Shown here: positions 1-64,000 of the stretch, piece after piece
How positions within the stretch are numbered: the first letter of the stretch is position 1
Layout: every line of letters begins with the position of its first letter
Source: Paludisphaera rhizosphaerae
GTDB taxonomy: Bacteria; Planctomycetota; Planctomycetia; Isosphaerales; Isosphaeraceae
DNA length: 64,000 nt
Reading direction: 5' to 3'
NCBI RefSeq assembly: GCF_011065895.1
Contig: NZ_JAALCR010000002.1
Location: 248,001-312,000, forward strand
The notes under the pieces: model-generated
Databases searched by the model: none
Seen by the model: only the letters and a program-made list of their open reading frames with translations
What the model was told of the DNA's origin: nothing
Made by a program: the position numbers and the translations under genes

Positions 1-120
1 CACCGCGTAGCCGGTCACGTTCAGGCCGGGGTCGATGCCGACCACCCGACCCCAGACCGGGGCGGGGCCGTCGCCGCCGACCTTGGGCTCCCCCTCGGAT
101 TCGATCGAACGGGCCGTCAT
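1..120 (-). CDS. ruvC: Holliday junction resolvase RuvC, N-terminal fragment
   Basis: Only the first 40 codons lie in the window; the gene runs off the left edge. After an N-terminal extension of about 25 residues the translation reads VVGIDPGLNVTGYAV, which matches the first strand of RuvC (GIDPGxxxTGxG/A), including the first catalytic aspartate. RuvC is the RNase H-fold endonuclease that cuts Holliday junctions with RuvAB. The ATG at 118-120 is the only reasonable start seen. The gene follows cysS by about 55 bases on the same strand, so it probably belongs to the ispF-cysS run. The call rests on one motif, but that motif is diagnostic. Confidence 0.75.
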   Translation of the reverse strand, partial: MTARSIESEGEPKVGGDGPAPVWGRVVGIDPGLNVTGYAV

Positions 121-175
121 TGGGTCGACTCCTTCGACCGGCTCAAGATCAGCGTCGTGCCGATCCCCCGGTCTC

Positions 176-1654
176 TCAATGCTTGGGTTCGACTCGCCAG
201 CGGGTCCCTTCGGGCCCGTCTTCCAGTACGACGCCCAGTCCCGTCAGACGGTTGCGGACCTCGTCCGCGAGCGCGTACTGCTTCTCCTTGCGGAGGCGGG
301 CTCGAAGCTCGATCAGGAGGTTCATCAGGTCTCCCGTCAGGGCGTCGCCGCCGGCCGTCGCCTTATCGGGGAGCTTATGGAAGAGGCCCAGGATGTTGGT
401 CATCTCCTTGAGGACCGTCATCCCGGCTCGGTAATCGGCCAACTCTTGCTTCGACGAGTTCGCCGAGAGTCCAGCGGCCAACCGGTTGAGAACGCGGACG
501 ACCTCGAACATCTCGCCGACAGCGCCGCCGGTGTTGAAGTCGTCGTCCATCGCGTCGAGGAAGCCCTGGCGATGTTCGGCGACCTCCTTCAGGGCGTCGC
601 TCACTCCCGGGTCCCAGTCGTGTCGCTTCGTCGGAGCCGAGAGGGCATCGAACCGCTCGCCCGTCAGTTCTTCGAAGCGGTCGAATGCGTGGTGGAACGT
701 CTGAAGGCTGCGGGCGATCTCCGAGAGCCGCGTCGGGCCGTAGTCGATCGGCCGGCGATAGTGGCTGGAAAGGAGCAAGAGCCGGATCGCGTCCGGCTGG
801 TACTCAGCCAGCAGGTCGCCCATCAGGACGATCGTGCCTGGGTCGGACTTGCTGATCTTCTTGCCTTCTCGCGTGAGCAGGCCGTTATGCATCCAGTACG
901 AGGCGAACGGCACGCCCGTGAACGATTCCGATTGCACCAACTCGTTCTCGTGGTGCGGAAAGACCAGGTCGAGCCCGCCGCCGTGGATGTCGAAATGCTG
1001 GCCCAGAATCTTGAGGCTCATGGCCGAGCACTCAATATGCCACCCTGGCCGTCCAGGTCCCCACGGGCTCTCCCACGAAGGTTCGCCGGGCTTGGACGAC
1101 TTCCAGAGGGCGAAATCGCTGGCGTTTCGCTTGAGGCTCGACGGCTCGATCCTCGCACCGGCCTGGAGTTCCTCCGGGTCGCGGTGGCTGAGCTTGCCGT
1201 AGGTGGAAGCCTTCGTAACGTCGAAGTAGACGTCGCCCCCCGATTCGTAGGCGAATCCCTTGTCGATCAACCCCTGGTTGATCGCGATGATGTCGTCGAT
1301 GTGCTCGGTCGCCCGGGGCATGTGGTCGATGCCCGTGACGTTCAGGGCCTTCAGGCAGTCGAGGTAGTCGGCCGTCACCTGCTCGGCCAGGGCCTTGACC
1401 GTCGTCCCGTCCTTCTGGGCCTGGACGATCAGCTTGTCGTCCACGTCCGTGATGTTCACGACCCAGGAGACGTCGTAGCCCAGGTAGGTCAGGTACCGCT
1501 TGACCGTATCGAAGATCACAGGACCGACCATGTGGCCGATGTGGCTGTTCGAATAAACGGTCGGCCCGCAGACGTACATGCCGACCTTGCCGGGCACGAC
1601 GGTCTGGAAGGGCTCCTTGGTCTGGCTCAGGGTGTTATAGACTCGCAGCGCCAT
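176..1654 (-). CDS. cysS: Cysteinyl-tRNA synthetase
   Basis: This 492-residue class I synthetase charges tRNA-Cys in the cytoplasm. The zinc ligands are all visible: C29, C209, H234 and E238. The HIGH motif is at residues 38-41 and the KMSKS equivalent (KISKS) at 266-270. The C-terminal anticodon-binding part ends with the typical RxEKxYxxADxIRxxLxxxG pattern and a short GTRWR tail. Length is normal for the family. It starts at ATG 1652-1654, 42 bases after ispF and upstream of ruvC, so the three are probably co-transcribed. No anomaly was seen. Confidence 0.97.
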   Translation of the reverse strand: MALRVYNTLSQTKEPFQTVVPGKVGMYVCGPTVYSNSHIGHMVGPVIFDTVKRYLTYLGYDVSWVVNITDVDDKLIVQAQKDGTTVKALAEQVTADYLDCLKALNVTGIDHMPRATEHIDDIIAINQGLIDKGFAYESGGDVYFDVTKASTYGKLSHRDPEELQAGARIEPSSLKRNASDFALWKSSKPGEPSWESPWGPGRPGWHIECSAMSLKILGQHFDIHGGGLDLVFPHHENELVQSESFTGVPFASYWMHNGLLTREGKKISKSDPGTIVLMGDLLAEYQPDAIRLLLLSSHYRRPIDYGPTRLSEIARSLQTFHHAFDRFEELTGERFDALSAPTKRHDWDPGVSDALKEVAEHRQGFLDAMDDDFNTGGAVGEMFEVVRVLNRLAAGLSANSSKQELADYRAGMTVLKEMTNILGLFHKLPDKATAGGDALTGDLMNLLIELRARLRKEKQYALADEVRNRLTGLGVVLEDGPEGTRWRVEPKH

Positions 1655-1696
1655 GAGATCAGCGTTCTCTCGGGGGAGGATGAAGGCTTTTGGCTT

Positions 1697-2173
1697 TCAG
1701 CGGCGGGGCTCAAGCAAAACTACGGCGTGACAACAGATCGCCTCGGCCCGGCCGACGGGGCCGACGTGCTCTCCGGTCTTCGCCTTCACGTTCACGGCCG
1801 ACTCCGGCAGGCCCAAAAACCTGGCGAGGTTAGCCCGGATCGTCGCCTTGTGCGGGCCGAGCTTCGGGGCCTGGGCGTGAACGATCACGTCCACGTTCAC
1901 GGGCTTCCAGCCGTTGGCGGCGACGAGGTCGACGACCTCTGCGAGCAGGCGGGTGCTGTCCAGGTCGCGCCACTTGGGGTCGGTGTCTGGATAGTGTTCG
2001 CCGATGTCCCCCAGCGCCGCTGCGCCCAGGAGGGCGTCCGCCAGGGCGTGGCAGACGACGTCGGCGTCGGAATGGCCGGCAAGCCCCAGTGGGTGCTCAA
2101 TTCGAAGACCACCCAGTATCAAAGGCCGACCTTCAACTAATCGATGAGTATCATGGCCGATTCCGACGCGCAC
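1697..2173 (-). CDS. ispF: 2-C-methyl-D-erythritol 2,4-cyclodiphosphate synthase
   Basis: IspF cyclises CDP-ME-2-phosphate in the MEP route to isoprenoids. The protein is 158 residues, the usual size. The divalent metal ligands D8, H10 and H42 fall at the same numbers as in the E. coli enzyme, and the HSDADV and ALLGAAALGDIGxxYPDTDP signatures are present. The KxKTxExxGxxGR block near the C-terminus is also intact. The start is GTG at 2171-2173, preceded by an AGGA ribosome-binding site; no better ATG aligns with the family N-terminus (MRxGxGxDxH). It is the first gene of the leftward ispF-cysS-ruvC run. Confidence 0.96.
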   Translation of the reverse strand: MRVGIGHDTHRLVEGRPLILGGLRIEHPLGLAGHSDADVVCHALADALLGAAALGDIGEHYPDTDPKWRDLDSTRLLAEVVDLVAANGWKPVNVDVIVHAQAPKLGPHKATIRANLARFLGLPESAVNVKAKTGEHVGPVGRAEAICCHAVVLLEPRR

Positions 2174-2617
2174 GGCTCGACAGTCCTATCCTGGTCCATC
2201 CCTGTGGTTGGGGTCGACGGGGCCCGCCGCCCATGCGCATCGACCTGCGCAGCCGATGGTACCCGCTCCGCCGGCCCGTGACCACCCCTGGGCCACCCAC
2301 CCGGTTTTCATTCCCATTTTGCAAAGGGCCTTTTACCTTTTGGGAAGGGAAGGTGGCGCCTCTGTACTGACGATCATATTTCGGCCGTGTCCCTTGATCG
2401 ACTTGAGAAATTTTTTGGTTCTTGCCAGCTAACGGTTTACGTGCTGAGGACGCGGCCCCTTTGTGGACGGCGGCATTGTTGCTGCTTATGGTTCAATCGT
2501 TATCGGCGACCAGGGCTGTGGGCCCGAGACGCTGACCTGGAGAGGGTCGGCGAGGGTCCGGCAAAGGACGCTAACTCAATCGCAAGACGCTACAGCCATC
2601 GAGCACGGAGGTTTGCC
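2174..2617. other. Intergenic region between divergent ispF and csrA
   Basis: No convincing protein gene is present; the short frames here lack family similarity and ribosome-binding sites. The stretch is less GC-rich than its neighbours, with T-rich runs around 2310-2345 and 2405-2425, as expected for a region carrying divergent promoters. A weak candidate for csrA is TTGTGG at 2461-2466 with GCTTAT at 2484-2489 (17-base spacer), which is too degenerate to call. A long csrA leader is possible. No tRNA-like or riboswitch-like fold was recognised by eye. Confidence 0.4.
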
Positions 2618-2812
2618 ATGCTGGTTCTCAGCCGCAAGGTCAACGAGAAGATCGTCATCGACGGCGGAATCGTGATCACGGTGGTCAAGGTCGAGGGCGG
2701 CCAGGTCCGCCTCGGCATCGAGGCCCCGAGCGACGTGAAGGTTTACCGCGAAGAGCTTCTGGCCAAGCAGGCTGCTGGTCGCGCTGAGCACGGCGTCCTC
2801 GTCGGTGCTTGA
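2618..2812 (+). CDS. csrA: Carbon storage regulator CsrA
   Basis: CsrA is a small dimeric RNA-binding protein that represses or stabilises mRNAs by binding GGA motifs at ribosome-binding sites. The 64-residue product begins MLVLSRKVNE and carries the conserved IxIGxxIxIxVxxxxGxxVRLGIxAPxxVxVxRxE pattern, including the LSR start and the VxREE segment that form the RNA-binding surface. The ATG at 2618 follows a strong GGAGG site at 2607-2611. CsrA often regulates motility; no flagellar genes are in this window. rpsU follows 310 bases downstream on the same strand. Confidence 0.96.
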   Translation: MLVLSRKVNEKIVIDGGIVITVVKVEGGQVRLGIEAPSDVKVYREELLAKQAAGRAEHGVLVGA

Positions 2813-3122
2813 ATCGCGCTCGAATCGCTCTGATCCCGCTTGAAGGATTGGAGAAATCCGCGAGGACGGTCGAATCCGAAGCTAGCCAGAGGCCATGACC
2901 TTCGGTATACTTTCGGTTTCCCGCCGGTTCGTGCGATTCGCGACGATCGAGGTGAGGGGGGCCCGAGCAAGCCTCGGCGGCCCAGTCGACTCGGCCTGAG
3001 TGCTGCGTCGAAGTCCCGGTCGCGAACGCAGGGCGGTGGCTGGCATACACGTTTCCTCGGGGCCGCCGGTTCGGAGGGCGATACCGGTCCGATCCATCAG
3101 AAGGGAAAGAGGGTAGATCAAC
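2813..3122. other. Intergenic region upstream of rpsU
   Basis: About 310 bases lie between csrA and rpsU. No protein frame in it looks real. A TATACT hexamer at 2906-2911 resembles a -10 element, but no matching -35 box lies at the right spacing, so it is only a candidate rpsU promoter. No clear rho-independent terminator for csrA was seen. Confidence 0.35.
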
Positions 3123-3317
3123 GTGGTGAAGCTACGGGTTCGTGCAGGGGAGTCGATCCAGGAAGCGGTCCGACGGTTCCGGAAGCTCTGCGAGCGCAGC
3201 GGACTCCGCAAGGAGATGCGGCGCAAGGCGTACTATGAGAAGCCCAGCGAGCGGCGCCGTCGTGAGGAGCTGAAGCGGCTCCGCAAGGCCCGCCAGCACC
3301 AGGGCTCCCGGGTCTGA
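3123..3317 (+). CDS. rpsU: 30S ribosomal protein S21
   Basis: S21 is a small basic protein of the 30S subunit that helps initiation near the anti-Shine-Dalgarno region. The product is 64 residues and shows the family pattern: [18 protein letters not shown] at the N-terminus, a central ERSG turn, and a C-terminal run of KPSExRRR and KRxRKAR. The start is GTG; two consecutive GTG codons (3123 and 3126) are possible, and the purine-rich GGGAAAGAGGG just upstream serves either. It is immediately followed by an exceptionally strong terminator. Confidence 0.93.
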
Positions 3318-3348
3318 TCGATCGGATCCCGCCACGAATCAGAAATCT

Positions 3349-3410
3349 CGACGCCCGGCGACCGCGAAGGAGGATTAGCCTTCGCGGTCGCCGGGCGTCG
3401 TTCCTTTTTC
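3349..3410 (+). terminator. Strong intrinsic terminator after rpsU
   Basis: A perfect 22-base-pair stem (3349-3370 pairing with 3379-3400) encloses an 8-base loop and is followed by TTCCTTTTTC. It lies between rpsU and a gene converging from the right, so it may stop transcription from both sides, though only the rightward side has a clear T run. Confidence 0.93.
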
Positions 3411-3419
3411 GAAAGCGTC

Positions 3420-4061
3420 TTACGAACCGACGGGCGTGGGGGTCGGTGCGTTGTAATAACTCATGAACGTCGGGACGGAGACCCCCGCCGACGGCAGGGA
3501 ACGCCAGCTAGACGTTCCTGGACGAGTCGGGACCATGTACGCCCAGTGGCCGACCTGTGATCCGCTATCGCCGGTGAACATCTGGTTTTCCATCGTCCAG
3601 ACGCCGTGCTTGCGGTTCATCACGCCATAACCGGTGATTGTGCCCGTCGAGGACGTAAACGTCAGGAGCAGTCGACCCTGGGGCGTCACTGAGCCGACGA
3701 GCGCTGAACTTGTCGGCGATCCCTGGCCGATCTGAGTGACGGTCTCCCCCCAGAAGTAACCGCTCCGATAGCCGGAGATATGGTAGACCGTCTGATCGGG
3801 GACCATCGCCACCGCCCCCGTACTCGGCTCGTACACGACGGCGTCAAGGTTCGGCGTCGGGACGTACCAGTACGTGTTCGCCAGCCACGACCAGCGATCG
3901 GCTGTCGGTCGAGTCGGCTGGGTTTGACGAACGAGAGCCGCCGCTTCCGCTCGTGCGTGAAACGGCCCCGCCCTGAAACTCGACAGAAGCTTGCGACTCT
4001 CGAGTAGTTCCACGGCGAGCAGCGCACGTCGCTGCCCATTTCGATGAGATTCACCCGGCAT
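3420..4061 (-). CDS. Planctomycete-type secreted protein with LEPR-xLL-like N-terminus
   Basis: The 213-residue product has no recognised enzymatic domain. Residues about 15-27 read LAVELLESRKLLS, close to the LExRxLLS motif (LEPR-xLL) found at the N-terminus of many planctomycete surface proteins. The rest is rich in Ser, Thr, Gly and aromatic residues (WSWLANTYWYVPT, SGYRSGYFWGE), with short predicted beta strands and no transmembrane segment, which fits an exported beta-rich protein. It converges on rpsU across the shared terminator. The function is unknown; export is inferred from the N-terminal motif. Confidence is in the coding status rather than in a role. Confidence 0.7.
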   Translation of the reverse strand: MPGESHRNGQRRALLAVELLESRKLLSSFRAGPFHARAEAAALVRQTQPTRPTADRWSWLANTYWYVPTPNLDAVVYEPSTGAVAMVPDQTVYHISGYRSGYFWGETVTQIGQGSPTSSALVGSVTPQGRLLLTFTSSTGTITGYGVMNRKHGVWTMENQMFTGDSGSQVGHWAYMVPTRPGTSSWRSLPSAGVSVPTFMSYYNAPTPTPVGS

Positions 4062-4190
4062 CTTGATCCTCGTCGAAGGGGTCTGGGTGAAGCACGCGGC
4101 CGGTCGGTGCGACCAGCCGCGTCCGTGCCGACACGCCTTTCAACGAAAACCTAAGCGACGAGGTTCGATCGGGCGACGACCGGGTCCTAC

Positions 4191-5621
4191 TTAGACTCGG
4201 ATCTCCACGGCGTCTTCCGAAAGTCCGGAGAAACGCTTGCGGATCGGTTCGACCTCGGCCTCGATGAACTCGTCGACCTGGGCGGACGAACGACCCGTGA
4301 ACCGTGAGGGTTCCATGACGTCGTCGAAATCGAGCTTCGGGAAAGCCGGGTCGTTCTTGAGACGATCGATCAGGTCGTTGGAATCGCCTCCGGCCTTGAG
4401 CCGAGCCGCGGCGTCCATCGAGTGGATGCGAATCCGCTCGTGAAGAGCCTGTCTGTCTCCGCCGGCCTGTACGGCGGCCATCAGGAGGTTTTCCGTCGCC
4501 ATGAACGGAAGCTGTTCAGCGAGGTGTTTGGCGATCACCGGCGGATGGACGACGAGTCCCGGGATCACATTGTTGTAGAGAGCGAGGAGCGCGTCGACCC
4601 CCAGGAACGCCTGCGGGAGGATCAGGCGACGGATCGCGCTGTCGTCCAGGGTCCGCTCCAGCCACTGCGTCGCAGCCGTGTCGGCAATGCCTGGGACCTG
4701 GCTCATGACGTATCGGGCCAGCGAGCACATCCGCTCGGCCCGCATCGGGTTTCGCTTGTAGGCCATCGCCGACGAGCCGATCTGTTCGGACTCGAACGGC
4801 TCCTCGACCTCGCGCTCGTGAGCCAACAGCCGTAGGTCCATGCCGAAGCGGTGAGCGGATTCGGCGATCGACGCCAGTGAGGCCACGGTCAGCGAGTCGA
4901 CCTTGCGTGAGTACGTCTGGCCGGACACCGGATAGGTGTGGTCGAAGCCAAAGGCGGCCGCGACGCGGGCGTCGAGCTGTCGGACCTTCTCATGGTCGCC
5001 GTTGAAGAGCGCCAGGAAGCTCGCCTGCGTGCCCGTGGTCCCCTTCACGCCCAGGAAGCGGAGGTCGGCCAGCCGGCGCTCGACCTCGCCGAGATCCATG
5101 ATCAACTCATAGCACCAGAGCGTCGCCCGCTTGCCGACCGTCACTAGCTGAGCGGGCTGGAAGTGGGTGTAGCCGAGACACGGGAGATCCTTCCACTTCG
5201 CCGCGAATTCCCCCAGCGAAGTGATCGCCCTCACGAGACCGTCGCGCACAAGGGCGAGGGCGTCGCGGGTGAGGATCAGGTCTGTGTTGTCCGTGACGTA
5301 GCAGCTCGTCGCCCCCAGGTGGATGATGGCCCGGGCCTCGGGAGCGGCGTCTCCGAAGGCGTGGACGTGGGCCATCACGTCGTGGCGGAATCGACGCTCG
5401 TAGGCCTCGGCGGCGGGGAAGTCGATCTCCTCCACCTTCGCCCGCATCGCATGGATCTGCGAGTGCTCAATCCGGAGCCCCAGATCGCGCTCGGCCTCCG
5501 CGAGAGCCACCCAGAGCCGCCGCCAGGTTGAGAACTTCGTCTGCGGGGACCAGAGCCGTGCCATTTTTCGGCCGGCGTAACGCTCGATCAGCGGATTATC
5601 GTAGGTCTGATAGTCTTTCAT
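4191..5621 (-). CDS. purB: Adenylosuccinate lyase
   Basis: PurB removes fumarate from SAICAR and from adenylosuccinate in purine synthesis. The 476-residue protein carries the fumarase/aspartase superfamily signature [11 protein letters not shown] at residues 282-292, which contains the catalytic serine loop, and the YTHFQPAQ substrate-binding block at 151-158. An early [12 protein letters not shown] segment (about 101-112) matches the family N-domain. The length and the split into three helical domains are normal for the vertebrate-like PurB subgroup. It starts at ATG 5619-5621, only 35 bases after the glutamate dehydrogenase stop, so the two are very likely one transcript. Confidence 0.96.
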
Positions 5622-5656
5622 GCGTCGATCTGTCGCGGGAGTGGAGCAGAGTGGGG

Positions 5657-6886
5657 TTAGATGCCGGCCAGCGCGTGAGCGCGGCCGACGCGGGCGATGG
5701 CTCGGTAGAAGGCGGCCGTCCGCATCGAGATTTTCTTGCGTTCGGCGAGGTCATAGATGTCATGGAAGGCGTCGGTGAGCTTCTTCTCCTCTTCGCGCTG
5801 GACCTGCTCGAGCGGCCAGCGGAAGTTCTGGAGATTCTGGACCCACTCGAAGTAGCTGACGATGACGCCGCCGGCGTTCGCGAGAATGTCGGGGATCACC
5901 GGGATGCCCCGGGCGTTGAAGACCTCGTCGGCCTCGGGCCAGGTGGGACCGTTGGCTGCCTCGACGATCAGCTTGGCGCGGACGGCCTCGGCTCCGGCCT
6001 TGTCGAACACCCCGCCGAGCGCAGCGGGGACGAGCACGTCCACATCCGATTTCAGGAGATCCTCGGCGGGCATCGGCTGGGCGCCCTCGAAGCCGACGAC
6101 CTTGCGAACGGACGAGACGTGTCGCGCGAGCGCCTCAACATCGATCCCTTCAGGATTCCGAAGGGCGCCGTAGGCGTCGGAGACGGCGACGACCTTCGCC
6201 CCCTCTTTGGCGAGAAACTTCGCCGTGAAGCTGCCGACGTTGCCGAATCCCTGAATCGCGACCGTTGAACCTCCGACCGAGCGCCCCATGCGGCTCAACA
6301 TCTCGCGAGTGACGATCGCCACGCCGTAACCGGTCGCGGCCTCTCGGCCGGCCGAACCATGCAACTCCACCGGCTTACCAGTCACCACGGCCGGAGTGAA
6401 GCCGGCGTACTTGCCGTATTCGTTCATGATCCAGGCCATCACCTGGGCGTCGGTCCCCATATCGGGCGCGGGGATATCCTTCACCGGGCCGACGATGTCG
6501 TGAATCTTCTCCGTGAACTTGCGCGTCAGGCGTTCGATCTCAGCCTTCGACAGCTTGGTCGGATCGCAGTTGATCCCCCCCTTCGCTCCGCCGAAAGGGA
6601 TGTCGACGAGGGCCGTTTTCCAGGTCATCAGGCTCGCCAGCGACCGCGCCTCGTCCTCGTCGACCTTGGGATGGTAGCGGAGCCCTCCCTTGAACGGTCC
6701 CCGAGAATTGTCGTGTTGCACTCGGTAGCCGATGAAATTGCCGATCTGGCCCGAATCCATCTCGATGACGACCTCGACCCGGACCTCGCGGTCGGGCGTG
6801 ATCAAGAGCGTCCGAATGTTGTCGGACAGGTCGAGGAGCTTGGCGGCCTGGTCGAAATAGTGGCTCGTGGCCTCGAACGCTTGCAT
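5657..6886 (-). CDS. Glu/Leu/Phe/Val dehydrogenase, glutamate dehydrogenase type
   Basis: This enzyme reversibly deaminates glutamate to 2-oxoglutarate with NAD(P). The 409-residue product has the substrate lysines K66 (PFKGGLR), K90 and catalytic K102 (PFGGAKGG), the catalytic aspartate D142 (PAPDMGTD) and the dinucleotide motif GFGNVG at 213-218. These point to the glutamate dehydrogenase branch. The frame is open upstream to 7246, but the family N-terminus aligns with ATG 6884-6886 ([15 protein letters not shown]). The ribosome-binding site there is weak. It leads a likely two-gene unit with purB; a link between nitrogen donors and purine synthesis is possible but is inference. Confidence 0.93.
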
Positions 6887-7066
6887 CGCGACGCCGTTCC
6901 CGGGATAACGGAGCAGAGAGGGCGGGACGGACGCACGAGCCGCCCCGTGCGATCCTAACGGACCGCCCCACCCACCCGCAACCACAATGGCGGACTCGCC
7001 CCAACCCTCGGGGCGCCCTATTCGCCGCGACCGAACGACTGGCCCGACCCGTCGGAAGGATGCTCG

Positions 7067-7846
7067 ATGACCCCGTGGAAGCTCGCCGAGATCACGTATG
7101 GCCAGGTCAAGGCCGCACCAGCCTTCGACGTCGCCGTCCTCCCTCTGGGCGCCACCGAGCCCCACAACCTCCATCTGCCCTACGGGACCGATACCTTTCA
7201 GGTCGAGGTGATTGCCGAGAAAGCCTGTGAACTCGCCACGGCGCAAGGGGCCAGGGTCCTCCAGCTCCCCGTAATTCCATACGGGACGGAGACCAACCAG
7301 ATGGAATTTCCCCTAGCGATGAATTTGAATCCGTCAACTCTTGCGCAGGTTGTCGGCGATCTCGTCGCCTCGTTGGCCAAGCATGGCGTTCACAAGCTCC
7401 TCCTCCTGAACGGACACGGCGGCAACGACCTGAAATGGGTTCTCCGCGAGCTGCACGGGTCGACGCCCGTTCATTTGTTCCTGTGCCATTGGTTTCGGGT
7501 CGGCCTGGATCGAAGCCCCGAGATCTTCGTCAAGAAGGAAGACCATGCCGGTGAGATGGAGACCAGCATGGGCCTGGCGTTCTTCCCCGAGCTTGTCGAT
7601 TTGAACGCCGCCGACGAGGGGGCCGTTCGGCCGACGCGGTTCGAGGCCGTCGCCAACGGCTGGGTGGAACTGACTCGTCCCTGGCATCTCCTAACCACGA
7701 ATTCGGGCTCCGGCGATCCCCGCGCCGCCACCGCCGCCAAGGGCGAGGCTTACGCGAAGCTCGTGACCGAACGGATCGCCGGCTTCCTGGTCGATCTGGC
7801 CGCCTCGCCGCTCGACGCCGAGTTTCCTTTCCGACCCACGTCCTGA
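7067..7846 (+). CDS. Creatininase-family amidohydrolase
   Basis: The 259-residue protein belongs to the creatininase superfamily of metal-dependent hydrolases that open cyclic amides. Evidence is the N-terminal LPLGATEPHNLHLPYGTD block, whose E, H and D residues bind metal, the NGHGGND motif (about residues 115-121) and HAGEMETS (about 161-168). Substrates in this family include creatinine, formamidopyrimidines and mycofactocin precursors, so the substrate cannot be set from sequence. The start ATG 7067 follows GGAAGGA. It is divergent from glutamate dehydrogenase and 64 bases upstream of the copper lipoprotein, with no clear shared function. Confidence 0.88.
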   Translation: MTPWKLAEITYGQVKAAPAFDVAVLPLGATEPHNLHLPYGTDTFQVEVIAEKACELATAQGARVLQLPVIPYGTETNQMEFPLAMNLNPSTLAQVVGDLVASLAKHGVHKLLLLNGHGGNDLKWVLRELHGSTPVHLFLCHWFRVGLDRSPEIFVKKEDHAGEMETSMGLAFFPELVDLNAADEGAVRPTRFEAVANGWVELTRPWHLLTTNSGSGDPRAATAAKGEAYAKLVTERIAGFLVDLAASPLDAEFPFRPTS

Positions 7847-7910
7847 GGGAATCGGTGCGAGGCGCGGAGGGGCCTGGAACGCTGAGGATCTCATTTCAGG
7901 AGGTCGGATT

Positions 7911-8852
7911 ATGACGAGGTTTTACGCTTGCGCCGGGCTCCTGGTTCTCGCTCTCTTCTCCGGCTGCGGGAAGACTCTCGAAGGCCTTGGGAAGCCTCTC
8001 GATGTCAAGGAATACACCCTTAAAGGAGAGGTGCGCGAGGTCGACGAGAACAACAGGACGCTCGTCATCCGACACGAGGACATTCCGGGGTTCATGGTCG
8101 CCATGACCATGCCCTTCCGCATGCCGGAAGGGACCGACTTCACGGAGTTTCAGCCTGGCGACCACGTGGAGGGGAAGCTTCGAGTCAAGTCCAAGGCGGG
8201 AAACGTCGTCGACTACGAGGTTGTCGGAATGTCGGTCGTCAAGCCGGCGGTCAAGACGCTGGATTTGCAGGATTTGACGAAAGGAACGCCGAAGGTCGTC
8301 GCGCAGACGACGCGGCTCCAGCCTGGCGACGTGGTCCCCGACTTCACGATGCTCGACCAGGATGGCACGACGCGGAAGTTGTCCGACCTGCGGGGATCGG
8401 TCGTCGTCCTGACGTTCATTTATACGAGATGCCCGCTGCCGGAGTTCTGCCCGGCGATGGATCGAAAGTTCGCCGATCTGGCGCGGGCCGTCTCGGCGAC
8501 CGCCAGCCGAGCATCTCATGTCCGCCTCGTCTCGCTCTCCTTCGACCCCGACAATGACACCCCCGAAGTCTTGCGCAAACATGCGGCGATCCGAGGCGCG
8601 GTTCCCCCCGTCTGGACGTACGCCTCAGCCACTCACGACGATCTGGCCCGGATCGCCCCTCTCTTCGGCCTGATGTTCGGCCCCGTCAAATCGGAAATCG
8701 TCCACAACCTCTGTACGGCCGTTATTGGCCCTGATGGGAAGCTCGTGCGCCTGGACGTGGGCACGCGCGACAACGCCTGGACCACCGCCGACATGCTGAA
8801 GACCGTCGCTGGCGCGCTTCCAGACGGCTCATCCCCTTCGAAAGCCGATTGA
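7911..8852 (+). CDS. CusF-like plus SCO1/SenC copper lipoprotein
   Basis: This 313-residue lipoprotein joins two copper domains. A short signal ends in the lipobox LFSGC with C19 as the lipidated cysteine. Residues about 35-110 resemble the CusF copper-binding fold, with H55, M65 and M67 in the HEDIPGFMVAMTM segment. Residues about 135-305 are a thioredoxin-fold SCO1/SenC domain with metal cysteines C174 and C180 (a CX5C form, CPLPEFC, also known in other bacterial SCO proteins) and H265. Such proteins deliver copper to cytochrome oxidase or protect thiols outside the membrane. A strong AGGAGG site precedes ATG 7911. The ArsR regulator and CzcC-like porin downstream make metal handling a reasonable inference. 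Confidence 0.88.
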   Translation: MTRFYACAGLLVLALFSGCGKTLEGLGKPLDVKEYTLKGEVREVDENNRTLVIRHEDIPGFMVAMTMPFRMPEGTDFTEFQPGDHVEGKLRVKSKAGNVVDYEVVGMSVVKPAVKTLDLQDLTKGTPKVVAQTTRLQPGDVVPDFTMLDQDGTTRKLSDLRGSVVVLTFIYTRCPLPEFCPAMDRKFADLARAVSATASRASHVRLVSLSFDPDNDTPEVLRKHAAIRGAVPPVWTYASATHDDLARIAPLFGLMFGPVKSEIVHNLCTAVIGPDGKLVRLDVGTRDNAWTTADMLKTVAGALPDGSSPSKAD

Positions 8853-8977
8853 CGGCCCTCCCCTCCCCTCCTATCCCCACTCCTACCCTCGAATCGAGGG
8901 ACCAAGCCGGCGGTTGGAGCCGCGACCGAGACGCGCCAACAAATGGACGAATCTGCGCGATAAAAGTTTGCGAATTG

Positions 8978-9008
8978 TCGTTGACAAGAAATCAACGAAC
9001 TATAAGAT
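8978..9008 (+). promoter_or_regulatory. Promoter with operator-like palindrome upstream of the ArsR gene
   Basis: TTGACA at 8981-8986 and TAAGAT at 9003-9008 are spaced by 16 bases; TATAAG at 9001-9006 is an alternative -10. A 7-bp inverted repeat, TCGTTGA-N7-TCAACGA (8978-8998), covers the -35 box, the usual place for a repressor site. The local sequence is AT-rich against its surroundings. A transcript from here would carry a leader of roughly 220 bases before the ATG at 9235. Nothing else recognisable lies in the 8853-9234 gap. Autoregulation by the encoded regulator is inference. Confidence 0.65.
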
Positions 9009-9234
9009 GTCCACAAGCACCCACGTCGAGATACGTTCGCGCAAGGTCGTGAGCGACTCGTAGTATGTGCTCTTGGTCCGGCTTCTCACCACGGTCGTCT
9101 TGCGTGGGCGCCGGCCCCGCGACGACCGCCGTCGTCGATCGCCTCTGGGGCGTCGTCGCCTCAAGGTTGATTCGTCTCGGTCGCCTCCGCGGTTGCACCC
9201 TTCGAGTCACTCCCCGCTGTCGGAGGTCGAATTC

Positions 9235-9666
9235 ATGGCAGTTGCTAAAGCCGTCCCGAAAGCGTCCGCTTCCAAGTCAACCACGTCCAAGGCGGCTGCG
9301 CCGAAGGCGTCCACGCCCAAGGCGGCTGCCCCGAAGGCGTCCGCCCCCAAGGCGGTCGGCGCTCGGGCCAAGTCGGTCAAGGCCGTGGACCATCGTTTCC
9401 AGCAGGCCAAACGAGCCTCGATCCTGCTCAAGCACGTCAGCGATCCCACCCGTCTCCAGGTGATCCTGATCCTCGCGGAGGGCGAGCGTCACGTCGGCGC
9501 CCTTTGCTCGCAACTCAGCCAGAGCCAGCCGGCGGTGAGCCACCACCTGGCCCTGCTTCGTCACGGCAACATCATCGCTCCCCGCCGTCAGGGCAAGAAC
9601 AACTTCTACAGCCTGACCGAGACCGGCGCTGAACTCGCGCGAGTGGTCAAGAACCTCATCGCTTGA
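9235..9666 (+). CDS. ArsR-type winged-helix regulator with Lys/Ala/Pro-rich N-terminal tail
   Basis: Residues about 52-140 form an ArsR/SmtB-like winged helix: a helix ending in SDPTRLQVILIL, the recognition segment SQSQPAVSHHLALLR, and a wing around PRRQGKNNFYSL. The metal-sensing ELCVCDL box of classic ArsR is not present; the equivalent reads GALCSQLS with one cysteine, so metal sensing is not assured. The first 50 residues are a basic low-complexity tail built on KAAAPKAS(T/A)P repeats, like a histone H1 or AlgP tail, likely to bind DNA loosely. ATG 9235 has a GGAGG site. A terminator follows directly, so the gene is probably transcribed alone. Confidence 0.85.
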   Translation: MAVAKAVPKASASKSTTSKAAAPKASTPKAAAPKASAPKAVGARAKSVKAVDHRFQQAKRASILLKHVSDPTRLQVILILAEGERHVGALCSQLSQSQPAVSHHLALLRHGNIIAPRRQGKNNFYSLTETGAELARVVKNLIA

Positions 9667-9681
9667 CGGCGATCGTTTCTG

Positions 9682-9733
9682 AAAAAGCAACAGGGCCGGA
9701 CTCGCTCAAGGCGAGCCCGGCCCTGTTGCTTTT
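9682..9733 (+). terminator. Intrinsic terminator after the ArsR gene, probably bidirectional
   Basis: A long hairpin with arms beginning AAAAGCAACAGGGCCGG and ending with the complementary CCGGCCCTGTTGCTTTT, one internal A-C mismatch and a 5-base loop lies between two converging genes. The A-rich left flank and T-rich right flank let it work in both directions. Confidence 0.9.
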
Positions 9734-9748
9734 GATCGCGCGATTCGA

Positions 9749-11377
9749 TCAGGGAACGAGCCGACGACCCACAACCGTGTTCAGGTTGAGCATGCTTCGG
9801 CGATGTCGCACGGCCGTGTCCAGATAAGCCTTCACGTTGTCATTGTAGGCCCGTTGCGCCTCAAGGTACGAGACGACGGTGGTATTCGGTTCGCCGCTCT
9901 GGAACAGGGCGAAGCGGTCGTTCTTGGTTTGCTCCGAGGACGGAATCACCTCGGTTCGGATTTTCTGGACGATGTTGCGGGTGACGGCGTATTCGCGGGC
10001 CGCCTGGACGACTTCATTCTGAACCCGTCGTTCGATGTTCGCCAACTCGATCTTGGATTGCTCGATGTTGATCCGCGACCGCTCGATGTTCCCCTGATTG
10101 CGGTTGTAGACGGGCATCGGCACCGTCAACCCAAGGGCCCAGGAGTGTGCGCTCTTGGTGCCGAACGGCGAGTTGTCCTGGAACGTGTACGGCTGGTAGA
10201 GGACGTAGGCGTCTTGATATCGGTTCGCCACGGCCATCTTGAATCCGGCCTCTGCCGCGTGCACACCCATGCGGAACGAAACGACGTCCGGCCGGCAGGT
10301 GAGGGCCATATGGACCAACTCATCGACAGACGGCGGCGGTTCGGTACGATCCTCGATCGAGCCTGCAAACTCCAGCCCCTCGGCTTGATCCGGGGGGATG
10401 TTCAACATGACCCCGAGCGTCCGTTTGGCTCGGCGGAGGTTTTCGTCGGAGTCGATTAAGCCGACCTGGGCGATCTCTTGCTGGGAGCGCACCTGGCTGA
10501 CGTCAGCCCGGGTCGCGAGATCCTTCTCATAAAGAAGTTGGGTCGCCCTGATAAGTCGATCGAATCCCTCGACGCTTGCCTTGGCGTATCGAGCGATCTG
10601 CTGGGCGGAGAGAACGTCTACATAGGCGGTGTACAGATTGTTGATCTCGATCCGGACGGCGTCCTGATACTGCGCCTCGACGACGTTCACGACTCTCGCA
10701 GCGTATTCGGTGCGGGCTCTCCGCTTGTGCGAAAAATCGACGGGGTGGGAGATGTTCACATCGTACTGGACGGGACCGCCGGTTCGTTGATTAGAATAGG
10801 GCTGATACGGGATGAGCTGACTGTCGGCGAATAAAATGGGATTCGACCGGAGGCTGGCTGTCAGGACGTCGGCGCGAGCCTGGGGGATTTCCAGCGACTT
10901 CGATCGCAGATCCAGGTTCTCAGCCAACAGTCGGTTGATCGCCTCGTCGAGTCCCATTGCGCCGGGGAGCGGCGCTGCCTCCTCTTCGTCTGGGAGAGCG
11001 AGAGAGCCGTAAAGTTGGGCTCTCGGGACCGGCAGGGCTTCGGGAGCGCCGATGGCCCTCGGTCGAGGCGTCGGGCCGGCGTCGGGAGCACTGATCGAGG
11101 CCGGCACGCGCGGGATGGCCGTGCCACCGCCGGCACCCATCAGGGGTTGATCGCGGCCTGGTTGGACGCCGAACGGCCCCTGATCCGTTCCAGGAGCCGT
11201 CCCGAGACGCGACTCCTGAGAACCCGGGGTCGCCCCTCCCAATGCTTGCGGTAGCATCTGCTCGACTTCGCCCACCACGCCTTGGGACCACGCCCGCTCG
11301 CTGGTCGCGGCATGGGTCGCTACGAACAGAACGGCGACTGCGCAGATTCTCCAGCCGTTTCGGGTCGTCACGCTCAT
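9749..11377 (-). CDS. TolC/CzcC-family outer membrane efflux protein
   Basis: The 542-residue protein has an N-terminal signal (hydrophobic AVAVLFVATHAA, cleavage near residue 31) and a Pro/Gly-rich spacer of about 100 residues. Two repeats of the long helical TolC fold follow: LDEAINRLLAENLDL opens the first and VDELVHMALTCRPDV the second. The LAxxNxDLxxxxxxxxxARAD and RPDVxxxxxxxxAAxxxxxxA patterns are typical of CzcC-like RND partners. No inner-membrane pump or adaptor is adjacent. It converges on the ArsR gene, so a role in metal export is only suggested by context. ATG 11375-11377 sits directly after GGAGGAGG; GTG two codons in would have better spacing. Confidence 0.88.
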   Translation of the reverse strand: MSVTTRNGWRICAVAVLFVATHAATSERAWSQGVVGEVEQMLPQALGGATPGSQESRLGTAPGTDQGPFGVQPGRDQPLMGAGGGTAIPRVPASISAPDAGPTPRPRAIGAPEALPVPRAQLYGSLALPDEEEAAPLPGAMGLDEAINRLLAENLDLRSKSLEIPQARADVLTASLRSNPILFADSQLIPYQPYSNQRTGGPVQYDVNISHPVDFSHKRRARTEYAARVVNVVEAQYQDAVRIEINNLYTAYVDVLSAQQIARYAKASVEGFDRLIRATQLLYEKDLATRADVSQVRSQQEIAQVGLIDSDENLRRAKRTLGVMLNIPPDQAEGLEFAGSIEDRTEPPPSVDELVHMALTCRPDVVSFRMGVHAAEAGFKMAVANRYQDAYVLYQPYTFQDNSPFGTKSAHSWALGLTVPMPVYNRNQGNIERSRINIEQSKIELANIERRVQNEVVQAAREYAVTRNIVQKIRTEVIPSSEQTKNDRFALFQSGEPNTTVVSYLEAQRAYNDNVKAYLDTAVRHRRSMLNLNTVVGRRLVP

Positions 11378-11681
11378 CCTCCTCCGATTGATCCGAGCGC
11401 CAGGGCGCCGTCCTATCCGCCCGACCCGCGTCCTCGGGACTCCTCGTCACCTGGCTTATCGTCCCCAGTCCGATCGATGATTGAAGCGATCTTCCCCAGT
11501 TAGCCGAGTTAACCGGGATTTAATCTGGTGACGGTGGACCGCGCAGTCTTCGCAGTCTTTGCAACCGTAGCAATCCAGTCGGGAGGGGCTTTGGGAGCAA
11601 GCACTATCCTGGACCTGTCCCAGAGGTTAGGTTATCGAGGGAGTCGCATCAGGAGGATTCGTCTAACAAGCGAGGCCGTCG
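11378..11681. other. Intergenic region between divergent efflux and DUF1501 genes
   Basis: About 300 bases separate two divergent starts, so both promoters must be here or nearby. No clear -35/-10 pair, hairpin or small gene was identified. Short near-repeats such as GCAGTCTTCGCAGTCTTTGC (about 11548-11567) are the only pattern noted. Confidence 0.3.
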
Positions 11682-12836
11682 ATGAGCCGGAACGAACGAC
11701 GAACTGAGCCGGATCAACTGAGGCTCGATCGCCGCGACTTCCTTCGTTTGGGTGGAGTTGGCCTGGGCGCATGGGAGCTTCTTGGCTCCAGAGCCACGAC
11801 GCTCGCGGCCCCGAATTCAAGCGATCGTTCCGTGATTCTTCTGATGCTGGTCGGCGGGCCGAGCCAGCTTGAGACATGGGACCCCAAGCCTGACGCCCCG
11901 CTGGAGGTGCGCGGACCGTTCGACTCGATCGCGACCTCGATCCCTGGTGTTCGAATCAGCGAGCATCTGCCGCGCCTCGCGTCTCGGATGGATAAGATCG
12001 CTTTGATTCGCTCGATGAATCACGACGAAGCCCCGATCCATGAGACCGGTCTGCAACTCCTTCAGACCGGTCGGGTCAGCCGCGAGGACGATCAGGCCCA
12101 TTTCGGCGCCGCTGCCGCGAAGCTTCTGGGCGGAGTTCCCGGTTTCGTAGTCACCCCCGGTCCCATTCGGAACACGGGCGTGCAACTGCCAAAAGGCCAG
12201 ACGGCAGGTGATCTGGGCGTCGAGTTCGGACCGAAATTCCTGGACCCTGATCGACTCGACATCCTGGCCGCTGACTCAGCGCTCGATCTCTCCCGCGAGC
12301 CGGAGGAGGTTCGCGAGTCCTACGGTGCGACTCCGTTCGGTCGCCGATGCCTGGCGGCGAGGCGGATGGTCGAGGCCGGTGTCCGGGTGGTCACCGTCAA
12401 CATGTACGATACCGTCTTTGACGCCGTTTCATGGGACTGCCACGGCACCCGGCCGTTCAGCACTTTCGAAGACTATCGCCAGGTCGTCTTGCCGACGTTC
12501 GATCGGGCGTTTTCTGGACTTCTCGACGACCTGGAGGCCCGCGGCCTGCTTTCGACGACACTGGTCGCCGCGGTCGGGGAATTCGGACGGACGCCGAGGA
12601 TCAACACGTCGGGCGGTCGAGACCACTGGCCGGGCGTCTGGAGCGCGGCCATGGCCGGCGGCGGCGTTCGAGGAGGTCAGGTCGTCGGCGCCAGCGACGG
12701 TCGCGCGTCCGCGCCGGTCGACCGGCCGGTTTCGCCCCTCGAATGGTTGGCGACCGTTCACCAAGTGCTGGGTCTTCAAACGTCTTCGATCGGCGACGTG
12801 GTTCCCGCCGCCGCGATCCATGAGCTATTCTCTTGA
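11682..12836 (+). CDS. DUF1501 (sulfatase-like fold) Tat-exported protein
   Basis: The 384-residue protein begins with a twin-arginine signal (DRRDFLRLGGVGLG). It contains hallmark DUF1501 blocks: LLMLVGGPSQLETWDPKPDAP after the signal, IRSMNHDEAPIHETG in the middle, and GEFGRTPRINxxGGRDHWPGVW near the C-terminus. The fold is related to alkaline phosphatases and sulfatases, but no activity is established for the family, which is greatly expanded in planctomycetes. It is shorter than the other two copies in this window (458 and about 494 residues), mainly in the middle section. No partner DUF1549/DUF1553 gene is adjacent, which is unusual. The zinc-ribbon protein follows after 63 bases. Confidence 0.9.
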   Translation: MSRNERRTEPDQLRLDRRDFLRLGGVGLGAWELLGSRATTLAAPNSSDRSVILLMLVGGPSQLETWDPKPDAPLEVRGPFDSIATSIPGVRISEHLPRLASRMDKIALIRSMNHDEAPIHETGLQLLQTGRVSREDDQAHFGAAAAKLLGGVPGFVVTPGPIRNTGVQLPKGQTAGDLGVEFGPKFLDPDRLDILAADSALDLSREPEEVRESYGATPFGRRCLAARRMVEAGVRVVTVNMYDTVFDAVSWDCHGTRPFSTFEDYRQVVLPTFDRAFSGLLDDLEARGLLSTTLVAAVGEFGRTPRINTSGGRDHWPGVWSAAMAGGGVRGGQVVGASDGRASAPVDRPVSPLEWLATVHQVLGLQTSSIGDVVPAAAIHELFS

Positions 12837-12899
12837 GGAATCGTCGGCGATTGACGAATCGAGGAGCGAGCCGAAGAGTGTTCGTGGAGGACGTTCCGG

Positions 12900-13709
12900 A
12901 TGAGCATCGTTTTCTTCTGCTCGGAGTGCGGCTCCCGCTTCGAGGTCAGCGACCAGGCGGCGGGTAAGCTGGGCCGTTGCAAGAAGTGCGGGCAGAAGAT
13001 CACCGTCCCCCTGCCGAAGCCGGTCGCCGTCGCGGCAGGATCTGCGGGAGACGAGGAAGGCGGCGGTCCCGCATGGCTGGAGCACATGTCCAGTCAGGTC
13101 GCGCTCGCCCCGTTGACGATCGACCGAATGCCGGGCGTTCGCAAACGCGATGTGAAGGCGCCGCCCATCGATGACGACCTGGGCGACTCGAAGCCCTACA
13201 ACGTGGTCGAAGACTACAGCATCCCGGCCCTGAAGGCGGCTCACGATGCGGCCGGACCGGCCGGTCGGGCGACCATCATGTGGCGTCATAGCTGGCGGTC
13301 GATCGCCAAGCTGCTCCGCAACATCAACGAATTCGCCTATCTGCTGTCGATTCCCTTCATCATGCTTCTGCTGATCGGAGCCACGATGCACAACCGCAGC
13401 CTGGCTCTGCTTGGGGCCGAGGCCGTGGTGCTTTTGAACATCGGCCGCCTGATTACGGGTCTCGCCAATCTCGTGGCCGTTCCCTTTCGCGAGGGGCCTG
13501 GCACGGGATTGATGTTCCTGATCCCGCCGTTCACGATCAAGTATATGATGGATCACTGGAACCAGATGAGACGGCCCACCAAGCGCGTGGTAACCCCCCT
13601 GTTGACGATCGCCGCGGTCCTTCTGGCATTCGCCTTGCTGCCGTCGCTTTCCGCCAAATCGGCGGACAAGGATGCAGCCAAGCCGAAGTTTTTCACCTTG
13701 GACCGCTGA
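12900..13709 (+). CDS. Zinc-ribbon membrane protein of unknown function
   Basis: The 269-residue protein starts with a zinc ribbon, C7-x2-C10 and C27-x2-C30 (FFCSECG and GRCKKCGQ). An unstructured, charged middle follows, and then three or four hydrophobic segments: about residues 147-165, 170-190, 200-215 and 237-252. The C-terminus is short and polar. Similar short zinc ribbons head many planctomycete membrane proteins, where their role is unknown. ATG 12900 follows GGAGG. It lies 32 bases upstream of the membrane kinase and on the same strand, so the two may be co-transcribed and act together. No enzymatic motif was seen. Confidence 0.75.
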   Translation: MSIVFFCSECGSRFEVSDQAAGKLGRCKKCGQKITVPLPKPVAVAAGSAGDEEGGGPAWLEHMSSQVALAPLTIDRMPGVRKRDVKAPPIDDDLGDSKPYNVVEDYSIPALKAAHDAAGPAGRATIMWRHSWRSIAKLLRNINEFAYLLSIPFIMLLLIGATMHNRSLALLGAEAVVLLNIGRLITGLANLVAVPFREGPGTGLMFLIPPFTIKYMMDHWNQMRRPTKRVVTPLLTIAAVLLAFALLPSLSAKSADKDAAKPKFFTLDR

Positions 13710-13741
13710 ACCTCCCGCCGCAACCGATCGAGCCAGAGCCC

Positions 13742-15415
13742 ATGAGTACGGACCAGCAAAGCTCGCCCGCTCCCGAGGCGGGGGACGTGATCGACTTGAT
13801 TCCGACGGAAGCCTTTCCCAGGCCGTTCGAGGACGAGCGCCCGACCAAGCGCGTCGACAATCCCGCGCCGATCGGCGAAGCGTCTCAGGGAAGCCTGGCG
13901 GCGGAGACCCACGACCTTCGTCGTCGCAGGCTCGCGGCGGCCGCCCTGTTCATGGCCGGCGCAACGACGGCCCTACTGACCTGGAGCCTCTTCAGCGGGA
14001 CGCTCTACCTGCATCGGGGCGTCGCCCTGATCAAGGTCGCCCGCGTGATCGTCTCGGTCGGCACTGCGGCTCTCCTGTACAGTCGCAAGCCGCTCTCAGC
14101 GTCCACGGTGAAGGGGATTGAGTACGGGCTCTTCGGCCTGATGATCCTCCTTCTGGGGCTGGCCGAGTATCTGGTGAGCATCGAGTACCTCCGTCAGGGG
14201 GACGCACTCGCCATGGCCACCTACATGAAGAACGGCGTCATCGGCGCGATCATGCTGATGGTCCTGTACGGAGCGCTGATACCCAACGACGCGGCCTCCG
14301 CGGCGAGGGTGATCCTGACGATGGCGGTGGTCCCCGTCATCGCCTTCACGCTGTTGATGGAATACGAGCACCCCGATCTGGTCCGCGAACTTGAGACGAT
14401 GCGCTCGCCCGAGCACGCGGGGTCGAACGTTGTGGCCTTGCTCTGCGGCGCCGCGCTGGCGATCTATGCAGCCCACATCCTCAACGGCCTCCGCAAGGAT
14501 CTGCACGACGCCCGCAAGTTCGGCCAGTACCAACTCGGTCGCAAGATCGGCGTCGGCGGCATGGGCGAGGTCTACATGGCAGAGCACCAGATGCTCAAAC
14601 GCCCGGCTGCGCTCAAGCTGATCAAGGGCGAAGACGGGGCCGACCCCCTCGCCGTCGCCCGCTTCGAGCGCGAGGTCAAGTCGGCGGCCCGGTTGTCGCA
14701 CCCGAACACGATCGCCATCTATGACTACGGGCGGACCGAGGACGGAACCTTTTACTATGTGATGGAATACCTGCCCGGCATGACGCTTCAAGACCTTGTG
14801 AAGCAGCACGGACCGGTCCCTTCGGGACGGCTGATCTATCTTCTGCGCCAGGTTTGCGGCGGCCTTGCCGAGGCGCACTCGATGGGGATCATTCACCGGG
14901 ATCTCAAGCCCGCCAACATCTTTGTCGCTCTACGAGGCGGAGAGGCCGACGTGGCGAAGATCCTCGATTTCGGCCTGGTGAAGCTAACCGACCCCAGCGC
15001 CCCCGAACTGACAACCGATCACAGCGTCAGCGGCACCCCCGCCTTCATGGCCCCGGAACAGGCCACCGGCGACGCCCCTGTCGACGGTCGTACCGACGTC
15101 TACGCTCTGGGAGCGATCGCCTACTACGCACTGACCGGAAAAACCCCGTTCCATGGCTCGACGTCGATGGCGATCATGATTTCGCAGGTTCGCGACCCGG
15201 TCGTGCCGCCGTCGAAGCTGCTGGACGGAGTTCCCGAGGATCTGGAAGACGTGATCCTCAAGTGCCTCGCCAAGGATCCGAACGAACGCTACCCGAACGC
15301 GAAAGCAATGGCCCGAGCCCTGGCCGCTTGCTCCTCGGCCGCCGACTGGAACGAGGAAAAGGCCGAGGCGTGGTGGCAGGCCCAGGTCCAACCCGTCACC
15401 GCCCCGACCGTTTAA
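13742..15415 (+). CDS. Membrane-anchored Ser/Thr protein kinase with N-terminal sensor segment
   Basis: The 557-residue protein reverses the usual PknB order. Residues about 61-250 hold roughly six hydrophobic helices, and a complete kinase domain starts at residue 263 (YQLGRKIGVGGMGEVY). The kinase has K292, the HRDLKPAN loop with D387 in the catalytic position, DFG at 409-411 and an APE-type segment (FMAPEQAT), so it should be active. The first 60 residues are polar and cytoplasmic. The membrane part has no recognised ligand domain and may itself be the sensor. It follows the zinc-ribbon membrane gene by 32 bases and converges with the cytochrome-WD40 gene 16 bases away. Confidence 0.93.
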   Translation: MSTDQQSSPAPEAGDVIDLIPTEAFPRPFEDERPTKRVDNPAPIGEASQGSLAAETHDLRRRRLAAAALFMAGATTALLTWSLFSGTLYLHRGVALIKVARVIVSVGTAALLYSRKPLSASTVKGIEYGLFGLMILLLGLAEYLVSIEYLRQGDALAMATYMKNGVIGAIMLMVLYGALIPNDAASAARVILTMAVVPVIAFTLLMEYEHPDLVRELETMRSPEHAGSNVVALLCGAALAIYAAHILNGLRKDLHDARKFGQYQLGRKIGVGGMGEVYMAEHQMLKRPAALKLIKGEDGADPLAVARFEREVKSAARLSHPNTIAIYDYGRTEDGTFYYVMEYLPGMTLQDLVKQHGPVPSGRLIYLLRQVCGGLAEAHSMGIIHRDLKPANIFVALRGGEADVAKILDFGLVKLTDPSAPELTTDHSVSGTPAFMAPEQATGDAPVDGRTDVYALGAIAYYALTGKTPFHGSTSMAIMISQVRDPVVPPSKLLDGVPEDLEDVILKCLAKDPNERYPNAKAMARALAACSSAADWNEEKAEAWWQAQVQPVTAPTV

Positions 15416-15431
15416 AGCTAGATTCCGTCGC

Positions 15432-16838
15432 TCACTTCGCCGCCTGGACGCCGGCCGACTTGAAACCGGGGGCTGCGAAAAAGGTCTGACCCGGTTTACC
15501 GTCCTCAACGTTCCAGGTGCGGACCTCGCCGTCCCACGAGCCGGAGGCGACGGTCTTGCCGTCGGGCGAAACGGCGACGGCGTAGATCCAGTCCTTGTGG
15601 CCGTCGAGAGTCCGCAGCGCCTTGCCGTCGGCGAAGTTGAAGAGGCGGACCTTGTCGTCGCCGCCGGCGGCGACGAGGGTTTTGCCGTCGGGAGTGAAGC
15701 TCATCGCGAAGACCGGCCCGCCGAAGCCGGAGATCTTGCGGACCTCCTTGGCCTCGCCGTCGATCGTCCAGACCCGCGCGAGGGAGTCCCCTCCTCCCGA
15801 GACGACGGACTTGCCGTCCGCCGCGAAGAGGACTGCGTAGACCGGCTGGGCGTGGCCGGGGAACGTCACCAGCGACTCCTTCTTCTCGACGTCGAAGACC
15901 TTGCTGGTCTTGTCGCGGCTGGCCGTGGCCAGGAGCTTGCCGTCGGGGCTGAAGGCGATGTCGAGAATCCAATCAGCATGGTCCTCGACCTGGAAGACGA
16001 GGTCTCCCTTGGCTGTATCGTAGACGCGCAGGATGCGATCGGCCCCGGCGGTCGCCACGCGAGAGCCATCGGGCGAGAAGGCCACGGCGAAGACGGCGTC
16101 TTGAGCCTCGGCAAGATCGCGAACGAGCTTCGGAGGCGAGCCCGCTTCCACAGCCCATAGCTTGGCGAGACCGTATAGCCCTGGGTCGCCGCCCGCGGTG
16201 GCCATCCATTTGCCGTCACGGCTGAAGGCGATGTCGTAGACGCGCTCGGGCATTCCCTTGAGCCGGCCGTCGAGTCCTCCATCGGCTGTCTTCCAGGCCG
16301 TGACCTCGTGGTATCCCGAGGCCTCGACCTTAGAGCCGTCCGGAGAGAAGGAGAGCGCCGTGATCGGCACGGCGACGGGATAGGACTCCGGGGGCTCGAC
16401 CTTTCGCGACTTGCGAAGGAGGAATGTCCAGTCCTCGTCGGCCGAGGCGCCGTCGTACTTCGCTCCCTCGGTCACCCAACGCTCGATCAGGGCGATATCA
16501 GCGGCCGAGAGCGGATCCTGTTTGTAGGGCATGCGGGGCTCGCCCTCGGGGCGAATCAACTCGATCAGGTAGCTCTCGTCGGGCTTGCCGGGCTCCAGAT
16601 TGGCGTCCTCGCCGACCTTGCCTCCCTTCGCGAGCTTGGCGAAGGTGGTCATCACATATTTGCCTTCGGGCTTCCGAGCGTTGTGGCAGGCGATGCAATT
16701 CCGAACCATGATCGGCGCCACGTCCGCCATGAAGCTCACCGGCTTGGGCGTGGCGGGGGGCTCCTCGGCGATCGCAGAGGCGACGACCACGAACAGCATC
16801 GAGACGAAGATGCTTCGCGAACGAGGGAACGAAGGCAT
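15432..16838 (-). CDS. Cytochrome c-WD40 repeat protein
   Basis: The 468-residue exported protein has an N-terminal signal ending near VASAIAEE. A planctomycete-type cytochrome c domain follows with one haem site, CIACH at residues 48-52 (FMADVAPIMVRNCIACHNARKPEG). A WD40 propeller then runs from about residue 145 to the end, with seven or so repeats of the form FSPDGxxxATAGxDxxxRVxD. The frame opens at a GTG at 16868, but ATG 16836-16838 has a GGGAG site seven bases before it and is preferred. It lies 26 bases after the upstream Ig/PPC gene, so the pair is probably one transcript. Electron transfer or a surface scaffold are both possible; the substrate is unknown. Confidence 0.9.
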   Translation of the reverse strand: MPSFPRSRSIFVSMLFVVVASAIAEEPPATPKPVSFMADVAPIMVRNCIACHNARKPEGKYVMTTFAKLAKGGKVGEDANLEPGKPDESYLIELIRPEGEPRMPYKQDPLSAADIALIERWVTEGAKYDGASADEDWTFLLRKSRKVEPPESYPVAVPITALSFSPDGSKVEASGYHEVTAWKTADGGLDGRLKGMPERVYDIAFSRDGKWMATAGGDPGLYGLAKLWAVEAGSPPKLVRDLAEAQDAVFAVAFSPDGSRVATAGADRILRVYDTAKGDLVFQVEDHADWILDIAFSPDGKLLATASRDKTSKVFDVEKKESLVTFPGHAQPVYAVLFAADGKSVVSGGGDSLARVWTIDGEAKEVRKISGFGGPVFAMSFTPDGKTLVAAGGDDKVRLFNFADGKALRTLDGHKDWIYAVAVSPDGKTVASGSWDGEVRTWNVEDGKPGQTFFAAPGFKSAGVQAAK

Positions 16839-16864
16839 GCGCGAACTCCCGGAGAGGCGATGGT

Positions 16865-19201
16865 TCACTTCGGCGGCTGCGGCGCGACGACCTTCACGGT
16901 CAACGGCGACGGTGGGAATGCGTAGTCTTTCTTATCGATCTGGAAAGCGGCCAGAACCTTGGCGGCAGCGTCCGCTGGTTTGGCCCCGGCCTCGGCGACG
17001 AGCTTGACGATGAAATCCGTCGCCTCCGGCGCGACCGTCGCCGGTTCCGCCTTGATCCCCGCCGGGAGGCCGTCGACCTTCACCACGACGGGGTCCCTGA
17101 ACGACCCTTTGCGGACGACCTTCCCCTTGAGTTCAACCGTAGCGCCAGCAGGGGCCTCGACGACGGGTTTCTCCAGGTTGAGTTCGACGGGGCGAACGAC
17201 GTTCAACGCAACAACGGGAGCGGCGATCGTCCGCTCGCCTGGGGCGAACTTTCCCTTGGACTGAAAGCCAAGCGTGCTCAGGCCAAGCGGAGCCTCCGCC
17301 GCGACGACTACTGAGATCGTCGCTTGATCGGCCTTTTCCGGAACCTTCACGGCAGCGACCGTCATCCCCGCGGGGAGCGGGAGGGCGGTGACGTCCATCG
17401 CGGCATCAGCGCCGGTGGTCCGGGCGATCTTCACTGGGATCGTCGCCGGTTGGCCGTGGACGGCCTCGATGGGGCCGGCCGGCGCATCGATCGTGACGAG
17501 GCTGGGCGCGGCGGGGGCCGTCGCCAGGGCGTCGAGTTCCAGGACGTTCGTCGCCAGGTATTCCTGCTGGGCGAAAATCTCGCGGCGGGTCGCCGCTCGT
17601 CGCATCGGCCCGCTCGGCCCCTGAGCCTCGCCCACGATCTTGAGATCGGCCACGGCGAACGAGGCGTCGGGCGCGGCCGAGAGTGAAAGCTTCCCACTCA
17701 CCTGCCCGGCCGCCACGTTTCCCGGCCGGAAGGTCAATCCGGCGGGCGGGTCGAGAACGGTCAGCGTAACCGGGCCGCTGAACCCTTCCTGGCGACTCAG
17801 AGTGACGCTGACAACCGCTGATCCCCCGCGCGGGACGTTGACGTCCGAGGCGTCGAGCACCAGGTCGAACGAGGGAAGTGCCGGCTCGACGACGATCCTG
17901 TAGGGGAAGCCGACACCGCCGCGTTTCTCCAGGTCCCGCAGGACCAGCGTCAACTCGTGAACGTCGGGAGGAACGGTCGCCGTGACCTGCGGGTCGAGAT
18001 CGACGATCTTGGCCTGAGCGCCGTTACGCATCGGCCCGGGCGTGGTCTGGTCGTCGACCGTGGCCACGACGCCGCCGTCCGGCTTGAGCACCTGCAGAAC
18101 TGCGTCCAGCGACGAGCCAAGCCGCAATGCGTCGACGTGAATCTTGAGCTTCGCCCCCGGCGACGTCGCGACGATGAAACGGTCCTCGTCCCCCGGCGTA
18201 TCGATCCGACCGTTGAGAACCACCGGGGCCGCGACGCGGATCGGGGCTGCGTCCGGGGAGACCGGTTCGCGGAGTTCCGGAAGGTCGGAGACGGTCAGAG
18301 ATCGGAGCGACTCGACATCGAGGCCGTCGACCGTGAGTCGGGGCCAGTGCGAGAATGTGTGAGCAAGCGGAGCAAGTCGAGCAACCGCCGGGTGAAGCTC
18401 GGGGAAGGTCCCGCCTCGAAGTTCAAGGCCCACCGTTTCCCCGTTGCGGCCGCCCAGGGGAAACACCTCCTCGGCAACCGGAACCTCGCCGATCACCAGC
18501 CGATAGACCGGTCGGCCGCCCCCGGCGTATCGCGAGTCGGAAATCTCGACGATGTAGTCCCCGTCCTCGGGCAGTTCGGCTATGAGACGGGCGTCGGTAA
18601 GGAGGCCCGGGGTGTCGTCGGCCGCCGCGACGAATCGACGGGTCGGGGTCGCCTGCGAAAGACGTATCGAAGGGTCCACGCCTGACCCGATCCGCGCGCA
18701 CTGGCCGTCGACGACGATCCGCTTCCCCTTCTTCCCAGCGAAGCGATAGAAATCGACGTCATTCCCGGCGACACGGCCCTCGACGACGGCCGGGGTGGCC
18801 GCGATCGCCTGGGCGTTCTCAAAGCGGTTGTTCTCCTCGACCTCGGCGACCTGAGGGAGCTGGCCGACCGAGAAGAGCAAGGGATTGGAGATCCCGTCGT
18901 CGGTCTGCACGCGAATCGGGTAAGAGCCGACGGCGACTGTGGCCGGGGCCGACAGGCGGAAGGCCCAGGCCTCGGGCTTGCTCCGTTCCGGAGGCAGCGG
19001 TTCCACCTGGAACGCAAAGGGAGCAACCAGCCGAGGGTTGGGACCCAGATTCGCCCCTGAGAGCGTGACCTCAACGGCTTCGCCGCGTTTGATACCCAGC
19101 GGGGCTGCGTCCGTGAGTTTCGGCGGATCGGCGGCCCTAACGGCGGTCGAGGCGGCGAGAACGACCATCGCCGCAAGCCCCAAGCGACCTGGTCGCATCA
19201 T
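16865..19201 (-). CDS. Large secreted protein with pre-peptidase (PPC)-type and Ig-like beta domains
   Basis: The 778-residue product has a clean signal peptide (LGLAAMVVLAASTAVRAADPP). Most of it is beta-sandwich-like. An Ig-fold-type domain opens it (LTDAAPLGIKRGEAVEVTLSG); two PPC-like segments follow, VEENNRFENAQAI...VDFYRFAGKKGKRIVVD near residues 115-165 and DTPGDEDRFIVATSPGAKLKIHV near 335-365. Several further Ig-like repeats carry phrases such as LDPPAGLTFRP and GLPAGIKAEPATV. No protease domain is present. Start choice is MM at 19196-19201, because the upstream in-frame ATG gives an arginine-rich leader that would mask the signal. It precedes the cytochrome c-WD40 gene, a pairing common in planctomycetes. 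The function is unknown. Confidence 0.82.
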   Translation of the reverse strand: MMRPGRLGLAAMVVLAASTAVRAADPPKLTDAAPLGIKRGEAVEVTLSGANLGPNPRLVAPFAFQVEPLPPERSKPEAWAFRLSAPATVAVGSYPIRVQTDDGISNPLLFSVGQLPQVAEVEENNRFENAQAIAATPAVVEGRVAGNDVDFYRFAGKKGKRIVVDGQCARIGSGVDPSIRLSQATPTRRFVAAADDTPGLLTDARLIAELPEDGDYIVEISDSRYAGGGRPVYRLVIGEVPVAEEVFPLGGRNGETVGLELRGGTFPELHPAVARLAPLAHTFSHWPRLTVDGLDVESLRSLTVSDLPELREPVSPDAAPIRVAAPVVLNGRIDTPGDEDRFIVATSPGAKLKIHVDALRLGSSLDAVLQVLKPDGGVVATVDDQTTPGPMRNGAQAKIVDLDPQVTATVPPDVHELTLVLRDLEKRGGVGFPYRIVVEPALPSFDLVLDASDVNVPRGGSAVVSVTLSRQEGFSGPVTLTVLDPPAGLTFRPGNVAAGQVSGKLSLSAAPDASFAVADLKIVGEAQGPSGPMRRAATRREIFAQQEYLATNVLELDALATAPAAPSLVTIDAPAGPIEAVHGQPATIPVKIARTTGADAAMDVTALPLPAGMTVAAVKVPEKADQATISVVVAAEAPLGLSTLGFQSKGKFAPGERTIAAPVVALNVVRPVELNLEKPVVEAPAGATVELKGKVVRKGSFRDPVVVKVDGLPAGIKAEPATVAPEATDFIVKLVAEAGAKPADAAAKVLAAFQIDKKDYAFPPSPLTVKVVAPQPPK

Positions 19202-19369
19202 GGTTCCAGCTCCGTGCAGTGGTTGCTTCTCGCCCGTTACGGCCGGCGAGGTGGGACGCCGCGGTGGGAGCCGTCGTCGTGGAGAAGTCTCCAACGTCGG
19301 TTTAACCTCGCACGCCGGAGGCTGTTTGTCAATGATCGCGCAAGAGGTCCTGGGAGGTATCGCACGCGC

Positions 19370-19594
19370 TCAAGGGGGGTCGTAACCGCCGGGGCTCCAG
19401 GGGTGGCATCGACTGAGACGCCGGACGCCTCTGGTGAAGCCGACGATGAGCCCATACTTGCGCAGGGACTCAATCATGTAGTTGCTGCAACTGGGGTGGA
19501 AGCGGCAGACGTTTCCGAACAGGGGGCTGAGCGTCTTCTGGTAGACGCGGATGAGGCCGACGAGCAGGGCTACTAGAGGACGAGAGAGGCTCAT
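19370..19594 (-). CDS. yidD: Membrane protein insertion efficiency factor YidD
   Basis: The 74-residue protein has an N-terminal amphipathic/hydrophobic helix followed by the family signature CRFHPSCSNYMIE and a C-terminal RCHPWSPGGYDPP. YidD helps Sec/YidC-dependent insertion of membrane proteins at the inner membrane. Its ATG overlaps the rnpA stop as ATGA (19591-19594), which points to translational coupling and is the usual arrangement. yidC itself is not in the window. Confidence 0.95.
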   Translation of the reverse strand: MSLSRPLVALLVGLIRVYQKTLSPLFGNVCRFHPSCSNYMIESLRKYGLIVGFTRGVRRLSRCHPWSPGGYDPP

Positions 19595-19977
19595 GGCGAG
19601 GGCTTCGGCTCGCGCCTTGGCGCGCGGAGGCGGCGGGCGGCGTCGCGAGCAAGAGTCGCCAATGAGGAGCGGACCGCCTCAAATTCGGCCTGTGGAGCAC
19701 GGGGAAGGACGACGAGGTCCACGCCGGGCGGCAGATCGGCTTTCGACAGCCGGAAAGCTTCGCGGATCAGTCGCTTGATCCGGTTTCGCGCCGAGGCCTT
19801 TCGCACCCGCTTGCGCGAGACCGAGATGCCGAGCCGGGCGTGCTCCAGACCGTTCTCCACGCCGTAGACGATCAGGACGGCGTCGGAGACCGAGCGCTTG
19901 CGGTCGAACGCCCGACGGAAGTCGGCGGGGTCCTTGATGCGTTCGTGGGGGCGGAAAGTCTGGTCGGGAGTCGTCAC
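19591..19977 (-). CDS. rnpA: Ribonuclease P protein component
   Basis: RnpA is the protein cofactor of RNase P, which trims the 5' ends of tRNAs. The 128-residue product shows the family core: RIKDPADFRRAF near the N-terminus, ARLGISVSRKRVRKASARNRIKR containing the RNR signature at residues about 62-72, and a basic C-terminal extension. The start is GTG 19975-19977, overlapping the stop of the upstream 86-residue membrane protein as GTGA. rpmH, which normally sits directly upstream, is absent from this position; its place is taken by the small membrane gene and a chaperone cluster. Confidence 0.92.
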   Translation of the reverse strand: MTTPDQTFRPHERIKDPADFRRAFDRKRSVSDAVLIVYGVENGLEHARLGISVSRKRVRKASARNRIKRLIREAFRLSKADLPPGVDLVVLPRAPQAEFEAVRSSLATLARDAARRLRAPRREPKPSP

Positions 19978-20234
19978 TCGGGGCTTCCCTGATTCGATTC
20001 GGCTTCAGACGGAGAATGGTCGGTGAGTGCGCCGCCTCGGACGGTACCGAGTCGGGCGCGGATCAGGTCGGCTCGCCGCCGAAGATGCCAGACGCCGAGG
20101 ACCGCGATCGCGACGACCGAAGCGAGCACCACCCACAACAAGCCGCCGACCGCCCGTTTCAGACGGCCGCGGGCCTCCGGATGTTCGTGGAGGATTCGGG
20201 CAAGCCGGGACTCAGGAGGTCGATCGGGAGTCAT
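19974..20234 (-). CDS. Small single-pass membrane protein upstream of rnpA
   Basis: The 86-residue product has a basic/acidic N-terminus (residues 1-27), one strong hydrophobic helix (GGLLWVVLASVVAIAVLGVWHL, about residues 30-51), an RRR stop-transfer and a polar tail. No family was recognised. Its stop overlaps the rnpA GTG start by four bases, so it is probably translationally coupled to rnpA, which supports it being real. The MerR gene lies 18 bases upstream on the same strand. The function is unknown. Confidence 0.7.
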   Translation of the reverse strand: MTPDRPPESRLARILHEHPEARGRLKRAVGGLLWVVLASVVAIAVLGVWHLRRRADLIRARLGTVRGGALTDHSPSEAESNQGSPE

Positions 20235-20252
20235 GCTCGGCCTGCAGAGGGA

Positions 20253-20561
20253 TTAAGAAGGTCGGTCGCGGGCGTCCAGGATGTCGCGAAGATCATCGGC
20301 CATTCGCGACAGATGGTCGTGCAGATGAGTCATTCGGTCGCGGAGTCGAAGGATGACCTCCACCCCGGCCAGATTCACGCCAAGGTCGCGCTGGTAGCTG
20401 ACGATCGACCAGATTCGGCGCACCTGAGAGGGTTCATAGCCCTGGACCTCGCCCGAACGCACGCAGTGCACGAGGCCCAGTTCTTCATAACGGATCAGAA
20501 CCTGCGGTGAGATCGACAGGCCCTGGGCGACGGTTTCGCGAGGGATGATCGGTTCGTTCAT
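20253..20561 (-). CDS. HspR-like MerR-family regulator
   Basis: The 102-residue protein has the MerR helix-turn-helix pattern SPQVLIRYEELGLVHCVRSGEVQGYEPSQVRRI, followed by DLGVNLAGVEVILRLRDRM, a segment typical of HspR heat-shock repressors and of CbpM chaperone modulators. A short leucine-heptad coiled coil ends it. It lies 51 bases downstream of a dnaJ/cbpA-type gene, the classic HspR or CbpM context, so it probably represses or modulates that chaperone. A textbook HAIR inverted repeat was looked for before dnaJ and not found, so the operator is unknown. Confidence 0.85.
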   Translation of the reverse strand: MNEPIIPRETVAQGLSISPQVLIRYEELGLVHCVRSGEVQGYEPSQVRRIWSIVSYQRDLGVNLAGVEVILRLRDRMTHLHDHLSRMADDLRDILDARDRPS

Positions 20562-20612
20562 GGCCGGCTCGCAATCCTGGGCTGAGGAGCGCTCATTCCC
20601 TGAGGGCGACGG

Positions 20613-21581
20613 TCACCACAACCCGGCCCGCGGGCTCTGTTTGTTGAGGTCGGCGAATTGCTCGATGAGACGCTTGCTCTCGTCGTCCACGCCTTTTGGG
20701 ACGACGATTTTCACGACGACGAACAGGTCGCCGTCCGGCTTGCCGGCGGAGCCTGGCACGCCCTGCCCCTTGAGCCGAAGCTTCTGGCCGCTCGAGGTTC
20801 CGGCGGGGATCGGCACCGGCTTCATGCCGTCGAGCGTGGGAACGTCGACCTTGGCGCCCAGGACGGCCTCGGCGACGGTCAGAGGCACCTCGACGAGGAG
20901 ATTGCGATCCTCGCGCTTGAAGTACGAATGCGGCTCGACGGAGACGATGATCGTCATGTCGCCGGCCGGAGCCCCCTTGGGGCCTGGCTCGCCCTGTCCC
21001 TTGAGGCGGAGCTTCGCCCCCTCGTCGACGCCGGGCGGGATCTTGACGGTAAGTGTCTCGCTCTTGCCGTCGCTGCGTTGAACCTGGATCGAGGTCTGAC
21101 CGCCGCGAACGGCCGTGAGGAACGGGATCGTCAGGTGGGCCTCGACGTCGCGGCCGGCCTGAGGACGGGCTGCCTTTCCCCCTGCCCCGGCGCGCATCCG
21201 GCCGAAGAGGTCTTCAAACAACCCTCCTCCACCGCCGCCTCCGCCCCCCTGGGCGTAGGAGCCGATGAGGTCGCTGAAGTCGAACGTCTCTTCGCCCTGT
21301 CCGCCGAACCGCGAAGCCCATTCCGAAGCGCCCGCGCGAGGGCCGGCGCCCATGCCTTCAAAGCCGGCGGCGCCGTAGCGGTCGTACATCGCCCGTTTTT
21401 CCTGGTCGGAAAGGACGTCGTACGCTTGCTGGACTTCCTTGAAGCTCTTCTCGGCGGACTTGTCCCCCGGGTTTACGTCCGGGTGATACTTCCGGGCCAG
21501 CTTGCGGTAGGACTTCTTGATGGCGTCGGGATTCGCATCCCGCGGCACATCGAGGACCTCGTAGTAATCACGATCAGGCAT
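20613..21581 (-). CDS. DnaJ/CbpA-type co-chaperone
   Basis: The 322-residue protein has an N-terminal J domain with the HPD motif at residues 33-35, which stimulates DnaK ATPase. A Gly-rich linker follows (about residues 65-130, with a run of glycines near 113), then the two-part DnaJ C-terminal substrate domain ([16 protein letters not shown] and [21 protein letters not shown]). The zinc-finger CxxCxGxG repeats of DnaJ proper are absent, which places it with CbpA/DnaJ type II. The neighbouring HspR-like MerR gene is expected to control it or bind it. No dnaK or grpE lies in the window. Confidence 0.93.
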
Positions 21582-21663
21582 AACGGCTTACGATCCACTT
21601 GGCCCTGATGATCGACCCGCTCCATTCTAGTTCGCCGCGGCGGTGATTCCAAGCGAAGCCGCG

Positions 21664-22071
21664 TCAACTCAGGTTGCGCGGGCCGAACGCCGACGGGAGG
21701 AGCTTGTCGAGGGTCGTCCTGATTTCGTCCGGACCGTCGCAGCGGCAGACGACCTCGCAGCTCGGGCCGAACTCGTTGAGCACCTGGCGGCAGGCGCCGC
21801 AGGGTGCTGTCGGCGTCGTCGTCGGCGTGTAAATCAGCACGGCGCGGATCTCGGGACGTTCGCCCGAACCGACCAGACGAAACACAGCGTTCCGTTCGGC
21901 GCAGATCGTGAGACCGTACGAGGCGTTCTCGACGTTGCAGCCCGCGACGATCGCGCCGGACTCAGTGAGGACGGCCGCTCCGACGCGGAACTTGCTGTAA
22001 GGGCAATAGGCTCTGGCGGCCGCTTCCTTCGCAGCCGCCAGCAGCCGGTCGATCTCGTCGTCGGAGATCAT
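21664..22071 (-). CDS. cdd: Cytidine deaminase
   Basis: Cdd converts cytidine and deoxycytidine to uridines in pyrimidine salvage. The 135-residue protein has the zinc-site motifs CAERNAV (C57, catalytic E59) and PCGACRQ (C91, C94), and the N-terminal YCPYSKFRVGAAV and CNVENASYG substrate-binding blocks, as in the small tetrameric Cdd class. It starts 12 bases after the sulfite reductase stop, so it is likely in the same transcript. The rest of the nucleoside salvage enzymes are about 36 kb away at 57502-61815. Confidence 0.96.
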   Translation of the reverse strand: MISDDEIDRLLAAAKEAAARAYCPYSKFRVGAAVLTESGAIVAGCNVENASYGLTICAERNAVFRLVGSGERPEIRAVLIYTPTTTPTAPCGACRQVLNEFGPSCEVVCRCDGPDEIRTTLDKLLPSAFGPRNLS

Positions 22072-22083
22072 TGTGGAGCCTCG

Positions 22084-23859
22084 TCAGTGACTGGCGGTCG
22101 CGGTTGCTTCCGCTTCGGCCGCGACGCCCACTCGGTGGCAGAAGTCGCCGAACCCCTCGCCGTCCAGCCGTTCCACCTTGAAGCGGGCGAAGATCGGGGC
22201 GAGTTCCGTGACGATCTGGTCGTGGGGAACGTAATCCTTGTATTCGACGTTCAGCCGGTCGCCCGTCGTCCGGCCGCCGAGGAAGACGGTGTACGTGCCG
22301 GGACCGGGAAGACCGTCGGGGCCGAGCTTCGCCGACCGGCCGACGAGGCCGATGTCCGCGTTGTAGGGCCTGGCACAGCCGTTCGGGCAGCCCGTCATGC
22401 GGACCGTGAAGCGCTCGTCCTCAAGACCCTGGCGAGACAGTTCAGCCTCGATCATGTCGATGACGGAGGGGAGCGCCCGCTCGGCGTCAGTCACGGCCAG
22501 GCCGCAGGTGGGGAGCGCCGGGCAGGCCATGGACCAGCGACGGACCGTGGAGACGCGCTGGACGTCGGCAATGCCGTATTCTTCAAGCCAGGCGTTGATC
22601 TCGTTCTTCCAGGCGGGCTCCAGATCCATCAGCAGAACCTTCTGCTGGCAGGTGAGCCGGCCGGGAGTGCCGTACTTCTCGAAGAAGGCCTTCAGGCCGC
22701 TGGCCAGCCGAAGGTTCCCTTCATCCTTGATTCGGCCATTCTGAACGGGGATGCCCAGGAAGAGCTTGCCGTCGCCCTGTTCGTGCCAGCCCATGTGATC
22801 GTCGACGTCGGTGACGTGGACGTCGCGGGGGTCCTCAAGCTTCCGGCCCAGGTATTCCTCAACCTTGGCTCGGAATGCGGGCATACCCCAGTCGGCGACA
22901 AGGTACTTGATTCGGGCCCGCTTACGATCGGTGCGGTCGCCGAAGTCTCGGAAAACGCGGACGACGGCCTCGCCGACCTCGCGGACGTCCTTCCGAGGGA
23001 TGTAGCCCATCTCCAGGGCGAGGAACGGGAAGGTCTTCGATGCGCTGGGGGAAGTCCCCAGGCCGCCCCCGACGAGCACGTTGTAGCCGACGATCTTTTC
23101 GCCTTCGACGACGGCCAGGAAGCCCAGGTCGTTGGCGTAGACGTCGGTGCAATTGTCGTCAGGGAAAGCGAAGGCCGTCTTGAACTTACGAGGGAGGTAC
23201 GTCTTGCCCAGAATCGGCTCGACGGCGTCGTCTCCGGGCTGCTTGACGAGCGGCGATCCAGCCGGGGGCAGGCTCTCGATCTTCTCGCCGTCCATCCAGA
23301 TGTCCCAGTACGTGGTCGCCCGAGGCGCCACGTGAGACGCCCAGAGCTGGGCGTCCTCGTTGATCTGCTCGTGCTTGCGATCCTTGATCGGCGCGGGGCA
23401 AGCCAGGACGTTCCGCTCGACGTCGCCGCAGGCCGCGAGCGTGCAGAGGAGATTCTCGTTGAGGTGGCGGATCACCACCGCGATGTCCTGCTTCAGGACG
23501 CCGTGGAACTGAAACTCCTGCCGGGTCGTGATTCGGAGCGAGCCGTTCCCGACGAGCCGGCGGATCTCGTCGCAGACGAGATACTGGTGGGCCGTCATCC
23601 GACCGCCGACCATCCGGACCCGGATCATCACCGAGTAGGCGTATTCCTTCTTTTCCCGCTTCAGCCGCGGCCTTTGATCCCGGTCGTCCTGCATGTACGA
23701 GCCGTGGAACTTGAGGATCTGGCCGGCGTCGTCGGAGAACGACGGCTGATCGTTGTGGATCTCTTCGGCCAGAATCTGCTTGAGGTATCCGCTCGCCGCC
23801 TTCAGCCCCTCATTCTTGGAGAGTTTGGGCTTCTGGCTTCCTCCGTTCGCCTCGGACAT
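22084..23859 (-). CDS. Assimilatory sulfite reductase, sirohaem subunit
   Basis: This enzyme reduces sulfite to sulfide with six electrons through a coupled sirohaem and 4Fe-4S centre. The 591-residue product shows the duplicated ferredoxin-like/sirohaem architecture. The cluster cysteines are C446 and C452 (ACPALPTCGLA) and C491 and C495 (TGCPNGCARP), and the substrate-site arginines lie in RITTRQEFQFHG (about 109-120). The frame is open to 23925, but ATG 23857-23859 has an AAGGGG site and fits the family. No CysJ flavoprotein or APS/PAPS reductase is nearby, so whether it uses NADPH-CysJ or ferredoxin cannot be set here. Confidence 0.94.
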   Translation of the reverse strand: MSEANGGSQKPKLSKNEGLKAASGYLKQILAEEIHNDQPSFSDDAGQILKFHGSYMQDDRDQRPRLKREKKEYAYSVMIRVRMVGGRMTAHQYLVCDEIRRLVGNGSLRITTRQEFQFHGVLKQDIAVVIRHLNENLLCTLAACGDVERNVLACPAPIKDRKHEQINEDAQLWASHVAPRATTYWDIWMDGEKIESLPPAGSPLVKQPGDDAVEPILGKTYLPRKFKTAFAFPDDNCTDVYANDLGFLAVVEGEKIVGYNVLVGGGLGTSPSASKTFPFLALEMGYIPRKDVREVGEAVVRVFRDFGDRTDRKRARIKYLVADWGMPAFRAKVEEYLGRKLEDPRDVHVTDVDDHMGWHEQGDGKLFLGIPVQNGRIKDEGNLRLASGLKAFFEKYGTPGRLTCQQKVLLMDLEPAWKNEINAWLEEYGIADVQRVSTVRRWSMACPALPTCGLAVTDAERALPSVIDMIEAELSRQGLEDERFTVRMTGCPNGCARPYNADIGLVGRSAKLGPDGLPGPGTYTVFLGGRTTGDRLNVEYKDYVPHDQIVTELAPIFARFKVERLDGEGFGDFCHRVGVAAEAEATATASH

Positions 23860-23975
23860 GATCACACCCCTTCGAAGAGCTTCGCTTGAATCTTCACCAT
23901 TATAGCGAACATGGTCGTGTTTCAAATGGACGCGCGAGATCCCGTGAGGACTGAGGATCTGTCATCGCGTCGAGA

Positions 23976-25112
23976 TCACTTGGGCGTCTCGGCGGCCGGG
24001 GGCGTCGCCGGCGGGTTCTCGACCGGCTTCGTCGTGGGGGCCGGGGTGGGAGCGGGAGCGCTGGCCGCGGCATTGGCTGCTTCCATGCGCTTCTGCTGGG
24101 CCTGAGCCTCGATCATTCGGCTGAGGCCCTGGAGGATCATTTCGGTGTTGTCATCGACGGTGGCGTCGGGGGGGGCCTGGAAAGCGAAGTCCGCGTCGCT
24201 CAGGGACGGATCGAACTTCACGTCGGAGTAGACGAGGACCAGGTCGCTCGGCTCCGGTTTCTCCTGCTTGTCCGAGGCGCTCTTCGTGGTGATCCGCTTG
24301 CCGTCGAGCGTGGTGGTCCGTTTGTCGATGAGCATCGTCTCCGGACGACCTTGCAGCTCAAGCTTGTAGGGCCAGCCGTTTTCCTTGTCGAAGGTCAGGG
24401 TCGCCAGGCTGGGAACGTAGGACGGGAGCAGGCCGACCTGCGGCACGGGACGACCTTCGGGGACGGCGAGCCCCGCGCGATCACGCCAGGCGCCCCTGGC
24501 GATCCATACTGGACGTCCGTCGAGATCCCCTTCCTCAATCTGGTCGAAGCGGACCGCGCTGCGAACGCCCGAGAGCAGCATTTCGGGGCCCGTAAAGCCG
24601 AGGCTGGAAAGGATCTGCTCCCGGACCTGCTTGTCGACCTCCGGCGCCTGAAGCCGTTCGAGGACTGGCTTGACGCTCAACTTGCTGTACGACGGGGAGT
24701 CGAGAAGCTTCTGGAAGTTCCAGAGGACGTCGCCGTTGGAAACTTGCAGGATCGTCCCGGTCGACCCAGGCAGGCCGGCGACGTCGAGCCGGAGTAAGAC
24801 CCGCGACCCCGGCGCCTTGAGATATCGTCCCTTCACCTGGAACGACTGGCCCATCATCTTCACACTCTGGGCGAGCGTGGCCGAGACCGTCTTGACGGCG
24901 GCGACCTTGGGGATCGCCGCATCGATCAGTTTCTCGGCCTCCGTCGGCGGCTCCTCGGCGGGAGCGGCCGGCTTCGCGCCGAGGGCGCCCGCGGGGGGGG
25001 CCTGCGCCGGCTGGCTCGGGGCCGGAGTTTGGGCGAAAGTCGAGCCGGTCGCCAGGGCGGTGACGAGAGCCGCGGCGAGCGTGATCCGGGAGGCGTTCCG
25101 GTGGATGCGCAT
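23976..25112 (-). CDS. Secreted LolA-like protein, tandem paralog 1
   Basis: The 378-residue product has a signal peptide (ITLAAALVTALATGSTFAQ) and a Pro/Ala-rich linker. A domain of about 270 residues opens with AIPKVAAVKTVSATLAQSVKMMGQSFQVKGRYLKAPGSR and looks like a lipoprotein-carrier (LolA/LolB-type) beta sheet; the assignment is tentative. The C-terminus is again Ala/Pro-rich (AAASAPAPTPAPTTKPVENPP). It is clearly homologous along its length to the next gene upstream (25216-26337). Both are on the minus strand with a 103-base gap and similar upstream flanks, so they arose by tandem duplication. The role is unknown; a periplasmic lipid or cell-surface function is inference. Confidence 0.75.
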   Translation of the reverse strand: MRIHRNASRITLAAALVTALATGSTFAQTPAPSQPAQAPPAGALGAKPAAPAEEPPTEAEKLIDAAIPKVAAVKTVSATLAQSVKMMGQSFQVKGRYLKAPGSRVLLRLDVAGLPGSTGTILQVSNGDVLWNFQKLLDSPSYSKLSVKPVLERLQAPEVDKQVREQILSSLGFTGPEMLLSGVRSAVRFDQIEEGDLDGRPVWIARGAWRDRAGLAVPEGRPVPQVGLLPSYVPSLATLTFDKENGWPYKLELQGRPETMLIDKRTTTLDGKRITTKSASDKQEKPEPSDLVLVYSDVKFDPSLSDADFAFQAPPDATVDDNTEMILQGLSRMIEAQAQQKRMEAANAAASAPAPTPAPTTKPVENPPATPPAAETPK

Positions 25113-25172
25113 GGTCGAGCTTTGGGTCGTTACTTAAGGTACGGGACGGATTCCCGATCATAGCCCCGGGCC

Positions 25173-25204
25173 TGGCGAGGACGCAAGGTGGCGAGGACGC
25201 AAGG
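25173..25204. repeat. Two tandem copies of a 16-base unit
   Basis: The unit TGGCGAGGACGCAAGG occurs twice head to tail (25173-25188 and 25189-25204) just upstream of paralog 1. A shorter related stretch, GGAGACGCAAG, lies near 26401-26411 upstream of paralog 2, consistent with the flank being part of the duplicated block. Confidence 0.8.
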
Positions 25205-25215
25205 CCCGCCCAGGA

Positions 25216-26337
25216 TCAGGGGATCTCCGCGGCCGGCAGCGGCGAGGGAATCTCGATCGGCCTCGAAAGGACGGATCCGGTGGCCTTGGCCGCTTCCAAC
25301 CGTTTCCGCTGAACCTCCTGATCGATCAGAGCGTTCACTCGGGCGAGAACCTCATCGGTCTCATCCTTGATTTCGGCTTCCGGCGGAGAGGGGAGCGGGA
25401 AATCGGCGTCGGTGAGGGTTGGGTCGAATTTAACGTCGGTGTAAACCAGCACGAACTCGCTGGGCTGCTGTTTCTCGATGCTGCTCTTGGAGCCGATGCG
25501 CTGACCGTCGAGACCCACGGCGCGGGTGTCGAAATTGCCAATGTCGGGGTTGCCGTGGAGTTCAAGCTTATGAGGCCAGCCGGTCGCTTGATCGAGAGTG
25601 AGTGTGGCGTGACTTGGGATGTAAGGGGGCAATCGGCCGACCTGCGGACCGGGACGACCAGGAGCAGGAGCCGGAACGCCGCCGCGGTCGCGCCAGCCTC
25701 CCTGAACGACCCAGACGGGACGGCCGTTGAACTCGCCCTCTTCCTTATGGTCGAAGCGCACCGTCTTGCGAATGTTGGTCAAAAGGGCTTCAGGCCCGGC
25801 TACGCCCAGACTGTAGAGGATCTGTTCCCGGCCGGCTCGATCGAGCTCCGGGGACTGGAGTCTTTGCAGGACGGGATTGAGGCTGATCTTGCGGTACGAC
25901 TGAACGTCGAGCAGCTTCTGGTAGTTCCAGAGGACGGCCCCGTCGCATACCTGGAGCATCCGCCCTTGCGCGCCGGGTAGGCCGACGACGTCGAGATCGA
26001 GGTAGATCCGCGAGCCGGTCCCTTTAAGGTAGCGGCCCTTCACCTGGAACTTCTGACCCAGCATCTTCACGTCCTGGGTCAGCGCGGCGGAAACGGTCTT
26101 GACGGCGGCCACCTTTTTGATCGCGTCATCGATCAATCGCTCGGCCTCGGTGGGCGGCGCTTCGGCGGGGGAGGCCGTCGGGTCGGCGGGGGTGGCTGGG
26201 GGAGCCGCCGCAGGCGCTTGGGCCGCACCACTTTGCGACGGTCGGCCTGGGGCCTGGGCGTGAGCCGCGACGGTGCTCAGGGCGACGACGAAGGGCGTCG
26301 CCAGCGCGATCCGGCGTCCGTTCCGGTTGATGCGCAT
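25216..26337 (-). CDS. Secreted LolA-like protein, tandem paralog 2
   Basis: The 373-residue product shares its layout with the previous entry: a signal peptide (IALATPFVVALSTVAAHAQ), a Pro/Ala linker, a core opening with KKVAAVKTVSAALTQDVKMLGQKFQVKGRYLK, and a variable tail. Shared blocks include LWNYQKLLD, FDHKEEGEFNGRPVWV and DVKFDPTLTDADFPL, with W, R and D positions kept. Its tail ends in EIPSPLPAAEIP without the long Ala/Pro run of paralog 1, so the tails have diverged most. It is divergent from the surface gene at 26624, and 286 bases separate the starts. Function is unknown. Confidence 0.75.
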   Translation of the reverse strand: MRINRNGRRIALATPFVVALSTVAAHAQAPGRPSQSGAAQAPAAAPPATPADPTASPAEAPPTEAERLIDDAIKKVAAVKTVSAALTQDVKMLGQKFQVKGRYLKGTGSRIYLDLDVVGLPGAQGRMLQVCDGAVLWNYQKLLDVQSYRKISLNPVLQRLQSPELDRAGREQILYSLGVAGPEALLTNIRKTVRFDHKEEGEFNGRPVWVVQGGWRDRGGVPAPAPGRPGPQVGRLPPYIPSHATLTLDQATGWPHKLELHGNPDIGNFDTRAVGLDGQRIGSKSSIEKQQPSEFVLVYTDVKFDPTLTDADFPLPSPPEAEIKDETDEVLARVNALIDQEVQRKRLEAAKATGSVLSRPIEIPSPLPAAEIP

Positions 26338-26623
26338 GATCGGGGTCTACGCTATTTCTCAAGGGTAGGGAATAGATGCCCGATCATATCCCTGGGCGTC
26401 TGGAGACGCAAGTCCGGCGGACGGACCGTGGAGAGCCGCGGCAAATGCGGCTCTTCGCCGGGGATGGCCGCGGCTGAGTCATCCGTACTGAAGCTTTGCT
26501 TCGGAGCGGGATGAACTGGTCGCCGAGGATGTCAGGACGACACACATTCTCCCCGATCGGGAGATCGGAATCGAGCGGCCCTGGGCCGACCGGCTTCGAT
26601 CGTGGGAGCTGGAGAGGATTTCC

Positions 26624-27589
26624 ATGCAAACCATCGGAGTGCTGCTGCTGGCGGCGGCCGCCACCGGCGACGGTTTCGGCTACGACCACGCCGGGGTCGG
26701 CCTGAAGAAATGGCTGCGCCCGCACGTCGTGGCCAGCTCGCATACGCCGCCCCCGGGCGGCCCGCAATACACGGCCGCCACCATGGGCGGTCCCGGAGCC
26801 GGCGCCGACGCCGCTTCCGGCCGGCGCTTCGTCAACACGAAGAGCCAGGTCTACTTCCTTGACCCGGACCGGATGAACATCTCCTGGCAGACGGGGAGCG
26901 CCCCGACCGGCGAGCGGACCTACGGCGGCGTGCCGCTGGTCGTCCCGGGCCGGTACAACTTCAACCAGGGATACATCTACCGACTGAAGCTGTCGGCCAT
27001 TCCGGGCCGTCCGAACGTCGCCCTGTATCCCACGATCGAGGTCGCTCCGACCACCCCCGCCACCGACGCGTACCTGGCGCATAACGCGATCCCGGTCCAG
27101 TTCACGGCCGAGGATTTCGACCAGGTCGTCGACGGCGGAAACTTCGTGACCAAGGTCATCTACCTCCCGGACCCCAAGTACCAGGAAGTGGCGGTCTCGG
27201 GCGTGGAGACGCTGGTCTCGACCCGGCTTGAGCCGGGCGTCGACCCGATCATCGAGGCCGACAAGCGGGGCACGATCCTGCTGATCGTCCGCCTCGGCGC
27301 CATCGATCTGGAGAGCAACAACGCGGCTGTCGGCGGCGTCCCCGTCGGGCCGGTCGTCGGCGCCCCGATCGAGCCCGCTCCGGTCACCGCTCCTGGCGTT
27401 GCGGCCCCCGCCGGCATCGTTCCGCCGGTGACCGATCTTCCTCCGGGTTCACTGCCCGCCGGCGTGACCGCCCCGCCGGCCGCCGAGGCCGTCCCGGTCG
27501 ATCCCGCCCCGGCTCCGGCTCCCGCCGCGGTCCCGGTTCCCGCCGCCGAGATTCCGGCTCCGGCTCCGGGTCTGGCCCCGCAGCCCTGA
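26624..27589 (+). CDS. Planctomycete surface protein, short paralog
   Basis: The 321-residue product has a short weak signal-like N-terminus (QTIGVLLLAAAATG) and then a beta-rich core with NFNQGYIYRLKLSAIPGRPNVALYPTIEV and GNFVTKVIYLPDPKY. The same two blocks occur in the larger neighbour at 27735. The final 80 residues are Pro/Ala/Val-rich (APAPAPAAVPVPAAEIPAP), a probable wall-spanning or adhesive spacer. A GGAGAGGAT site precedes ATG 26624. No enzymatic motif was seen. It probably works with its neighbour in the cell envelope, which is inference from shared domains and order. Confidence 0.7.
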   Translation: MQTIGVLLLAAAATGDGFGYDHAGVGLKKWLRPHVVASSHTPPPGGPQYTAATMGGPGAGADAASGRRFVNTKSQVYFLDPDRMNISWQTGSAPTGERTYGGVPLVVPGRYNFNQGYIYRLKLSAIPGRPNVALYPTIEVAPTTPATDAYLAHNAIPVQFTAEDFDQVVDGGNFVTKVIYLPDPKYQEVAVSGVETLVSTRLEPGVDPIIEADKRGTILLIVRLGAIDLESNNAAVGGVPVGPVVGAPIEPAPVTAPGVAAPAGIVPPVTDLPPGSLPAGVTAPPAAEAVPVDPAPAPAPAAVPVPAAEIPAPAPGLAPQP

Positions 27590-27625
27590 CCCACGGGCCG
27601 ACGATCTGAGCGGCCCGATCCCGAC

Positions 27626-27669
27626 AGGCCCCGGCGCGAGCGTCCCGACGACGTCTCCCGCCGGGGCCT
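27626..27669 (+). terminator. Possible weak terminator hairpin
   Basis: An 11-bp perfect stem (AGGCCCCGGCG at 27626-27636 with CGCCGGGGCCT at 27659-27669) has a long 22-base loop and no T run after it. It could attenuate between the two surface genes. Confidence is low. Confidence 0.35.
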
Positions 27670-27734
27670 TCGACGACCCGGCCCTCCCTTCGCACGCCAT
27701 TCCTATATTTCCCCACGAGCAAGGATCGAGGCCG

Positions 27735-29549
27735 ATGAGCCGACACGAAAGACCACTCGACCACCGGTGGATCAGAGGTGGAATCGTCGCCGTCGCCCTG
27801 GGCCTCGCGTCGGCCTCGCGGGGGACCGACGCCGTCGCCCAGGATCTCGCGCCGGCGCCCACGCCCGAGGCGGCCGCGACCGCCCCCGCTCAACCCGCGC
27901 CGACGCCGGCCGAACTCGCGCCGGTGCCGTCGCCGACGACCGCCCCCGTGGGCGTCGTGACTCCTGAGGGACGCGGCTTGCCTGTCAGCCCGCTCCCTGA
28001 CCCGAACATTCAGCCCGTGCGTTTCAGCGGCCCCGAAGGCCTCGCCGTCGAGGTTCTCTCTCCCCAGCCGAGCCCCGCGAGCATCGGCGACAACGGCGGG
28101 TTCCTGACCACCGGCCTCCAGCGCAAGGTGGGTTACCGCCTGCGGCTGTCGAACATTCCTAACCGTCCCGAGGCCGAGCTGTTCCCGGTCGTCGAGGTCG
28201 TCGGTCACATGCACCGACCCGCTGAGATCGACCCCGGCAAGTACCCGATCCGCATCGTCTTCACGGAAGAAGAGCTGTGGGACGTCGTCGATCACGGCCG
28301 GCTGATCACCAAGGTCATTTACCTTGAGGATCCTGACCAGGCCCTGCCCCTCAAGCTGCCGAAGGACAAGATCCCCGTCGTCGAGGTGAACCCGGCGGAA
28401 GATCCTGTTCGGGTGGCCGCGGCACTTGGCCGTGTCATCGCGATCGTCAGGCTCGGCGGCCGCAGGCCGACCATCGAGGAACTCAACGCGGGGGACGCCG
28501 GAGACCTTGGGCTGGACCGGATCCTGGCCGTCTCGGGCGGCCGTTGCCCCTACTCCTGTGGCAATAATCCCTGCCAGCTTCCCAGCGGACCGGCGTGCCC
28601 GCCGCTGGAGCCAGGTCAGCGCCCCGTCCTGCCCCGCGACGAATACCTCTGCGACGGCGGCGACCGCGGCGCGAAGGCCGGCGCCGGCCCGGGTGGTGCG
28701 ATTCGCGGCGTAGACCCGCGCGACGCCGTCGTCCGCTTCGATGTGGGCCTCGACGCGTACGCCGACCCGAAGATCCTCCCGACCAATCGCGTCTGCATTT
28801 ACGCTCCAAGGTTCGCCGAGATCCGTGTCAGCACCGGCACGATCGAGAACGTCGAGATCCATGGGCTGAACCTGAACACGCTCACCCAGCGAGCAGCCCA
28901 GGCCCAGAAGACGGACGACATCCGTCGGCTCGTTCAGAACCAGGCCGCCGAACTCGCTCGCGACCAGCGCCGCGTGCAGGCCGCTCGGAGCAAGTCTTAT
29001 GCGGGTGAGAGCTCCGAGGTTCGAGGCGCGATGGGCTATGTCGACGTCCAGCATCCCAAGATCGGCTCGCAGTCGCAGTCGGCGCAAATCGAGAAGCTCC
29101 GCCAGGCTCCGGTGATCGCTCGCGAGAAGGTGAAGGTGATCGGCATCAAAACGGCCGAGGCTCCGATCGTCGCCGAGCTGGTCCAGGGGACGTCCGAGGC
29201 GATCCGCAGTCAGCCCCCTCTGGAGATGACGGGGATCGAGACGCCTCCCAATCGGCCGGGCCTGGCCGTGGTGAAGCGCGTCGACGTGACCGAGGCGGAA
29301 CCCGGCGACACGGTGACCTATGCCATCGCCTACCGCAACATGGGGAACACCCCCATTCGGTCGGTCAGCATCATCGACAGCCTTCTGCCGCGGTTGGAAT
29401 ACGTGGCCGGCTCTGCCAAGGGTCCGAAGGGCTCGGCCTTCACCGTGGGCGAGAACACGGCGGGCTCGACCGAACTCCGGTGGGACCTGAAAGAGACCAT
29501 CCCACCGGGTGCCTCCGGATACGTTTCGTTCCAGGCCATCGTCCGCTGA
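27735..29549 (+). CDS. Planctomycete surface protein with C-terminal DUF11-type repeat
   Basis: The 604-residue product begins with an export-like segment (GGIVAVALGLASASRGTDAVAQ) and a Pro/Ala spacer. It shares with the upstream gene the blocks KVGYRLRLSNIPNRPEAELFPVVEV and LITKVIYLEDPDQ. A cysteine-rich insert follows around residues 272-312 (RCPYSCGNNPCQLPSGPAC and YLCDGG), with no counterpart in the shorter paralog. Residues about 505-604 are a DUF11/conserved-repeat domain (VVKRVDVTEAEPGDTVTYAIAYRN), an Ig-like module of surface proteins. A short helical region with NQAAELARDQRRVQAAR may form a coiled coil. Function is not known. Confidence 0.78.
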   Translation: MSRHERPLDHRWIRGGIVAVALGLASASRGTDAVAQDLAPAPTPEAAATAPAQPAPTPAELAPVPSPTTAPVGVVTPEGRGLPVSPLPDPNIQPVRFSGPEGLAVEVLSPQPSPASIGDNGGFLTTGLQRKVGYRLRLSNIPNRPEAELFPVVEVVGHMHRPAEIDPGKYPIRIVFTEEELWDVVDHGRLITKVIYLEDPDQALPLKLPKDKIPVVEVNPAEDPVRVAAALGRVIAIVRLGGRRPTIEELNAGDAGDLGLDRILAVSGGRCPYSCGNNPCQLPSGPACPPLEPGQRPVLPRDEYLCDGGDRGAKAGAGPGGAIRGVDPRDAVVRFDVGLDAYADPKILPTNRVCIYAPRFAEIRVSTGTIENVEIHGLNLNTLTQRAAQAQKTDDIRRLVQNQAAELARDQRRVQAARSKSYAGESSEVRGAMGYVDVQHPKIGSQSQSAQIEKLRQAPVIAREKVKVIGIKTAEAPIVAELVQGTSEAIRSQPPLEMTGIETPPNRPGLAVVKRVDVTEAEPGDTVTYAIAYRNMGNTPIRSVSIIDSLLPRLEYVAGSAKGPKGSAFTVGENTAGSTELRWDLKETIPPGASGYVSFQAIVR

Positions 29550-29587
29550 CGTCAGCCCGGCCGGCGGTTATCATGCGACCGATTTGA

Positions 29588-29615
29588 GCCCGGACGTCGG
29601 CATCGACGTCCGGGC
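29588..29615. other. Perfect 11-bp hairpin upstream of the MarC gene
   Basis: GCCCGGACGTC (29588-29598) pairs with GACGTCCGGGC (29605-29615) around a 6-base loop. It ends about 24 bases before the ATG at 29639. With no T run, it could be a weak terminator for the surface-protein pair or an mRNA structure near the next ribosome-binding site. Confidence 0.5.
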
Positions 29616-29638
29616 CGTTCTCGTCTTGGGAGTCGGGC

Positions 29639-30322
29639 ATGGGATTCAACCCCTGGGAGATCGCCCTCCTGCTCTTCGCGACGATCGGGCCGTTGAAGGT
29701 CACGATCATCGCCGCTTCACTGACGGCCGGCGCGAAGCCGGAATTCGTCCGCCGCGTCGCCCTGCGGTCGGTCGTGACGGCGTCGATCGTCTGCGTGGTG
29801 TTCGCCCTCTTCGGCGAGGCGATCCTCCGGACGTTCAAGGTGTCGATCCCGGCCTTCCAGATCGGCGGCGGGTTGATCGTCCTGCTGTTCGCGATCGACA
29901 CGGCCGTGTCCAAACGGCGAGCGGATCCGCTCCCGAGCGAGGGGGCCGATCCGTCCTCCCTGCAGTCGCTCGAAATCGCGACCTGTCCGCTGGCCGTTCC
30001 GCTGATGGCGTCAGTTTCGGGGCTGGTGGCCATCGTCTCGACTCTCGCCCAACGCGACGACCTCAAGGCCGTCCTCTTCCTGACGTTCGTCATCGCCGTC
30101 ATCATGGCGGTCAACTACGCATGCCTCTGTTCGTGCCAGTGGATCTCTCGGATCCTGGGCTCCACGGTGATCGAGGTCGTCAGCAAGCTCATGGGCGTGC
30201 TTCTGGCCGCCCTGGCCGTTGAACTCATCGTCGCTGGACTCGTCGGCTTCGGAGTCATGGCGGCGCCGTCGGCCAAGCCGGATAGCAGGCCGCCTGAGGC
30301 TCCAGCCCCCCACGCACGCTGA
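29639..30322 (+). CDS. MarC-family (UPF0056) membrane protein
   Basis: The 227-residue protein has about six hydrophobic segments, and the pattern ATIGPLKVTIIAASLTAG near the N-terminus, FQIGGGLIVLLFAIDTA, and IATCPLAVPLMASVSGLVAIVS matches the MarC family (inner-membrane proteins once wrongly linked to antibiotic resistance; the function is still unsettled). The C-terminal 20 residues are a Pro/Ala-rich cytoplasmic tail. It follows a hairpin and precedes the porin by 140 bases on the same strand. ATG 29639 fits the family start (NPWEIALLLFATIGP). Confidence 0.85.
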   Translation: MGFNPWEIALLLFATIGPLKVTIIAASLTAGAKPEFVRRVALRSVVTASIVCVVFALFGEAILRTFKVSIPAFQIGGGLIVLLFAIDTAVSKRRADPLPSEGADPSSLQSLEIATCPLAVPLMASVSGLVAIVSTLAQRDDLKAVLFLTFVIAVIMAVNYACLCSCQWISRILGSTVIEVVSKLMGVLLAALAVELIVAGLVGFGVMAAPSAKPDSRPPEAPAPHAR

Positions 30323-30462
30323 TTAACCGATTGAAGTCGATCGTTTGCGGCAAATGTTCCGATAAGGGAGATGGGAGCGGCCATCGCCCTATCTGTTCGG
30401 CCGCGCGCGCAGGCTGAGTTGGCACACGGCTGCGAAACGCCCCCCCGATCCGAGGACGTCGA

Positions 30463-32103
30463 ATGCTCCGCCGACCGCGACACGAGGCCGATCCACGTCG
30501 CGCCCCGTCGCGAAGACGGCTCGCGGCTGGCCTCCTCGGGTTGGTCATGTCGGCGTCGGCTGCTTCGCAGGCTGCGCAGGAGCCGGCCCCGAACAACGTC
30601 GCGGCGACCGTCGACCGCCTGGCGAAACGGCTGGAGGATCTGGAGAAGCGGAATTCGCAACTCGCCGAGCAGAACCAGTCGCTCACGAAGCGGGTCGATG
30701 AGTTGAACCGGCGATTGGAGCAGGTCGCGCCTGACGACGAGACTTCGACTCCAACAGCGAGCCCCATCCCGCCGCCGACTCTTCCGTCTCCCTCCCTTCC
30801 CGGTCTGGATGATGAGCTTGACGCCGATGCCGGGGTAGGCGACCCTCCCCCAAGACCGACGGACGTTTCTCGTCTCTTCGCCGAATCATCGACCCGGCGG
30901 TACCAGGTGGGCGAGCACGACGACGATGCGGGGAACTACATCCTCGTCCACCCGAATGACGCCCAACGCATGCCGTTCGAACTTCGGTTCGACATCTTCA
31001 CCCAGGCGCGATACACGAACTTCGCACGCGGCCGTGACTTCTGGGTCGACGCCGAAGGTGATCGAGAGCCGATCAACAGCTTTGCTTCCTTCGAGGTGGC
31101 TCGTAATTTCCTGGTCTTCTCGGGCTTCGGCATCGACCCGAAACTCCAGTACACAGCGATCATCTTCTCGTCGACCTCGATCAACGACACCGTCTATCTG
31201 GGCTGGATCAACTACCGATTCAGCCGGGCCTTCGACCTCAGATTCGGCAACTGGCTGCTTCCCGGAACCCGTGAGTGGTACGAGTCGTTCCGCTGGACGC
31301 TCGGCTCGGACCGACTCATGGCGACCACCTTCTTCCGGCCCAACATCAGCCCGGGCGTCTGGATTCAGGGCGAACCGATCGACGGCCTCAACTATGTGGC
31401 GATGGTCGCGAACTCGTTGAGCCGCTTTACTCAGGGGGTCGCCAATCGCGTGGGCTCGTCGTTGGCGTTCGGCGGCACCGTCTGGTGGGAGCCCACCCAC
31501 GATTACGGCGTTGGTGTGTCTGACGTGGAATACCACGATGAGCGGAGCTTCCGCTTCGGGACGAGCGTCGATATCGCCCATGAATCGAACCAGGGCTTCA
31601 CGCTGGCCTCGATTCGAAACCCCGAAGACACCCTGATCCGCCTTTCCGACGGCACCCCACTCTTCCGGCCCGGCGTGCTCGCTCCCGGCGTGGAACTCGA
31701 ATCGACGAACCTCCAACTCTGGACGATCGACGCGGCGATGAAGTGCCGCGGTCTCGGAATCTCGGGCGAGTACTTCTTCCGCTGGCTGGACGGCTTTCAG
31801 ACGGTCGGCGGCAGGTCGCCGTATTCCTCGCTGTTCGATACGGGGGGGCTGCTGCAGGCCGGCTACTTCCTGCAACCTCACAAGCTCGAAGCCTTCGCGC
31901 GGACATCTTTCGTGACGGGTCACTTCGGCGGCGGCTACGAGTACGGCGGCGGTCTGAACTGGTATCCCCGTGGAGTGCGAAGCTGGCGAACGACTTTCGA
32001 GATCCTTCGGATCAACGGATCGCCGGCCCAGAACTTCATCACCGGATATCGTGCCGGGGAGACGGGGACCCTCTTTCAGCTTCAGTGGCTGACCGACTTC
32101 TGA
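30463..32103 (+). CDS. OprO/OprP-type outer membrane porin with N-terminal coiled coil
   Basis: The 546-residue product has a basic leader and signal sequence (RRLAAGLLGLVMSASAASQAAQ). A coiled coil follows at about residues 47-88 (LAKRLEDLEKRNSQLAEQNQ), then a Pro-rich linker, then a beta barrel of about 380 residues with alternating aromatic strands (LRFDIFTQARYTNFARGRDF, LGWINYRFSRAFDLRFGNW). The last residue is F (WLTDF), as expected for insertion by BAM. The family is the phosphate/polyphosphate-selective porins, but in planctomycetes such proteins are general porins, so substrate is open. The N-terminal coiled coil may hold the wall or periplasm. Confidence 0.85.
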   Translation: MLRRPRHEADPRRAPSRRRLAAGLLGLVMSASAASQAAQEPAPNNVAATVDRLAKRLEDLEKRNSQLAEQNQSLTKRVDELNRRLEQVAPDDETSTPTASPIPPPTLPSPSLPGLDDELDADAGVGDPPPRPTDVSRLFAESSTRRYQVGEHDDDAGNYILVHPNDAQRMPFELRFDIFTQARYTNFARGRDFWVDAEGDREPINSFASFEVARNFLVFSGFGIDPKLQYTAIIFSSTSINDTVYLGWINYRFSRAFDLRFGNWLLPGTREWYESFRWTLGSDRLMATTFFRPNISPGVWIQGEPIDGLNYVAMVANSLSRFTQGVANRVGSSLAFGGTVWWEPTHDYGVGVSDVEYHDERSFRFGTSVDIAHESNQGFTLASIRNPEDTLIRLSDGTPLFRPGVLAPGVELESTNLQLWTIDAAMKCRGLGISGEYFFRWLDGFQTVGGRSPYSSLFDTGGLLQAGYFLQPHKLEAFARTSFVTGHFGGGYEYGGGLNWYPRGVRSWRTTFEILRINGSPAQNFITGYRAGETGTLFQLQWLTDF

Positions 32104-32112
32104 GTCTCCCGG

Positions 32113-33489
32113 TCAGATCTCGACGGCCGAATAGAGCGGCTCGATCGGCTCCCCGGCGCAGAGGAGAAGGGGACGGCCGAGGCGGTCGCGAAGCTCCGCG
32201 CCTGGATCCACGCCCAGGGCTCGATAAACGGTCGCGGCGAGGTCCGGCGGGCCGAAGGTCCGTGTCACGGCGTAAGCCCCCATCTTGTCGGACTTGCCGA
32301 TCACCTGCCCGCCGACGACTCCTCCGCCGGCGAAGACGGCCGGAAACACCTTCGGCCAGTGGTCGCGTCCGGGGACGGCGCCGGGGGTCAACTCGGAGAT
32401 CCTCGGCGTGCGGCCGAACTCGCCGAGCATGATGACCAGCGTCTCATCCAGCAGGCCCCGAGCCTTGAGGTCGTCGAGCAGCGTCGAAACCGCGCGGTCA
32501 AGGGCGGGGAGCAATTCGTCCTTGAGCCGGGGGAAGTTGCCGACGTGCGTGTCCCAAGTCTGCACGATCCCCATCGTCGCCTGCACGACGGGTACGCCGA
32601 TCTCGACCAGCCTCCGCGCCGTCAGCAGCGATCGCCCGAAGATGTGGCGGCCGTAACGCTCAAGGAGGCCCGGGTCTTCACGGTCGAGGTCGAGAGCCCC
32701 GCCGACCTTGCTGTTGCAGAGCATGGCGAGCGCCGCGTCCTGCTGATCGGCGAAGGAATCGCCGGGGAGTGTCGGCGTCGTCTGGGTCAAAAGGTGGCGG
32801 CGCCGATGGAGCCGATCGGCGTCCAGCCCCGTGGGGAGAGTCAGGCTGTCGTCGCGGGCCTCGGGCTTGTTCGGGTCGAGGCGGAGCTGCCATGGGTCGT
32901 GCTTCGGGCCGAGGAAGCCGGCGTCCTGGCCGGGCCACGTCAGCGGGCCCTCGATCAGCTTGAGCGGCAGGGCGACGCCGTTCGGCACGCCTTCGCGACG
33001 GCCTCGAAGGTGGTCGACGACCGAGGCGTAGCAGGGGAAGTCGTCGCGCGAAGCGACGCGGTCAAGGTCGCTCGCCCCGCGCGGGAACGACGGCTTGCCG
33101 GTCAGGACGTGGTGAACGGCGACGAGATGATTCCCCTCCGGATGCGACATCGACCGCACGACGGCCAGGTCCTGCGAACGTGCGGCGAGCCGAGGCAGAT
33201 GCTCACAGAAGAAGACGCCGGGCGTCGCCGTCTGGATCGGCTGGAACTCGCCTCGGATCGCGTCGGGCGCCTCGGGTTTCATGTCGAACGAGTCATGTTG
33301 ACCGAGCCCGCCGCTGAGCAGGATCACGATCACTGACCGCGCCCGGCCCACGGACGTTTTCGGGGTCGAGACCTCTCGAGCCGCCAGCAGGCCGGGGAGC
33401 GACATGCCCAGAAGTCCGGAGCCCGCCTGTACGAACCCCCTTCGAGTGAGTCGCAGCCCCAGGGGTTCGGCCGAGTCGTGTCGCTTCAT
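32113..33489 (-). CDS. DUF1501 Tat-exported protein
   Basis: The 458-residue protein has a twin-arginine-like signal (LTRRGFVQAGSGLLGMSLPGLL) and the family blocks VILLSGGLGQHDSFDMKPEAPDAIRGEF, RSMSHPEGNHLVAVHHVLTG, DTHVGNFPRLKDELLPALDRAV and GEFGRTPRISELTPGAVPGRDHWP. It is transcribed away from a second DUF1501 gene at 33787, with about 300 bases between starts, and converges closely on the porin stop (nine bases). The role in planctomycetes is unknown, although the fold suggests a phosphatase- or sulfatase-like ancestor. It differs from the other two copies in its middle third, so it is not a recent duplicate. Confidence 0.92.
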   Translation of the reverse strand: MKRHDSAEPLGLRLTRRGFVQAGSGLLGMSLPGLLAAREVSTPKTSVGRARSVIVILLSGGLGQHDSFDMKPEAPDAIRGEFQPIQTATPGVFFCEHLPRLAARSQDLAVVRSMSHPEGNHLVAVHHVLTGKPSFPRGASDLDRVASRDDFPCYASVVDHLRGRREGVPNGVALPLKLIEGPLTWPGQDAGFLGPKHDPWQLRLDPNKPEARDDSLTLPTGLDADRLHRRRHLLTQTTPTLPGDSFADQQDAALAMLCNSKVGGALDLDREDPGLLERYGRHIFGRSLLTARRLVEIGVPVVQATMGIVQTWDTHVGNFPRLKDELLPALDRAVSTLLDDLKARGLLDETLVIMLGEFGRTPRISELTPGAVPGRDHWPKVFPAVFAGGGVVGGQVIGKSDKMGAYAVTRTFGPPDLAATVYRALGVDPGAELRDRLGRPLLLCAGEPIEPLYSAVEI

Positions 33490-33786
33490 CGCCGCCCTCG
33501 CCGTGAATCGCCGTAAGACCAGGAACTGGCCTTCTCCACTCCAACGCTGGAAAGTTTAACAATTGCTGGCCGCCAGGCCAAGGGCGAGGAGACGAGTCCG
33601 CCGCACCGATGGTTTGCGCTGAATTTCCGGCCGGTTTCCACGACACGACGACTTCCGGTGAGTCCTTCTCGCCATGAAACGTCGAATCATTGTTGAATAT
33701 CCGTCGCTTTCGGGGTAAGGTTCGAGACGGTCGCGAAGGCGGCTTTGGATGCGAATTCACCAACCAACGACAAGGGGATGCGCCCG
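33490..33786. other. Intergenic region between divergent DUF1501 genes
   Basis: About 300 bases between two divergent starts must carry promoters for both, but no consensus pair stands out. Slightly AT-richer patches occur around 33555-33570 and 33675-33705. The ATG-like frames at 33745 and 33778 are in frame with the rightward gene but lack ribosome-binding sites. Confidence 0.3.
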
Positions 33787-35271
33787 ATGATCCGCGTTCT
33801 GGGCGGACCGAAACGGCTCTGCGACGGACTGACCCGCCGCGATCTCCTTCAGGTGGGGGCCGCGGGCCTGTTGGGCTCGGCGATGTCCGGCCCGACGCCG
33901 GCGGTGGGCTCGACCTCGGGGCTGCCTGGGTTCGGTCGGGCGAAGTCCTGCATCATGCTCTTTCTCTACGGGTCGCACAGCCAGATTGAGACCTTCGACC
34001 CCAAACCCGACGCTCCCAGCCAGATCCGGGGCGAGTTCGGATCCATCCCGACCAGCGTTCCCGGCCTTCGGATCTGCGAAGGGCTGCCGAATCTGGCCGG
34101 GGTAATGGACAAGGTCTCGGTGATCCGGTCGGTTTCTCATCCGTTCCCGGTCCACGGCGTCGCCTACGCCACGACGGGGAACCCGGCGGTCCCGCTGGCT
34201 ATGGAGTTGAGCCCGCGCGACCCGGCCCACTGGCCGTTCATCGGCTCGGTCGTCGACTACGTGGACGGCCGCAACGCCCAGGGGGGCGACCGTCCGGAAG
34301 TGCCGCGAAACCTCCAGCTTCCGTTCGCGTTCTCCAGCCAGCGCATCGGCGAGGTCGCCCGCGCGGGTCCGTACGGAGGATTCCTCGGCCAGGCCTACGA
34401 CCCGATCTGCACCCAGTTCATCGGCCAGGGGACGACCCGAGCGCAAAAGACGCTGGCCAAGCTGGCCTGGGACGATCTCGAACCGTATCGCGGAGTCACG
34501 CCTGAAAGCCGATTCCAACTCGACGGCGTCGCCGCCAAGGCCGGTCCCGCGGTGACGATCGACCGTCTCGACCGCCGGCGATCGTTGCTCGAACAGATCG
34601 AAGACGCTCGCCGGACCTTCTCCCCCGGCCTGGAAGTCGACCGCCATCGTGACACGGCCTACCGCCTGCTGCAGTCGAAGAGCTTCCGAGAGGCGTTCGA
34701 CCTGGACCAGGAGACTTCGGACACGCGGGCCATGTACGGCATGACCCTCTTCGGCCAGGCGACCCTCACGGCGCGTCGGCTCGTCGAGGCGGGCGGCCGA
34801 TTCGTCACCGTCTTCTGGGATGAGTACGGCCTGGCGGGGACCGGTTGGGACACCCACTGGGACCACTTCCCCCGGATGCGAGACGAGCTTCTCCCCGGCC
34901 TGGACCGGACTCTCTCCGGCCTGATCCTGGACCTGGACCGCCGGGGGACCCTCGACGAGACGCTCGTGGTCCTGTTGAGCGAGCACGGCCGCACCCCGCA
35001 GATCGGCAACGTGCAGGGGGGCGGTCGCGACCACTGGTCTCGTTGCTACTCGGTCGTCCTGGCTGGCGGCGGGATCGCGAGAGGGAACGTGGTTGGCAAG
35101 TCCGACAAGATCGGCGGCGACGTCGTCGATCGGCGGGTTTCCCCCAAGGATGTCCTCGCCACGATCTACCACCTGATGGGCATCGACCCGGCCACGACCC
35201 TCCACGACCGCCTGAACCGCCCCATGAGCCTCGTCCCCGACGCTGAGGTCATCTCCGAAATCCTGGCCTGA
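33787..35271 (+). CDS. DUF1501 Tat-exported protein
   Basis: The protein is about 494 residues from ATG 33787, chosen because AAGGGG at 33772-33777 lies nine bases before it; two in-frame ATGs upstream at 33745 and 33778 lack such a site. The signal is LTRRDLLQVGAAGLLGSAMSG. Family blocks are CIMLFLYGSHSQIETFDPKPDAPSQIRGEF, VIRSVSHPFPVHGVAYATTG, WDTHWDHFPRMRDELLPGLD and SEHGRTPQIGNVQGGGRDHW. It has a longer middle region than the leftward neighbour (AKAGPAVTIDRLDRRRSLLEQIE, helical). Divergent with the 33489 gene. The role is unknown. Confidence 0.92.
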   Translation: MIRVLGGPKRLCDGLTRRDLLQVGAAGLLGSAMSGPTPAVGSTSGLPGFGRAKSCIMLFLYGSHSQIETFDPKPDAPSQIRGEFGSIPTSVPGLRICEGLPNLAGVMDKVSVIRSVSHPFPVHGVAYATTGNPAVPLAMELSPRDPAHWPFIGSVVDYVDGRNAQGGDRPEVPRNLQLPFAFSSQRIGEVARAGPYGGFLGQAYDPICTQFIGQGTTRAQKTLAKLAWDDLEPYRGVTPESRFQLDGVAAKAGPAVTIDRLDRRRSLLEQIEDARRTFSPGLEVDRHRDTAYRLLQSKSFREAFDLDQETSDTRAMYGMTLFGQATLTARRLVEAGGRFVTVFWDEYGLAGTGWDTHWDHFPRMRDELLPGLDRTLSGLILDLDRRGTLDETLVVLLSEHGRTPQIGNVQGGGRDHWSRCYSVVLAGGGIARGNVVGKSDKIGGDVVDRRVSPKDVLATIYHLMGIDPATTLHDRLNRPMSLVPDAEVISEILA

Positions 35272-35994
35272 GAGCATCCCACTCCGCCAAACCCATGCTG
35301 GCCGCTCACAGCGGTGGGTTCGTTTGCTGCCTTCGACCTCATTCCGGAGCACCCGTCGACACGCGTTCCACGGCTTCAGGGAGCCGTCGGCACGAGGTTC
35401 ACGGGGGCCCGGAATTTGGCTTCGATCGCGCATTTCTGAGACCGTTCCTCGCTCCAGACCGCCATCATTGGCAGGACGCCGTTTCTGGGTTGAGCGATCA
35501 AGTTGGGTGCCATGGCCACGCTCGTGTGGCCATGAACCGCTGCTGGCGACCGCGTGGCCGTCGCCCATCTCATGGCCACACGAGCGTGGCCATGGCACAC
35601 GGATTTGTCTTCCTTCAGTGGTGGAAAGGAAGGAACGTCTCCCCGAGAGGTTGATCACATCGCGCGGTTGGGTTCGTTTGGCAGGATTGAACCCGATTCG
35701 ACAACGCCACCGATGCGCGGCTCGCAGCATCAGGAAGCGGCCGCCGTGCGATTTGCGGCCCTCGGGAATTCGGGTTCGTTTGGTCATTTTCGCCGCCTCG
35801 TTTCCGCGCCCCGTTCCGGAGGTCGCCGGCTTCTTGATCGAGTCCATCGGTCCGATTAGAGTGCCCGACGGTCGCTGTTCAGAAGCCTGCTCAGATAGAG
35901 CGTACGACCAGAACGCTCTCTCGAATCGCCGAACCGGACGAACCGCGACCTTCCCACCCGATTTCGCCCCGCCCCTCGGTCGAGGACGCCCGCC
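35272..35994. other. Long intergenic region with repeat sequences
   Basis: About 720 bases lie between the DUF1501 gene and the glycosidase gene. No credible protein gene is present; antisense and sense frames here are translations of repeat sequence (for example MATRAWPWH from the palindrome arm). Apart from the repeats listed separately, the 11-mer GGGTTCGTTTG occurs three times (35316-35326, 35670-35680, 35772-35782). The promoter of the glycosidase operon is probably in the last 150 bases, but no clear box was found. Confidence 0.45.
35507..35598. repeat. Nested palindromic element, 29-bp inverted repeat arms
   Basis: The left arm (35507-35535) and right arm (35570-35598) are exact 29-base reverse complements separated by 34 bases. 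Each arm is itself nearly palindromic, with CATGGCCAC and GTGGCCATG around a 6-base centre. The element can therefore form either one long hairpin or two smaller ones. It has no coding content and no nearby transposase. It resembles REP/MITE-type intergenic repeats in layout. Confidence 0.9.
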
Positions 35995-37749
35995 ATGCCT
36001 CTCCAGTTGCGAGCCTTCATTCTCTCGGCAGCCCTTGCGCTCGCCGGCTCCGTCGTGGCGAATGGCGAGGAGCCTCGCTGGGACGTCATGGCCGATACCT
36101 GGGTCGCGACCGACGGCCTGGGCCGGAAGACTCCCGGTTTCGAGGAAGTTGGGCCGCCCCGGCCGGACAAGACGGTCGGGATCTTCTACTTCCTCTGGAG
36201 CGAGGGACAGAACCCCGTCTTCGACCTCTCGAAGATCCTGGCGGGGAATCCCGAGGAACCGAGATTCGGCCCGCCGGGCGCGTTCCACCACTGGGGAGAG
36301 CCGCTGTTCGGCTACTACCGCGACGACGACGCCTACGTGATTCGCAAGCACGTGCAGATGCTCTCGGACGCAGGCGTCGACGTCTGGTTCTTCGACGTGA
36401 CTAACGCCCTGACGTATGACTCGGTCCGGGACGCGATCATCAAGGTCCTGGACGAGGTCAAGGCCTCAGGCCAGCGCACGCCCCGCATCGCCTTCCTGGC
36501 CAACTCCGTCCACGTGAAGACGGTCGAGCATCTCTATCAGACCTTCTACAAGCCCGGCAAATCGCGCGAGCACTGGTTCCTCTGGGACGGCAAGCCGTTG
36601 ATCCTAACGCCGACGGATCAGCTCAGCGACGAAATCAAGGGCTTCTTCACGGTCCGGCATTCCTGGGCCTGGACGAAGGGCCAGAAATGGTTCGGCGACG
36701 GCCGCGACCGCTGGCCCTGGCTCGACCACACGCCGCAGGCCCCAGGTTGGCACGAGTCTCCCGACAAGCCCGAGCAGATCGTCGTCGCCACGGCCGAGCA
36801 CCCGATCAGCAACATCGGCCGCAGCTTCCATGACGGCCGCGAGCCGGCCCCCGCTGAGCAGAATTCCGGAGTCGGCCTGTATTTCACCGAGCAGTGGAAG
36901 CGAGCCCGCGAGGTCGATCCGCCCTTCGTGTTCGTCACCGGCTGGAATGAGTGGGTCGCCCAGCGCTTCATCGATCCGAAGGGGAACATGGCTATGGGGG
37001 GCGTGAAGGTCAAGCCGGGCGGCACCTTCTTCGTCGACCAGTTCTCGCCCGAGTACAGCCGCGACATCGAGCCCATGAAGGGGGGCTTCGGCGACGCGTA
37101 TTACTACCAACTCGCCTCGGAGATCCGCCGTTACAAGGGAGTTCGCAAGCTGGATGACGTCTCCAAGGTGAAAGTCCGGATCGACGGCTTGTTCGAAGAC
37201 TGGAAGGCCGCCTCGCCTGAGTTTCGCGACACCCTGGGCGATCCCGCCCACCGCCGACACGCCGGTTGGAAGAACGAGCCGGAGTTCGTCAACGAAACCG
37301 GCCGCAACGACCTGATGGCCGCGAAAGTCGCCCCCGGCGCGGAGTTCGTCGACTTTTACGTGAGGACCCGAGAGCCTCTGACGGCTCCCGGCGAGCACTG
37401 GATGACGCTCTTGATCGACGTCGACGCCGACGCTCGGACCGGCTGGCTTGGCTACGACCTCGTCGTGAACCGGGAAAAGCCGGCCAACGGAATGACCTCG
37501 ATCGAGCGGTTGAAGTCGGACGGCTCCCGAGAGAGCTTAGAGGCGGCGGCGGCCGTCGCGTTTGCCGGGAACGAGTTGGAACTCGCTGTGCCTCGGTCGA
37601 TCCTGAATACGGGCGACCGGAAACGCGTGGTCCTGGACTTCAAGTGGGTCGACGGTATCGTGATCGGCGGCGAGGCCTCCAAACTGACGAAGGATGGAGA
37701 CGCTGCGCCGAACGACCGCTTCAACTACCGCGCAGCTTGGGGCGACTGA
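35995..37749 (+). CDS. Secreted GH71/GH99-like glycosidase with C-terminal CBM9-like domain
   Basis: The 584-residue product has a signal peptide (FILSAALALAGSVVANGEEP). A TIM-barrel part follows with KTVGIFYFLWSEG, HHWGEPLFGYY, DAGVDVWFFDVTNALTY and VFVTGWNEWVAQRF. These match the WNEW and GYY-type blocks of the GH71/GH99-like families that act on alpha-glucans or mannans. From about residue 395 a beta domain (KVRIDGLFEDWKAA and WMTLLIDVDADARTGWLGYD) resembles CBM9/DOMON modules. A sulfatase gene follows 30 bases downstream, so the pair probably degrades a sulfated polysaccharide. Substrate is not set. Confidence 0.82.
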   Translation: MPLQLRAFILSAALALAGSVVANGEEPRWDVMADTWVATDGLGRKTPGFEEVGPPRPDKTVGIFYFLWSEGQNPVFDLSKILAGNPEEPRFGPPGAFHHWGEPLFGYYRDDDAYVIRKHVQMLSDAGVDVWFFDVTNALTYDSVRDAIIKVLDEVKASGQRTPRIAFLANSVHVKTVEHLYQTFYKPGKSREHWFLWDGKPLILTPTDQLSDEIKGFFTVRHSWAWTKGQKWFGDGRDRWPWLDHTPQAPGWHESPDKPEQIVVATAEHPISNIGRSFHDGREPAPAEQNSGVGLYFTEQWKRAREVDPPFVFVTGWNEWVAQRFIDPKGNMAMGGVKVKPGGTFFVDQFSPEYSRDIEPMKGGFGDAYYYQLASEIRRYKGVRKLDDVSKVKVRIDGLFEDWKAASPEFRDTLGDPAHRRHAGWKNEPEFVNETGRNDLMAAKVAPGAEFVDFYVRTREPLTAPGEHWMTLLIDVDADARTGWLGYDLVVNREKPANGMTSIERLKSDGSRESLEAAAAVAFAGNELELAVPRSILNTGDRKRVVLDFKWVDGIVIGGEASKLTKDGDAAPNDRFNYRAAWGD

Positions 37750-37779
37750 ACTCAAGGATTCTCTGGCGAGGAGACGGTA

Positions 37780-39306
37780 ATGAATCGAGGGATGGTCGGC
37801 TCCACATTCGCGGCGCTCGCCGTTGCGTTGGTCTGCGGTTCTCCCGCCCTGCTCGGCGAGGAACCCGCGAAGAAGGCCCAGCCGAATGTCTTGTTCATCG
37901 CCGTGGATGACCTGCGGCCGGAATTCGGGGCGTACGGCCAGTCGTACGTGAAGACGCCGAACATCGACCGCCTCGCGTCCCGAGGCGTGACCTTCGATCG
38001 AGCCTACTGCCAGCAGGCGGTCTGTTCGCCTTCGCGGTCGAGCTTGCTGACCGGGATGCGGCCGGACTCGACGAAGGTCTACGACCTCGTCACCCACTTC
38101 CGCGTCGCTCTCCCTGAGGCGGTGACGCTGCCTCAGTTCTTCAAGGAGAACGGCTATTTCGTCCGCGGCATGGGAAAGCTCTACCACCCGGGATACGACG
38201 ATCCGAAGTCGTGGTCGGTCCCCTGGGAAACCGAGCAGGCCGTCGGCTACGCGCTTGAGGAAAACCGGAAGGCGCGTCAGGAGAGCGTCGCCGCGGCGAA
38301 GGCCGCGGGCAAGACGGCCAAGGCCGCCAATCAGGCCGGGCGCGGTCCGGCTTACGAAGGGGCCGACGTCTCGGACGAGACCTTCCTCGACGGCAAGATC
38401 GCACTGAAGGCGGTCAAGGCGCTTCAAGAGCAGGCGGATCGGCTGAAGACGGACGACGCCCGGCCGTTCTTCCTGGGGGTCGGCTTCGCCCGCCCACACC
38501 TGCCTTTCGTCTCTCCCAAGAAGTACTGGGATCTGTACGACGCTTCGACGATCACGCTGGCTCCGAATCCTTTCCGCCAGGAAGGCGCTCCGGAATACGC
38601 CGTGCTCGACAGCGGCGAGCTTCGAAACTATTACGGGATCCCGAAAAAGGGGCCGGTGCCCGACGACCTCGCCCGCACCCTCAAGCATGGCTATTACGCG
38701 TCGATCAGCTACATGGACGCCCAGGTCGGCAAGGTTCTCGACGAGTTGGATCGTCTCGGTCTGCGCGAGAAGACCATCGTCGTCTTCTGGGGAGACCACG
38801 GCTGGAAGCTGGGCGAGCACGCCGCCTGGTGCAAGCACTCCAACGTCGAGCTGGATACGCGCGTCCCCCTGATCGTCGCGGCCCCAGGCGTTGCTCCGGC
38901 CGGCGCTCACTCGAAAGGCCTCGTGGAGTTCGTCGACATCTATCCGACGCTCGCGGATCTCGCCGGTCTGACCCCGCCGAAGGAACTCGAAGGGGCCAGC
39001 TTCGCCCCCCTGCTCCGCTCGCCCGACCGGGCATGGAAGTCGGCCGCCTTCAGCCAGTATCCCCGTGGCCCTCAGAAGTTGATGGGTTACACGCTGCACA
39101 CGGATCGCTACCGGTTGACCGAGTGGGTCGCTCAGGCGAACCACGCGAAGGTGGAGGCCGTGGAACTCTACGACCTCCAGACCGACCCGCAAGAAAACCA
39201 CAACATCGCCGCCGACCCGGCGCAGGCTGAGACCTTGGCGAAGCTCACCGCCCAACTTCGGGCCGGCTGGCGATCGGCTGTCCCGGCCGTTGAGGTCAAT
39301 CGCTGA
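37780..39306 (+). CDS. Iduronate-2-sulfatase-type sulfatase
   Basis: The 508-residue exported protein has a signal ending near ALLGEEP and the type I sulfatase motif CSPSRSS at residues 82-88, where C82 is oxidised to formylglycine by a maturase not found here. The N-terminal metal site is IAVDDLRPEFGAYG. Blocks RPHLPFVSPKKYWDLYD, WGDHGWKLGEH and a C-terminal ELYDLQTDPQENHN match the iduronate-2-sulfatase branch. It sits 30 bases after the GH71/99-like gene with a SD-like GGAG, so the two are probably one operon. The sulfated sugar it acts on is unknown. Confidence 0.93.
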   Translation: MNRGMVGSTFAALAVALVCGSPALLGEEPAKKAQPNVLFIAVDDLRPEFGAYGQSYVKTPNIDRLASRGVTFDRAYCQQAVCSPSRSSLLTGMRPDSTKVYDLVTHFRVALPEAVTLPQFFKENGYFVRGMGKLYHPGYDDPKSWSVPWETEQAVGYALEENRKARQESVAAAKAAGKTAKAANQAGRGPAYEGADVSDETFLDGKIALKAVKALQEQADRLKTDDARPFFLGVGFARPHLPFVSPKKYWDLYDASTITLAPNPFRQEGAPEYAVLDSGELRNYYGIPKKGPVPDDLARTLKHGYYASISYMDAQVGKVLDELDRLGLREKTIVVFWGDHGWKLGEHAAWCKHSNVELDTRVPLIVAAPGVAPAGAHSKGLVEFVDIYPTLADLAGLTPPKELEGASFAPLLRSPDRAWKSAAFSQYPRGPQKLMGYTLHTDRYRLTEWVAQANHAKVEAVELYDLQTDPQENHNIAADPAQAETLAKLTAQLRAGWRSAVPAVEVNR

Positions 39307-39579
39307 TCGGGTCCGTCGACCTCAGACGCGGGTCTGGCCGACGGCGACAAAACATCGCGTCAAACATGGGGCCATGACGGAACGCTGGTTCGTCGTGGCC
39401 TCTCTCATTGCACGTTGGGAAAGTGCCGCAAAGCGTCGCTCCGGTCTGGATCGGACGACGTAAGATTACTGAGGCGGCCGGGCCGGACCGTGGCGTCCGG
39501 GGTCTTGACGGGCGATGAATGATGCGCCAGACGTCCTATGAAGGGATCGGCGGCGCTTCAGACGCCGGCTCCGTCGCGA

Positions 39580-39609
39580 TTGACGGATTCGGCGGCTCCG
39601 TTGTAAGAT
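39580..39609 (+). promoter_or_regulatory. Candidate secA promoter
   Basis: TTGACG at 39580-39585 and TAAGAT at 39604-39609 are separated by 18 bases, and the transcript would start about 45 bases before the secA ATG. The rest of the 39307-39662 gap (about 350 bases) holds no other gene or hairpin that I can support. Confidence 0.5.
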
Positions 39610-39662
39610 TCAGTATTGCAAAGACTTGTGCAACGTGTCATTCGCACGGGGATCATGCGGCA

Positions 39663-43307
<3,645 letters not shown>

Positions 43308-43343
43308 TCGACCCGCGAACTTGTTGCAGTCGGGTGAATTCCA

Positions 43344-43440
43344 CCGTGACGCGAACCTTCGCGTCACGGGAAATGGATCACTAGCCGTCTGGAACCAAGC
43401 TCTTAGGACGAATCAGCGGGCATCCAGGTTCGCTGATTCG
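43344..43440. other. Two tandem hairpins downstream of secA
   Basis: CCGTGACGCGAA (43344-43355) pairs with TTCGCGTCACGG (43358-43369), and CGAATCAGCG (43409-43418) pairs with CGCTGATTCG (43431-43440). Neither has a T run. They may protect the 3' end or end transcription weakly between secA and waaA. Confidence 0.55.
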
Positions 43441-43592
43441 GCCGCTTCGTCGCAACCCGCAAGGTCAACGTGCCTCGGTCTACGTTTCCGGCGACACACG
43501 GGAAACGAATGAGCTGGGCACGCTGATTGCTCTAGGAGCATGCGTCTCGTCGAGAGGACCCCTTGCTCTCTATCGGGAAAGGATTCCCCGGG

Positions 43593-44903
43593 ATGCCGCT
43601 GGTCTTGAACGCGATCTACGTTGCGATGCTGGTTCTGCTCTCGCCCGTGCTTGGCTATCGAATGATCCGCTCGGGCAAGTATCGCGACGGGCTCTGGGAG
43701 AAGTTCGCGGGAGACGCCCCGAACCGGATCGGCGACGGCCCCTGTCTGTGGTTCCACGCCGTGAGCGTGGGCGAGGTTCTGCTGCTCCGTCCGCTGGTCC
43801 GTGAGATGGCCCGGCGGCGGCCGAACTGGCAGGTGGTGATCTCGACGACGACCCCCACCGGCCTGGCGGTCGCACGACGGACCTTCCCGGAGCTGATCAC
43901 CTTCTACGCGCCGCTCGACTTCAGTTGGGCCACTCAACGCGCCGTTGGGCGGATTCGTCCCACCGTGCTGGCTCTCGTCGAGTTGGAAGTGTGGCCCAAC
44001 CTGATTCGCTCCGCCAAACGGGCGGGGGCGAAGGTGGCGATCATCAACGCCCGGCTCAGCGAACGGAGCCATCGGGGCTACCGGCGAATTCGCGGCCCGC
44101 TCGGCCCGACGCTGCACCGAATCGACGCCGTGGCCGCCCAGGACGAGGATTACGCCCGTCGGTTCGTTGATCTCGGCATTCCCGCCGAACGGGTCAGCGT
44201 CACCGGATCGGTGAAATACGACGGCCTGGAGAGCGATCGCAACAACGCCCGTACCCGGGAGTTGCGCTCGGAGTTGGGGCTGTCGACCGCCGACCTCGTC
44301 TTTGTGGCCGGCAGTACGATGGAAGGAGAGGAGGCGGCTGCGCTCGAGGCTTATCGAGCGGCCAAGAAGGATCATCCTCGCCTTCGCCTGATTCTCGTCC
44401 CGCGTCATGCCGAGCGGTTCGACGAGGTCGCCCGCTGGCTGGAGACGGGGGGAGAACAGGTCGTCCGCCGCAGCGAAGGGCGGGTCGAGCCTTCGTCGCC
44501 TGGTCTCAACGCTCCGGTGGTTCTGATCGACACGATCGGCGAGTTAGGAGCCGTCTGGGGCCTGGCCGACGTCGCCTTCGTGGGCGGGAGCCTGCTGCCG
44601 GGCCGCGGGGGCCAGAACATGATGGAGCCGGCCGCCTATGGGGCGTCGGTGATGTTCGGTCCGCATACCGCCAATTTTCGCGAGACGGTCGCGCAACTCC
44701 TGGCCAGGAACGCGGCTCGGCGTGTGGCGGGGCCCCGTGAACTGGCGCTCCATCTCTGTGAGGACCTCGACGAACCGGAGGCTGCGGCGGCTCGCGGCGA
44801 GGCGGGGCGTCGGTTCGTTCTGGCCCAGCATGGGGCCTCGGGACGGACGCTCGTCGAACTGGATCGACTGGTGGAATCGTCGTACGCCCAAAAGTCGGCT
44901 TGA
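43593..44903 (+). CDS. waaA: 3-deoxy-D-manno-octulosonic acid transferase
   Basis: WaaA (KdtA) adds KDO from CMP-KDO to lipid A precursor at the inner membrane. The 436-residue product starts with a membrane anchor (LNAIYVAMLVLLSPVLGYRMI). It then has HAVSVGE (residues 55-61, with the conserved catalytic glutamate), LVELEVWPNLI, INARLSERS and the nucleotide-sugar part (AGSTMEGEEAAALEAY, SLLPGRGGQNMMEPAAYG). The frame also opens at TTG 43563, but the ATG at 43593 puts the anchor at the N-terminus as in the family. Its presence supports an LPS-bearing outer membrane in this organism. Confidence 0.93.
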   Translation: MPLVLNAIYVAMLVLLSPVLGYRMIRSGKYRDGLWEKFAGDAPNRIGDGPCLWFHAVSVGEVLLLRPLVREMARRRPNWQVVISTTTPTGLAVARRTFPELITFYAPLDFSWATQRAVGRIRPTVLALVELEVWPNLIRSAKRAGAKVAIINARLSERSHRGYRRIRGPLGPTLHRIDAVAAQDEDYARRFVDLGIPAERVSVTGSVKYDGLESDRNNARTRELRSELGLSTADLVFVAGSTMEGEEAAALEAYRAAKKDHPRLRLILVPRHAERFDEVARWLETGGEQVVRRSEGRVEPSSPGLNAPVVLIDTIGELGAVWGLADVAFVGGSLLPGRGGQNMMEPAAYGASVMFGPHTANFRETVAQLLARNAARRVAGPRELALHLCEDLDEPEAAAARGEAGRRFVLAQHGASGRTLVELDRLVESSYAQKSA

Positions 44904-45040
44904 TCGGTTTTTTTGTTTCGCGATAGTCTGCACTTGATATCGTGGACCCGGGACCGAGAGATCGCCGTGGGCTCTCCTCTCCTGGGCACGGGCCTGGATT
45001 CCCGCACGGCGGACCGAGACAGAGATAGGATGGAGCTGAG

Positions 45041-45388
45041 ATGAGCGAGCCCGAATCCTCCCAGCAGCCGGTCACGACCGAGGTCATCGTCGACGATTCC
45101 TCGACGGTCCCCTCGTACTCGAACTTCTGCCGCGTGACGGCCACTCCCGAGGAGGTGATCCTCGATTTCGGCCTCAACCCGCAGCCGTTCGCCCAGGGTC
45201 GTCAGGACGTGAAGGCGAACCAGCGGCTGGTCATGAACTTCTACACCGCCAAGCGGCTCCTCACCGCGCTGGGGATGACCATCCAGCGGCACGAAGGGAC
45301 CTTCGGCCAGATCGAGCTGGACGTTCGCCGTCGCGCTCACATTCCGCAGCCGGGCGCGCCGACCGGCCCGAAGGGCGTCGTCGAGTAA
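45041..45388 (+). CDS. DUF3467 domain protein
   Basis: The 115-residue protein has the DUF3467 pattern: YSNFCRVTATPEEVILDFGLNPQPF, then LVMNFYTAKRLLTALGMTIQRHE and a short basic tail. The family is widespread and small, often near ribosomal or envelope genes, with unknown function. The first 25 residues are acidic and probably flexible. It is followed by a terminator at 45426-45471. Confidence 0.85.
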   Translation: MSEPESSQQPVTTEVIVDDSSTVPSYSNFCRVTATPEEVILDFGLNPQPFAQGRQDVKANQRLVMNFYTAKRLLTALGMTIQRHEGTFGQIELDVRRRAHIPQPGAPTGPKGVVE

Positions 45389-45425
45389 GCCGCTCTTCGC
45401 ATCCGCCTTGCTGAGAAACCACGCC

Positions 45426-45471
45426 ACGAGGCCGCGGCCGGGGAACCACCCCGCCGCGGCCTCGTTTGTTT
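45426..45471 (+). terminator. Intrinsic terminator after the DUF3467 gene
   Basis: A 13-bp perfect stem (ACGAGGCCGCGGC at 45426-45438 with GCCGCGGCCTCGT at 45453-45465) encloses a 14-base loop and is followed by TTGTTT. The remaining 260 bases up to the protease start hold nothing else I can support. Confidence 0.85.
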
Positions 45472-45731
45472 CCCCTCGCCGCGGCATTTCTCCTCCTCAC
45501 GTCGAATTTGTCGATAATTCGGCTTGCATCGTTCCTTTCGCTGATCGAGGTCGCCCTCTGCGGCCGATGCTGATGGTAAGAAAAGATCCGCGTGCGCCGG
45601 TTGCAGCCCGGGGTCGGGTCTTGCCGGATGTTTCGGCTCATCATCAAACGCCGGGTGCGCCGATACTGAGGACCGCCGGGTGTCTCGGCCTCGGTTCAGG
45701 ACGGACGAGTCCAGCGTTAGGAGATAATGGA

Positions 45732-48700
45732 ATGTCTCAGCCATCCCGACCGCGGGCGCAGAGCCCAGCGCAGCGGCGAAACCGCACCATCAAGCTTGAG
45801 GGAGCCACCCCGCTTGAAGCACGTCCCCTGATGGCTCCCGTCGTCCCAGTCTACCCGCTTGAAGCCACCTTCACTGCGGCGACGACCCCGACGAACTCGT
45901 TCCTGGGTACAGTGGTGGTCGACTCGAACACCACCGCGACCACCCTCAGCAGCCCAGCGCCGATCACCTCGGTGGCCGAGCTGACGCCGCTGTCGTCGTT
46001 CGGCGGCGACATGGTCAAGGTCGAGGCTGGGCCGGGCGGAGTCTTCGGCAACGGACTCTACGCGATCTCGCGAGGGGCCGGGGGCAACACGAACGCCGTC
46101 AACAGGCCGGGGGTCATCTACCGGGTCGACCCCGCCACGGGCAAGGCCAGCGTGTTCTTCGACCTGAACACGGTGATGAACCAGCTCGATCCCACCAACG
46201 CCCTGAACCGGGACGGCTCCAATCCTGCCGCCGCCTCGCTAGGCGGCGCCACGACCGGCGGGACCGACACGACGGGCTACGCCAACTGGTACGACATCAC
46301 CTTCGACCGGGAAGGCGTCATCGACGGCACGCCCTCCATGTTGGTCTCGGTGGCGGACCGGAACGACCCGGCGAAGAACGCGGTCTACCGGATCAGCGCC
46401 GACGGCACCTTCCTGGGCGCCTACGTGACCCTGACCGACGGCCAGGCGGCGACCAAGTTCAACATCAACCCGACGGCCATTGTCGTCCCCAGCGCGGAGA
46501 TGCAGAACACGATCCGAGGGCTGGTGGCCGGCAGCGGCATCAGCTCGACCGGCGGAACTCTGGCGGCTCTGTACTTCAACTCGAACGAGTACTCGTCAGG
46601 TCAGGTGATCTCGAACGCTTCCAGCCTCCCCAAGGGGGTGTCGGAGACCGGCCTGAGCGCCGGGACGATCGCGGGCATCACCCAGGCGAACATCGACTAC
46701 TTCTCGCCGCTCTACTCGATCTTCACCGACTTCGGCACCCCGTCCGGCGGCGGAATCGTCGCCACGCCCGGAGTCAGCGGCGTCCAGGGCTCGAACGGCG
46801 AACTGCTGATCGCCGGCCCGGCCAGCTACGATCCGACCACCGATACACTGGTCCCCGACTACACGTCGTTCCTCACGACCCCCTTCCGGCGGTTTGAGGA
46901 CATTGCATTCGACCAGTACAGCTACTTCGCGCAGGCGGTCCCCCTGACCGCGACGGCGGCCACGACCGGCGCGAGCTCGACGACGTATACGGTCTCCGGT
47001 ACGGCCACCTACGCCGGCAACCTGTTCGTCAGCGACCTGGCGACCGGATTGTACGTCACGGTGACCTCGGTGGCCGAGGGCGACATCCCCGCCGGCGTGT
47101 CCGTGAACGTGCCCGTCCAGGGCAGCGGCGTGATCGGCATCCAGAAGGCCGACCCGTCCCAGCCTTACAACGCCGTCACGAATCCCCTGGTGCCGATCGT
47201 TACGAACGGCAACACCACCGGCGGCTCCAACATCGGCGGCCGAATCGTCCGGATCACCCCGGATGGCCTCATGACGACGTTCGCCCAGGGGTTCGACACC
47301 TCGGGAGCGCAGGACTACACCAGCTTCCTCGATTCCGAGTTGAGCATCACGTTCTCTGCGGACGGCACCGTGCTGTACGCCTCGGACGGCGACGGCATCT
47401 GGCAGTTCAAGACGACCTCCAGCCTCGCCGGGTCGACCTCCGGCACGATCGTCGGCCTGAACGACCTGCGGACCTTGGGCGTTCCCTACGACGGCCAGGG
47501 GAGCGCCGTAGCGGTTATCGACACCGGCGTCGACTCCCTCTCGTCTCCGTTCCGCGGTCGCGTCGCGAACGGCACGAACGTCTATAACAATGGAACCGGC
47601 ACCCAGGACCTCGCCTCGGGGCCGCTCACGACGACCGGGAACAATAACAACAACAATGGAGGCAACACCGGAGGTAACACTGGCACCACCGGCGGTTCCA
47701 CCAACCTGGCTAACACGTTCGACGGTCACGGAACGCCCGTCGCGGGCGTGGTGGCGCAGTTCGTCCCGCAGTCGACGATCGATCCTGTCTCGATCTTCTC
47801 GCCGTGGTTCGGGTCGGTCAGCTTCACGCAGACGGGAAGTACCAACAACGGCGGCAACAATAACGGCGGCGGCAACAATAACAACAATAACAACACGACC
47901 CTCTCGGCGACGGCCAACGCACTGACCTCGACCAATGCGGTCTACCAGGGGCTGGCTTACGTCGCGTCGCACCCGTACGTGAACGACCCGGTGCGGTCGG
48001 GCCAGGTCTCGCGCGTCATCGCCTCGACCCTGGCGTTCGGTACGACCCAGACGTGGACCAGCGAGGCGCAGGCGTATCGCAACTATCCGCAAATCGTCAT
48101 CGCCTTGAAGCTGCAGCTCAAGAAGTTCCGCTCGCTGGGCATCGCCCCGATCGCGGCCGCCGGCCAGTTCGGCTCGCCTCTCGGCCTGACTTCGGGCGGC
48201 ACGACCGGTAATACCGGCGGCGGCAACACCGGCGGCACGACCACCTCGAATGGCACCGGATTGTTCCGCAGCAATGCGGACAGCGCAGACATCGGCGACA
48301 ACAACGGCATGTCGATGCCGGCGATCCTGAACGAGACGCTCTCGGTCACCGGCACCTATCCGTTCCCCTACACGACGGACGCGACGACCACCCCGTTGAA
48401 TACTCCGACGGGTGTGATTCCGTACAATCAAGGGCCGGTCCTGGTCTTCCAGAACTCCTTGACGATCGGCGGAGGGTCGACGGACAGCAACGTTACCTCC
48501 GGCATCAGCGCCGGGACGAATAACACCAACGTCGCCGCAAACGTCACCGCCTTTGCCAACTCCGACTTCAACATCTGGGCCGACCGGATCCCCGGCTCTG
48601 TCAACAGAGGTATCACGACGGACTTCGCCGCTCCGTCGATCGACGTCCCGACGTTCCGTCGTCGATTGGACACCACGACGATCTCGGGCACGACGACCAC

Positions 48701-50369
48701 GACCAACGACGATGCGAACCGCCTGACGTTCACTCAGGTCGGGACCTCGATGTCGACGGGCATCCTCACGGGCGCCTACTCCATGGTGTCCTCCGCCCTG
48801 AACTACTGGACGAACCTGAACAAGGCCCAGGGGCTCACGGCGGATGCCTACCTGACGACTCCGGTCGGCGTCAATTCGCTGAACTTCGGCGCCCACGGGA
48901 TCGGCGACCTCTCGGCCTACAACAATCCCGACGGGATCAACGGCATCCTCGCCTGGACGGCCGTGCCTGTCTACGACGTGAACGACGGCTCCAGCGTGGC
49001 AACCCCCGCGCTGCTGAGCACCACGGACAAGCAGAACAAGTTCGAGGGCGCCAACGTGGCCCCGGCCTACGCCCGGGTCTCGATCAGCAACGCCATTGCC
49101 GCGATCGAGGGGACGGAGGCTCTCAATTACCTGATCTCCAACAACTACCTGACGCTGATCGACGCCAACAACGACGGCCTGATCACCGCCCAGGAAGTTC
49201 AAAGCTTCACCGATACGGCCGCTACGAAGGGGCTGGCCGAGGCCGGCGCCATGGCCCGCCTGCTCGGTGGAACGGCGTCCTACGCCCAGCCAGATGTGGG
49301 CATCAACAACACGGCCTTCAACGAGAACCCGGACCAGGCCGGCGCCCTTCAGCGTCGCTTCAACTTCTTCGACTACGTCGCCAACGGTAAGCTCAACGGC
49401 GCCGTCAGCATCGACAGTCTGAAGATGCTCGCCGGCACGCTGCTGCCTTCGGCGGACGCCTACGTGATCGTCGACCGTCAGCGGGCCTCGGCCAACGGCT
49501 TCCTGGTCGATCCCCAGGCCCAGCGGAACACAACGGCCCTGCAGCACAAACTCCCGCAGTTCATGTGGGTGTCCAAGGCGCAGGTCGCCAAGTTCCGCGG
49601 CATGAACCCCAACCGGTTCAAGATCAATCGGAACGAAGCACCAGGCACTTACCTGCCGTACTACACCCTGTTCGACTCGGGTGGTACGACCTCGAACCGG
49701 GTCTCCACTCCCGTCGTCACGACCAAGACGGTCAACGGCGAGACGATCCGGGTGCTCAGCTACAAGCAAGGCGCCGTCATCTCGAACAACACGTCGAGCA
49801 ACTCGGGCACCACCACCTCGTCGACCGACACGTCGACGAGCACGAGCACGACGACGACCAACACGCCAACGACCGGCACGACCACGACCAGCACGACGCC
49901 GGCCACGTCGACCTCGACCGACAGCACGACGCCGACGACCACGACCACCTCATCCGACACGTCGACGAGCTCAAGCTCCTCGACGACGGACCAGAGCAAT
50001 CAGGTTGTGGCGGCCTTGCTGGACCTGGCGAGCAAGAACTCGTCGACCGCCACTTCGACGACTCTGGGAACCGCCACGCCGATGGCGGCCGTCCAGTCCG
50101 ACTCCCCGGCGACCACGGGCGTGGCCGCTTCGACCACCACCGCCGCGGCGACCTCAACGGCCGCCGTCTCGACCGAGGCCCCAACGACGCCGACCGTGAC
50201 GACCACGCCGGCCGCCGCGACGACCTCGGCAGACCTGACCACCCAGCAGCAGGCCGCCGCCCAGGCCGCGGCCGCCAAGGCCCTGGCCTACAAGAAGGCC
50301 AAGGCCGCTCAGAACAGCAAGAGCACCCTCTCGAAGCTCTGGGACGACATCAAGAGCCCCTTCTCTTGA
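45732..50369 (+). CDS. Giant subtilisin-like (S8) secreted protease
   Basis: From ATG 45732 (AGGAG site) the protein is 1,545 residues. The N-terminus has a LEPR-xLL-like export motif (PLEARPLMA). Residues about 90-580 form a large beta-rich domain with propeller-like NGLYAI and IYRVDPATG blocks. The catalytic triad is D597 (AVIDTGVD), H666 (FDGHGTPVAGVV) and S1006 (VGTSMSTG). The H-S gap is long because Asn/Gly-rich loops are inserted (runs near residues 636-655, 698-718 and 815-840). An EF-hand-like loop DANNDGLITAQE starts at D1144. A Thr/Ser-rich stretch follows (about 1352-1422), then an Ala-rich tail ending in a basic helix. The frame is open upstream but without SD. The enzyme is probably surface-bound; the target is unknown. 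Confidence 0.88.
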   Translation: MSQPSRPRAQSPAQRRNRTIKLEGATPLEARPLMAPVVPVYPLEATFTAATTPTNSFLGTVVVDSNTTATTLSSPAPITSVAELTPLSSFGGDMVKVEAGPGGVFGNGLYAISRGAGGNTNAVNRPGVIYRVDPATGKASVFFDLNTVMNQLDPTNALNRDGSNPAAASLGGATTGGTDTTGYANWYDITFDREGVIDGTPSMLVSVADRNDPAKNAVYRISADGTFLGAYVTLTDGQAATKFNINPTAIVVPSAEMQNTIRGLVAGSGISSTGGTLAALYFNSNEYSSGQVISNASSLPKGVSETGLSAGTIAGITQANIDYFSPLYSIFTDFGTPSGGGIVATPGVSGVQGSNGELLIAGPASYDPTTDTLVPDYTSFLTTPFRRFEDIAFDQYSYFAQAVPLTATAATTGASSTTYTVSGTATYAGNLFVSDLATGLYVTVTSVAEGDIPAGVSVNVPVQGSGVIGIQKADPSQPYNAVTNPLVPIVTNGNTTGGSNIGGRIVRITPDGLMTTFAQGFDTSGAQDYTSFLDSELSITFSADGTVLYASDGDGIWQFKTTSSLAGSTSGTIVGLNDLRTLGVPYDGQGSAVAVIDTGVDSLSSPFRGRVANGTNVYNNGTGTQDLASGPLTTTGNNNNNNGGNTGGNTGTTGGSTNLANTFDGHGTPVAGVVAQFVPQSTIDPVSIFSPWFGSVSFTQTGSTNNGGNNNGGGNNNNNNNTTLSATANALTSTNAVYQGLAYVASHPYVNDPVRSGQVSRVIASTLAFGTTQTWTSEAQAYRNYPQIVIALKLQLKKFRSLGIAPIAAAGQFGSPLGLTSGGTTGNTGGGNTGGTTTSNGTGLFRSNADSADIGDNNGMSMPAILNETLSVTGTYPFPYTTDATTTPLNTPTGVIPYNQGPVLVFQNSLTIGGGSTDSNVTSGISAGTNNTNVAANVTAFANSDFNIWADRIPGSVNRGITTDFAAPSIDVPTFRRRLDTTTISGTTTTTNDDANRLTFTQVGTSMSTGILTGAYSMVSSALNYWTNLNKAQGLTADAYLTTPVGVNSLNFGAHGIGDLSAYNNPDGINGILAWTAVPVYDVNDGSSVATPALLSTTDKQNKFEGANVAPAYARVSISNAIAAIEGTEALNYLISNNYLTLIDANNDGLITAQEVQSFTDTAATKGLAEAGAMARLLGGTASYAQPDVGINNTAFNENPDQAGALQRRFNFFDYVANGKLNGAVSIDSLKMLAGTLLPSADAYVIVDRQRASANGFLVDPQAQRNTTALQHKLPQFMWVSKAQVAKFRGMNPNRFKINRNEAPGTYLPYYTLFDSGGTTSNRVSTPVVTTKTVNGETIRVLSYKQGAVISNNTSSNSGTTTSSTDTSTSTSTTTTNTPTTGTTTTSTTPATSTSTDSTTPTTTTTSSDTSTSSSSSTTDQSNQVVAALLDLASKNSSTATSTTLGTATPMAAVQSDSPATTGVAASTTTAAATSTAAVSTEAPTTPTVTTTPAAATTSADLTTQQQAAAQAAAAKALAYKKAKAAQNSKSTLSKLWDDIKSPFS

Positions 50370-50403
50370 TCCAGGCTTAGCGACTCTCGACGATCCGTCC
50401 TTC

Positions 50404-50446
50404 CGGCCGGCCCAGGTCCTTCGCGGACCTGGGCCGGCCGTTTTTC
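50404..50446 (+). terminator. Intrinsic terminator after the subtilisin gene
   Basis: A perfect 16-bp stem (50404-50419 with 50425-50440) encloses a 5-base loop TTCGC and is followed by TTTTTC. It ends rightward transcription just before the converging fucI stop. Confidence 0.95.
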
Positions 50447-50458
50447 GTGGGCGAAGGC

Positions 50459-52252
50459 TCAGCCGTAGAGTGGGCCGAACGTCGCACACGCCCGGTAATC
50501 CGCGGCCTGAGGCTCGAGCGCTCCGTACAGGCTCCAGACGCTGGGGCGGAACAGCTTGTCGGCCGGAATGTTGTGCATCGCCACAGGGATTCGGAGCATG
50601 GACGCCAGCGTGATCAGGTCGGCTCCGATGTGGCCGTAGCTGATCGCGCCGTGGTTCGCGCTCCAGTTCGCCATGACGCTGTAAACGTCCGTGAACGGAC
50701 CCTCGCCCGTGGTCCGAGGGACGAACCAGGTCGTCGGCCAGGTAGGGTTGGTCCGCTCGTTGAGCGTTTCGTGGACGTCGGGCGGAAGGTCGACCGACCA
50801 GCCTTCGGCGACCTGTAGCACGGGGCCCAGGCCCTGCACCAGGCTCAGTCGGTTCATGGTCATGGGCATTCCGCCCTTCGACAGGTAGCACGAGGAATAG
50901 CCGCCGCCTCGGAAATACTCCGAGATCGCGGGGGGCCAGCTCGTCGCCGTCAGGCAGGCGTTGACCTCGTCGGGGGTGATCTCCCAGAACGGCTTCATGA
51001 CCGGAGCGCCGTTGCGGGTCTGCCGGCCGGTGCCGTCGAGCGTCGCCGCGCCCGAGTTGATCAGGTGGATGAAGCCGCCGGCGGCCAGGCCCTCCAGCGA
51101 CTTGCCGGTCACACGACGGACGGCTTCCGCACTCCAGAACGTGCGGACGTCGGCGAAGATTTGCGCGGTGTTCGTCAGCAGATGGTTGAACAACATGCCG
51201 ACGCCGTTGAGGCAGTCGTTCTCGGTCGCGAACATGAACGGGGCCCGAACGCCGTTCCAGTCGAAGGACGAGGTGAGGATGGCTTCTGGGAAGTCGCCGT
51301 TGGGGGAGTGGTCGGTCCACGCCCGCTGACCCTGGAAGCCGCCGGAGATCGCGTTGCGCCCCAGCGCCTCCTCGCCGTAGCCCAACTCGGCGAGTCGCGG
51401 ATTGCCGATCATCAGGTCGCGGAAGATCAGCGTCATCTTGACGACGGTCCGCCAGTCCTCGGCCTTCGCCTCGGCTGACTTTCGCGACGCCGGCGGGTTG
51501 TAGTCCTTCCCCTCGGGGCAGTGTTTCTTGACCCAGGCGAGCGCCTTTTCGAACTCGTCCGGATCATAGATCTCTTCCTCGATCCGCCGCGTCACCTCGC
51601 TCATGTCGACGCACTCGACCCGCATGCCGAGGTGGCGTTCGAAGAGCGGTTGATCGACGATCGAGCCGGCGATGCCCATCGAGACGCCGCCGAGCGACAG
51701 ATAGGACTTTCCCCGCATCGTGGCGACGGCCAGCCCCGAACGGGCGAATCGGAGGAGCTTCTCCTGAACGTCGTCGGGAATCGAGACGTCGCCCGCGTCC
51801 TGGACTTCGCGACCGTAGATCCCGAATGCCGGCAGCCCCTTCTGATTGTGGGCCGCGAGGACCGCCGCCAGGTAGACCGCGCCGGGACGCTCGGTGCCGT
51901 TGAAGCCCCAGACCGCCTTGGGCGTGAGCGGGTCCATATCCATGGTCTCACTGCCGTAACACCAGCAGGGAGTGACGGTCAACGATACGCCGACGCCTTC
52001 GCGCGCGAACTTATCAGCGCACGCGGCAGCCTCGGCGACGCCGCCGATGCAGGTGTCGGCCACCACGCATTGGACCGGCTCGCCGTTGGGGTGACGGAGC
52101 CGCGAGGTCAGGAACTCGGCCGCGTTGCGGGCCATCCCCATGACCTGATCTTCCAGCGATTCCCGCACGCCCCGACGCCGGCCGTCGATGACAGGTCGCA
52201 CGCCGATCTTGGGAAGGCGACCGATCCAGGGGCTCTTGACGCTCGCGTTCAT
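50459..52252 (-). CDS. fucI: L-fucose isomerase
   Basis: FucI converts L-fucose to L-fuculose, the first step of fucose breakdown. The 597-residue product starts [23 protein letters not shown] and contains [55 protein letters not shown] and [19 protein letters not shown], all characteristic of the family (E. coli FucI has 591 residues). With the two sulfatases and the GH71/99-like enzyme in this window it fits use of fucose-containing sulfated polysaccharides; that link is inference. No kinase, aldolase or transporter for fucose is adjacent. A weakly related M24-like gene lies 131 bases upstream on the same strand. Confidence 0.94.
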
Positions 52253-52383
52253 GACTCGCTTCCTCGGCTACGCCCAAATCGACGCGCGCAAGGTCACGAT
52301 GGGAGTATCGCGGCCAGTCCGAGGCGCGTCTCACTCCCTTGTACCGGTGCGGAAGGCCGGTGGAAACCGGGTGGCGGCAGGGC

Positions 52384-53655
52384 TCAGCGTTCGAGGATGC
52401 CGGGGCGAGGGAGGAGGTAACCCTTAACGCAGACCTCGACCTGCGGCCACTGCTGAGCCGCCGTGACGACCTCGAAGCCGCGCGAGTCGACGACGATCGT
52501 GTCCTCCGACCGCGCCGAGCCGACGCTGGGATTCCAGCAGACGGCCATGTTCGGCTCCAGCTTCAGCGTGCTGTCGGGCGTCAACAGCGCCTCGCGGGGA
52601 GAGTAGCCGATCAACACCCCCTGATAGTCCAGGGTCCACTCATGGGGTGCGTTGAACTTCTCGTAGATCCGCCGAGCCCGGCGGAAGACTTCGGAGACCG
52701 TCTCTTCAGGACGTGAGAAGTAGATACACGTCGCGTCGACCATCGCGGCGAGCGTGTGGTTCGCCCGGAAGTCCTCTTCGGCCGGGCCAAACGACACGCT
52801 CCGCGTCACCGAGGCGCAAATTCCATGACGCCGGCCCGTGACGGTGATCGTCGCCCGCTTGAGAATCGGCTCGGCCTTGAAGGTCGGCTGGCGATACCGA
52901 TTCAGGCGGTCGTCGCTCACGACGCGAAGATCGACGGGGGCGACCCCCTCGCGGATCAGCCTGTGGGCCAGGTGGCCGGCGACATCCGCCTCGCGTTCTC
53001 CGCGATCGAAGTTGCGACAGGTCGCCTCAACGGCCAGGCTCAGGGTTCGGCCAAGCTCCCGGAGCCGTTGTCGTTCCAGAGGCGTGAGTCGGCGGCGAAG
53101 ATCACGAAGCGGGTCAAGCGCCCGCCGCCACTGGGTGCAGCCTTCCGAGCCCATGTCGGTGGCGTACCGCTTGTTGTGGCAGAGTTCCGCCACCACACGG
53201 TCGGGATCGTCGAACCAGGGACGCTCCTTGAGCTGGAACCCCAGACCCGCCAACTCTTCCTCGAAAACGCGGCAGCTCTGGACGTTGTCGGCGATGACAG
53301 CCCGACAGTCACGATTGATGAAGAGCAAGATCGAGCTGTTGTCCGACCAGTACTCCTGAGCCAGTTCGCCGCCCGAGGTGAACCAGGCGACCGAGTCGGA
53401 CTTGCCCAGCACGACCGCGTCCTGGTTCGTGCGATCCAGGAACTCCCGGATTCGGTCGTGCTTGAGATCGACGTCCTCGCGACGACGCTTTCGCTCGACG
53501 TCGCCATGATCGCTGGCGGGGTCCGGGACCGCGGGGAGAGAACTCTTGGACGGACGATCGGCCGCCGTCTCCAGGATGCGGTCGACGACTTCCGCGTCGA
53601 CGACTTCGTCCGCGACGAATCCGACCGGAGCGCCGATGTACAACTCGGTCGACAC
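52384..53655 (-). CDS. M24 (creatinase/aminopeptidase-fold) protein, probably inactive
   Basis: The 423-residue protein has the two-domain creatinase/prolidase layout: an N-domain (RIREFLDRTNQDAVVLGKSDSVAWFTSGG) and a pita-bread C-domain. The five metal ligands of M24 are largely lost. Where DxGxxxxxYxxDxTRT is expected the sequence reads TVTGRRHGICASVTRSVSFG, and the GHG...HE block reads YQGVLIGYSPRE. Only the final SEDTIVV glutamate motif looks kept. It is therefore probably a non-catalytic binding protein or a different chemistry. The GTG start at 53653-53655 has GGGGGTGA upstream. It is on the same strand as fucI, 131 bases ahead, so a sugar-related role is possible. Confidence 0.75.
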   Translation of the reverse strand: MSTELYIGAPVGFVADEVVDAEVVDRILETAADRPSKSSLPAVPDPASDHGDVERKRRREDVDLKHDRIREFLDRTNQDAVVLGKSDSVAWFTSGGELAQEYWSDNSSILLFINRDCRAVIADNVQSCRVFEEELAGLGFQLKERPWFDDPDRVVAELCHNKRYATDMGSEGCTQWRRALDPLRDLRRRLTPLERQRLRELGRTLSLAVEATCRNFDRGEREADVAGHLAHRLIREGVAPVDLRVVSDDRLNRYRQPTFKAEPILKRATITVTGRRHGICASVTRSVSFGPAEEDFRANHTLAAMVDATCIYFSRPEETVSEVFRRARRIYEKFNAPHEWTLDYQGVLIGYSPREALLTPDSTLKLEPNMAVCWNPSVGSARSEDTIVVDSRGFEVVTAAQQWPQVEVCVKGYLLPRPGILER

Positions 53656-53849
53656 GACATCACCCCCAGCCCAACGCGAACCATGACCGTCAACGCCTCG
53701 AACGAGGCGGTCAGTCGAGGGGAAACCCTAGCGAGTTTGGTATCTTAAGGTCTTCGGGAATGGTGTTTCATATCCTTCCAATTGACACCGCCGATTGCAA
53801 GTACTTATTGCCTCCAATCGACAAAACCAGGAATGCACGCAAACAAGCG

Positions 53850-54743
53850 TCACGATGACGCGAGGCCGTCGTTCAAGGTCCGTTGTCGCCAGAAATCATT
53901 AAGAAAACCAAAGATTTCTGGTGTTAAATCGACCGCATTCGGCGCTCCCACCCGAAGCTCAAACCCATGGCGAGCCTCCGGGATGACTATGAGGCGATTG
54001 AAGGTGCCCTTCTCTTTCAGCCTTTCATGCATCTTTCGGGCCTGATCGACGGGCACCCAGGCGTCGTCGCCGCCGTGGATCGACAACGTCGCCGGCCCAG
54101 ACGCCTCCACGTGATTCAGGGGCGAAGCCTCTTTGAACAGGGCTGGATCGTTTCCCAGGAACGTTCGGACCGGGTCGTGACGAAGCCGACGCTCGGAGAC
54201 GAGATCCTCCAGATTGTAGGGCGTAGACAGACATACGGCCGCGGATACTTGTGGATCGATTTGAGCCGCCCGCGCCGCCAGGAGGCCGCCGGCTGAGGTT
54301 CCCAGCATGGCCACGCGGGTCGTATCGAGCTGGAATTCATCGGCTCGATCGAGAATGTGCTGCAAGGCGGACCGTACATCCTCAAGAGCCCCGGGCCAAC
54401 TAGGCGCTCCCGGTCTGGCGAGTCGATAATCGACGACGGCGACCGCGAATCCCCCCCGCGCCAGGGGAGCGAACTGCGGGCCGTACTCCGTCCGCGAGCC
54501 ACCCGTCCAGCTCCCGCCGTGGATCGCGACGACGAGCGGAAGCCGATGCGGATCGTCCGTCTGCTTTAGCGGGAGAAGGAGATCGTACCTGAGGGGCTCG
54601 CCGGCGATGGACTTGTAGGGGATACCCTGAATCACCCTAAGATCAGACGCCCAAGGGGTCTGCGGGTTCCGCGAACTCGCGGCGATGTGGACCGTAACCG
54701 CCAGCGTTAGGAGCCAGCCGATCCCTCGCAGGGTGGTTGCCAT
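53850..54743 (-). CDS. Alpha/beta hydrolase, secreted esterase type
   Basis: The 297-residue product from ATG 54741-54743 has an N-terminal signal-like helix (WLLTLAVTVHIAASS). The alpha/beta hydrolase core has an oxyanion-type IHGGSWTGGS, a nucleophile elbow LGTSAGG, and an acid/His pair in HGGDDAWVP and EARHGFEL. These features match the feruloyl/carbohydrate-ester-type esterases (BD-FAE family). The frame is open to 54830, but that extension has no signal and is basic. It diverges from the ATC-hydrolase-family gene with 68 bases between starts. The substrate is not known. Confidence 0.85.
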   Translation of the reverse strand: MATTLRGIGWLLTLAVTVHIAASSRNPQTPWASDLRVIQGIPYKSIAGEPLRYDLLLPLKQTDDPHRLPLVVAIHGGSWTGGSRTEYGPQFAPLARGGFAVAVVDYRLARPGAPSWPGALEDVRSALQHILDRADEFQLDTTRVAMLGTSAGGLLAARAAQIDPQVSAAVCLSTPYNLEDLVSERRLRHDPVRTFLGNDPALFKEASPLNHVEASGPATLSIHGGDDAWVPVDQARKMHERLKEKGTFNRLIVIPEARHGFELRVGAPNAVDLTPEIFGFLNDFWRQRTLNDGLASS

Positions 54744-54811
54744 GGCCTCACCGACTTCCTGGGAATTCGATCTCGATCGTCCTACCTCAACCTTACTACG
54801 GAGTCGGCCCG

Positions 54812-55303
54812 ATGGCGGATCAGAAACCAATCTTGCCGCTTCTCCAGCAGCGTGAGATCGAGGCCAGGATCGTCGGTCCGCTGATGCGGGCCTTCGCCGA
54901 CGCTTTCGGCCGCGAGCCGACCCTGGAGGTCCTCCGCGGGGTGATCGTCGACCTGGCCCGCCAGGGAGGGGCCGACCTCGCCCAATCGCTCGGAGAGAGC
55001 TCGCTGGAGGCGTTCGCGACGACCCTCGGACGCTGGTGCGAGAACGACGCGCTGGAGATCGACGTGCTCGAGCAGTCGGACGAGCGACTCTCGTTCAACG
55101 TCGTCCGCTGCCGCTACGCCGAGATGTATCGTCGGCTGGGGCTCGAGGATCTGGGGGCGTCGCTCTCCTGCGTCCGTGATTTCGCCCTCGCCGAGGGATT
55201 CAGTCCTGAGATTCAACTCGAACGCACCCAGACGATCATGCAGGGCGCTCCATACTGCGACTTTCGTTTCCGCCGCGAGAAGCGCACTTCCGACCCGGCA
55301 TGA
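54812..55303 (+). CDS. L-2-amino-thiazoline-4-carboxylic acid hydrolase family protein
   Basis: The 163-residue protein has helical N-terminal blocks and the C-terminal signature GAPYCDFRFRREKR, typical of the ATC-hydrolase family. The enzyme in Pseudomonas opens a thiazoline ring to cysteine precursors, but most members have unknown substrates. A conserved region RYAEMYRRLGLEDLGASLSCVRDF provides the second cysteine. ATG 54812 follows CGGAG. It is upstream of the peroxiredoxin-kinase gene with an extended -10 between them, so the two are probably transcribed separately. A thiol-sulfur connection between them is speculative. Confidence 0.8.
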   Translation: MADQKPILPLLQQREIEARIVGPLMRAFADAFGREPTLEVLRGVIVDLARQGGADLAQSLGESSLEAFATTLGRWCENDALEIDVLEQSDERLSFNVVRCRYAEMYRRLGLEDLGASLSCVRDFALAEGFSPEIQLERTQTIMQGAPYCDFRFRREKRTSDPA

Positions 55304-55336
55304 GGCCTTCAAGACGATCGCGCGGCTTGTCGGTCG

Positions 55337-55345
55337 TGCTATAAT
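55337..55345 (+). promoter_or_regulatory. Extended -10 promoter element before the peroxiredoxin-kinase gene
   Basis: TGCTATAAT is a consensus extended -10 (TGnTATAAT) with no convincing -35. It is about 75 bases before the ATG at 55420, which suggests that the fusion gene has its own promoter. Confidence 0.65.
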
Positions 55346-55419
55346 GTGAACCGAAAACTCGCCGCGCCTCAGTTCCGGCGCTCGCCGGACGCCGCGGGAT
55401 TCCCGGTGATTGGATCCCG

Positions 55420-56808
55420 ATGCCCAGCACCTTCGTCGGAAACCCCGCCCCTCCCTTCGACCTTCCGTGCACGAGGCGTCCCGACCCGTCGCGGAATCGG
55501 GCGCGTCTGGTCGATTACAAGGGGCGATGGCTCGCGCTGGTCTTCTATCCACGTGACTTTTCGATGGTCTGTCCGACCGAGTTGATCGGACTCAGCCAGC
55601 GCGTCGAGGAATTCCGCGATCTCGGCTGCGATCTGCTCGGCGTCAGTTGCGATCCCGTCGAACTGCACGATCGCTGGATTGCGACGCCCAAGTCGCAGGG
55701 GGGGCTCGGAGGCTTGAACTTCCCCCTCGCCAGCGACGTCGACGGCGAGATCTCCACGGCGTACGGCGTTTTCGATCCCCGTCGGAACCTGGCCCTCCGA
55801 GGGACGTTCATCGTCGATCCCGAGGGGATCATCCAGTACGAGGTGATCCACAGCCTCAGCATCGGACGACGGAGTCAGGAGGTCCTGCGAGTCCTCACCG
55901 CGCTCCAGTCCGGCGGCCTCTGCCGCGAGGACTGGATGACGGACGGGTCGAACATCGACCCCTACCAGATCCTCCAGCCGGGCAACATCTTTTCCCACTA
56001 CCACCTGGACTCGGAGATCGGAGCGGGGACGTTCGCGCGGGTTTACCTCGCACGCGACCTCCAACTCGACCGTCCCGTCGCGCTGAAGGTCTTCAATCGC
56101 GACTGTCCCGTCACGCCCAGCACGGCGCTGGCGGAGGCGCGATCGGTCGCCGCGCTGAACCACCCCAACATCTGCACGATCTATGCGGTCGACGACGCGG
56201 CGGGGTTGCCGGTGATCGCGATGGAGTACATCCAGGGACGAACGCTCTCATCTCGGCTGCGAATGGAGCGACCGCCGATCGACGACCTGCTGCATCTGGC
56301 CCGTCAGATTGCCGGAGGCGTCGCCGCGGCGCACGATGCGGGGATCATTCACGGCGACCTGAAGCCGGACAACATCATGGTGGCCGACGACGGGCTGGTG
56401 AAGGTCCTGGACTTCGGCCTGGCTCGTCGCGTCGACAGGCTCGGGCCGGTCCAGACGGATGAGACCAGCGAATTCGGCATCGCGGAGAACGGCGACGGCT
56501 TGTTCGGCACGCCGCGCTACCTGGCTCCCGAGCAGACCCTGGGCGATCCGGCGACGTTCGCCAGCGACGTCTTCTCCCTGGGGATCGTCTTCTACGAGAT
56601 GGCCACGGGCATACCGGCCTTCACCGAGGGGAACGTCCTCCAGGTGATGCATCAGATCCGCAACATCGACGCCGACGCCATGGCCGTCGCCGCCGGCGAG
56701 CCCTTCACTCCCCTGCTCCGCTCGATGCTCGTCCCCGATCCCACCCGGCGCGACGTCCCGATGCGCCGAATCGTCGCCGAGATCGACGCCGTCTGCGAGT
56801 CGGTTTGA
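55420..56808 (+). CDS. Peroxiredoxin-Ser/Thr kinase fusion
   Basis: The 462-residue protein joins two normally separate proteins. Residues 1-175 are a Prx1/AhpC-type peroxiredoxin with the peroxidatic C51 in FSMVCPTELI, the Trp/Arg site blocks (GTFIVDPEGIIQYEVIHSLSIGR) and a resolving cysteine C168 in ALQSGGLCREDW. About 25 residues later a kinase starts: GAGTFARV P-loop (third glycine replaced by alanine), K223, E239, HGDLKPDN catalytic loop with D313 (HGD instead of HRD), DFG at 331-333 and APE at 369-371. The kinase is nearly complete and may be active. An extended -10 element precedes it. A peroxide-controlled kinase is the obvious hypothesis. The next gene is a HAD phosphatase. Confidence 0.93.
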   Translation: MPSTFVGNPAPPFDLPCTRRPDPSRNRARLVDYKGRWLALVFYPRDFSMVCPTELIGLSQRVEEFRDLGCDLLGVSCDPVELHDRWIATPKSQGGLGGLNFPLASDVDGEISTAYGVFDPRRNLALRGTFIVDPEGIIQYEVIHSLSIGRRSQEVLRVLTALQSGGLCREDWMTDGSNIDPYQILQPGNIFSHYHLDSEIGAGTFARVYLARDLQLDRPVALKVFNRDCPVTPSTALAEARSVAALNHPNICTIYAVDDAAGLPVIAMEYIQGRTLSSRLRMERPPIDDLLHLARQIAGGVAAAHDAGIIHGDLKPDNIMVADDGLVKVLDFGLARRVDRLGPVQTDETSEFGIAENGDGLFGTPRYLAPEQTLGDPATFASDVFSLGIVFYEMATGIPAFTEGNVLQVMHQIRNIDADAMAVAAGEPFTPLLRSMLVPDPTRRDVPMRRIVAEIDAVCESV

Positions 56809-56855
56809 CTCGCCGCAAGTCCCACTGTTTCGTCACTCCCACCCCGGAGCCCTCA

Positions 56856-57536
56856 GTGCCCCTCGCCATTTTCGACCACGACGGCGTTCTCGTCGACACG
56901 CTCAAGCTGCATCAGGACGCCTGGGTCGCCATGGGCCGAGAGTCCGGCCTGCCGATGACGCCGGAATTCATCCTCGAAACCTTCGGCATGACCAACGCGA
57001 TGATCCTCCGGAAGGTCCGGGGCGAATCGCTCTCCGACGAGGAAGTTCTCGCGTACTCCGACCACAAGGAACAGCTCTACCGCGATCTGGCCCGAGGCAC
57101 GATCGTGCTAATGCCGGGCGTTCGACCGTTTCTCGACGCCCTCACCGAGGCCGGCGTGGAGATGGCGATCGGCTCCAGCGGCGTCCGGAAGAACCTGGAG
57201 CTGACCGTCGAGGAGTGCGGGCTCCACGGTCGATTCAAGGCGATCGTTGCCGGCGAGGACGTCACCCGAGGCAAGCCCGATCCTCAGGTCTTCCTCCTGG
57301 CCGCCTCGCGTTCGGGGGCGAAGCCCGAGGAGACCGTCGTCTTCGAGGACGCCCCCGTCGGGATCCGAGCGGCGAAGGCGGCGGGGATGCTGGCTGTCGG
57401 AGTCACTTCCAGCCATGACGCCGACGCCCTGCAAGCGGCTGGCGCCGACCTGATCGTCGCCGACCTGTCGCAATGCGATGTCGCGGATCTGCTCGCCCGG
57501 CTCAGTCCGGCCGGTAGGTGGGATACTCCCCGCTGA
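56856..57536 (+). CDS. HAD-superfamily phosphatase, beta-phosphoglucomutase-like
   Basis: The 226-residue protein has nucleophile D7 and acid D9 in AIFDHDGVLVDT, motif II SSG, motif III K in RGKPDPQVF and motif IV FEDAPVG. A helical cap sits between motifs I and II, which suggests a subfamily IA phosphatase or mutase acting on sugar phosphates. A GTG start at 56856 with GGAG six bases before gives the family N-terminus; the frame also opens with TTG at 56805, overlapping the kinase stop. It runs 35 bases into the end of the converging pnp gene. Confidence 0.85.
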   Translation: MPLAIFDHDGVLVDTLKLHQDAWVAMGRESGLPMTPEFILETFGMTNAMILRKVRGESLSDEEVLAYSDHKEQLYRDLARGTIVLMPGVRPFLDALTEAGVEMAIGSSGVRKNLELTVEECGLHGRFKAIVAGEDVTRGKPDPQVFLLAASRSGAKPEETVVFEDAPVGIRAAKAAGMLAVGVTSSHDADALQAAGADLIVADLSQCDVADLLARLSPAGRWDTPR

Positions 57537-58404
57537 GGCCCTCATTCCCCGGCGTGACTCCCGCGAGCCGGAGGACGACCCGACGAATCAGCTTGCCGAT
57601 CATCGGCGTGGCCTTCTCGCCGGCCTCCAAGACGTCTTCATGGCGGATCGGCGTGGGGAGAACGCCGGCCGCTGCGTTCGTCACCAGCGCGAGGCCCAGA
57701 ACTTCCATACCCCCGTGCCGGGCGACGATCGCCTCGGGGACCGTTGACATTCCCACCACGTCCGCCCCCAGGGCGCGGAGCATCCGGATCTCCGCCGGGG
57801 TCTCATAGCTCGGGCCGGGGAGGCAGGCATAGACGGCCGAGACCAGGTGCACTCCCAGTCGCTTCGCCTCCTCCTTGGCCATGTTCCGCAATCGCTTGGA
57901 ATAGACCTCGGTCATGTCCGGGAACCGTTCACCGAGCCTGGGGTCGGCGGGACCTCGGAGCGGGTTCGCGCCGATCAGGTTGAGATGGTCCGACAGGCAG
58001 ACGATGTTGCCCGGCCGTAAATCGGCCCGGACGCCTCCCGTCGCGGCCGTCAGGATGACCGTCTTCACGCCCAGCCGCTGGAGCACGCGCATCGGAAACG
58101 TGACGGCGCGGAGGTCGTGGCCCTCGTAGAAGTGGAACCTTCCCTGCAACAGGAGAGCCTCGGCGCCGTCGACCGAGCCGAAGACCACGTTGCCGGCGTG
58201 TCCCTGTACGGTCGTAACGGGGAAATGTGGGATCTGAGCGTACGGAATCACCTTTCGGTCGCCGAAACGCTCCACGAGCCCGTTCAATCCAGAGCCCAGT
58301 ACGACGGCCACCTGGGGCGACCTGTCGCCGGCCGCCCTGCGAATGACCTCGGCCGCTTCATCGGCGGAGGAGAGCAAATCGTGGGGATGGCTGGACTGGC
58401 TCAT
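57502..58404 (-). CDS. Purine nucleoside phosphorylase
   Basis: PNP splits purine nucleosides with phosphate to base and ribose-1-phosphate. The 300-residue protein from ATG 58402-58404 has VVLGSGLNGLV, QGRFHFYEGHD, LTAATGGVRADL, YACLPGPSYETPAEIRML and GMSTVPEAIVARHGG, all typical of the trimeric PNP class (active-site H, Y, E, M and N region). GGGAG precedes the start. Its start overlaps the nupC stop as ATGA, which points to coupling, and its 3' end overlaps the converging HAD gene by 35 bases. It is the last gene of the nucleoside salvage operon. Confidence 0.95.
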   Translation of the reverse strand: MSQSSHPHDLLSSADEAAEVIRRAAGDRSPQVAVVLGSGLNGLVERFGDRKVIPYAQIPHFPVTTVQGHAGNVVFGSVDGAEALLLQGRFHFYEGHDLRAVTFPMRVLQRLGVKTVILTAATGGVRADLRPGNIVCLSDHLNLIGANPLRGPADPRLGERFPDMTEVYSKRLRNMAKEEAKRLGVHLVSAVYACLPGPSYETPAEIRMLRALGADVVGMSTVPEAIVARHGGMEVLGLALVTNAAAGVLPTPIRHEDVLEAGEKATPMIGKLIRRVVLRLAGVTPGNEGLSGEYPTYRPD

Positions 58405-59786
58405 AGAAGGACTCCCGCAATGCACGCCGAAAGGAAATTCGCCAGAGTGCCGGCCAGGAGCGCCCGGCCTCCAAGCCGCGCCAGATCCTTGCGACGCTCC
58501 GGAACGAGGGCTCCGATCCCGCCGATCTGGATCCCGATCGAGCTGAGGTTGGCGAAGCCGCAGAGGGCGAAAGAGGCGATGACGGCCGATCGCGGATCCA
58601 GGCTCGCTCGGATCCCGTCGAGCTTCTGAAACGCGATCAACTCGTTGAGCACGGTGCGCGTCCCCAGCAGACCACCCACAGCGCGGCAGTCGTCCCAGGC
58701 GACGCCCAGCATGTAGGCGACAGGCGCCATGATCCAGCCTAGTAGATCCTCCAGCGAGGTATTCAGCCGGCCCAGCCCGAGGTTCACCAGCGCGACCAGG
58801 CCCACGAAGGCGATCAGCACGGCGGCGATGTTGAGCGACAGGCTCAGACCGTCGCGAGTCCCCCGAGCGGCGGCGTCGAGGATGTTGGAGTCCTCGCGAT
58901 CGTCATGGTGTCGGATGCCGCCGAGCGTTTCAGGCGTCTGAGTTTCGGGCACGAGCAGTTTCGAGAGCAGCACGGCGCCGGGGGCGGTCATGACGACGGC
59001 GGTCAGGACGTGCCGGGGCTCCACGTGGTAGGCGAAGTAGGCCGCCATCACGCCCCCCGACACGTGGGCCATTCCGGCCGTCATGACGGTCATCAACTCG
59101 GAGTTCGTCAGTCGAGCAAGGTAGGGCCGGATCGTCAGCGGGGCCTCCGTCTGGCCGAGGAACAACGAGGCCGCCACGTCGAGCGACTCCGCCCCGCTGA
59201 TCCCCATCAGCCAGGCCATCGCCACGGCGAAGGAGCGAACGACCCACTGCATGATCCCCAGGTGATAAAGCACCGCGAAGAGCGCCGCGACGAAGATCAC
59301 CGTGGGGAGCACGCGGAAGGCGAAGACGAAGCCCGCGGGGCCGTCCGCCTTCACCAGCGCCTCGCCGAACACGAACCGAGCCCCCTCCAGGGCGCATTCG
59401 AGGACGGACTCCACAAGCTTGCCGGCCTCCTGGAGCAATCGAACACCGGCCGGGGCGCGGAGGACCAGGATCGCGAAGATCCACTGCAGCGCCACTCCCC
59501 AGAAGAGGACTCGGCGCGAGATCGCCCGGCGGTTCTCGGAGAAGATCACGGCACCGACCAGGATGAGAGCCATCCCCAGCAGTCCGCGGAGCCGGTTCGC
59601 CCATTCGCCGAGACTGAGATCGCTCCTGACGTCCGTTTTGGGGGTCGCCTTGGAGACGTCGGCTGCTGGAGGATCGGCCGCGGACGGAACAGGGGCGGGA
59701 ATCGTACGTCCTTCCTCGATGCTCGCTCCAACGCGCGGCGACATCGCCGCGGCTGCGAGGATCATGACGGCGATCAGCATTCGCAT
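58401..59786 (-). CDS. Concentrative nucleoside transporter, NupC type
   Basis: The 461-residue membrane protein of the CNT family has an unusual N-terminal signal-like helix plus a Pro/Ala-rich segment (residues 1-55) before about nine or ten transmembrane helices. Family motifs present are GxTEAP in FLGQTEAPLTIRPYL, MTAGMAHVSGGVMAAYF and FALCGFANLSSIGIQIGGIGAL. It imports nucleosides with sodium or protons. It lies between deoA and pnp, so imported nucleosides would be split directly. The stop overlaps the pnp start. Confidence 0.93.
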   Translation of the reverse strand: MRMLIAVMILAAAAMSPRVGASIEEGRTIPAPVPSAADPPAADVSKATPKTDVRSDLSLGEWANRLRGLLGMALILVGAVIFSENRRAISRRVLFWGVALQWIFAILVLRAPAGVRLLQEAGKLVESVLECALEGARFVFGEALVKADGPAGFVFAFRVLPTVIFVAALFAVLYHLGIMQWVVRSFAVAMAWLMGISGAESLDVAASLFLGQTEAPLTIRPYLARLTNSELMTVMTAGMAHVSGGVMAAYFAYHVEPRHVLTAVVMTAPGAVLLSKLLVPETQTPETLGGIRHHDDREDSNILDAAARGTRDGLSLSLNIAAVLIAFVGLVALVNLGLGRLNTSLEDLLGWIMAPVAYMLGVAWDDCRAVGGLLGTRTVLNELIAFQKLDGIRASLDPRSAVIASFALCGFANLSSIGIQIGGIGALVPERRKDLARLGGRALLAGTLANFLSACIAGVLL

Positions 59787-59829
59787 CGACCAGTTCCTCG
59801 CGAACGACCTTGAAACACTCGGCGAAACG

Positions 59830-61149
59830 TCAATCGACCCCAGCGACCAATCGGTCGACGATCGTCGTCGGCACGTCGACGCGGTCCGCCGAGAAGTGAT
59901 AGGCGTCGGCGATCATCTCCGAGGCCCGTTCCAACTCCGCCTCGTCGTTGACGAGGATCGTGCAGAGCGATTCTCCGAGGTCGACGAGGTCGCCGACCTT
60001 CTTGTGCAGAATCACCCCCACGGCCGGATCGATCCTGGAATCGACCTTCGCCCGTCCTGCTCCGAGCAGCATGGTGGCGACGCCGATGGGACGGGAATCG
60101 AGCTTCGAGACCCGGCCGACCCGATCGGACTTCAATTCGATCGTCCGCTTCGGTTGCGGCAGCAGTCCGGGATCATCCACGATGCGGGGATCGCCCCCCT
60201 GCGCGGCGATCAGCCGACGAAGCCGCTCAAGCGCCGATCCGTCCTCGATCGTCCGCTCGCAGGCCCCGCGAGCCTCCTCGATGCTTTTCGCCAGGCCGGC
60301 GAGGAGGACCATCTCCGCGGCCAACTCGATCGACAGGCCCATGAGGTCGTCAGGCCCCTGACCGCGCAGGCATTCGAGGCTCTCAACGACTTCGACCGCA
60401 TTGCCGACGGCCCGGCCGAGCGGCTGGTCCATTCGGGTGATGAGAGCGACGATCTTCTTCCCCATCTTATGGCCGACGTCGCACATCGTCTCGGCCAGGA
60501 GCATCGAGTCTTCCAGGTCCGGCAGGAACGCGCCGGAGCCCGTCTTCACATCGAGGACCAGGCCGTCGATCCCTTCCGCCAGCTTCTTCGACATGATCGA
60601 CGCGGAGATGAGCGGGATCGACTCGACGGTCGACGTGGCGTCGCGCAGGGCGTAGAGGAACTTGTCGGCCGGGGCGATCTCCTTCGTCTGGCCGATCAGG
60701 ACGAGGCCGGTTTCCGCGAGGATCTCCCGGTAGCGGTCGAGCGTCACGTCGACGCAAAAGCCGGGGATCGATTCGAGCTTGTCGAGCGTGCCGCCCGTGT
60801 GGCCGAGGCCACGGCCGGAGACCATCGGCACCATCACGCCGGCCGCGGCCGCGATGGGCGCGATGATGAGCGAGGTCTTGTCCCCCACGCCTCCGGTGCT
60901 GTGCTTGTCGATCTTCGGACCGGGAATCGCCGAGAGGTCGACGATGTCGCCCGACCGCATCATCGCGTCCGTCAGGGCGGCGGTCTCGGAACGATTCATC
61001 CCCTTGAGGACGATCGCCATCAGCAGAGCGGACCACTGGTAATCGGCCACGGCGCCGTTGGCGATCCCCTCGACCATCCAGTTGATCTCGGCCGTCGAAA
61101 GCGCTTCACCCTCGCGTTTCTTCCGGATCACGTCCACGGCGCGAACCAT
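59830..61149 (-). CDS. deoA: Thymidine/pyrimidine-nucleoside phosphorylase
   Basis: The 439-residue enzyme phosphorolyses pyrimidine nucleosides to base and (deoxy)ribose-1-phosphate. Signatures are KIDKHSTGGVGDKTSL (phosphate site, about residues 81-96), SGRGLGHTGGTLDKLES and the typical LALELAxxM-like helix. Length agrees with E. coli DeoA (440 residues). Whether it prefers thymidine or also uridine cannot be decided, so pdp is an alternative symbol. It is 30 bases after upp and 43 bases before nupC. Confidence 0.94.
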   Translation of the reverse strand: MVRAVDVIRKKREGEALSTAEINWMVEGIANGAVADYQWSALLMAIVLKGMNRSETAALTDAMMRSGDIVDLSAIPGPKIDKHSTGGVGDKTSLIIAPIAAAAGVMVPMVSGRGLGHTGGTLDKLESIPGFCVDVTLDRYREILAETGLVLIGQTKEIAPADKFLYALRDATSTVESIPLISASIMSKKLAEGIDGLVLDVKTGSGAFLPDLEDSMLLAETMCDVGHKMGKKIVALITRMDQPLGRAVGNAVEVVESLECLRGQGPDDLMGLSIELAAEMVLLAGLAKSIEEARGACERTIEDGSALERLRRLIAAQGGDPRIVDDPGLLPQPKRTIELKSDRVGRVSKLDSRPIGVATMLLGAGRAKVDSRIDPAVGVILHKKVGDLVDLGESLCTILVNDEAELERASEMIADAYHFSADRVDVPTTIVDRLVAGVD

Positions 61150-61179
61150 GTCGAACTCCTCGATGCGTTCCGACCGTCG

Positions 61180-61815
61180 TCAATGGTCCGGGCTGGTGGC
61201 GAACTGGCGGTCGCCGGCGTCGCCTAGACCCGGGTAAATGAAGCCGATCTCCGTCAGCCGCTCGTCCACCGCGCCGACGTGGATGGGGACGTCGGGCATC
61301 GCCTCGCGCATCCGGGCGATCCCTTCGGGCGCGGCGATGAGGGAGAGGAGCTTCAGTCGCGGCACCCCGGCGGACTTGAGGATCTCGCACGTCCGCACGG
61401 CCGAACCGCCGGTGGCGAGCATCGGATCCACGACCAGACCGATCGTGACGCGCGGCTGTTTGGGGAACTTGTTGTAATACTCAGTCGGCTTGAGCGTCGC
61501 CTCGTCGCGGAAGAGGCCGATGTGCCAGACCTCGGCTTCCGGGAGCAGCTCAATCAGGCCGTCCGCCATCCCCAGCCCGGCGCGGAGGACGGGGATGATC
61601 CCGACCACGTCGGCCAGCGCCTGACAGGGAGAGGGGCCGAGCGGGGTCTGGATGGTGACGTCGCGCGTCGGCAGATCGGCGGTCGCCTCCTGTCCTAGCA
61701 GAAGAGCGAGGCTTCTCACGAGCGACCGGAACTCGGGCGGTTTGGTGCGGGAGTCCCGCAGTGCCGCGAGCTTCTGGAGAACGATCGGATGCGACGACGC
61801 GAATACCGACGCCAC
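61180..61815 (-). CDS. upp: Uracil phosphoribosyltransferase
   Basis: Upp makes UMP from uracil and PRPP in pyrimidine salvage. The 211-residue protein has the PRPP loop VDPMLATGGSA, IPVLRAGLGMADGL, and a C-terminal AAPEGIARM with GFIYPGLGDAGDR for uracil binding. Start is GTG 61813-61815 with AGGAGG upstream. It is the first gene of the operon with deoA, nupC and pnp. Confidence 0.96.
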   Translation of the reverse strand: MASVFASSHPIVLQKLAALRDSRTKPPEFRSLVRSLALLLGQEATADLPTRDVTIQTPLGPSPCQALADVVGIIPVLRAGLGMADGLIELLPEAEVWHIGLFRDEATLKPTEYYNKFPKQPRVTIGLVVDPMLATGGSAVRTCEILKSAGVPRLKLLSLIAAPEGIARMREAMPDVPIHVGAVDERLTEIGFIYPGLGDAGDRQFATSPDH

Positions 61816-61987
61816 GGGGCCCTCCTCTCACGTCGTTCCAGGCGCGAAAGAACCCCGACCGCGCGGAATCGCGGAAGAGACCAGGCCCGACGCGCCTTCT
61901 GGAAATGCGCTGGATCACGAGGGGAGTCGCGATCCTCGCATTCTGTCCTATTCGGCGCGCCGGTGCCAGGGGCATGAGCAAGCGAGA

Positions 61988-63409
61988 TCAGTCGGTCTGA
62001 CCCCAGACGCGAGGGGCCCGGAAACCGGGCGGCATGGGGGCGGCCTTCGGCGGAACGGCCTGAGCGGCCAGGGCGTCGTAACGCGCCCGCAGCTCGGCGA
62101 CCTTCGCCGGATTCTTCGCGGCCAGGTCGTTCTTCTCGTAAGGATCGTCGACCAGGTTGAAGAGATGAGGGCGGTTGCGCTCCGCATCGGGTGCGGCGGC
62201 GGCGTCGTCGGCCTCGCCGTCGTCTCCGCCCGCACCGGCGGGGCGGCCGACGATCAGCTTCCAGTCGGCGACGCGAACGGCTCCGTTGCGCGGAGTCGTG
62301 TTCAGCAGGATCGCGTCGTGCGGGGTTCCCTTGCCCTCGGCGATCGCCGGCCAGGCGTCGCGACCGTCCAGCGGCAGGGACTGCTCGGCTGGCGCGCCGG
62401 CGAGTTTCATGAAGGTCGGAAAGAGATCGACCATGTGCAAGGCGGCGTCCACCGTTGAGCCGGCCTTGATCTTGCCAGGCCAGGTCGCGAACGCGGCCAC
62501 GCGCACGCCGCCTTCGAAGAGTTGCCCCTTCGCTCCTCGGAGCGGGCCGTTGCTCGTCACCTTGCCCGGTTGCGGGCCGCCGTTGTCGCTGGAGAAGACG
62601 ATCAGCGTGTTCCCGGCGATCCCCTTGCGATCGATTGCCTGGGAAATCTGGCCGACCGCCTCGTCAAGCGCCGCGAGCATCCCCGCGTAGGTCCGACGGG
62701 GCTCCGCGAGCTTGGCGTAGGGCTCTTTGTACTTCGCGGGGACCTGATGCGGCGCGTGGACGGCGTTGAACGGGACGTAGAGGAACAGCGGCTTCGTCGT
62801 GTCATGCTCGGCGACCAGCCGCGCGGCTTCCTCGCCGATCAGCGTGGTGCTGTAGCCCTTGTCGTGGTTCTCCTTGTCGTCGCGATGCCAGTCGTGGCCG
62901 CCGTCGCGCTCGTGGGTGTTGTAGTCGAGCGCTCCGTTGTAGTGGCCGTACTGGTGGTCGAACCCGCGATGCGTCGGCAGATACTCGGGCTGAAAGTGCC
63001 CGAGGTGCCACTTGCCCACAATAGCCGTCTCGTAGCCGGCTTCCTTGAGCGCCTGGGGAAGCGTCCGCTCATTCAGCGGCAGGCCGTAGCGCGCCCAGGG
63101 GCGGACGACCCCCACTTGAAGGCCGTGACGCATCGGGTAGCGCCCGGTCATCAAGGCGGCGCGGGTCGGCGAGCAGACCGGCTGGACGTAGAAATGCTCG
63201 AGCTTCGCACCGGCCGCAGCCAGTCGATCGAGGTTCGGCGTCTTGATCTCGGACCCATGCCAGCCGACGTCCCCCCAGCCCATATCGTCGGCCAGGATGA
63301 CGACGATGTTGGGCTTCGGCGCGTCGGCTCCGAAGGCCGTCGCAGACGCCATGAACGCGGAGGCGAGCCAGGCCCACATCACCGGCCGACGTCGTGTCTC
63401 GATCCTCAT
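61988..63409 (-). CDS. Arylsulfatase
   Basis: The 473-residue exported protein has a signal peptide (MWAWLASAFMASATAFGADA), so the true start may be ATG 63407-63409 or the Met 10 codons in. The sulfatase metal site is ILADDMGWGDVGW, and the formylglycine motif is CSPTRAALMTGRYP at C79. The middle block HLGHFQPEYLPTHRGFD (with KWHLG) and SSDNGG are also typical of family S1 arylsulfatases. It probably hydrolyses sulfate esters from polysaccharides. It is three bases from the preceding gene, which suggests co-transcription with that Gp37/Gp68-family gene. Confidence 0.94.
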   Translation of the reverse strand: MRIETRRRPVMWAWLASAFMASATAFGADAPKPNIVVILADDMGWGDVGWHGSEIKTPNLDRLAAAGAKLEHFYVQPVCSPTRAALMTGRYPMRHGLQVGVVRPWARYGLPLNERTLPQALKEAGYETAIVGKWHLGHFQPEYLPTHRGFDHQYGHYNGALDYNTHERDGGHDWHRDDKENHDKGYSTTLIGEEAARLVAEHDTTKPLFLYVPFNAVHAPHQVPAKYKEPYAKLAEPRRTYAGMLAALDEAVGQISQAIDRKGIAGNTLIVFSSDNGGPQPGKVTSNGPLRGAKGQLFEGGVRVAAFATWPGKIKAGSTVDAALHMVDLFPTFMKLAGAPAEQSLPLDGRDAWPAIAEGKGTPHDAILLNTTPRNGAVRVADWKLIVGRPAGAGGDDGEADDAAAAPDAERNRPHLFNLVDDPYEKNDLAAKNPAKVAELRARYDALAAQAVPPKAAPMPPGFRAPRVWGQTD

Positions 63410-63412
63410 GAA

Positions 63413-64000
63413 TCAACTCTCCACTCTCGATGAAAACCCCTTCGACTCCAACTCGGCGATCAACTTCGCCCTGCATTCGCGATCGAGAATCGGGTGCGGG
63501 CTGGGCGGCGGAACCTCGTCGTAGGTTCGGCCGTCGATCTCCCTGCCGGTCCTTCCCTTGCGGACTCCGCCCCACTGTTTGAAGAAGAAACGAACTCCCG
63601 CCGCGGCGCATTGGTCGCGTAGAGATTCAACCCACTCCTTCGCCATTGGTCTCGCGCCATGACCGCTTTCGCCGCCCACGATCATCCAATCGATGCCCGA
63701 CAGGTCGATCTCGCCCAGATCTTCGAGCAAGGGCTCGACCGACAGAAACCGGACGGCGGCGGGTGCGGAACGGAGGTGCTCGATCCGCGGTAAGCCATGA
63801 CGGCGGTTCTCGACGCTCACGCCCCACCAGATGTGTCGGGCCGACGCAAGCTCGTGAAGAGGGCCCGAGAGCATCGCGGCGAGCCGCTCCGACCGCTTCG
63901 TCAGCACCTGGTACGTGTTCCAGTCGGCGGTTCGCATCACCTCGGCGACCTTCAAGACGTATTCGTCGGCGACGTCCTTGTGGAAGAGGTCGCTCATGGA
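63413..64000 (-). CDS. Phage Gp37/Gp68-family (DUF5131) protein, partial
   Basis: The gene enters from the right edge, and only its C-terminal 196 or so codons are visible. The core reads NSMSDLFHKDV-type, then VLTKRSERLAAML, IWWGVSVENRR, SVEPLLEDLGEIDL, DWMIVGGESGHGARPM and FFFKQWGG. These match DUF5131, a family related to radical SAM folds and named after phage Gp37/Gp68. The first Met shown inside the window (63995-63997) is probably not the true start because the family begins further upstream. Function is unknown; it is not by itself a sign of prophage. Confidence 0.85.
   Translation of the reverse strand, partial: SMSDLFHKDVADEYVLKVAEVMRTADWNTYQVLTKRSERLAAMLSGPLHELASARHIWWGVSVENRRHGLPRIEHLRSAPAAVRFLSVEPLLEDLGEIDLSGIDWMIVGGESGHGARPMAKEWVESLRDQCAAAGVRFFFKQWGGVRKGRTGREIDGRTYDEVPPPSPHPILDRECRAKLIAELESKGFSSRVES

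Follow-up and report, generated by a model that had tools for sequence, protein, structure and literature searches.

We found that the gene at positions 55420-56808 (+) of the window, which is the whole 64,000-nucleotide stretch of Paludisphaera rhizosphaerae DNA that was analysed, encodes an AhpC/Prx1-type 2-Cys peroxiredoxin (Prx) with a Hanks-type Ser/Thr kinase following almost immediately in the same chain. The product is probably a soluble peroxide-sensing Ser/Thr kinase, which would be gated when oxidation of the peroxidatic cysteine, C51, unfolds the kinase-bearing tail around the resolving cysteine, C168. A peroxide-controlled kinase had been proposed in the original prediction for this DNA and is the best-supported reading, as the redox residues and their spacing are kept; redox control of the kinase itself is inferred.

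The open reading frame of the fusion gene runs from ATG to TGA with no internal stops and encodes 462 amino acids. Pfam identified AhpC-TSA at residues 6-140 (E = 7.8e-35) and Pkinase at residues 194-444 (E = 7.5e-42), and a sequence search of solved structures matched human Prx2 over residues 5-181 (E = 6.1e-42) and PknB-type kinases over residues 186-413. The source genome (8.05 Mb, 110 contigs) contains 85 places which match the fusion protein, of which only one, the fusion itself, matches over both domains; the rest comprise many kinases and a few Prx. We looked for a frameshift or an assembly error which might have joined two genes and found none: the reading frame is intact and the identical junction is present in 45 translated genomes and in three more named assemblies, one of these being truncated, so that an error of this kind is practically ruled out. 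As orthologs spanning both domains (down to 38-44% identity) occur in other genomes, the fusion is no artefact.

A search for the domain architecture in planctomycete genomes recovered the same order, AhpC/Prx followed by Pkinase, in 46 distinct genomes (counted by hand from listings). Both-domain matches were found in 6/6 genomes of the genus, 17/45 of the family, 42/397 drawn from the class and 12/392 drawn from the phylum, and in 3/95, 1/12, 2/9 and 16/170 genomes of narrower groups; it should be noted that these genome sets overlap and that the source genome is counted in them. The 46 genomes consist of the 42 from the class, three outside the class (G092, G109 and G169) and G775, whose match covers only residues 2-278 and which was left out of the aligned set. 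The distribution is patchy, with the majority of the planctomycete genomes searched lacking the gene. A scan of named assemblies gave at least seven junction-spanning matches, all with planctomycete titles, four of which were proteins already in the set; L089, L090, L094 and L095 were dropped as identical to L017, L061, L057 and L044, respectively. The aligned set therefore contains 48 distinct fusions, 45 from the searched genomes and three from named assemblies. One of these, L091, is truncated and was left out of the kinase tree, the counts of fusions versus other kinases and the pairwise identities. One fusion of 827 amino acids (L050:1483-3963) has a second kinase domain; by eye, the first domain carries HGD and the second HRD.

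Trees built with FastTree point to a single fusion event as the origin of the Prx-kinase architecture. The 48 fusions were split from 16 stand-alone Prx in the tree of Prx domains (support 0.993), and 47 fusions were split from 35 other planctomycete kinases in the tree of kinase domains (support 0.998), with comparison sets which are small and include near-identical pairs (L097/L098 among the Prx and L201/L202 among the kinases).

The Prx domain covers residues 1-181 (55420-55962, +), including the Pfam match at residues 6-140 and a tail which was aligned to human Prx2 up to residue 181. It had been described from the letters alone as a complete 2-Cys-type Prx with C51 as the peroxidatic cysteine and C168 as the probable resolving cysteine, and both residues do align to the human Prx2 cysteines. 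C168 (codon 55921-55923, +) is retained in 48/48 fusions, and C51 (codon TGT, 55570-55572, +) is Cys in 46 fusions and TGA in the remaining two, L059 and L060. In the window protein the resolving Cys sits in a GG(L)C..W context on the C-terminal side of the Prx, as in AhpC/Prx1-type Prx. The PxxxT/SxxC motif is completed by P44 (47/48, with A in one) and S48 (47/48, with T in one), the active-site R127 is conserved in all 48 fusions, and the distance from C51 to C168 is 118 residues inclusive in every one of them. Peroxide chemistry in this part of the protein is strongly implied.

The fusion resembles typical 2-Cys Prx of the AhpC/Prx1 type in its PxxxSxxC centre, its Arg and its C-terminal resolving Cys. 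Stand-alone AhpC/Prx1 enzymes made up 14 of the 16 Prx compared and have 38-50% identity to the Prx of the window; the other two (25-27% identity) look like other Prx subfamilies. No NCBIfam Prx model was at its cut-off for the fusion among the best 25 of 31 matches. Unlike the stand-alone AhpC/Prx1 enzymes, the fusion has a C-terminal tail which continues into a kinase.

The two fusion genes with TGA, L059 in genome G684 and L060 in genome G660, carry this codon in frame and exactly at the C51 position (FSLV-TGA-PTEL; 1636-1638 in both L059 and L060). Fusions were found in 3/95 genomes of the family to which G684 and G660 belong, two of the three with TGA, and all three genomes (the third being G550) have a tRNA-Sec at 72.9-74.8 bits, with anticodon tca according to ARAGORN, together with SelB above the cut-off. 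As the TGA falls at the C51 codon in genomes with both tRNA-Sec and SelB, the L059 and L060 products are most probably selenoproteins, and what is under selection seems to be the reactivity of this one atom and not just a scaffold. Both genomes are drafts (G660 is 79% complete in about 220 contigs and G684 is 86% complete in about 600 contigs). Internal stops are present in only three of the 48 fusion genes, two of the three at the C51 codon. The L088 gene (L088:1104-2591) has a TAG in its kinase part (residue 230) where near relatives are open, and we have treated this as a broken copy or a sequence error, not as recoding.

The tRNA-Sec model found matches in all 14 control genomes, above the cut-off in five of them, so that weak matches mean little. 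SelB was above the cut-off in 2/14 control genomes and 21/45 fusion genomes; in 19 of the latter 21 the fusion has Cys, and the machinery for selenocysteine (Sec) therefore does not dictate Sec at this position. The window gene has the Cys codon TGT at 55570 and no UGA there, SelB above the cut-off is absent from the source genome, and the sole above-cut-off match to the tRNA-Sec model in that genome is a tRNA-Ser according to ARAGORN. Genome G641 has neither tRNA-Sec nor SelB above the cut-off. As a possible bSECIS element, a hairpin whose loop begins 18 nt past the UGA has eight consecutive pairs in L060 and five in L059 versus three or fewer in the 46 Cys genes, at a position which was chosen post hoc; by total pairs, L059 has six of eight and is equalled by several Cys genes. 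The lowest-energy RNA fold includes this hairpin in L060, and L059 folds differently. Sec-containing peroxiredoxins (PMC1794560, PMC13188914) and planctomycete selenoproteins (PMC4807772) are already known. L059 and L060 are like the Sec peroxiredoxin PrxU in having TGA at the peroxidatic position, unlike the window protein with its Cys; the PrxU model gave 118.2 bits for the window protein, 111.9 for L060 and 118.0 for L059, with a cut-off of 270.

The kinase domain comprises residues 194-444 (55999-56751, +). It had been said to start soon after C168, and the Pfam match does begin 26 residues past this cysteine, which leaves little space beyond a Prx tail. The catalytic residues are kept: in the window protein these are K223, E239, H311-G312-D313, D331-F332-G333 and E371, with K223 and E239 found in 48/48 fusions and H311, G312, D313, K315, D331 and E371 in 47/47 (L091 ends before them). 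The predicted HGD in place of HRD was confirmed at residues 311-313 (56350-56358, +) and in all 47 fusions which reach this point, whereas the variable position of the catalytic loop is R in 34 and C in one of 35 other planctomycete kinases; HGD is a hallmark of the fusion kinases in this comparison. The replacement makes them non-RD kinases, the RD motif being usual and not obligatory. The third P-loop Gly, which had been reported as missing, is indeed A206 in the window protein, but its loss is not a family trait, since position 206 is G in 24, A in 20 and S in 4 of the 48 fusions.

A candidate phosphosite in the activation loop, T349 (56464-56466, +), is T in 45/48 fusions with a gap in the other three, and in a second alignment T in 46/47 fusions versus 3/35 other kinases; as the loop (D331-E371) ranges from 18 to 78 residues among the fusions excluding L091, the alignment at T349 is uncertain. 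Non-RD kinases are often independent of activation-loop phosphorylation, and the non-RD character of the fusion kinase makes it less plausible that T349 serves for activation.

Between the Prx tail and the kinase lies a short link (residues 182-193; 55963-55998, +), the length of which hardly changes. From C168 to the first P-loop Gly (G201) there are 34 residues inclusive in 44/48 fusions and 35 in the remaining four. Mean pairwise identity among the 47 untruncated fusions was 0.545 for the Prx (residues 6-164), 0.463 for the tail and link (165-193) and 0.464 for the kinase (194-444), indicating that the link varies in sequence and barely in length. Among the 14 stand-alone Prx of AhpC/Prx1 type, the chain ends 11-13 residues past the resolving Cys in nine, and the other five, which are planctomycete proteins, have tails of 27-29 residues past it.

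AlphaFold modelled both domains in a single chain (mean pLDDT 82.1), with pLDDT below 50 at residues 167-178, around C168, and at residues 335-359; with a pTM of 0.57, the placement of the Prx and the kinase relative to each other is not confidently predicted. Among the best 50 Foldseek matches, PknB and 2-Cys Prx were matched separately, with PknB as the top structure match. A hydropathy-type scan of 19-residue means reached 1.6 in 6/48 fusions, always in the kinase (starts at 416-431), and at this threshold no transmembrane-like stretch was found outside the kinase fold in the 48 fusions. We have assumed a soluble protein on this basis.

We also examined the DNA around the fusion gene. The extended -10 of its own which had been ascribed to the gene is present as TGCTATAAT at 55337-55345 (+), where it was picked up in an upstream scan as a possible promoter element, and no full sigma-70 -35/-10 pair was found alongside it in 55250-57650. 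It recurs as TGNTATAAT in 5/6 members of the genus and in 0/41 other fusion upstream regions (one of only 40 nt). The neighbours are those named in the original prediction, with Pfam giving ATC_hydrolase upstream and HAD downstream. The open reading frame of the HAD-family phosphatase (56805-57536, +) lies directly downstream on the same strand. A HAD gene adjoins the fusion in 9/11 Isosphaeraceae regions and in 0/9 other regions, and is a possible co-transcribed partner in the former. The ATC_hydrolase gene adjoins the fusion in 4/11 Isosphaeraceae regions and 0/9 others.

Across clades, no recurring neighbour gene was seen by eye in these 20 regions and in a listing of 12 regions, and the genomic context consequently names no substrate for the kinase. 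The fusion open reading frame appears in 11 of the 12 listed regions (in L184 only as the part after the TGA) and was missed in L186 owing to the TGA. Genomes G065 and G013, of one genus, have two fusion neighbours in common. By eye, a nucleoside-salvage-like run lies at 57502-61815 (-), with PNP-like, nucleoside transporter-like, thymidine phosphorylase-like and uracil PRTase-like genes, and this run stays beside the fusion in G001-G005 and G028. A very long open reading frame at 45408-50369 shows, also by eye, subtilase-like motifs and asparagine-rich stretches.

We infer a coupling of Prx redox state to kinase activity, which could operate as follows. By homology, the Prx part would form dimers and probably rings, gathering several kinases. 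Peroxide would convert C51 to sulfenic acid; there would then be local unfolding of the helix that bears C51 and of the C168 tail, after which a C51-C168' disulfide would link two subunits. In 2-Cys Prx the resolving Cys is supplied by the adjacent monomer (PMC5024103), and formation of the disulfide requires the helix of the peroxidatic Cys to unfold partially (PMC5024103, PMC8300647). The C51-C168' disulfide should therefore join one chain to another within a dimer or ring; of the disulfide proposed originally, the two cysteines are kept, and the bond is expected between chains and not within one. Because the N-lobe of the kinase is tethered to the C168 tail at near-constant length, unfolding of the tail would shift the N-lobe mounted on it. 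Oxidation would free the kinase to phosphorylate in trans, with T349 as a possible site, a direction which we modestly favour over its reverse, and thioredoxin would return the switch to the reduced state. The joint retention of P44, S48, C51, R127, C168 and the kinase catalytic residues argues for such a gated kinase, as does Ser at the Thr/Ser position in 47/48 fusions. In yeast and bacterial Prx, Ser at this position goes with stabler decamers, and it is Thr, not Ser, which destabilises the oxidised decamer (PMC5024103, PMC8300647). Points on the other side are the pTM of 0.57, the absence of a neighbour recurring across clades in the regions examined, and the lack of the gene in most of the planctomycetes searched.

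The same tether also holds the kinase beside the Prx, and control could run in reverse, the kinase phosphorylating its own or adjacent Prx subunits, and so tuning the peroxidase, or phosphorylating proteins bound to the Prx ring. Both active sites are kept and the absence of a recurring partner gene is consistent with this, but reverse control leaves the near-constant length between C168 and the kinase unexplained and we consider it unlikely. The near-constant length of the linker could, for its part, be due to folding rather than signalling. A further cysteine, C252 (codon 56173-56175, +), is enriched in the kinases of the fusions (42/47 versus 2/35 other kinases), and raises the idea of a redox relay in which oxidised C51 hands its oxidation on to C252 and activity is altered by way of the kinase core. 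This we judge to be quite unlikely: C252 is absent from 5/47 fusions, its position in the kinase fold is presumably buried, and C168 would compete for C51. The comparison which favours a relay is with engineered roGFP2-Prx probes, in which a roGFP-Prx fusion works as a peroxide probe (PMC6778086), but the probes quoted are without the resolving Cys.

It is also conceivable that the Prx is merely an oligomerising hub, its chemistry being irrelevant to signalling. The structures matched by the kinase part (best 50 Foldseek matches) include CaMKII, a kinase mounted on a ring-shaped hub, and the assembly of Prx1-type proteins into decamers is in keeping with a hub of this kind (PMC5024103). A pure hub would, however, have no need of R127 and C168, which are kept in 48/48 fusions, or of C51, which is Cys in 46 and probably Sec in two, and this makes a scaffold very improbable.

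The peroxide-gated kinase which we favour can be compared with several known systems. The Hanks-type kinases PknB and StkP share with the fusion the catalytic K, E, HxD, N, DFG and APE/SPE; the fusion differs from them in having HGD instead of HRD, an N-terminal peroxidase and no transmembrane-like stretch outside the kinase, and Pfam found no PASTA repeats in the window protein. PknG (rubredoxin-kinase-TPR) likewise has a redox module N-terminal to a Ser/Thr kinase, the rubredoxin being a metal site, but unlike the fusion it has no peroxidase module, and neither rubredoxin nor TPR was found in the window protein (Pfam, E <= 0.001). The kinase activity of PknG may be under regulation by redox state (PMC4401782). 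A Mycobacterium tuberculosis kinase with a DsbA-like domain (gi 2131007) also combines a Ser/Thr kinase with a thioredoxin-family domain; its oxidoreductase is described as periplasmic (PMC1262709) and is not a peroxiredoxin. The engineered roGFP2-Tsa2 and roGFP2-Tpx1 resemble the fusion in that a Prx is fused to an output domain which reports H2O2, and are unlike it in being man-made and having the resolving Cys removed (PMC6778086), where the fusion is natural, keeps its resolving Cys and has a kinase as output.

No Prx-kinase fusion is described in the literature which we searched, in agreement with the earlier remark that no characterised protein is known to have this order; the supplements of PMC11032199, which deals with accessory domains of planctomycete kinases, and the selenoprotein table S9 of PMC4807772 may list such proteins. 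Nor was a kinase fusion that begins with a Sec-containing Prx found in the literature searched. Prx, Hanks kinases, PknG-type kinases with a redox module and the DsbA-like kinase were all known already, and what would be new, if proved, is the mechanism. That the fusions constitute a new class of one-protein H2O2-gated kinases, in which oxidation of a Prx ring drives the kinases mounted on it and Sec raises the reactivity of the sensor in some lineages, is a proposal to which we give roughly an even chance.

Planctomycetes encode Ser/Thr kinases by the dozens, and many bacterial Ser/Thr kinases are without a known input; for the fusion, the make-up of the protein itself tells what this input is likely to be. 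Peroxide signalling from Prx to kinase in eukaryotes uses separate proteins. In the fusion the Prx and the kinase are tethered, conserved and of a size suited to assays, and the natural Cys and Sec variants allow comparison. If the proposal is true, an H2O2-gated ring kinase would be the natural one-chain counterpart both of the engineered Prx-fusion probes and of the eukaryotic Prx-to-kinase relays.
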